Shown here piece by piece: positions 1 through 32,110 of a stretch of DNA of 32,110 bases (positions are counted from its first letter, which is position 1; each line of letters opens with the position of its first letter). This DNA comes from Alphaproteobacteria bacterium (GTDB lineage Bacteria; Pseudomonadota; Alphaproteobacteria; UBA8366; GCA-2717185). Below the pieces are notes generated by a model. The model was not told where the DNA came from and searched no databases. It saw only the letters and a list, made by a program, of their open reading frames with translations. The stretch spans positions 1 to 32,110 of the forward strand of contig JBBDQU010000039.1 in NCBI GenBank assembly GCA_040905865.1, read 5' to 3'. The position numbers and the translations under genes were made by a program.

Positions 1-156
1 GCTTGCAAACGAAACTGTCGCATCCGTCGGGGAGGCCGCCTAGATGATTGTCAGTTTATCGAACCGCCGGGCCAGCGACCGGCGCGCCCCCTTGACCCCG
101 GTGGCGTTTCGAGCCGTTATTGTCGCATATCCATCCAGAAACGAAACGGACATGCC
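1..156 (+). other. Upstream region of the crotonase gene, with possible end of an earlier gene
   Basis: No complete gene lies here. Frame 2 reads a short tail, LANETVASVGEAA, ending in TAG at 41-43, which could be the C-terminus of a plus-strand gene beginning outside the window; 13 residues cannot prove this. Between that stop and the crotonase ATG there is a candidate promoter: TTGACC at 92-97, 17 bases, then a weak -10 CGTTAT at 115-120. It would give a leader of about 30 bases. The -35 matches consensus at five of six bases, the -10 at only three. Confidence 0.3.
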
Positions 157-951
157 ATGAGCCAGGAACTGCTTTTCGACATCAAGGACAAGATCGCGAC
201 CATCACGCTGAACCGGCCGGAAAAGCTGAACGCCTTCACCAACGACATGATCGACGGATACTACAATGCCCTGCTCGAATGCCGTGACAGCGACGCGATC
301 AACGTCGTCGTGTTGACCGGTGCGGGGCGGGCGTTCTGCGCCGGCGGCGATGTCGGCGGCATGGGCGCCGATGGCAGGGACGAGAACAAGCCGCTGAACG
401 CGAAAAACCGGCTCTGGCATCATATCCAGCGCATCCCGAAGACCCTGATCGAACTGGACAAGCCGATCATCGCGGCGGTCAACGGGGTCGCGGTCGGCGC
501 GGGCATGGATCTGGCGCAGATGTGCGATATGCGGACCGCCGGCGCCAGCGCCCGGTTTGCGGAAAGCTATGTCAAGCTGGGCATCGTGCCGGGCGCCGGC
601 GGTTCATACTTCCTGCCCCGCCTTGTCGGCCCGGCAAAGGCGCTGGAACTGCTGCTGACCGGCGATTTCGTGCTCGCCGAGGAAGCCCTGCGGCTCGGTC
701 TGGTGAACCATGTCTACCCGGATGACGAATTAATGGACAAGACCTACGAACTGGCGGGCCGGATCGCCGCCAACGCCCCTGTATCCCTGCAACTGATCAA
801 GCGGGCGATGTATCAGAGCCTGAACATCGACCTGCGGACCCATCTGGACCTGATCTCGTCGCATATGAGCATCGCGCGGGGCACCGACGACCATGTCGAG
901 GCCATCGCCGCGTTCAAGGAAAAGCGCAAGGCAAACTTCAAGGGCAATTAA
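157..951 (+). CDS. Enoyl-CoA hydratase/isomerase (crotonase) family protein, substrate unknown
   Basis: This 264-residue protein has the usual crotonase length. The two oxyanion-hole segments are clear: AFCAGGD (residues 59-65) and GAGMD (114-118), which polarise an acyl-CoA thioester. The family hydrates, isomerises, cleaves or dehalogenates acyl-CoAs in the cytosol. The residues equivalent to the two catalytic glutamates of mammalian enoyl-CoA hydratase appear to be Asp118 and Tyr138, so it is probably not a standard beta-oxidation hydratase. The region VKLGIVPGAGGSYFLPRLVG (139-158) resembles PaaG-like isomerases, but their acidic residue in the VP-D-GG segment is replaced by Gly-Ala. The start is ATG at 157 with a weak GGA six bases upstream. 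It is the only plus-strand gene and converges on lpxB, so context gives no pathway. The fold is certain; the reaction is not. Confidence 0.93.
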   Translation: MSQELLFDIKDKIATITLNRPEKLNAFTNDMIDGYYNALLECRDSDAINVVVLTGAGRAFCAGGDVGGMGADGRDENKPLNAKNRLWHHIQRIPKTLIELDKPIIAAVNGVAVGAGMDLAQMCDMRTAGASARFAESYVKLGIVPGAGGSYFLPRLVGPAKALELLLTGDFVLAEEALRLGLVNHVYPDDELMDKTYELAGRIAANAPVSLQLIKRAMYQSLNIDLRTHLDLISSHMSIARGTDDHVEAIAAFKEKRKANFKGN

Positions 952-970
952 CGGCGATCTGCATTATCAT

Positions 971-2143
971 TCAGCGGCACATTCCTAATTCATCCGCATC
1001 CCGGATGATCTTCAGTACGGCCTCCGCCGCCCGTCTGCTGGGCGGCGGACCGTTCTTGCCCAACTGGGCCAGCGCTACCTCCGTCTCCGCCACCTGCCGC
1101 TTTCCCGCGTCGCCGAACAAGGGGGCAACGGTGGCGGCGAGCCGGTCCGCCCGGCAATCGTTCTGCAGTAATTCGGGAATGACCTCCCGATCCAGAATAA
1201 GGTTGATAATGTTGGCGAATCGGACGCGCATCAGCGGCCGGGCCAGCAGATACGTCATCAGCGCCACGCGATAGGCGACGGCAAACGGCACGCCCGCCAG
1301 CGCCAGTTCCAGCGTCGCCGTGCCGGACGCGGCCAGCCCCACATCACAGGCGGCGAACGCCGCGGATTTCTGCTTCGGATTGTCAGTGACTATAACAGGA
1401 ACCGGCCAATCGGACGTTTCGGCGCGGACGAGTTCGGCAACATTGGGCACGGTCGGCAGCACCGCAACAAGACCCGGATGATCCCGTTTCAGAAGCGAAA
1501 CGGTCTCCCGGAACGGGAGCGCCAATCGGGTAACCTCACCGCGACGGCTGCCGAGCAGCACGCAAATGGCGGGGACATCGGCGGCAATCCCGTTGCGTTC
1601 ACGGAAAGCCGCGCCGGTTTCCCCGCCACTGTCGATTTCGATCACCGGATGGCCGACGAAGTCACAGGAAATGCCATGTCGGGCGAACCAGGCGGGTTCG
1701 AACGGCAGCAATGCCAGCAGATGATCGAAGTGCCGCCTGATCTTGCGCACGCGCCACGGGCGCCAGGCCCATAATTGCGGCGCAACATAATGGATGCGGG
1801 GGATGCCACGGTTCCGGATGCGCGTCGCCACCCCTTGCGCAAAGGCTGGCGCATCAATGGTAATCACCGCGTGCGGCGCCACGGCGTCGATTTCGGCTGC
1901 CGTTTCCTGCATGCGCGCAAAGAGCTTGCGGACATGCGGCAGGATTTCGACCAGACCCATGATGGACAGTTCCCCCATGGGAAACAGGCTCTTGATGCCC
2001 TCGTCTTCCATCGCCGGGCCGCCGACGCCGCGAAAATCGATTTCGCCGTCGTGCAACTCCCGAAGGGCCGCCATAAGGCGGCCGCCCAGCACGTCTCCGG
2101 ACGGCTCGCCCGCCAGCAGGAAAATCGTCAGACGACGCGTCAT
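971..2143 (-). CDS. lpxB: Lipid-A-disaccharide synthase LpxB
   Basis: LpxB is a peripheral inner-membrane GT-B glycosyltransferase of family GT19. It joins lipid X to UDP-2,3-diacylglucosamine, forming the beta-1,6 disaccharide of lipid A. At 390 residues it is close to the E. coli length. Visible landmarks are AGEPSGD (11-17, usually AGEASGD), Asp97 in TIDAPAF (the position of catalytic Asp98 in E. coli), YVAPQLWAWR (119-128), a GSRRGEV nucleotide-binding stretch and ASGTATLE near the C-terminal domain. Its ATG overlaps the lpxI stop by four bases (ATGA), so translation is probably coupled. It is the last gene of the long minus-strand array. Its stop is 19 bases from the convergent crotonase stop, and I see no clear hairpin-plus-T-run terminator there. 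Confidence 0.98.
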   Translation of the reverse strand: MTRRLTIFLLAGEPSGDVLGGRLMAALRELHDGEIDFRGVGGPAMEDEGIKSLFPMGELSIMGLVEILPHVRKLFARMQETAAEIDAVAPHAVITIDAPAFAQGVATRIRNRGIPRIHYVAPQLWAWRPWRVRKIRRHFDHLLALLPFEPAWFARHGISCDFVGHPVIEIDSGGETGAAFRERNGIAADVPAICVLLGSRRGEVTRLALPFRETVSLLKRDHPGLVAVLPTVPNVAELVRAETSDWPVPVIVTDNPKQKSAAFAACDVGLAASGTATLELALAGVPFAVAYRVALMTYLLARPLMRVRFANIINLILDREVIPELLQNDCRADRLAATVAPLFGDAGKRQVAETEVALAQLGKNGPPPSRRAAEAVLKIIRDADELGMCR

Positions 2144-2961
2144 TCCGGAACTGATATGCCGGTAAGGAAAAGCCCCGCCGCATCGGCTTCCCGGATCGCG
2201 GTTTCCAGCGACAGTACCAGCGTCGCGCCGGCTTCCACGGCGATACCGCGCAGGCCCGCATCGCGCGCGCCCCGCACGGTTTCCGGTCCGATGGTGGGCA
2301 GATCCACCCGGCTTTCCTGGCCCGGCTTCCGTAGTTTTACGAGAACGCCGCCGGGACCTTCGCGCGCCAGCGACGCGCAGCGGGCGATCAGCCCGTCCGT
2401 TCCCTCGGCCGCTTCGATACCAAGCACGATCCCTTCCTGGACCACCACCGCCTGTCCTACATCGACGGCGCCAAGATGCCGGAGAACGTCGACACCGCGG
2501 CGGATATCGACCAGCGCACCCGCATCCGGCTCGAACCTGCCCAGGGCGCCAGCCGTGGCCGTCATGCCGTGCAGCACGTCGTCTATCCCGACTATCGTAA
2601 ATCCTTCCCGTTCGAGTTCGACGATGACGGCGCGCAACAGGCCGTCGTCGCCCAGCGCGCGGGCGCCCGCCTTCGCCAGCAGCTTCAGCCCCCGGCCATC
2701 CGGCCGCAGTTCCGCCAGGGACGGGCGCCGTACCGGTCCCGCCAGAACGACATCCGCGACGCCCGCGGCCTTCAGGATATCCATCGCCGTCCCGGCCGCG
2801 CCCAGCCGGACCCAGGCATGATCGACCCCCTCGGTCGTTTCCGGCAGGGTATGCCCCTCGAAGGCCAGAACGAAGACATCGCGCCCGTTGCTTCGGCAGG
2901 CATCGACCAGCAGGCGCGGCAACACGCCCCCTCCCGACAGAATGCCGAGTTTTCCCGCCAT
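2140..2961 (-). CDS. lpxI: UDP-2,3-diacylglucosamine pyrophosphatase LpxI
   Basis: LpxI (DUF1009 family, 273 residues) hydrolyses UDP-2,3-diacylglucosamine to lipid X and UMP. It is the non-orthologous replacement for LpxH found in alphaproteobacteria. The N-terminus MAGKLGILSGGGVLP and the C-terminal block RVDLPTIG (218-225) followed by GLRGIAVEAG (236-245) are family hallmarks. Asp220 in the latter block probably corresponds to the critical aspartate (Asp225) of Caulobacter LpxI, by my recollection of that sequence. Its position exactly between lpxA and lpxB supplies the step that links them. The start ATG lies four bases after the lpxA stop, and its own stop overlaps lpxB. No lpxH-type metallophosphoesterase is in the window. 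Confidence 0.96.
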   Translation of the reverse strand: MAGKLGILSGGGVLPRLLVDACRSNGRDVFVLAFEGHTLPETTEGVDHAWVRLGAAGTAMDILKAAGVADVVLAGPVRRPSLAELRPDGRGLKLLAKAGARALGDDGLLRAVIVELEREGFTIVGIDDVLHGMTATAGALGRFEPDAGALVDIRRGVDVLRHLGAVDVGQAVVVQEGIVLGIEAAEGTDGLIARCASLAREGPGGVLVKLRKPGQESRVDLPTIGPETVRGARDAGLRGIAVEAGATLVLSLETAIREADAAGLFLTGISVPE

Positions 2962-2965
2962 CCGG

Positions 2966-3751
2966 CTAGCGCGGCTGCGTCAATCCACGCTGCGACGTGG
3001 CGCGCATGAATTCGACGATTTCCATGATCACGGCGTTGTCGCCGAATATCGCGCTGACATCGTCCACCCGCTCCACCATGGTGCCTTCCTCGGCGAAGAG
3101 CATCCGGTAGGCGGTGCGCAGGTTGTGGATTTCCTTATTGGCGAAATTACGGCGCTTCAGTCCGATGATGTTCAGCCCGCTCAGCTGGCCACGGTCGCCG
3201 ACAACCGAACCATAGGGAATGACATCGTTTTCCACCCCGGACATGCCGCCGATAATGGCGTGCCGACCGATCCGGACGAACTGGTGAACCGCTGACAATC
3301 CACCCAGAATGGCGAAGTCGCCCACAACCACATGCCCCCCCAGGGTCGCGTTGTTTGCCATGATGACATTATCGCCGACGATACAGTCATGCGCGACATG
3401 GGCGCTGACCATGAAAAGGCAGTTATCGCCGACGCGCGTTACCATGCCACCATCGGCCGTACCGGGATTCATGGTGACATATTCGCGGATTCTGTTGCGG
3501 CGGCCGATAACCAGGGTCGATTCCTCGCCGCTGTATTTCAGGTCCTGCGGCACCAGGCCGATTGAAGCGAACGGAAAAATTTCGGTTTCGGCGCCGATAT
3601 CGGTTTTCCCGCCGATGACGACATGCGAATGCAGGCGGACGCGGTCGGCCAGGACGACATCGGCCCCGACAATACAATACGGCCCGATTTCCACATCGTC
3701 GCCCAGGGATGCCGCCGGATCGACGATTGCGGTAGGGTGTATATCTGTCAT
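2966..3751 (-). CDS. lpxA: UDP-N-acetylglucosamine O-acyltransferase LpxA
   Basis: LpxA transfers an R-3-hydroxyacyl chain from acyl carrier protein to the 3-OH of UDP-GlcNAc, the first step of lipid A synthesis, as a cytosolic trimer. The 261-residue protein shows the hexapeptide left-handed beta-helix over most of residues 1-190, then a helical C-terminus. By alignment to E. coli, His121 (in AHVAHD) is the catalytic base, and His118, His140 and His156 match other conserved histidines. Gly169 sits at the hydrocarbon-ruler position (Gly173 in E. coli), so a long chain of about C14 is predicted. Gln69 and Asn194 match residues associated with normal UDP-GlcNAc use. It starts directly after the fabZ stop with no gap, which suggests coupled translation. 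Confidence 0.98.
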   Translation of the reverse strand: MTDIHPTAIVDPAASLGDDVEIGPYCIVGADVVLADRVRLHSHVVIGGKTDIGAETEIFPFASIGLVPQDLKYSGEESTLVIGRRNRIREYVTMNPGTADGGMVTRVGDNCLFMVSAHVAHDCIVGDNVIMANNATLGGHVVVGDFAILGGLSAVHQFVRIGRHAIIGGMSGVENDVIPYGSVVGDRGQLSGLNIIGLKRRNFANKEIHNLRTAYRMLFAEEGTMVERVDDVSAIFGDNAVIMEIVEFMRATSQRGLTQPR

Positions 3752-4213
3752 TCAGTCATCCATGATCATGGCGGAAAATACCGCGTCGGATACGGTTTTC
3801 CCGTCAACCGTCGCCCGGCCATTGAATTTCCAGACGTTGCCGCGCTGGCGTTCCTTGACGACATGGACATGGACAACGTCGCCCGGCCCTACGGGGCGGC
3901 GGAAGCGGGCCTTGTCAATCGACATGAAATAGACCAGCTTGCCTTCCGCCTCCGGCCCCAGCGTCGACACGACCAGCACCGCCGCGGTTTGCGCCATGGC
4001 TTCGATAATCAGGACGCCCGGCATGACCGGGCGCGTCGGGAAATGACCCTGAAAATGCGGTTCGCCGATAGACACGCATTTTATACCCGTCGCACTTTCG
4101 TTGAGCACGATATCGGTCACGCTGTCGATCATCAGGAACGGATACCGGTGCGGAATCCGTTGCATGATGCCGTTGATATCGATGTCCGTTACCTGTTCCG
4201 CCTGTCCATCCAT
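3752..4213 (-). CDS. fabZ: 3-hydroxyacyl-ACP dehydratase FabZ
   Basis: FabZ dehydrates 3-hydroxyacyl-ACP to trans-2-enoyl-ACP in fatty acid elongation. It competes with LpxA and LpxD for hydroxyacyl-ACP, so its place inside the lpx cluster balances phospholipid against lipid A. The 153-residue hot-dog protein carries HFQGHFP (53-59) with catalytic His57, and MPGVLIIEAMAQ (64-75) with catalytic Glu71. The N-terminal IMQRIPHRYPFLMID block is also typical. ATG at 4211-4213 lies three bases after the lpxD stop, and the gene's own TGA touches the lpxA start codon. Confidence 0.98.
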   Translation of the reverse strand: MDGQAEQVTDIDINGIMQRIPHRYPFLMIDSVTDIVLNESATGIKCVSIGEPHFQGHFPTRPVMPGVLIIEAMAQTAAVLVVSTLGPEAEGKLVYFMSIDKARFRRPVGPGDVVHVHVVKERQRGNVWKFNGRATVDGKTVSDAVFSAMIMDD

Positions 4214-4216
4214 CCC

Positions 4217-5239
4217 CTATTCGCCTTTTTTCCTGGTCAGTTTTTCCAGCGCGGCAACCTGCCGAAAAAACTGCGGCGCCGGCACCGCCGGCGATCCGAT
4301 AATCCGCGCCCCCGGTTCAACATCGCGCATGACGCCGGACTGCGCGCCAATCTGCGCACCGCTGCCGATCCGCAGATGTCCCGCCAGGCCCACCTGTGCG
4401 GCGATTACCGCATAATCTTCAAGTACCGTACTGCCCGCAATACCCGTCTGCGCGATAATGATGCATCCCCTGCCGATACGGACGTTGTGCCCAATCTGGA
4501 CGAGATTATCTATCATCGTCCCGTCTCCGATAACCGTATCGGGACCGGCGCCGCGGTCGACGGTGCTGTTCGCACCTATTTCAACGTCGTTGCCGATAAT
4601 CACCCGGCCAAGTTGCGGCACCTTGACATGCCCCGCGGGATCGATTGCGAAACCGAAACCCCGCTGCCCGATACGCACGCCGGGATGAATGAGCGTCCGG
4701 TCACCCACATCGCAATGCGTAAGCGACGCGTTTTCGCCGATATCCGTGTCGTTTCCGATCGTGACCGCCGCCCCGATCACCGCATTCGCACCGATACGGC
4801 ACCGCTCGCCGATGACAACGTCGGCGCCGATCACGGCGCCCGGTTCAATGCGGCAGCCCGCGCCGGCCCGTGCGCTGGGATCGACCACAGCGCTGTCCGC
4901 GATACCTGCGGTCAGGGGGGCCGGCGGGTAAAAGGCAGCGGCGGCCAATGCAAAGGCCTTGTACGGCGTCGGGGTCAGAAGCAGCGTCATGCCATCGGGC
5001 GCCCTGTCCGCGAAGCGGGGATCGACGATGCATGCGGTCGCCTTGCTGCACGCGAAGTATTCGAGATACTTGCGGTTATCGAGGAAGCTTAACATTCCCG
5101 GTCCAGCACCATCCAGCGAACCGATGTCGCGGATTTCGACCTCAGGGTCACCGCCTTCGGCCAGTGCCGCACCGGTTGTTGCGGCCAATTCAGCCAACCG
5201 AAATGGCCCCGCCAAGCGGAAAAATCTGGGGTCCGCCAT
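4217..5239 (-). CDS. lpxD: UDP-3-O-(3-hydroxyacyl)glucosamine N-acyltransferase LpxD
   Basis: LpxD adds the second 3-hydroxyacyl chain, at the 2-amino group of UDP-3-O-acylglucosamine. The 340-residue protein has an N-terminal uridine-binding domain (about 1-105), a hexapeptide beta-helix (about 110-305) and a C-terminal helix rich in basic residues. The segment [13 protein letters not shown] contains His251, the counterpart of catalytic His239 in E. coli. Length and domain order match the family. It lies four bases downstream of the skp stop and three upstream of fabZ, within the standard bamA-skp-lpxD-fabZ-lpxA order. I see no promoter of its own. Confidence 0.98.
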
Positions 5240-5243
5240 AGGG

Positions 5244-5876
5244 TTACCGGACGCCCGGTTCCCGATTCGGCTGTTCGTTGGCGGGTTCCGGCTGCGGTTC
5301 GACGACCTTCACATCCGGGAGCGCCTTGTTGAGGCGCCCTTTCGCCTCATCCGTAATGACAAGACTGCTATCGGTAAACAGCACTTCTCCCCGTCCGAGC
5401 CCGGCGTCGATGACCAGATTCGCGCCCATTTCCGTTGCGACCTCGGCGACGATCGTCGCGAGCGTGGCTTCAACCGTCCGCATACTTTGTCGGAGCATGG
5501 TGTCCAGTTTTTTCTGCGCGTCCTGCACGGAGCGCTGATACTCCTGCGCCCTGCCCTGGAATTCCTGCCGTTTCTGTGCGAACACATCCGGCGCGAGGAT
5601 GCTCTGCTGCCGCGCGAGTTCCTGGCGGGCCTGTTCCAACTGCGCGGTAAACCCCTGGATTTCTTTCTGGAATCCGGCATGGCGGTCATTAATCTGCTTC
5701 AGGATGCTCTGACCCGCTGAAGATTCGCGGATGACACGCTTGAAATCCACAACCGCGATAACGGCTGCCGGCAATGTCCGCTCGGGCGCCGGCGTCTGGG
5801 CCACGGAAGGCGGCGCAATCAGTAAAAGCAGAACGGCAGCTCCGCAAATCGCGCGGGCAGCTTTTAGACCTGACAT
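5244..5876 (-). CDS. skp: OmpH/Skp family periplasmic chaperone
   Basis: Skp-type proteins hold unfolded outer-membrane proteins in the periplasm for delivery to BamA. The 210-residue product begins with a signal peptide: Lys5 and Arg8, then the hydrophobic stretch [12 protein letters not shown], with likely cleavage after SVA (residue 26). The mature protein has the OmpH opening [10 protein letters not shown] (40-49). A long Gln/Glu/Arg-rich coiled coil (about 52-135) would form the tentacles, and a beta segment (GANLVIDAG) returns to the body. A Pro/Glu-rich tail from about 186 to 210 extends beyond the E. coli Skp core and has no obvious function. The position directly between bamA and lpxD confirms the assignment. 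Confidence 0.93.
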
Positions 5877-5919
5877 GTATCAACCTTTGCCGGAAAAATT
5901 CGTAGCTGCGGGAAGTGTA

Positions 5920-8283
5920 TCAGAATCTCGTACCAAAATTAAATCTGACAATTTCCGTTTCGTCGAAGTCTTCATCAACCAGCGGAACCGCAAAGTCGAT
6001 GCGGATCGGCCCGAACGGCGACAGCCAGCCCAACCCGACGCCGGTCGATACCCGGATACTTCCCGTATCGGCAATCCTCGGGTCTTCGAAATCGAGTTCG
6101 GTCAGGGTACCGAAATCAGAGAACACCGACCCTGACACGCCGAACTGCTTCGGCAAACCCAGCGGGAAGGTCAGCTCAACACTGCCCGAGACAAGCTGTT
6201 TGCCTCCCAGCGGGTCATCCGTACTGATATCTCTCGGGCCGGCTCCGCCATTGGCAAAACCCCGCAATTTGTCGCCGCCGAGGAAAAAGCGGTCATTGAT
6301 CCGGATATCGTCATCGCCCAGGCCGAAAATGTACCCGGCTTCGCCGCTCATGCTGGCGACCCAGCTTTCCGCGATCGAATAATAATAGGCGCCTGTCAGC
6401 TTCGATTTCAGATATGTCTGGTCGCCCCCGACGCCCGCGAAATCGTTCGAGAGGCGAAGAATATAGCCGTCCGTCGTCGCAATTGCCGAATTTCGCCGGT
6501 CATAGGTCAACTGGTGGCCGACGCTGGAAACAAGCGTATCGCCAACCTCGCGCTGAATGAAGATCGAGGTGGTGGTATCGACGTCCGTAATTTCGTCTCT
6601 GCGCAACGTGTAGCGCAACAGATGCCGCAAGTCCTCCGACAGGAAGTATCCAAAGCGGATACCGGCCCCCGTGGACAGCGCCTCGAATTCACGAATGCTG
6701 TTCGATTTGCTGTGGAATGCGTCAACGCCAAACGAGATATCCTTGTCGAGAAAATACGGCTCCGTAAAGCTGATATCGAAATTCTGCTGCCTCGCGGCCA
6801 CCGTGATCGAGGCCCGCAAATCCTGACCACGACCCAGCAGGTTCCGTTCCCGGATGTTCAAATCGACCAGGGGGCCGTTCTGGGACGAAAACCCGGCTCC
6901 AATACTCAACTCGCCGGTAGACTGTTCCGTAACGTCGACCTTGACGACGGTCTTGTCCGGCTCGTCGCTGGGCAAATTGCTGACCTCGACCCGCGAAAAA
7001 TACCCCAGATTCTGGATTCGCGTCTTGGACCGGCGAATCTTGGCGGAATTGAACGCGTCCCCTTCCACGAGGGTGAATTCACGCCGGATAACCTTGTCCA
7101 GGGTCCGCACATTGCCGGAAATATCTATCCTGTCGATGTGGTAGCGTGGGCCCTCAAGGATTTCCAGGGTGATGTCGATCGTCCGGTTTTCGCGGTCCCG
7201 CGATACATTCGGGCGCACATCGACAAAGGCAAAGCCGAATTCGCCAACCGCGTCAGTCAGCGTGACCACGGCATCGTCGACCGCTTCCGCGTCGTACCAG
7301 TCGCCCTTTTCGATTTCGAGCAGGCCGGCGACGCTTTCGGGCTTGATGTCCTCGATCCTCGATACGACCTTTATTTCGCCGAATTCGTAACGCGGCCCTT
7401 CCTCGATCGTGAAGGTAATGAAGAAATCCTTGCGGTCCGCCGTCAGTTCGGCAACCGCGGAGACAACCCGGAAATCCGCATAGCCTTCGCTCAGGTAGTA
7501 GCGCCGCAGCAATTCGCGATCGAAGGTCAGTCGATCCGGATCGTAAGTATCGTCCGATGTCAGAAAACGGTACCAGCGGGTCTCCGTCGTCTGGATCGCT
7601 TCCCGAAGCGCGCCATCGGAAAAGGCGCGGTTCCCGATAAAGCTGATTCGCCGGATACCGGTCAGGGGGCCTTCATTGATCTCAAAGACGAGGTCGACCC
7701 GGTTTTGCGGCAACTGGATCACCTTCGGTTCGACTGTCGCCGCGAACCGCCCGGTCCGCCGGTACAGGTCCAGTATCCGTTTGACGTCATTCTGCACCCG
7801 GGTACGGGTATAGACAATGCGCGGCCGCAGCTGAATTTCGTTCAGCAACAGGTCCTTCTCGACCTTCTTGTCGCCTTCGAACGCGATGCGGTTGATGATC
7901 GGGTTTTCGACAACCCGGACATACAGTACCTCACCTTCCTGCCGCAACGTGACATCCGCGAACAGACCGGTCGCGAACAGGCCCTTAAGGGACTGATTGA
8001 CCCGTTCGCTATCCAGCGGGTCGCCTTCCTTGATCACCATATAGGAGCGCACCGTTTCCGGTTCGATACGCTGCGTGCCCTCGACAACGATTTCATCGAC
8101 GAGCAGTTGGCCCGGCCGTAACGGGCGCGCATCCTGGCGATCCGGAACGGTTGAACTGCCGCTACGCGGGGCGGGCTCGACTATTGTCGGTCCGGGAATG
8201 CTTTGGGCGTATGAAACGGAACCAAACAAACAGGCACCGAGAAACAGCGCCCCAAGAAAGGACATCCCATCTCTAAAATGCAA
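5920..8283 (-). CDS. bamA: Outer membrane protein assembly factor BamA
   Basis: BamA is the central beta-barrel of the BAM complex that folds proteins into the outer membrane. The protein has a signal peptide ending at SYA-QS, a Pro-rich linker, five POTRA repeats (about 59-455) and a 16-strand barrel (about 456-787). The conserved loop-6 motif appears as LRGF (673-676). The C-terminus ends in Phe, as outer-membrane barrels do. I chose the TTG at 8281-8283 because GGAAGGG (8292-8298) lies eight bases upstream and the extended N-terminus supplies an arginine to the signal peptide. An ATG six codons later (8263-8265) is the alternative, with a poorer AGAG site and no basic residue. It follows rseP by 45 bases. 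Confidence 0.97.
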   Translation of the reverse strand: MHFRDGMSFLGALFLGACLFGSVSYAQSIPGPTIVEPAPRSGSSTVPDRQDARPLRPGQLLVDEIVVEGTQRIEPETVRSYMVIKEGDPLDSERVNQSLKGLFATGLFADVTLRQEGEVLYVRVVENPIINRIAFEGDKKVEKDLLLNEIQLRPRIVYTRTRVQNDVKRILDLYRRTGRFAATVEPKVIQLPQNRVDLVFEINEGPLTGIRRISFIGNRAFSDGALREAIQTTETRWYRFLTSDDTYDPDRLTFDRELLRRYYLSEGYADFRVVSAVAELTADRKDFFITFTIEEGPRYEFGEIKVVSRIEDIKPESVAGLLEIEKGDWYDAEAVDDAVVTLTDAVGEFGFAFVDVRPNVSRDRENRTIDITLEILEGPRYHIDRIDISGNVRTLDKVIRREFTLVEGDAFNSAKIRRSKTRIQNLGYFSRVEVSNLPSDEPDKTVVKVDVTEQSTGELSIGAGFSSQNGPLVDLNIRERNLLGRGQDLRASITVAARQQNFDISFTEPYFLDKDISFGVDAFHSKSNSIREFEALSTGAGIRFGYFLSEDLRHLLRYTLRRDEITDVDTTTSIFIQREVGDTLVSSVGHQLTYDRRNSAIATTDGYILRLSNDFAGVGGDQTYLKSKLTGAYYYSIAESWVASMSGEAGYIFGLGDDDIRINDRFFLGGDKLRGFANGGAGPRDISTDDPLGGKQLVSGSVELTFPLGLPKQFGVSGSVFSDFGTLTELDFEDPRIADTGSIRVSTGVGLGWLSPFGPIRIDFAVPLVDEDFDETEIVRFNFGTRF

Positions 8284-8291
8284 AAGACGAT

Positions 8292-8298
8292 CCCTTCC
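8292..8298 (-). promoter_or_regulatory. Strong ribosome binding site selecting a TTG start for bamA
   Basis: On the minus strand this reads GGAAGGG and ends eight bases before TTG (8281-8283). That is a near-ideal Shine-Dalgarno and spacing, better than the AGAG five bases before the downstream ATG. It favours the TTG start, but no experiment is implied. Confidence 0.55.
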
Positions 8299-8328
8299 GT
8301 TACGCGCACCAATTCAGCCGATGGTTTC

Positions 8329-9441
8329 TCAAGTGTTCCATACCGGCAAGTTCACTATATCATTGACCACGACAAATAGCATAAGGGAGAATACCAAGAC
8401 GAGGCCTATTCTAAAACCAAATTCCTGCGCCCTTTCACTAAGCGGCCGGCCCCGTATTGCTTCGATTCCATAAAACAGCAGGTGACCGCCATCCAGCATC
8501 GGTATCGGAAAAAGGTTGATCAGCCCCAGACTGATCGACAGTTGCGCCATCAGGATCACGAGCGGTTCGATGCCCGATTTCCAGACGGCGCCGGACATCT
8601 GCGCGATCTTGATCGGACCGCCCAGGCCTTCCGTCGACCGCGTGCGGATAATCATTTCGCCGACATATTTCAGGGTCGCGACCGACAGGTTCCAGGTTTC
8701 GAATACCGCAGCCCAGGCGGCGGTCGCGGGGTTGTGGTCGCGAACCGAAACGCCTTCCCGCCGGACTCCCAGCAGGCCGATGGTGACCTTTCCACCGCTG
8801 CCGTCATCGATTTCCCGGGACGTCGGCGTGGCGACAAGCACCTGTTCGACACCGTCTCGCATGACGACGATTTCCATCGTTTTCCCGGGATTGATCTGGA
8901 CGATCCGCCGGATATCCTCGAACCGCTCGATCCTGGTGCCGTCCACCTCGGTTATCAGGTCGCCCGCTTCAACGCCCGCCCGGGCCGCGGCGCTGTCCGC
9001 ATCGACGGAACTGATCTCCGCAGGCGTGAAGGGCTGGCCGTAGATGCTGAAGAAAAAGGCAAAAACCAGAAACGTGAAAATGAAGTTCGCGGCCGGGCCG
9101 GCAAAGACGATGGCGGCACGCTGTCCCAACCCCTTGTGCTTGAACGAAACAAGGCGTTCCGCCCGGGTCAGGGCCCGGCTCGTGCCGTCTTCTTCGAGAA
9201 TTTCCCCTTCGCCGAACATTTTCACATACCCGCCGAGCGGGATGGCGCTGATCTTCCAGCGGGTTTCCTTGCTGTCGGTCCAGCCGAAAAGTTCCGGGCC
9301 GAAGCCGATTGAAAATACTTCGACGCGAACCCCGCAACGCCGGGCAACCCAGTAATGACCCAGTTCATGAACAAAGACGAGAACGGTCAAAACGACAACG
9401 AACGGCAGCAGGTATTCCCAAATAATACTCAAATATTCCAT
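8329..9441 (-). CDS. rseP: RIP metalloprotease RseP (site-2 protease, M50)
   Basis: RseP is an inner-membrane zinc protease that cleaves transmembrane segments, classically anti-sigma factors of the envelope stress response and leftover signal peptides. The 370-residue protein has HELGH (25-29) in its first transmembrane helix, giving two zinc-ligand histidines and the catalytic glutamate. The third ligand lies in NLFPIPMLDGGH (309-320). Other membrane segments lie at about 107-135 and 343-365. Only one PDZ domain is visible (about 140-205), where E. coli RseP has two; this is common in alphaproteobacteria. The ATG directly abuts the dxr stop. No rseA-like substrate is nearby. Confidence 0.97.
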   Translation of the reverse strand: MEYLSIIWEYLLPFVVVLTVLVFVHELGHYWVARRCGVRVEVFSIGFGPELFGWTDSKETRWKISAIPLGGYVKMFGEGEILEEDGTSRALTRAERLVSFKHKGLGQRAAIVFAGPAANFIFTFLVFAFFFSIYGQPFTPAEISSVDADSAAARAGVEAGDLITEVDGTRIERFEDIRRIVQINPGKTMEIVVMRDGVEQVLVATPTSREIDDGSGGKVTIGLLGVRREGVSVRDHNPATAAWAAVFETWNLSVATLKYVGEMIIRTRSTEGLGGPIKIAQMSGAVWKSGIEPLVILMAQLSISLGLINLFPIPMLDGGHLLFYGIEAIRGRPLSERAQEFGFRIGLVLVFSLMLFVVVNDIVNLPVWNT

Positions 9442-10650
9442 CTATTCGCCTGCTATCGCGGCAACACGTCCGCCCGATTCATTCATCGCTGTTTCCGCCA
9501 TTCGGCGGGCCGCCAGGTCGCATTCCCGCACATCGTCCAGCGACGCGAAGGAAAAATGATCGAAGGCCGAAAGCACGTCTTCCACAATATGCGCGATATC
9601 CAGGAACCCGATACGTCCCGTGAGAAACCCTTCCACGGCGATTTCGTTCGCCGCGCTCAGTACAGTTGGTGCGCTGCCGCCGTTCTTCAAGGCCTCCCTC
9701 GCAAGCCGCAGGCCCGGAAACCGAACAGGATCAGGCGCTTCGAAGGTCAGTTGCGACAGGGCGGCCAGATCGAGCTTGTCCTGGGGTACATTCATCCGCC
9801 GGGGCCAGGCAAGCGCATAGGCGATCGGCGTCCGCATATCGGGCGGCCCCAGCTGCGCCAGCACGGACCCGTCCTGATAGGCCACAAGACTGTGGATCAC
9901 GGATTGCGGGTGGACCAGGATATCGATCCGGGATTCCGGCATATCGAAAATATAATGTGCCTCGATAAGCTCCAGACCCTTGTTCATCATCGTAGCGGAA
10001 TCGACCGATATCTTCGCGCCCATGTCCCAGTTCGGATGCTTGACCGCCTGCGCCGGCGTCACCGCCTGCATCGCCGCCCGATCCAGTGTCCGGAAGGGCC
10101 CGCCCGAAGCGGTCAGGATCAGCCTGTCGATGGAATCGCGGTTATCGAAATCGAAAACCTGGAAGATGGCGTTGTGCTCCGAATCCACCGGCAGCAGCAC
10201 CGCGCCATGTTCGCGGATTTCCGAAACCATCAGCGCCCCGGCGCAGACCAGGCATTCCTTGTTCGCGAGGCCAATCATCGCGCCGCGCTGGATCGCCGCA
10301 AGCGTCGGCGAAAGACCCGCCGCGCCGACGATTGCCGCCATGACGAATTCCGTGGGCATACCCGCCGCCGCGATGACTGCCGCGTCGCCGGCAGCTATTT
10401 CGATGCCGGTTCCTGACAGGGCGCCCTTCAGTGGAAGATACTGCGACTCATCGCTGATAGCGACAAAACGCGGCCGCAGGGTCCGCGCCTGTCGCGCCAG
10501 AAGATTGACGTTCCGCCGCGCCGTCAGCACCTGGACATCATAGAGGTCCGGATTCCGTTCGATCAGATCAATAGTGCTGCATCCCACGGAACCGGTCGAT
10601 CCCAGGATAGTGACCGATCGCGGAGCGGTAACCTGTTCCGTCAAAACCAT
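9442..10650 (-). CDS. dxr: 1-deoxy-D-xylulose 5-phosphate reductoisomerase
   Basis: Dxr converts DXP to 2-C-methyl-D-erythritol 4-phosphate with NADPH, the committed step of the MEP isoprenoid pathway, and is the target of fosmidomycin. From ATG at 10648-10650 the protein has 402 residues, the normal length. It shows the Rossmann motif GSTGSVG (17-23), LANKE (128-132), and the metal-binding LPVDSEHNAIF (153-163, with Asp156 and Glu158). The active-site segment SATMMNKGLELIE follows. The frame stays open 82 codons further upstream, but that stretch is Arg/Gly/Cys-rich and lies within cdsA, so I rejected it. The true start overlaps the end of cdsA by ten bases. Its product ultimately feeds UppS, encoded two genes upstream. 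Confidence 0.98.
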   Translation of the reverse strand: MVLTEQVTAPRSVTILGSTGSVGCSTIDLIERNPDLYDVQVLTARRNVNLLARQARTLRPRFVAISDESQYLPLKGALSGTGIEIAAGDAAVIAAAGMPTEFVMAAIVGAAGLSPTLAAIQRGAMIGLANKECLVCAGALMVSEIREHGAVLLPVDSEHNAIFQVFDFDNRDSIDRLILTASGGPFRTLDRAAMQAVTPAQAVKHPNWDMGAKISVDSATMMNKGLELIEAHYIFDMPESRIDILVHPQSVIHSLVAYQDGSVLAQLGPPDMRTPIAYALAWPRRMNVPQDKLDLAALSQLTFEAPDPVRFPGLRLAREALKNGGSAPTVLSAANEIAVEGFLTGRIGFLDIAHIVEDVLSAFDHFSFASLDDVRECDLAARRMAETAMNESGGRVAAIAGE

Positions 10651-11465
10651 TCCAACGGGCTCTCCCCTGCAGCTATCGTCACCAAGGCAACCGCCGGCGC
10701 GACGGCCAGAAACCCGTCGAGCCGGTCCAGGATGCCACCATGCCCCGGAATCAGGGTTCCGGAATCCTTGACGCCAGCATGACGTTTTACCGCTGATTCG
10801 GCCAAATCGCCAACCTGCGCGACTATAGCGAATGCCGCACCCGCACCGGCAATGAAAACGGATGCCGCGCCGGTCCCGATACGGCTGACGGCCCACCCGG
10901 CACAGGCGGCGCAGAACATTCCCCCCAGGAGTCCCGCCCAGGTCTTGGAGGGGCTAACCCGGGGCGCCAGTTTGGGACCGCCGATGCCGCGCCCCGCGAA
11001 ATATGCACCAACATCGGTTGCCACGACCACGGCCACAATCCAGAGCAGGACCAGCCCCCCCATGTCCAGCGAGAGCCGCAACCAGGTAATGGCGAGCACG
11101 GCGATGCCGAGATACGCGCTCCCCGTCACCAGCAGGAGTTTTTCCCGCGACCCCCGCGCCACCGCAACAACCGCCACCAGCACCACGCCGACCGCGACCC
11201 AGCCCAGGGCCGACAGAGCACCGTTGACCGCCATGATGACCGGCGCCGCGCCAGGCATAATGCACATTACGGCGCGAATGGCCGTGCCGGCGCCACAGAG
11301 CCGCGAGTATTCCCAGCCCATCGCTGCACCGAGCAAGGCGATGAACAATATGAAATACCACGCCCCCAACCAAACCAGCGCGACAGCCAGCGGCAGGATC
11401 ACCGCGGCCGACAGCACGCGAATCGTCAGGTTGGAAAGTTCAGGCCGGGCCGACGGCCGCGCCAT
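10641..11465 (-). CDS. cdsA: Phosphatidate cytidylyltransferase CdsA
   Basis: CdsA makes CDP-diacylglycerol from phosphatidic acid and CTP at the inner membrane, the branch point for all phospholipids. The 274-residue protein is nearly all membrane helices. It contains SPSKTWAGLLGG (171-182) and ends with the family signature at 224-250: KRHAGVKD, then a GHGG loop and DRLD, holding the metal-binding aspartates. I start it at ATG 11463-11465, giving MARPSARPEL before the first helix. The open frame continues 46 codons upstream inside uppS, but the composition there is not protein-like. The resulting overlap with uppS is 26 bases and that with dxr is ten. Confidence 0.97.
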   Translation of the reverse strand: MARPSARPELSNLTIRVLSAAVILPLAVALVWLGAWYFILFIALLGAAMGWEYSRLCGAGTAIRAVMCIMPGAAPVIMAVNGALSALGWVAVGVVLVAVVAVARGSREKLLLVTGSAYLGIAVLAITWLRLSLDMGGLVLLWIVAVVVATDVGAYFAGRGIGGPKLAPRVSPSKTWAGLLGGMFCAACAGWAVSRIGTGAASVFIAGAGAAFAIVAQVGDLAESAVKRHAGVKDSGTLIPGHGGILDRLDGFLAVAPAVALVTIAAGESPLEWF

Positions 11466-12180
11466 AACGTCGCTCTCGATTATTGAATTCACGAACCGCC
11501 GCGCCAAAATCCTCCGCTGAAAAATCGGGCCAGAGTGTGTCGAGAAAGACCAGTTCCGTATAGGCCAACTGCCAAAGCAGGAAATTGCTGATGCGCAATT
11601 CACCGCTTGTGCGGATCAGGAGATCGGGATCGGGAATTCCCGCCGTATAAAGCCTCGCCGACACCATCGCTTCATTGATGGAATCCGGGTCGAGCGCCCC
11701 GCTGGCGGCGTCCCGCGCCAGGGACCGCGTTGCCGCGGCGATTTCCTGCCGGCCGCCGTAGCTCAGCGCCAGGATCAGGGTCAGTCGCCTGTTTTCCGCT
11801 GTCCGCGCTTCGGCGCCGTCGATCAGCGCGACAAGATCGGGCTCGAAGCGCGCGCGGTCGCCAACGACCAGCAGACGCACTCCCTTGCGATGCAGTTCCG
11901 CAATTTCCGATTTAAGGTAGATGCGCAGCAACCCCATGAGGTCGCCGATTTCCTGCTTGGGGCGGTTCCAGTTTTCCGCGGAGAACCCGAACAGCGTCAG
12001 ATACGATACGCCAAGTTCAGCCGCGGCTTCGACCGTTCGCCGGACCGCTTCGGCGCCGTTTTTGTGCCCCATAGTTCGCGGCAGGCCGCGGGCTTTCGCC
12101 CAGCGGCCGTTGCCATCCATGATAATCGCGACATGATCGGGTGGCGTCACGCCGCCAGAGTGTTCTGCTACGGAGACCAC
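11440..12180 (-). CDS. uppS: (2Z,6E)-farnesyl-diphosphate-dependent undecaprenyl diphosphate synthase UppS
   Basis: UppS extends farnesyl diphosphate with eight isopentenyl units, giving the C55 carrier for peptidoglycan and O-antigen. The cis-prenyltransferase landmarks are IIMDGNGRWA (19-28, catalytic Asp22), the FGFSAENWNRP loop, and RTSGELRISNF plus LWQLAYTEL near the C-terminus. I use GTG at 12178-12180, giving 246 residues. It lies four bases after the frr stop, with GCAGG about nine bases upstream. The only earlier in-frame ATG (12249) is inside frr and would add 23 Arg/Ser-rich residues unlike the family. A second GTG ten codons later (protein starting MTPPDH) is possible but has no clear binding site. 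Confidence 0.96.
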   Translation of the reverse strand: MVSVAEHSGGVTPPDHVAIIMDGNGRWAKARGLPRTMGHKNGAEAVRRTVEAAAELGVSYLTLFGFSAENWNRPKQEIGDLMGLLRIYLKSEIAELHRKGVRLLVVGDRARFEPDLVALIDGAEARTAENRRLTLILALSYGGRQEIAAATRSLARDAASGALDPDSINEAMVSARLYTAGIPDPDLLIRTSGELRISNFLLWQLAYTELVFLDTLWPDFSAEDFGAAVREFNNRERRYGAAVGPA

Positions 12181-12184
12181 CTCA

Positions 12185-12742
12185 TCATACCTGCATGATT
12201 TCCTGTTCCTTGACCTGAAGCGTCTGGTCGATTTTCTTGATATGGTCATCGGTCAGGGCTTGAACCTCATCGCCATAAAGGTGCTGGTCGTCCTGCGAAA
12301 TTTCGCCATCCTTCTCCAGCTTTTTCAGGCGGTCCATGCCGTCGCGCCGAACATTGCGTACCGCGACCCGCGCCTGTTCCGCATAGCGGCTCGCGACCTT
12401 GGCCAGTTCCGCACGGCGCTCTTCGCTCAGATCGGGAACCGGGATACGGATCGTGCTCCCCTCGGTCTGCGGATTGAGACCAAGACTGGATTCGAGGATT
12501 GCCTTTTCCACCGCCTTGACCAGCCCCTTGTCCCAGACCTGGATGGAAAGGAGACGGGCTTCAGGAACGCTGATCGTGCCCACCTGGTTCATCGGCATCT
12601 GCGCTCCGTAGGCGTCAACCGTGATCGGCTCCAGCAAAGCGGATGTCGCACGCCCCGTCCGAAGGCCGGCGAGTTCCCGGCCGAACGCTTCCAATGCGCC
12701 GTCCATGCGGCGCGCGATATCGTCTAGGTCGATTTCCGCCAT
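12185..12742 (-). CDS. frr: Ribosome recycling factor Frr
   Basis: Frr, with EF-G, splits the post-termination ribosome. The 185-residue length is exact for the family. It shows the L-shaped two-domain pattern: N-terminal helix [20 protein letters not shown] (14-33), the beta domain around [20 protein letters not shown] (38-57), and the long C-terminal helical bundle with [14 protein letters not shown]. It follows pyrH by 85 bases, the usual pairing. The gap contains no convincing promoter. The stop is followed after four bases by the uppS GTG. Confidence 0.98.
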
Positions 12743-12827
12743 CGTTCAGTCCCCCGGACCAGAAGTGAAACAGGCCAGCAATCCTGCATCTTCATATGTT
12801 ATTCAGCAACAGGACAGCGCTGCACGA

Positions 12828-13553
12828 TCAGTTCGAAATTTTCGTGAAGCGGCCGCCGCCCATCATAACATCAACAAATGCGCCGGCATTGTGAATCGAA
12901 AACACGACAATCGGAATATTGTTTTCGCGGGCAAGCGATATGGCCGCAGCATCCATGACCCGCAGGTCCCGGGACAGCACCTCCAGATAGGTCAGTTCAT
13001 CATAGCGTGTCGCCGCCGGATCCTTTTCGGGGTCCGCACTGTACACGCCATCCACCTTCGTCGCCTTGAAGATGACTTCGCTGTCCATCTCGGAGGCGCG
13101 AAGCGCCGCGGCTGTGTCGGTCGTGAAAAACGGGTTGCCCGTACCGGCGGCAAAAATGACCACCCGCCCCTTTTCCATATGGCGGATCGCGCGACGGCGG
13201 ATATAGGGCTCGGAAACAGACTGCATCGGAATCGCGGAAAGCACCCTCGTCTGCGTCCCGATCCGTTCCAGCGCGCTCTGCATCGCCAAGGCGTTTATGA
13301 CCGTCGCCAGCATGCCCATATAGTCCGCGCTGGCGCGGTCCATCCCTTCGGCGGCGCCGGAAACGCCGCGAAAGATATTACCGCCGCCGATCACCATGCA
13401 GATTTCGACGCCGAGGTCGTGCACCGCCTTGACGTCCGCGGCGATCTGGCTGACGATCACGGGATCGAGGCCGTATTCCCGCACGCCCATGAGCGCTTCG
13501 CCGGAAAGCTTGAGCAACACCCGTCGATATATCGGTTTCGCCGTATCTGACAT
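12828..13553 (-). CDS. pyrH: Uridylate kinase PyrH
   Basis: PyrH phosphorylates UMP to UDP using ATP and belongs to the amino-acid-kinase superfamily; it is hexameric and normally activated by GTP. The 241-residue protein has the nucleotide-binding KLSGEALMG (15-23), the [11 protein letters not shown]/phosphate loop (about 57-64), [10 protein letters not shown], and VDGVYSADP near the C-terminal lobe. Its ATG lies 37 bases after the tsf stop, with GGGA eight bases upstream. The rpsB-tsf-pyrH-frr order is among the most conserved in bacteria and couples pyrimidine supply to translation. Confidence 0.98.
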
Positions 13554-13590
13554 GAGTTGCGTCCCGGCGCGCCCGCTCCGCTATCTGCTG

Positions 13591-14517
13591 TTACCCGGCG
13601 AGAGTTGCCGCAACCTCGTCCGCAAGATTTTCTTCCTTCTTCTCGATCCCCTCGCCCAGAACGTACCGGACGAACGCTTTCACCCGGACCGGAGCGCCAA
13701 CTGTTTTGGCCGCATTTTCAAGGACATTTGAAATTCTGGTCTCATTATCGATGACGAAGACCTGTTCCAGAAGCGCGACGTCCTCGTAATATTTGCGCAA
13801 CCGCCCCTCGACCATCTTGTCGATGATTTCCTCCGATCGGCCGCTGTCGCGAGCCTGTTCGGTCAGGAGGTTCCGTTCCCTTTCGAGATCGGCCGGATCG
13901 ATATCGGCGATCGCAACGCATTGCGGCTGCGCCGCCGCAATATGCATCGCGAGTTGCTTGCCGAGCGCCTGCAGGGCTTCGGTATCGCCGGTGGATTCGA
14001 GTGCGATGAGAACACCGATTTTCCCGATCCCCTCGGCCAGCGCGCTGTGAATATACGACACGACAGCGCCCTTATCGACGGACAGCGATACGCAACGCCG
14101 CAGCGACATATTCTCACCGATCGTCGCGATCAGCTTCGTCAGTTGTTCGGATACCGCATGGCCCGCACCGGGATAACTGGCCGCAGCCAGCGCTTCCAGA
14201 TCGCCATTCGCCGATAGCGCCAGACCGGTAACGTCCTTCACGAATTTCTGAAAATCGGCATTGCGCGCAACGAAATCCGTTTCGGCGTTGATCTCGACCA
14301 TCGCACCGGTCGTGCCGTCAACCGCGGCGCCGACCAGCCCTTCGGCGGCAACCCGTCCGGATTTTTTCGCCGCTGCAGACAGGCCCGCCTTGCGCAACCA
14401 GTCGACGGCTTCCTCGATTTCGCCATTCGTCTCGGTCAGCGCCTTCTTGCAATCCATCATCCCGGCGCCGGTCTTTTCCCGCAATTCCTTGACGAGCGAA
14501 GCGGTAATATTCGCCAT
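13591..14517 (-). CDS. tsf: Translation elongation factor Ts
   Basis: EF-Ts exchanges GDP on EF-Tu. The 308-residue protein starts with the UBA-like domain ([20 protein letters not shown], 1-20) and continues [10 protein letters not shown]. It contains the TDFVARN segment (80-86) that contacts the EF-Tu nucleotide site, followed by the dimerisation core and coiled-coil region. The ATG has GAGGA five bases upstream (14523-14527). It is 87 bases downstream of rpsB, and that gap is AT-rich compared with the surroundings. Confidence 0.98.
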
Positions 14518-14604
14518 TGTAATCCTCTACCTTAAAAATTCATTCTTGCGAATTGAAAACAGACATTCCTGCTGCATTTCAACGACAGTCGCTTCCGGCC
14601 AAGA

Positions 14605-15429
14605 TCAGGACGGAGCGGCCTCCTCGGCTTCTGTTTCGGCCACGACGGGAGCAGCTTCTTCGGCAGCGCCTTCCTCGGCCATGTCAGGAAGCGTCTCTTC
14701 CAGATCAGGGGCTTCGCCGATATCGACACCCGCGGACAGCATTTCCGCCTGGATACCGTCCAGGACGGCGCCGGAGATGAGATCGCAATACAGCGAAATC
14801 GCCCGCATGGCGTCGTCATTTCCCGGAATCGGGAAATCGATGCCCTTGGGATCCGAATTGCTGTCCAGAATAGCGACAACCGGAATGCCCAGCTTCTGCG
14901 CTTCGGCGACCGCAATCGACTCCTTGTTCGTATCCACGATGAACAGGATATCCGGCAGGCTGCCCATTTCCTTGATCCCGCCCAGCGCGCGTTCCAGCTT
15001 GTCGCGTTCGCGGGTCAGGTTCAGCAATTCGCGCTTGGTCAGACCGATATCCTCGACCGCAAGCTGCTCTTCAATATCCCGCAACCGCTTGATCGAATTG
15101 GAAATTGTCTTCCAGTTCGTCAGCATGCCGCCGAGCCAGCGGTGATTGACGAAATACTGGCCGCAACGCGCCGCCGATTCCGCGACGATTTCCGCCGCCT
15201 GCCGCTTGGTGCCGACAAACAGGACACGGCCGCCGCCGGCCGCCACTTCGCGGATCGCCTCAAGCGCCCGCTGCAGGGACGGAACGGTCTGTTCCAGATC
15301 CAGGATATGAATCCCGTTGCGAACGCCGAATATATACGGCTGCATTTTAGGGTTCCATCGGCGCGTGGTGTGGCCGAAATGGATGCCAGCTTCAAGCAGC
15401 TGGCGCATGGTAAACGTTGGCATCGCCAT
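14605..15429 (-). CDS. rpsB: Small ribosomal subunit protein uS2
   Basis: uS2 bridges the head and body of the 30S subunit. The 274-residue protein has the core landmarks [26 protein letters not shown], the [11 protein letters not shown] strand and the [12 protein letters not shown] motif. It carries a C-terminal extension of about 30 Ala/Glu residues ending at APS, typical of alphaproteobacterial S2. I chose ATG 15427-15429 (MAMPTFTM) because AAAGGA (15439-15444) lies nine bases upstream and the family begins this way. An ATG two codons later is possible. The frame is open 48 codons upstream, but that stretch is the leader and promoter region. Confidence 0.98.
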
Positions 15430-15538
15430 GTTGTAACGTCCTTTACCGGTTATTCCTCCGTGGGCAAAAAGCCAGTTTCCCAGCACCGGAGCGGCCACTA
15501 CCCTCATCGGCAGCGCGCGCAAACCCACGTGTGATATG
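15430..15538 (-). ncRNA. Candidate structured 5' leader of rpsB
   Basis: If the promoter at 15545-15573 is used, rpsB mRNA has a leader of about 109 bases. It can close a six-base helix, CGTGGG (15524-15529) with CCCACG (15459-15464). Inside it, CCGGT (15485-15489) can pair with ACTGG (15472-15476) across an eight-base loop. The same CCGGT can instead pair with ACCGG (15446-15450), which abuts the Shine-Dalgarno AAAGGA (15439-15444). Two exclusive pairings next to a ribosome binding site fit autogenous control by S2, known in other bacteria. This is a hand-drawn fold with no energy or covariation test. Confidence 0.35.
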
Positions 15539-15544
15539 GCGTGC

Positions 15545-15573
15545 GGTATATAGCCAATGTCCGGGCATTGCAA
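15545..15573 (-). promoter_or_regulatory. Candidate sigma-70 promoter for rpsB-tsf
   Basis: On the minus strand TTGCAA (15568-15573) and TATACC (15545-15550) are separated by 17 bases. An overlapping TATATA (15547-15552) would give 15. The site lies 39 bases after the dnaE stop, is flanked by an AT-rich upstream stretch (AATTTAATAA) and precedes a highly expressed ribosomal gene. The hexamers match consensus well for a GC-rich genome. Confidence 0.55.
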
Positions 15574-15611
15574 GGCGGCATTATTAAATTCGCACCCGAT
15601 GAACAGGCCCG

Positions 15612-18600
15612 CTAAAGATCCCTTACATCCATGACCCCGGGGATCGACTTGACCGCCGAACGCATGGCAACGGAAATCGCGAACCCGCCGGGAATATCGA
15701 TTTCGATTTCCCGGTCATCCGTCTCCAGCATCAGGCGCACCCGGCCGGGGCCCTTCTCGCCATGTTCGCGGAATACGTTGGCCAGGCTCGTCAGCGGCGT
15801 TTCATCGCACATGAAGACACACAGGCCCGCGGCGGCCCGCGCCGCCGCCTCATCCAGCGGCTGGATACTTTGCGCCGTCAGCCGGAAACCCTCGTTCCAG
15901 CGCTGCACGTCTACGGTCGCCAGAAGCGGCGCGCCGGATTCCAGAAGATCCCGGCTTCCCGCCAGCACTTCGGAAAAGACCGTTATTTCGTAGGACCCTG
16001 TCGCGTCGGACATCTGCACAAACGCCATCTTCGAGCCCCGGGAGGATGTGGTGAATCGGCGCGCCGAAACGATCCCCGCCAGCTTGATTCGTCCCTCGTT
16101 CATCCGGCCCGTCGATACCTTGATCCACTCCACGACGCCAAGCTTTTCGCAGGTCGCCTGGTAGGATTGAAGCGGATGCGCCGACAGGTAAAAACCGATT
16201 GCCTCGAACTCCTGCTGCAGGCGTTCCTGCGCCGGCCACTCATCGACCGCCGGCAGCGGCGGCGTAATCGCCGATTCTTCCGCGCCGAACAGGTTGACCT
16301 GCTTGCTTTCCCGGTCATTCTGCGCCGCATTGGCGTGCCGGACCAGCATTTCCACGGCATCGAACAACTGATGCCGGTTCGGGTTCAGGCTGTCGAATGC
16401 CCCTGCCCGCACCAGGTTTTCGATCTGCCGCTTGTTGAAGACCTGGGTCCCCAGCCTGGTGGAGAAATCGAAGACGGAACTGTAGGGGCCGTTCGCCTCG
16501 CGCTCCGCCACGACCGCCGTCATGGCCGCCGCGCCGACATTTTTCAGCGCCGCCAGCGCATACCGGACGGCCAGCGTGCCGTCCTCCCGGGTTTCGACCG
16601 TAAAATCGACGCCGGACTTGTTGACGTCCGGCGGCAGCAGCGCGATGCCCAACCGGTCCAGTTCGATCCGGAAAAGGCTCAGCTTGTCCGTATTGCCCAT
16701 GTCCTCGCTCATCGAGGCGGCAAAGAACTCGACCGGGTAATTCGCCTTCAGATACGCCGTCTGGTAGGCGACCAGCGCGTAGGCCGCGGCATGGGATTTG
16801 TTGAAGCCATAACCGGCAAATTTGGCAACCTGGTCAAAGATACGCCCGGCAACCGTACCATCGACATTGTTCGCCGCCGCCCCATCGACGAAGATCTGGC
16901 GCTGCGCATCCATTTCCGACTGGATCTTCTTGCCCATTGCCCGCCGCAACAGGTCCGCGCTGCCAAGGCTGTAACCGGACAGAACCTGCGCGATCTGCAT
17001 GACCTGTTCCTGATAGATCATGATCCCGTAGGTTTCCTTCAGGATGCCCTCCAGCGAAGGATGCAGATAGTCCGGCGTCTCCTGGCCGTGCTTCCGCTTG
17101 ATGAAACTGGGGATATTGTCCATCGGCCCCGGACGGTACAGCGCGACCACGGCGATGATGTCCTCGAACCGGTCCGGTCGCAGCTTCTTCAGCACGTCGC
17201 GCATGCCGGAGCTTTCCAGTTGAAACACGCCGGTCGTATCCGCGTTGCACATCATTTCGAAGGATTTCGCGTCGTCGAGCGGTATTCGATCCAGCGCCAG
17301 GCCGATATTGCGCTCTTCCAGCCGGCGGACTGCGCCGACAAGCACCGTCAGCGTCTTCAATCCCAAAAAGTCGAACTTTACCAGCCCCGCCTTCTCGACG
17401 AATTTCATGTTGAACTGGGTGACGGGCATGGTGGAACGGGAATCCCGATACAGCGGCACCAGTTCATTCAGCGGCCGGTCGCCGATCACGACCCCCGCGG
17501 CATGCGTGGAGGCGTGCCGGTACAGTCCTTCCAGCTTCAGCGCGGTATCGACGAGCCGGCCGACTTCCGGGTCCTCGTCGCGCATCTGCGCCAATAGCGG
17601 TTCGTCCTTCAGCGCCTGCGCCAGACTGACCGGATTCGCCGGATTGTTCGGCACCAGTTTGCATATCCGGTCAACCTGGCCATAGGGCATTTCCAGGACA
17701 CGGCCCACATCGCGCAGCACGGCCCGCGCTTCAAGCTTTCCGAAAGTGATGATCTGCGCAACCCGGTCGTCGCCGTATTCCTGCTGAACGTAGCGAATGA
17801 CGTCGTCACGGCGATCCTTGCAGAAGTCGATGTCGAAATCCGGCATGGACACTCGTTCCGGATTCAGGAACCGCTCGAACAGCAGACCGAACCGCAACGG
17901 GTCGAGATCGGTGATCGTCAGCGCCCAGGCGACAACGGACCCGGCGCCGGACCCGCGGCCCGGCCCGACGGGAATACCCTGATTCTTCGCCCATTGGATA
18001 AAATCGGCAACAATCAGGAAATAGCCCGGAAAGCCCATCTGCTCGATGACGCCCAATTCATAATCAAGACGCTCTCGATACGGCGTTGCCAGTTCATTGC
18101 GACGGGCCGAATCCATCCCGGCAGCGAACACCTGCACTTCAAGCCGCTTTTCCAGCCCATCGGTGGCCAGTTGCCGCAAGGCTGCCGATTCGCTTCGTCC
18201 ACCGAGCTTGGGATAGGTCGGCAGGATCGGATCATGGGTGTCCGGCATGAACGCGCAGCGCTGCGCAACCACCAGCGTGTTGTCGATTGCCTCCGGAATA
18301 TCGGCGAAAAGTTCGCGCATTTCCTGCGCGGATTTGAAATAATGTTCCGGCGTTACACGCCGCCGGTCCATCCGCGATACAGTCGCCCCTGCGGCAATGC
18401 ACAGCAGCGCGTCATGCGCCTCATACATGTCCCGGTCGGCAAAGAAAACCTCATTGGTCGCCACCAGCGGCAGGTCATGCGCATAGGCCATGTCGATCAG
18501 GGCTGTTTCGATCTGCTCCTCTTCCGGCATGCCGTGCCGCATCAACTCGACATAAAGCCGTCCGTCGAACATATCCGCCAGCCGCCGCAGCATGGCCCCC

Positions 18601-19070
18601 GCATCGCCGTGCTGCCCGTTCAGCAGCAACCGGCCAACCGGGCCGCCGGTTCCCCCCGTCAGCGCAATCAGCCCGGCATGATGGGCCTCCAGGTCAGCCA
18701 GCGAAATCTGCGCCGCGTCTTCCGCCGCCGAATCGAGAAACGACTTGCTGACCAGCGCCAGCAGGTTTCGGTAGCCTTCCTGCGACTGCACCAGCAGGAC
18801 CAACCAGTCGACGCCGACGCCGACCGCGCCGTGGGGCATGTCGATTTCGCGTTTTACGGCAATCTGGCAGCCGATGATCGGCTGGATACCCGCTTCGCGC
18901 GCCGCCAGTGAAAACTCCAGGGCGCCAAACAGGTTGCCGGTGTCCGCCACGCCGACCGCCGGCATCTGCTGGCGTTTGGTCAGTTTTATCAGGTCCGGAA
19001 TCTTGATCGCGCCTTCGGAAAGCGAAAACGCGTCATGGACTCTCAGATGGACGAAATCGGCATGCGACAT
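15612..19070 (-). CDS. dnaE: DNA polymerase III subunit alpha DnaE
   Basis: DnaE is the replicative polymerase of the chromosome. The 1152-residue protein has an N-terminal PHP domain, the C-family palm with PDFDIDF, where the two catalytic aspartates lie, and [11 protein letters not shown] with the third. Fingers, helix-hairpin-helix and OB domains follow. The clamp-binding motif is QVNLF at 924-928, at the same position as in E. coli DnaE. The PHP domain begins HLRVH and reads ADTGN where active PHP enzymes have a histidine, so it is probably inactive and proofreading would need a separate DnaQ. ATG at 19068-19070 gives the standard opening [12 protein letters not shown]. There is no Shine-Dalgarno, and a perfect TATAAT ends eight bases upstream. 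Confidence 0.98.
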
Positions 19071-19078
19071 GGATCGAA

Positions 19079-19105
19079 ATTATACCCGAGTCGTCAGGCT
19101 GTCAT
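19079..19105 (-). promoter_or_regulatory. Candidate promoter of dnaE giving a near-leaderless mRNA
   Basis: The minus strand has a perfect -10 TATAAT (19079-19084). A -35-like ATGACA (19100-19105) lies 15 bases upstream, shorter than the usual 17. With a start 6-8 bases after the -10, transcription would begin at or within two bases of the dnaE ATG at 19070. No purine-rich ribosome site lies between. Confidence 0.5.
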
Positions 19106-19140
19106 CCCTTCGCATACACAAAGATATGGTGGCGACGCAG

Positions 19141-19164
19141 TTTTCCACCGCGATATGTGGATAA
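19141..19164 (-). promoter_or_regulatory. Inverted pair of DnaA-box-like 9-mers upstream of dnaE
   Basis: TTATCCACA on the minus strand (19156-19164) matches the E. coli DnaA-box consensus TTWTNCACA perfectly. TTTTCCACC on the plus strand (19141-19149) matches at eight of nine positions. They face each other six bases apart and form an imperfect dyad (TTTTCCAC against GTGGATAA). They lie about 40-60 bases upstream of the dnaE -10, in the gap after lolD. DnaA control of dnaE expression is an inference. Confidence 0.45.
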
Positions 19165-19176
19165 GACGGTGTTGCG

Positions 19177-19860
19177 TCAGACTGCGACGAGAACACCATC
19201 CTCAAGCCGGACAACCCGGTCCAGCCGCGACGCCAGATCGACGTTGTGTGTCGCGATCAGCGCCGCAAGCCCGTTGTCGCGAACGAACGAGAGGAACAGG
19301 TCCAGCACTTCCGCCGCCGTATGGGCGTCAAGGTTGCCGGTGGGCTCGTCCGCGAGCAGCAGGCGCGGCTCGTTGGCCAGCGCGCGGGCAATGGCGACCC
19401 GCTGCTGCTCCCCTCCGGACAGGCGCGCCGGGCGGTGGCCTGCCCGATTCGACAAACCGACAGCCGCGATCAGTTCTCGAGCCCGCTCGCGCGCCGCGCG
19501 ACGCGACTTGCCGGCGATCATCTGCGGCAGGATGACGTTTTCTTCCGCCGAGAATTCCGGCAGCAGGTGATGGAACTGATAGACGAAGCCGATTTCCGTC
19601 CGCCGGATCGCCGTTCGGGCCGCGTCGGACAGGACCCCGCAGGCACGACCGCAGATGCCGACATCGCCACCATCGGGCATTTCCAGTAACCCGGCCACAT
19701 GGAGCAGCGTCGATTTCCCGGCGCCGGACGGCCCGACGAGCCCGACCAGTTCACCAGCGGGCACGGAGAGCGTGGCGTCGCGAATGACCTCAAGGCGGGC
19801 GTCCGCCTGTCTGTAGGTCCGGACCACATGATCCAGTTGCAGTACCGGCCCGTCACTCAT
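19177..19860 (-). CDS. lolD: Lipoprotein-releasing ABC transporter ATP-binding protein LolD
   Basis: LolD powers extraction of outer-membrane lipoproteins from the inner membrane and their transfer to LolA. The 227-residue ATPase has Walker [10 protein letters not shown] (43-51), the signature LSGGEQQ (147-153) and Walker B LLLADEP (167-173). The [17 protein letters not shown] segment (89-105) is typical of Lol/MacB-type ATPases. ATG 19858-19860 overlaps the end of lolC by eight bases. An in-frame extension of 29 codons lies inside lolC and is Trp/Arg/Cys-rich, so I rejected it. The pair with lolC and the position before dnaE match other alphaproteobacteria. Confidence 0.97.
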
Positions 19861-21097
19861 AACGCAGCACTTCCACCGGATCGAGCCGGGCCGCGCGGCG
19901 CGCGGGGAAAACCGAGGCCAGGAAGGACAGCACCAGCGCCATGACAACGACTGTCGCCACCTCCTGCGGGTCGAGATCCGCCGGCAATTGCGACAGGAAG
20001 TAAATCTCCGCGTTAAACAGTTCGGCCCCGGTGAGCGACTGGATCGACTGCCGGATGGACTCGATATTCAGCGCAAACGAAATCCCGAGAATGCTTCCCG
20101 CCAGCGTTCCCACCAGCCCCACACTGGCGCCGGTCATGAAGAAAATTCGCAGGATCATGCCCCGGGATGCACCCATCGTACGCAGGATCGCTATCCCCTT
20201 CCCCTTGTCGTTGACCAGCATGATCTGGCTGGAAATGACATTGAACGCGGCGACGACGATAATCAGCGTCAGGATCAGGAACATGACATTCCGCTCCACC
20301 TGCAGGGCCGTGAAGAAACTGGCATTCGCACGCTGCCAGTCATAAATCCTGTAACCGGCCCCGATTTCCCTGCCGATTGCCGTGGCCGCCGAAAACACGT
20401 CGTCCGGGTTTTCGAGCATGATTTCGATGCCCGAAACAGCATCCTTCTTCCGGAAAAATATTTGCGCCTCGGACAACGGCATATAGATGAACGTGTCGTC
20501 ATATTCCGACATGCCAACCTTGAATACGGCGGCGACCGGATAGGCCTTCATGCGCGGCAAGGTGCCGAACGCGCTGGGATTGCCGTTCGGCGAGATCAGG
20601 GTGATCGAGTCGCCGGGCCGCAACCCCATACGGTCCGCCATTCGGGCGCCGACGACGATTCCTGTGTCGGCCGCGAAGTCATCCAGGCTTCCGGCGACGA
20701 TGCCATCGGCCAGAATTGCGCGGCGCCGGAAATCCGCTTCGCGCAGCCCCCGAACCAGCGCGCCGGACGCCACGCCGCGCGCCGTCGCCATCACCTGGCC
20801 TTCCACCATCGGAATGGCGCTGAGAATACCCGGTAAGGCGGTAATTTGCGCCACCAACGGGTCGAAATCGGCAACCGTCCGCGTATTATTGGTAACGTTC
20901 AGATGACCGTTGACGCCGAGGATACGCGACAGCAATTCCTGGCGGAACCCGTTCATGACCGCCATGACGATAATGAGCGTCGCCACGCCCAGCATGATGC
21001 CGGCAAACGAGAACCAGGCGATGACGGAAATGAATCCTTCCTGGCGGCGCGACCGCAGGTAGCGTAATGCGACGAAGCGTTCGAATGCGGTAAACAT
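19853..21097 (-). CDS. lolC: Lipoprotein-releasing system permease LolC/LolE family
   Basis: This is the membrane subunit partnering LolD, 414 residues. It has an N-terminal helix (about 22-48), a large periplasmic MacB-like domain (about 50-265), and three C-terminal helices (about 270-295, 315-345 and 375-400). It ends [10 protein letters not shown], the usual FtsX-superfamily close. The opening [19 protein letters not shown] (12-30) is the typical Lol start. Only one permease gene accompanies lolD here; E. coli has lolC and lolE. It may therefore act as a homodimer like the proteins called LolF, unless a second permease lies elsewhere. ATG 21095-21097 lies two bases after the proS stop. 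Confidence 0.95.
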
Positions 21098-21099
21098 CG

Positions 21100-22419
21100 T
21101 TACCCGCCGAGACGGTCGAGCGCGGCCGCCACCGGAAGTTCCGCGGTCTCGCCTGTCCGGCGGCTCTTCAGTTCGACGACGCCGTTCTTCAGCCCGCGCG
21201 GCCCGACGACCAATTGCCAGGGCAACCCGATCAGATCCATGTCGGCGAATTTGCCGCCGGCCCGTTCGGGACGGTCGTCATACAGCACTTCAACGCCGGC
21301 GGCGCTCAGTTTTCCGTAGATATCGTCGCAGGCGGCATCGCAGTCGGCATCGCCGCTGCGCAGGTTTATCAGCCCGACCTTGAAAGGCGCGACCGCTTCC
21401 GGCCAGATAATGCCCTTGTCGTCGTGGCTGGCCTCGATAATCGCGCCGACCAGCCGGGATACGCCGATGCCGTAGGAGCCCATCTGGATGGTTGTCTCGC
21501 CGCCTTCCGGGGTCGGGACAACCGCGCCAAAGGGTTTGGAATACTTGTCCCCGAAAAAGAAAATATGTCCGACTTCGATCCCGCGGTCCGTCACGCGGCT
21601 TTCGGCGGGAACCTCGCGCTCGAACCGCGCCGGATCGTGCATTTCGTCCGTGGCGGCGTAAAGGCCTGTCCATTCATCGACGAGCGGCTGCAGATCGGAG
21701 TCATAATCCACGTCGAGCGCCAGAACGTCACGTTCCAGAAAATCGCGATGGCAGAATACCTCGCTTTCGCCGGTATCGGCCAAGATGATGAATTCATGGC
21801 TCATATCGCCGCCGATCGGACCGGTATCCGCCCGCATCGGGATCGCCTTCAGTTCCATGCGCGCGAATGTCCGAAGGTACGCCACGAACATCCTGTTATA
21901 GGCGCGGCGGCCGGCGTCGGCATCGATGTCGAAGGAATAGGCATCCTTCATCAGGAATTCACGGCCGCGCATGATCCCGAAACGGGGCCGGACCTCATCG
22001 CGGAATTTCCACTGGATGTGGTACAGGTTCTTCGGAAGCTGCCGGTAGCTTTTGATATAGGCGGCGGCAATCTCTGTTACCTGTTCTTCATTGGTCGGCC
22101 CGTACAGCATATCCCGGTCATGTCGGTCAGTGATGCGCAGCATCTCCTTGCCGTAATCCTCATAGCGGCCGCTCTGCCGCCACAGGTCGGCGGACTGGAT
22201 GGTCGGCATCAGGATTTCCTGCGCGCCGGCCGCGTCCTGCTCCTCGCGCACGATCTGTTCGATCTTCTTCAGCACCCTGTGGCCCAGCGGCAGCCAGGAG
22301 TAGATACCGGCACTGGCCTGCCGGATCATGCCGGCCCGCAGCATATAGCGATGCGAAACGATCTGCGCCTCGCTGGGCGTTTCCTTCAAGGTCGGCAGAA
22401 AATACTGTGACAGGCGCAT
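21100..22419 (-). CDS. proS: Proline-tRNA ligase, short (insert-less) type
   Basis: ProRS charges tRNA-Pro. This class II synthetase has 439 residues, against about 570 for E. coli ProRS, because the INS editing domain normally between motifs 2 and 3 is missing, as in other alphaproteobacteria. Motif 2 is [10 protein letters not shown] (139-148), followed by [13 protein letters not shown]. Motif 3 is [13 protein letters not shown] (314-326). A C-terminal anticodon-binding domain (about 340-439) contains [21 protein letters not shown] start at ATG 22417-22419 with GGAG eight bases upstream; the preceding TTG codon is in frame but less likely. Without INS, mischarged Ala-tRNA-Pro must be cleared by another protein. 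Confidence 0.98.
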
Positions 22420-22429
22420 CAAGGGGTCT

Positions 22430-22442
22430 CCGCAGAATGCGG
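22430..22442 (-). other. Small hairpin partly covering the proS ribosome binding site
   Basis: The minus strand reads CCGCATTCTGCGG, a perfect five-base-pair stem with a three-base loop. Its last Gs are part of the GGAG Shine-Dalgarno of proS, so it could dampen translation. A stem this short may simply be chance. The remaining bases of the 89-base gap between proS and the preceding gene show no promoter I trust. Confidence 0.25.
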
Positions 22443-22508
22443 TTGGGGTGGAGAGGCAACGGGAACTTAGGCAAAGCGTTTGAGGTTGTCCATGCTACCG
22501 CAAGCGGG

Positions 22509-22931
22509 TCATTGTGCTTTTCCCGCGGCGCGGCGGCATTCCTCCAGAAGCTTTCGGGTATCGCCGCGATTTAAGGGTACCCCGTCCAGCATGGCCTGCC
22601 GCTTGTTCATATCGAACCGGATGACGCCAACGCCGAGCGATGTTTCGCCAAATCGCGCCGCGCCGCCTCTCAAGGGGTTAAGCGCGATGGAAAACTCCAG
22701 CATTTCCGGCACAAGCGCACCCATATCCGGGGCCTCCGGCCCCTGCGCCGGCACCACCTTTCGTCCCCGGACATCGACGCCCGGTTGAAACGCGACATCG
22801 CCGCGCGCCTTGTGCTCGATCAGGTACTGGCAGTCCGTCCGGCTGATTCGCACCGTCTCCGCATGCCCCTTCGCCGGAATGGCTATAAACCCCAGCAGGG
22901 TGATCAAAACGATATGGGGAAATCGCACCAT
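22509..22931 (-). CDS. Exported protein of unknown function
   Basis: I do not recognise a named family. The 140-residue product begins with a signal peptide: MVRF, a hydrophobic core (about 7-18), and probable cleavage after GHA (residue 24). The mature part, about 116 residues, has one cysteine in the early segment RTDCQYLI near its N-terminus. A motif GVDVRGRKVVPA follows, then a middle segment that looks beta-rich, VGVIRFDMNKRQAMLDGVPL, and a basic helical end. This arrangement is reminiscent of uncharacterised periplasmic proteins of alphaproteobacteria, from memory. I start at ATG 22929-22931, six bases after AGGA; the adjacent ATG at 22934 leaves only three. It lies between DUF1467 and proS, co-oriented, which gives no function. 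Confidence 0.75.
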   Translation of the reverse strand: MVRFPHIVLITLLGFIAIPAKGHAETVRISRTDCQYLIEHKARGDVAFQPGVDVRGRKVVPAQGPEAPDMGALVPEMLEFSIALNPLRGGAARFGETSLGVGVIRFDMNKRQAMLDGVPLNRGDTRKLLEECRRAAGKAQ

Positions 22932-23025
22932 CATGTTTCCTATGTAGGCAGTAACGCGCAGGCCGCCAGTCCACATTCAAGAAACAGGCCAGCACAGCCG
23001 GGAGCGAGGCAGAACTTCCGGCGCG

Positions 23026-23259
23026 TCAGTTTCGGAAATTGATCCAGCCGGATTCGGCAATAGCCCAGACAATGACCAGCAGGATGACCGAAATGCCGGT
23101 CGTGATCGCTATTTTCAGCCACAGACGTGGTTTGACGGGAGCGCCGGGCTCATGTCCGACTTCCGGGTTTTCCTCGCGGGCGATACCCCAGGGCAGGACC
23201 ATGAACAGCACGAGCCACCAGATAATCGCGAATGCGACTAGACCTTCGACGATACTCAC
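23026..23259 (-). CDS. DUF1467 family small inner-membrane protein
   Basis: This 77-residue protein has two transmembrane helices (about 6-28 and 49-71) joined by a polar loop containing GIAREENPEVGHEPGAP (25-41). That pattern is characteristic of DUF1467 proteins found next to mce and proS in many alphaproteobacteria. No function is known. The start is GTG at 23257-23259 with GGGGA about nine bases upstream; there is no ATG early enough to give the first helix. It follows mce by 12 bases and is probably cotranscribed with it. Confidence 0.85.
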   Translation of the reverse strand: MSIVEGLVAFAIIWWLVLFMVLPWGIAREENPEVGHEPGAPVKPRLWLKIAITTGISVILLVIVWAIAESGWINFRN

Positions 23260-23271
23260 GGCGTGCGTCCC

Positions 23272-23676
23272 CTAAACCTGTTCCAGTTCGATCAGCGTTC
23301 CCGCAAAATCCTTGGGATGCAGGAACAGAACCGGTTTGCCATGCGCGCCGTTTTTTGGCTCGCCATCGCCCAGCACACGCGCCCCCTGCGACGCCAGCAG
23401 ATCCCGCGCCGCCAGGATATCGTCCACTTCATAGCAGATATGATGCATGCCGCCATCGCGATTGCGCTCGAGATACGCGGCGATGGGCGAATCGTCGCCC
23501 AGCGGGTGCAGCAGTTCGATCTTGCTGTTCGGCAGGATGACGAAAACCACGGTGACGCCGTGTTCCGGCAGATCCTGGGGTTCCGAAACCTGCGCGCCCA
23601 GGGCGTTTCGGTACATGGCGGCCGCGGCGGCAAGGTCCGGTACGACAATGGCAACGTGATTCAAGCGCCCGATCAC
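23272..23676 (-). CDS. mce: Methylmalonyl-CoA epimerase
   Basis: Mce interconverts the S and R epimers of methylmalonyl-CoA, linking propionyl-CoA carboxylase to methylmalonyl-CoA mutase. The 134-residue protein is a vicinal-oxygen-chelate fold. Metal ligands are likely His7 (in IGRLNHV), a histidine in GGMHHICYEVDD, and Glu130 (in GTLIELEQV). FLHPKDFAGTLIELEQ (114-132 region) is the usual C-terminal strand. Start is GTG 23674-23676, supported by AGGAGA (23684-23689) eight to nine bases upstream; that site spans the rnj stop codon, so translation is probably coupled to rnj. A second glyoxalase-type role is unlikely given length and motifs. Confidence 0.94.
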   Translation of the reverse strand: MIGRLNHVAIVVPDLAAAAAMYRNALGAQVSEPQDLPEHGVTVVFVILPNSKIELLHPLGDDSPIAAYLERNRDGGMHHICYEVDDILAARDLLASQGARVLGDGEPKNGAHGKPVLFLHPKDFAGTLIELEQV

Positions 23677-23687
23677 GGCAGGTTCTC

Positions 23688-25367
23688 CTATACCCGAACC
23701 AGATGGACCTTGGTTTTGGGCCGCTTGCCACAGATCGCCTTTATCCAGCGCCGCAGACCGATCCGCACCGCCTCGCAGACCGCATCGTCCATCCGGCGCG
23801 ATTTTGCCGGCATATCCTCCAGGGCATCCATCACCGCATCGGTCATCCCTTCGATCAAGTCAGGATCGCCGTCCTGATCGAACACGCCCTGCGTCGCAAT
23901 TTGCGGGTCCGCATGCAGGTCGCCGGCACGATCGACCACCAGTGTTACGACCGCCGACCCATTCTCCATCAGCCCGCGGCGTTCGCGCATGACGCTGCTG
24001 GCGAGCGAAATCAGCCGGTTTCCATCCAGTGCCAGCCGGCCGGTGAATACATCGTCAACAACAGTCGCCGGGCCCGGCGCGAGGCGCAGCAGCGTGCCAT
24101 TCGGCGCAACGCAGCTTTGCGGCACCTGGCATTCCTTCGCCAGGGCGGCATGGGCGCGCAGGTGACGCAATTCGCCGTGTACCGGCACCGCAACCTGCGG
24201 CCGGATCCACTGATACATCTGGATCAGTTCTTCGCGGCCCGGATGCCCCGACACGTGGATGCCCTCATCGTCATTGGTGGTCACCATTTCCACGCCAAGT
24301 TCCGCAAGCCGGTTTTGCAACCGGCCGATCGATTTTTCGTTGCCCGGGATGATCCGGCTGGAAAATATCACGACGTCGCCGGGATCGAGATGGACATCGC
24401 GATGTTCCCCACGGACGATACGGGCCAGCGCCGAACGCGGTTCCCCCTGGCTGCCGGTGCAGATCAGCAGGATCTTGTCGCGGGGAATATCGGCAGCTTC
24501 CTTTGCCGTCAGGAAACGCGGTATCTCTGTGAGATAGCCGTTTTCCATTGCCGCTTCGTAGAAGCGCCAGAGCGACCGCCCGACCAGCGCCACGCTACGG
24601 TCGTTTTGCAGCGCCGCATGCGCCGCCGATTCAAGCCGCGCAACATTGGACGCGAAACAGGCAATGACGACGCGGTTGTCAAACGCCGCGGTCGTTTCCC
24701 GCAAGCTGTCCCGGACATCGGCTTCGGAACCGGAGTGACCGGCGACGAAGACATTCGTCGAATCGCAGGTCATGGCCAGAACCCCCTCCTTGCCGACACG
24801 GATCAGAGCTTCCTCATCCGTCGTCGCGCCCACCTTGGGATCCGGGTCCAGCTTCCAGTCGCCCGTATGCATCACCGTACCCGCCGCAGTCCGTATGACG
24901 CAGGCATTCGGTTCCGGAATGGAATGGGTCAGGGTAATCAGTTCGATATTGAAAGGTCCGACGTCGAACCGGCCTGACAGCGGAATTTCCGTGATGACCG
25001 CCTTCTTGTGCAGGTTCACCTCCTCCAGCTTGCGGCGCAGGATGCTGGCGGTGAACGGGGTTGCGTAGATCGGACATTTCAGACGCTGCCACAGATACGG
25101 CACCGCGCCGATGTGGTCTTCATGCGCATGGGTCAGGACCAGCCCGGCCAGCGCATCGACGCGTTCTTCAATAAACGTCGGGTCCGGCATGATGATATCG
25201 ATACCCGGCGTTTCGTCATCCCCGAACGTGATTCCCAGATCCAGCATCAGCCAGGCGCCATCATGGCCGAACAGGTTCAGGTTCATGCCGATTTCGCCGG
25301 CGCCGCCGAGCGACAGAAACAACAATTCCTCCGCGGACGGCAATCCGGTCTGCCCGTACCCCTTCAT
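23688..25367 (-). CDS. rnj: Ribonuclease J
   Basis: RNase J is a metallo-beta-lactamase/beta-CASP ribonuclease with 5'-3' exonuclease and endonuclease activity, used in rRNA maturation and mRNA decay by alphaproteobacteria and Gram-positives. The 559-residue protein has LGGAGEIGMNL (20-30), the zinc motif HAHEDH (80-85), the beta-CASP segment with CTGSQGEPRSAL, VHGELRHL and SGHPGREEL (the C-terminal part of the active site). The ATG overlaps the coaX stop by four bases. An alternative metallo-beta-lactamase function is improbable with these beta-CASP motifs. Confidence 0.97.
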   Translation of the reverse strand: MKGYGQTGLPSAEELLFLSLGGAGEIGMNLNLFGHDGAWLMLDLGITFGDDETPGIDIIMPDPTFIEERVDALAGLVLTHAHEDHIGAVPYLWQRLKCPIYATPFTASILRRKLEEVNLHKKAVITEIPLSGRFDVGPFNIELITLTHSIPEPNACVIRTAAGTVMHTGDWKLDPDPKVGATTDEEALIRVGKEGVLAMTCDSTNVFVAGHSGSEADVRDSLRETTAAFDNRVVIACFASNVARLESAAHAALQNDRSVALVGRSLWRFYEAAMENGYLTEIPRFLTAKEAADIPRDKILLICTGSQGEPRSALARIVRGEHRDVHLDPGDVVIFSSRIIPGNEKSIGRLQNRLAELGVEMVTTNDDEGIHVSGHPGREELIQMYQWIRPQVAVPVHGELRHLRAHAALAKECQVPQSCVAPNGTLLRLAPGPATVVDDVFTGRLALDGNRLISLASSVMRERRGLMENGSAVVTLVVDRAGDLHADPQIATQGVFDQDGDPDLIEGMTDAVMDALEDMPAKSRRMDDAVCEAVRIGLRRWIKAICGKRPKTKVHLVRV

Positions 25368-26137
25368 GCGGCGCGGTTCCGCCGATACACTTCGCGCAAC
25401 CCGCGGATGGTCAGGTCACGGTCCGTATGGTCGATTACATCGGTACACCCCGCGAACAGCGAGGCAAGGCCGCCGGTTGCAACCACCGTCATCGTACTGC
25501 CAAATTCGTTCTGCATCCGCGCCACCAATCCTTCAATCATGCCGATATATCCCCAGAAAATTCCCGACTGCATCGCCGGAATCGTGGACTTTCCAATGAC
25601 CTTATCGGTCGGTTTAATTTCGACGCGCGGCAGTTGCGCCGACGCCATGTGCAGCGCTTCCGCCGACAGGTTTATGCCGGGGGCGATAACGCCGCCGCGA
25701 TAATCGCCGTCTTTGTCGACGACATCGAACGTGGTCGCGGTGCCGAAATCGATGATAATCGACGGTCCGCCATACCGGCTGAAAGTCGATACCGCCGTCA
25801 CCAGCCGGTCCGCGCCGACCTGCTCCGGCCGGTCGATCAGAATACGCAACCCCAGTTCGACGCCGTCATCGCCGATGGTCAGCGGCGTTCCGCAGAAATA
25901 CCGCCCACAGAGCGACACCAGATTAAAAGCCGTTTGAGGCACCACGCTGGCGAGGATGGCGCCGTCGATACCGGCCGGCGCAACGCCCCGCAATTTCATC
26001 AGTTCGGTCAGCCAGACCGCGTACTCATCCGCCGTCCGCCGCGGGTCGTTGGCGCAACGCCAGACGCCTTTCAGCACATCCCCATCGTAAACGGCGAAAA
26101 CAACATTGGTATTTCCGGAATCGATAGCCAGAAGCAT
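25364..26137 (-). CDS. coaX: Type III pantothenate kinase CoaX
   Basis: CoaX phosphorylates pantothenate, the first step of coenzyme A synthesis. Unlike the E. coli type I enzyme, type III kinases are not feedback-inhibited by CoA and need a monovalent cation. The 257-residue ASKHA-fold protein has the phosphate-1 motif AIDSGNTN (4-11), a GADR pantothenate-binding motif in EQVGADRLVTA, the phosphate-2 motif IIDFGTATTFD, and GGVIAPGINLSAEAL. It overlaps rnj by four bases and lies 12 bases after birA. The birA-coaX-rnj order recurs in alphaproteobacteria. Confidence 0.97.
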   Translation of the reverse strand: MLLAIDSGNTNVVFAVYDGDVLKGVWRCANDPRRTADEYAVWLTELMKLRGVAPAGIDGAILASVVPQTAFNLVSLCGRYFCGTPLTIGDDGVELGLRILIDRPEQVGADRLVTAVSTFSRYGGPSIIIDFGTATTFDVVDKDGDYRGGVIAPGINLSAEALHMASAQLPRVEIKPTDKVIGKSTIPAMQSGIFWGYIGMIEGLVARMQNEFGSTMTVVATGGLASLFAGCTDVIDHTDRDLTIRGLREVYRRNRAA

Positions 26138-26149
26138 ACGCCGATCCTA

Positions 26150-26899
26150 TCAGAGAAACACATCGCCGGCCGAAATGGTTTCCCGGACACCGCCCGGACC
26201 TTCCAGCAGCAACGCGCCATCCCTGTCCATGTCGACGAACCTGCCGCGGATTTCGCGATGGGGCAAACGAACGGTAATTTCACTGCCCAGGCCCGCGGCC
26301 CGGGCCAGCCACGCCGCCCGTACCGGCCCGATACCCGATTCCATCCATCGGTCGCGCCACCGGAAAAATGACTCGAGGAAACGCTCCAGGACTGCTTCCA
26401 CCGATGCCGCCGCCGCGCCCTCCGCCTTCAGGTCCGTGGCGGGGTACAGCGTGTCCGGGGGATGGCCGGTAATATTGACTCCGCATCCGATAACGACCCA
26501 GTCGGTCGCCTGCCCCGTGGCGGCGCCGGAGGACTCCAGCAGGATACCCGCCACCTTGCGGCCGTTGACCAGGATGTCATTCGGCCATTTGCAGTTCAGC
26601 GCCGCATGGCCGGGCAGCAATTCCGCAATGGCGTCGCCGAGCGCCACGGCGGCGACGAACGACAGTTGGGCCGATTCAACGGGCGGCTTGTCCGGTCTCA
26701 AAAGTATGGAGAGATAGAGGTTTCCCGCCGGCGAAACCCACGTCCGCCCCCGCCGGCCCCGGCCCGCGGTCTGCTCGCGCGCCCACACAACCGTCCCGTC
26801 GGCCGCCCCCGTCGCGGCCAGGCTTTTCGCCTCGTCATTGGTGGAGCCGGTTCGCGCCAGCGCGACCAGCATACATCCTTCGGGCAACGCCAGGGACAT
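26150..26899 (-). CDS. birA: Biotin-[acetyl-CoA-carboxylase] ligase BirA, single-function type
   Basis: BirA attaches biotin to carboxylase carrier domains through biotinyl-5'-AMP. From ATG 26897-26899 the protein has 249 residues: the catalytic domain with GSTND (18-22), the biotin/ATP loop GRGRRGR (46-52) and KWPNDIL (104-110), and a small SH3-like C-terminal domain. The N-terminal helix-turn-helix of E. coli BirA is absent, so it is not expected to repress biotin genes. A longer frame reaching 26974 overlaps the nuoN end and is Arg/Gly-rich, so I rejected it. It lies 14 bases after the nuoN stop with only a weak ribosome site. Confidence 0.95.
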   Translation of the reverse strand: MSLALPEGCMLVALARTGSTNDEAKSLAATGAADGTVVWAREQTAGRGRRGRTWVSPAGNLYLSILLRPDKPPVESAQLSFVAAVALGDAIAELLPGHAALNCKWPNDILVNGRKVAGILLESSGAATGQATDWVVIGCGVNITGHPPDTLYPATDLKAEGAAAASVEAVLERFLESFFRWRDRWMESGIGPVRAAWLARAAGLGSEITVRLPHREIRGRFVDMDRDGALLLEGPGGVRETISAGDVFL

Positions 26900-26913
26900 T
26901 GGGCAGCGTCGTC

Positions 26914-28365
26914 TCAGCCCGGAAACAGCGAAGCCGCCGCCTGCCCGGCCGTATCCACGATCGGCGCAGGCCACAGGAAGAACAGGAACACGGCAAGGCC
27001 CGTAACGGTCATGACCATCGTGAGGGAGCGCCCGACCGGCCTGTCGAGCGGCTCCGTACCTTCATCGAAATACATGATCTTGATGATGCGCAGATAGTAA
27101 AAGGCCCCGATCACGCTGGACACGACACCGATGATGGCCAGTGTGTAGAGTTCGGCCTCTATCGCCGCCAGGAAAATATACAGCTTGCCGAAAAAGCCCG
27201 CCATTGGCGGAATGCCGGCCAGCGAAAACATGAAAACCATCAGCGCCAGCGCCATCCCCGGGTGCGATTTCCCCAGCCCGGCAAGGTCGCCGATATTTTC
27301 GACCATGCGCCCGTTCCGGCGCATGCAGAGGATGCAGGCAAAGGTCCCCACCGTCATCGCCATATAAATGGCCATATAGATCAATACGCCATGCAGCCCG
27401 GATTGCGTCCCCGAGGCAAGGCCGATCAGCGCATATCCGACATGCCCGATAGAGCTGTACGCCATCAGTCGTTTGATGTTGTTCTGCGCGATTGCCGCAA
27501 ATGCGCCCAGCAGCATGGATGCCACCGAAATCAGGATGATGATCTGACGCCATTCCTCGATCAGCGCGCCGAAGGGTTCGAGCATGACCCGCAGCAGCAG
27601 GGCAATCGCCGCGACCTTGGGAGCGACGGCAAAGAATGCAGTCACCGGCGTGGGCGCACCTTCATATACGTCGGGGGTCCACATGTGGAACGGCACGGCG
27701 GATACCTTGAATGCCAGACCGGCCGACAGGAACACCAGGCCGACGATCAGTCCCGCCGATACCGGGGCGCCTGATGCGGCCATCATCGGAGCCAGAACCT
27801 CGAACTGCGTCGATCCGGAGAACCCGTATATCAACGAACACCCGTACAGCAGCAGGCCCGACGACAGCGCGCCGAGAACGAAGTATTTCAGGCCCGCCTC
27901 CGCCGAACGGATGTTGTCCCGCTGGAAGGAGGCGATGATGTACAGCGACAGGCTCTGCAGTTCCAACCCGATATACAGCGCGATCAGGTCGTTCGCGGAA
28001 ATCATCATCATCATGCCAACCGTGGCGAAGATCACCAGAATCGGAAACTCGAAGCGGGCCATACCTTCGCGGCTGATGAAATCCTCACTCATGAACAGGA
28101 CAAGGACGGCGCCGATCAGGACCAAAACCTTCATGAAGACAGCAAAATCGTCGGTCACGAACAACCCGTTAAACGCCAGCAGCCGCCCGTCCGCACCCCA
28201 GATCACGAGCGCCAGCGTCACGAGCAGTGCGGCAACGGTCATGCCGCTTACGATCGGCAGGGCCCGTTTCTCGGAAACGAAAACACCCACCATCATCAGC
28301 GCCATGCCGAGAACCGCCAACACAATTTCCGGCAGCGCGGGGAGGATATTCGATACTTCGATCAT
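26914..28365 (-). CDS. nuoN: NADH-quinone oxidoreductase subunit N
   Basis: NuoN is one of three antiporter-like proton-channel subunits in the membrane arm of complex I. The 483-residue protein is about 14 transmembrane helices. Glu135 (in [10 protein letters not shown]) and Lys220 (in [14 protein letters not shown]) match E. coli Glu133 and Lys217 of the proton path. The segment [15 protein letters not shown] is a family hallmark. It is the last nuo gene, 17 bases after nuoM. The birA-coaX-rnj array follows without a visible terminator. Confidence 0.98.
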
Positions 28366-28382
28366 CTGTACGTATCCCCCGC

Positions 28383-29906
28383 CTAACGTGTCGCGGCCAG
28401 TGCCTTGCCGCTGTCAACCGCGGCAATCGCACCATGATAATTTTCGAGGAGATTTGAAACCGACGTCGAAATCGGGTCCAGGAAGGACGTCGGGTAGATG
28501 CCCATCCACAGGACCAGAACGATCAGCGGCACGAAAATCGCGACTTCCCGGGCATTGAGATCCAGAATCGACTTGAGGTCATCCTTGGTCAACTCGCCGA
28601 ATATGACGCGCCGGTACAGGTACAGCATATAGGCGGCCCCCAGCACCATGCCGGTGGCGATCAGCAGGGCGACCCAGCTGCTGGCCTCGAACACGCCCAG
28701 CATGATCAGGAATTCACCCACGAAACCGCTGGTTCCGGGCAGGCCGACCGATGCCAGCATGAACAGCATGAACACCGCGGCGTATATCGGCATGCGATGG
28801 ACCAGGCCGCCATAACGCGCGATTTCACGCGAATGAATCCGGTCGTAGACTACACCGACGCACAGGAACAGCGCGCTGGATACGAAGCCGTGGCTGAGCA
28901 TCTGGATAATCGCGCCTTCGACCGCCTGCTGGTTAACCGCAAAGATGCCGACCGTCACGAAGCCCATATGCGCCACCGACGAATAGGCGATCAGCTTTTT
29001 CATATCCTCCTGAGCCAGCGCCACCAGCGAGGTATAGATGACCGCGATGACGCTGAGCGTGAAGATCAGCGGCGTGAAGAATTCCGACGCCAGCGGCAGC
29101 ATCGGCAACGAGAAGCGCAGGAAGCCGTAGGCGCCCATCTTCAGCAGCACGCCGGCCAGGATCACCGAGCCCGCCGTTGGCGCCTCGACATGGGCGTCCG
29201 GCAGCCATGTATGCACCGGCCACATCGGCACCTTGACGGCAAAGGAAGCAAAGAAGGCCAGCCAGAGCCACAGCTGCAGGTCACGGTCGAAACCGAACGC
29301 CATCAGGGCCTGGATATCCGTCGTCCCGGCCTGGACATACATGGCGATGATCGCCAGCATCATCAGGACCGATCCCAACAGCGTGTAAAGGAAGAACTTG
29401 AACGCCGCGTAGACCCGCCGCGGACCGCCCCAGACGCCGATGATGAGGAACATCGGGATCAGCACCGCTTCGAAGAAAATGTAGAAAACGACGAAATCGA
29501 GGGCGGCAAACATGCCGACCATCATCGTCTCCAGGACGAGGAATGCGACCATGTATTCCTTCACCCGCGACTGGATGGCTTCCCAGCTGGACAGGATACA
29601 GATCGGCGTCAGGAAGGTGGACAGCAGGACGAAGAACACGGAAATCCCGTCAACGCCGACCCGGTAGCCGATATTGAAGGTCGCAATCCATTCCGCCTGA
29701 TCGACGAACTGGAATGCAGCACTCCCGTTGTCGAACTGGATCCACAGGATCAGCGACGCAAGAAAGGTGAAGATGGAAACGATCAGCGCGGCCCAGCGGG
29801 AATTGCCGGCAACCTGCTCCGGCGTGCCCCTGACGAACAGCAGAATCATCGCGGCCCCTGCCAGCGGCAGGAAGATGACAAAGGTCAGTAGCGGAAAATC
29901 AGTCAT
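28383..29906 (-). CDS. nuoM: NADH-quinone oxidoreductase subunit M
   Basis: NuoM is the middle antiporter-like subunit of the complex I membrane arm. The 507-residue, multi-helix protein has Glu146 in FFEAVLIPM, Lys225 in [19 protein letters not shown], and Lys256 in [12 protein letters not shown]. These correspond to E. coli Glu144, Lys234 and Lys265, which carry protons. [13 protein letters not shown] is also typical. It lies 15 bases after nuoL and 17 before nuoN. Confidence 0.98.
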
Positions 29907-29921
29907 TTGCGTCGCCCGGCC

Positions 29922-31868
29922 CTATGTCCGCGATAAGAAATACCAGGTGATCAGGATGACCACCCCGACCAGCATGGCAAAAGCGTAGTGGTACAGGTAA
30001 CCGCTCTGCAGCGCGCTGGCCCGTTTGGAGAAGCGGACAGTCATGGCGGATATCCCATCCGGTCCCACACCGTCGATCAGCGCCCCGTCGCCCGACTTCC
30101 AGAGCGCGCGCCCCAGCACGAAGGCGGGACGCACGAATATCCGGTCGTAGATTTCGTCGAAATACCACTTGTTGAGCGACAGCAGGTAAAACGGCCGCAG
30201 CACCGCCGCCAGAGTTTCGCCGGATCCCGGGCGCATGATGTACATCCACCAGGCCAGGGCGATGCCGACGACGCCGACGATCAGCGGCAGCAGCTTCACC
30301 CAGAACGGTACGTGGTGTGCATTTTCCAGCGCCTGATGCGTCGGAAGAATGCCGATCGATTCGCCCCAGAACTGCTCCATGCCGTCGCCGACGAAGAAGT
30401 GATAGCCCAGCACGCCGGAGAACAGCGCACCGGCCGCCAGCAGGAAAAGCGGCAGGATCATGACCCTGGGCGATTCATGCACATGCGCCAGCGTGTCTTC
30501 GTCACAGCGCGGCGCGCCGTGGAAGGTCATGAACAGCAGGCGCCATGAGTAGAAGGCGGTCATGAAGGCTGCCGCGATTCCCAGCCAGAAGGCAAATGTG
30601 CCGACGCCGGTATGCGCGGCGAAGGCCGATTCCAGGATAATATCCTTGGAGAAGAAACCGGCGAAACCGATCGAGGTACCCGGTATGCCGATACCCGCCA
30701 GCGCCAGACTACCGATCCACATCAGCACATAGGTCACCTTGATGTGCTTCCAGAGTCCGCCCATCTTGCGCATGTCCTGTTCACCGGACATGGCATGGAT
30801 AACCGAACCGGAACCGAGGAACAGCAGCGCCTTGAAGAAGGCATGCGTCATCAGGTGAAAGATCGCCGCCGGATAGGCCGATACGCCGATGGCGAAAAAC
30901 ATGTAACCGAGCTGCGAACAGGTCGAATAGGCGATCACGCGCTTGATGTCGTTCTGGGTCAGCCCGATCGTCGCGGCAACGAAGGCCGTCAGCGCGCCGA
31001 CGACGCAAACCACCGCCAGCGCCGTTTCCGACTGCTCGAACAGCGGCGACAGGCGCACCACCATGAACACGCCGGCCGTCACCATCGTCGCCGCATGGAT
31101 CAGCGCGGATACAGGCGTTGGGCCCTCCATTGCGTCCGGCAGCCAGGTATGCAGGCCGAGCTGGGCCGATTTCCCCATCGCGCCGATGAACAGCAGCAGG
31201 CAGATAATGGTCAGCGCGTGATATTCGACGTCCAGGAATACCAGCGTCGCGTCGGCAAAATCCGGTACGGCGCGAAAGATCTCATCGAAGCGCACCGTGT
31301 CGAACAGCAGGTAGGTCGCGAAGATACCGAGCGCGAAACCCACGTCGCCGACCCGATTGACGACGAAGGCCTTGATTGCCGCCGCATTGGCCGACGGCTT
31401 ATCGTACCAGAACCCGATCAGCAGGTAGGAACAGAGCCCCACCCCTTCCCAGCCGAAGAACAGCTGCACCAGATTGTCCGCCGTCACCAGCATCAGCATG
31501 AAGAACGTAAACAGGCTGAGATAGGCGAAGAACCGCGCCGGCGACTTGTCGTGGCTCATATAGCCGATGGAATAGATATGCACAACGGCGGAAACCGTCG
31601 TCACCACCAGCAGCATGACGGCGGTCAGGGTATCGACTTTCAGCGACCAGTCGAATGACAGGCTGCCGGAGGACACCCACTGGAACAGCAGGATCGTGCG
31701 CGGATCGCCGGCAATGGCCACCGCAAAAAACAGATACCAGGAAATCAGCGCCGCAATGACGAGGCCGGAACAGGTGACGAATTGCGCCCCCTTGGCGCCG
31801 ATTGCGCGGCCGAACAGTCCGGCGATGACAGCGCCGAGCAATGGCAGGAATACGACAGCGGCTTCCAT
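29922..31868 (-). CDS. nuoL: NADH-quinone oxidoreductase subunit L
   Basis: NuoL is the distal antiporter-like subunit, carrying the long lateral helix that runs along the membrane arm. The 648-residue protein has Glu141 (GWEGVGLCSYLLIGFWY), Lys233 (GKSAQLGLHTWLPDAMEGP) and the helix-breaking HAATMVTAG segment. The C-terminal 120 residues, containing the lateral helix and final anchor, are present, so the gene is complete. Its ATG is five bases after the nuoK stop. Confidence 0.98.
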   Translation of the reverse strand: MEAAVVFLPLLGAVIAGLFGRAIGAKGAQFVTCSGLVIAALISWYLFFAVAIAGDPRTILLFQWVSSGSLSFDWSLKVDTLTAVMLLVVTTVSAVVHIYSIGYMSHDKSPARFFAYLSLFTFFMLMLVTADNLVQLFFGWEGVGLCSYLLIGFWYDKPSANAAAIKAFVVNRVGDVGFALGIFATYLLFDTVRFDEIFRAVPDFADATLVFLDVEYHALTIICLLLFIGAMGKSAQLGLHTWLPDAMEGPTPVSALIHAATMVTAGVFMVVRLSPLFEQSETALAVVCVVGALTAFVAATIGLTQNDIKRVIAYSTCSQLGYMFFAIGVSAYPAAIFHLMTHAFFKALLFLGSGSVIHAMSGEQDMRKMGGLWKHIKVTYVLMWIGSLALAGIGIPGTSIGFAGFFSKDIILESAFAAHTGVGTFAFWLGIAAAFMTAFYSWRLLFMTFHGAPRCDEDTLAHVHESPRVMILPLFLLAAGALFSGVLGYHFFVGDGMEQFWGESIGILPTHQALENAHHVPFWVKLLPLIVGVVGIALAWWMYIMRPGSGETLAAVLRPFYLLSLNKWYFDEIYDRIFVRPAFVLGRALWKSGDGALIDGVGPDGISAMTVRFSKRASALQSGYLYHYAFAMLVGVVILITWYFLSRT

Positions 31869-31873
31869 GCGGC

Positions 31874-32110
31874 TCAGCCCTTCATCACGTTAATGTCTTC
31901 GACTTCGATTGAGCCGCGGTTACGGTAATATACCACGAGGATGGCGAGGCCGATCGCCGCTTCCGCCGCCGCGACCGTCAGCACGAACATCGTGAATATC
32001 TGCCCGACCATGTCCTGCAGATGGGCCGAGAACGCCACAAAATTGATGTTCACCGCGAGCAGCATCAGTTCGACCGACATCAGGATGATGATGACGTTCT
32101 TGCGGTTCAG
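31874..32110 (-). CDS. nuoK: NADH-quinone oxidoreductase subunit K, partial (5' end outside window)
   Basis: The last 78 codons of a protein of about 101 residues are visible; the frame runs off the window edge, beginning [10 protein letters not shown]. The glutamates of the two central helices are present: [19 protein letters not shown] (E. coli Glu36) and [17 protein letters not shown] (Glu72), both needed for proton translocation. It ends DINVMKG with TGA. The missing start should lie roughly 70 bases beyond 32110. Confidence 0.97.

Follow-up and report, generated by a model that had tools for sequence, protein, structure and literature searches.

The gap between lolD and dnaE holds two sequences that resemble DnaA boxes and face each other, which raises the question of whether this pair is more than a chance match and, if so, what it does in front of a DNA polymerase gene. 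We examined the window, that is, the whole stretch of 32,110 nt that was analysed. Both flanking genes lie on its minus strand and leave a gap of 106 bp (19071-19176). The features in and around the gap are as follows.

15612-19070, minus strand: dnaE, DNA polymerase III alpha subunit, 1152 aa (NF004226, 1487.6 bits, over the cut-off)
19079-19084, minus strand: -10-like TATAAT, read by eye, ending 8 nt before the dnaE ATG
19100-19105, minus strand: -35-like ATGACA, read by eye, within the conserved GGGATGACA block
19118-19130, minus strand: another conserved block, reading ACCATATCTTTGT in gene sense and located downstream of the dyad and upstream of the core promoter
19141-19149, plus strand: DnaA box 2, TTTTCCACC, facing box 1, at -79 to -71 from the dnaE start codon
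19150-19155, no strand: 6-nt spacer of the inverted pair, between box 2 and box 1
19156-19164, minus strand: DnaA box 1, exact TTATCCACA, in gene sense at -94 to -86 from the dnaE start codon
19177-19863, minus strand: lolD, ABC transporter ATPase, the upstream neighbour (best match TIGR02211 LolD, 248 bits, below the cut-off of 308; longest ORF 19177-19947)
19853-21097, minus strand: ORF, seen by translation, which from gene order we take to be lolC

The Rfam search returned nothing at the dyad, and a tRNA search of the window found none. Elsewhere in the window, Rfam matched the rpsB sRNA (RF01815) at 15434-15533, in the minus-strand leader of an ORF read as rpsB, with 40.1 bits, barely above the gathering score of 40.

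In gene sense the dyad reads TTATCCACA-TATCGC-GGTGGAAAA and spans -94 to -71 relative to the dnaE start codon. An earlier sequence-only reading had described a perfect minus-strand box facing an eight-of-nine plus-strand box, six bases apart in a 106-base gap, and all of this was confirmed on the sequence. Both members fit the DnaA-box consensus, box 1 exactly and box 2 at 8/9 positions of the relaxed form TTWTNCACA (7/9 of the strict TTATCCACA). Box 1 is the sole exact TTATCCACA in the window, and because one-mismatch boxes occur there at chance level (4 against 3.2 expected), the window alone proves little. The chance figure first given for an exact box, 0.25 per 32 kb, was too high; the whole 4.37-Mb genome contains 6 copies, box 1 among them, or about 0.04 per 32 kb. 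What decides the matter is the comparison between genomes: conservation at the dnaE position exceeds chance, and it indicates that the candidate DnaA-box pair upstream of dnaE is real.

We compared the 601-bp stretch around the gap with three congeners, whose assemblies are 64-88% complete. Identity was 88% in G001, 75% in G003 and, over part of the stretch only, 70% in G002. Both boxes are letter-identical in G001, G003 and the genome under study, G000 (18/18 box columns), and the spacer keeps its 6-nt length in all three, with 4/6 columns identical. Outside the dyad, 44/84 columns of the alignment are identical and 40/84 vary. The ACCATATCTTTGT block is also identical in the three genomes. 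Its core, AAGATATGGT, occurs exactly in 6/196 dnaE upstreams, three of them G000, G001 and G003, against an expectation of 0.0 in 10 shuffles of the same upstreams; at another locus (L078) it forms part of an NrdR-like 13/16 stretch. The check in sister species thus found the dyad in two of three congeners, with no box in the lolD-dnaE gap of G002, and the site recurs far beyond the genus. Across 43 genomes of the order, the pattern TTWTCCACA-N4..8-GTGGAWAA was present as a single copy in each of G000, G001 and G003, always at dnaE, and in none of the other 40, and the reversed pattern gave 0.

Twenty lolD-dnaE gaps were inspected, and five of them held an exact TTATCCACA (L009, L010, L011, L016, L024) and one held TTTTCCACA (L023). 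In four of the five gaps of family f4 (L014, L017, L018, L026; not L019), TTATCCCC is followed by a second TCCACA, possibly a degenerate or adjacent DnaA-box pair.

The wider recurrence was assessed in two sets of dnaE loci, in both of which TTATCCACA was the top 9-mer before dnaE. The named set comprised the best 80 of at least 586 relatives, mostly Rhodospirillales-type records; an exact box lay within 150 bp of dnaE in 21/80 loci, and ten 150-bp control bins from -1650 to +750 gave 0 of 75-80 loci each. The class search found dnaE in 186/192 genomes, and since the best-scoring 110 were taken, this set leans to nearer relatives. L224 and L254 were dropped, as no start codon was found, the weakly matching L271 was kept, and 108 loci were usable. 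Within 160 bp of dnaE, 14/108 of these loci (best 110 of 186, own genome included) carried an exact box. The control stretch from -500 to -160 of the 108 loci contained one exact TTATCCACA and one TTTTCCACA, and the first 190 bp of dnaE in the same loci contained no exact TTATCCACA.

Merging reduced 205 loci to 197 without identical upstreams and to 196 long enough for the windows. Left out of the merge were 3/20 relative loci with a misplaced start (L021, L023, L024), including the TTTTCCACA box of L023 and the TTATCCACA box of L024. The results showed that 37/196 distinct alphaproteobacterial upstreams in this merged, de-duplicated set carry an exact TTATCCACA within 160 bp of dnaE, against an expectation of 0.115 by 200 dinucleotide shuffles (maximum 2) and 0.11 from the genome-wide rate. 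The best of 200 permuted 9-mers reached 3/196. Genome-wide, TTATCCACA occurred 621 times in 169.4 Mb of 42 genomes, or 3.7 per Mb, and the reversed 9-mer 648 times. The genome-wide frequency check suggested with the sequence-only reading therefore points to a site specific to the dnaE upstream. An 8/9 box is present in 37 of the 159/196 upstreams that lack an exact one, where shuffles give 3.0. Of the one-mismatch forms, TTATCCCCA was the most frequent before dnaE (9/196 loci), and position 5 of the box was nearly always C in the one-mismatch list, tighter than TTWTNCACA.

A DnaE tree was built for 121 loci, of which 30 carry a box; on it the box required at least 19 state changes, and the dyad, present in 6 loci with a partner of 7/9 or better, required 4. 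The distribution of the box is patchy, yet it extends over many separate lineages. It includes loci where no lolD was found upstream (for example L064, L082, L094, L096, L112 and L121), indicating that the box goes with dnaE.

We next consider where the box lies. The 37 loci contain 41 sites, which begin between -154 and -59 from the start codon, 27/41 of them at -105 to -82. No site enters the last 50 bp before the start codon, and the nearest ends at -51. A DnaA-regulated promoter is expected to have its box within a consistent range of distances from the gene start, as is seen here. Downstream of the dyad, the candidate dnaE promoter of the sequence-only reading found mixed support: a putative core promoter, ATGACA - 15 nt - TATAAT, is plausible by eye with a short 15-nt spacer, but a consensus promoter scan covering spacers of 16-18 nt reported no promoter in front of dnaE. 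The -10-like TATAAT is not kept in G003 in the congener alignment, and over the 196 dnaE loci TATAAT-like matches peak, weakly, 6-9 nt before the start. As the TATAAT ends 8 nt before the ATG, the dnaE mRNA may be leaderless, with transcription probably beginning at about the start codon.

The geometry of the pair was evaluated by scoring 100 partner settings (orientation x spacing 0-24) in the 37 loci. The inverted partner at spacing 6 scored best, with a mean of 4.0 of 9 against a background of 2.23 +- 0.37, and 6/37 loci reached at least 7/9; the remaining 31/37 have a single box without a good (7/9) partner. When all loci were used, none of 2000 trials with shuffled right flanks matched the inverted-6 score. 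Reduced to a single locus for each of 18 DnaE clusters, the set gave a mean of 3.44 at spacing 6 (P 0.0075), and another spacing reached 3.5. Inverted-6 ranked first among the inverted spacings with 33, 26 and 10 promoter clusters and second with 5, lower cluster thresholds chaining through background similarity. These findings indicate that the inverted 6-nt partner is the best-scoring pairing, less clearly so when each group of related loci is counted once.

Perfect or near-perfect 6-nt dyads were found in L058, L195 and L188. A stricter pattern, TTATCCACA-N6-TGTGGATAA, allowing one mismatch or none and not matched by the dyad of the window itself, was present in 7/289 class genomes, with 0 for the reversed control. 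Three of the seven strict dyads lie at dnaE (L280, L282, L286), one after lolD at a contig end (L281) and two elsewhere (L283, L284). The seventh (L285:1501-1524, genome G309) sits in the gap between ftsA and ftsZ of another alphaproteobacterium.

We also examined the other exact copies of TTATCCACA in the genome, given here by contig.

C11: inside the longest open frame and 5' to the conserved portion of an nrdA-type RNR gene (NF006577)
C56: about 200 bp upstream of nrdJ, a B12-dependent RNR gene (TIGR02504)
C13: L126:1821-1829, about 65 bp before guaB, IMP dehydrogenase (TIGR01302)
C10: between an isocitrate/isopropylmalate dehydrogenase-like gene and a small ORF of no known identity
C5: near a thioesterase gene

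Orthology of the boxes was assigned from overlapping BLAST alignments followed by column-by-column comparison; the three congeners hold 26 exact boxes, 24 of them with a locus compared. Orthologous exact boxes were present for C11 in all three congeners, for C56, C10 and dnaE in G001 and G003, for C13 in G001, and for C5 in none of the three. Thus 5/6 exact boxes are conserved in a congener, in the same alignment column in 10/10 pairs. The C56 site is a tandem pair, TGTGGATAA-CGT-TGTGGAGAA, with its boxes 3 bp apart.

Among the RNR matches listed for the order, our own included, an exact box lay upstream of the barrel domain in 12/30 loci, at -473 to -504 from the domain in 11/12, and in none of the 30 did one lie within the barrel-domain match or downstream. 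The positions of L296, L302 and L314, which are close to contig ends, were wrong or could hardly be assigned; 12/30 is a lower count, because the L302 box is also upstream by coordinates. L304 has one extra site, in the open frame before the barrel domain. At the nrdA-type RNR locus L125, ATACAAGATATAGTGT lies beside TCATCCACA and CTATACACA, about 55-110 bp 5' of the exact box in gene sense, and is NrdR-like at 14/16 by eye; this layout suggests joint NrdR and DnaA input.

The genome encodes a single DnaA (one PF00308 match; TIGR00362, 564 bits) with a standard domain IV, RPRQVAMYL...FGGRDHTTVMHA, which we take to be the signature of that domain. A stretch of 19 kb holds 23 boxes that differ from TTWTNCACA at no more than one position, and eight of them cluster in about 440 bp just before hemE (L168:8460-8902, G000:C85). 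The neighbourhood of hemE is the usual place of alphaproteobacterial oriC, and this cluster is likely the chromosome origin; none of its eight boxes is an exact TTATCCACA. The 13-kb dnaA stretch has one exact TTWTNCACA site only, TTTTCCACA, inside an ORF that is presumably recF by gene order.

Comparison with known systems suggests that the dyad belongs among DnaA-regulated promoters. According to an E. coli ChIP-seq study, DnaA prefers tandem box pairs 2-3 bp apart, and its regulon includes double DnaA boxes at nrdA, polA and purH (PMC11317965). The dnaE dyad resembles these in joining a high-affinity TTATCCACA to a weaker box, the candidate targets in this genome likewise fall in nucleotide synthesis and replication, and the nrdJ site shares the tandem arrangement with 3-bp spacing (PMC11317965). 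Unlike those tandem pairs, the dnaE boxes face each other with 6 nt between them; an assignment as an E. coli-type double DnaA box was rejected for this inverted geometry and 6-nt spacer. According to a review covering the Caulobacter DnaA regulon, DnaA has been shown to target RNR in E. coli and is proposed to do so in Caulobacter, boxes lie before the replication genes dnaQ and dnaB of Caulobacter crescentus, and DnaA binds the ftsZ promoter of that species in vitro (PMC8203912). The present site would likewise have an alphaproteobacterial DnaA as transcription factor. For guaB, an older claim of a DnaA target in E. coli was left unconfirmed by the ChIP study (PMC11317965). The word dnaE has 0 occurrences in the main text of the ChIP-seq paper (PMC11317965) and 0 in the review (PMC8203912), and no link between DnaA and the dnaE promoter was found in the open-access literature. 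DnaA-regulated promoters are known already; the present one would be unusual in having dnaE as its target, and its inverted 6-nt geometry is unusual too.

We consider it likely that the dyad is a DnaA operator of dnaE that tunes its transcription, most likely by activation, in a regulon with RNR genes and guaB. From the observed sequence, its conservation and position, and the genes at the other exact boxes, we infer that DnaA would fill the perfect box 1 with high affinity and, by cooperativity, would help a second molecule onto the weaker facing box 2. The bound protein would act on dnaE transcription from a position upstream of the -35 region. As the 50 bp directly before the start codon are free of sites in all loci, it would most likely be an activator. 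The supply of dnaE polymerase would then follow the level or nucleotide state of DnaA, which would couple it to the cell cycle, and the dyad would belong to a small regulon of this genome with two RNR genes and guaB. The recurrence of the site before dnaE in many distant relatives probably reflects a polymerase supply tied to the start of replication. Counterpoints to this operator reading are the 159/196 upstreams and the congener G002 without an exact box, the likely oriC without an exact TTATCCACA, the E. coli preference for tandem pairs, the strict C at position 5, the weaker inverted-partner signal with one locus per DnaE cluster, and the unconfirmed status of guaB in E. coli. The site is best classified as a pair of putative DnaA boxes at a promoter under DnaA control, with an uncommon target, dnaE, and an uncommon inverted arrangement over 6 nt.

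The sequence-only reading had left the choice between regulation of dnaE and titration of DnaA. We favour transcriptional regulation over pure titration because of the upstream position and the exact boxes at RNR genes and guaB, and the interpretation given with that reading is partly supported. The datA/DARS class consists of box clusters with IHF/Fis sites that act on the nucleotide state of DnaA. That the dyad mainly holds DnaA, by titration or by nucleotide exchange as at datA/DARS, with the neighbourhood of dnaE being secondary, is in our judgement unlikely. A strong box outside oriC, where datA/DARS boxes lie too, could bind DnaA, and the genome has few exact boxes (6). However, the gap holds one pair at a promoter and no cluster, so that membership in the datA/DARS class (box clusters tied to DnaA-ATP turnover, PMC11317965) was rejected. 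In many lineages most sites lie within a narrow range before dnaE, including loci with no lolD found upstream, and such a link to dnaE, RNR and guaB is not what titration predicts. Chance, in which a rare 9-mer merely happens to sit before dnaE, has almost no probability left: the one-mismatch boxes of the window alone would allow it, but the count before dnaE far exceeds the roughly 0.11 expected, congeners keep the box in the same alignment column, and shuffles, permuted 9-mers, reversed-pattern controls and flanking bins rule it out.

An operator of another regulator, above all NrdR, is about as unlikely for this locus as titration. The core CCACA-N6-TGTGG resembles an NrdR box, whose consensus we take to be the 16-mer ACACWATATATWGTGT, usually in pairs; some dyads of other genera have an inverted ACA-N6-TGT core like that of this consensus, both NrdR and DnaA act at RNR genes, and the genome encodes an ATP-cone protein of NrdR size and has the 14/16 stretch, seen by eye, 5' of its nrdA-type gene. 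Moreover, 13/196 dnaE upstreams score at least 12/16 to the NrdR consensus, against 1.95 in shuffles; 8/13 are box loci, and in 6 the stretch overlaps the DnaA box (L058, L116, L188, L200, L216, L222). Joint or alternative use of NrdR may thus occur in other genera. The window locus, however, is outside the 13: its dyad core does not fit, at about 7/16 by eye, and with less than 12/16 to ACACWATATATWGTGT it was not classed as an NrdR box. Loci without an exact DnaA box are weakly enriched (5/159 against 1.7 shuffled), the conserved 9-mer is TTAT plus CCACA with TTAT outside the NrdR box, and the many loci with one box and no good partner also argue against NrdR. It is less probable still, and very unlikely, that the inverted repeat acts as RNA, as a hairpin or terminator ending the lolD mRNA. 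A region of 57 nt has a somewhat better fold than its shuffles (z -2.2, 6/200 shuffles as good), and the perfect dyads in L058 and L195 could give a 9-bp stem, but the predicted fold leaves box 1 and box 2 unpaired with each other. Scan and folding gave no terminator call, no U run and no GC stem followed by one, and an intrinsic terminator at the dyad was rejected. Keeping an exact TTATCCACA in 31/37 loci without a good partner is the opposite of covariation, and at loci with no lolD found upstream dnaE still has the box.

The preferred reading remains a DnaA operator in front of dnaE. A wider version, an old alphaproteobacterial DnaA supply regulon (dnaE, class I/II RNR and guaB) with a face-to-face 6-nt operator for transcription and not an origin element, is conceivable, though on balance we hold it to be somewhat doubtful. 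The site is short, recurrent and consistently placed, which opens it to direct tests in laboratory alphaproteobacteria, and the inverted 6-nt pair, unlike the tandem preferred in E. coli, raises the question of how DnaA acts as a transcription factor. If the operator reading is true, DnaA control of the replicative polymerase would close a loop in which the protein that opens the origin also sets the polymerase supply, and, through RNR and guaB, DnaA would set the substrates for replication as well.
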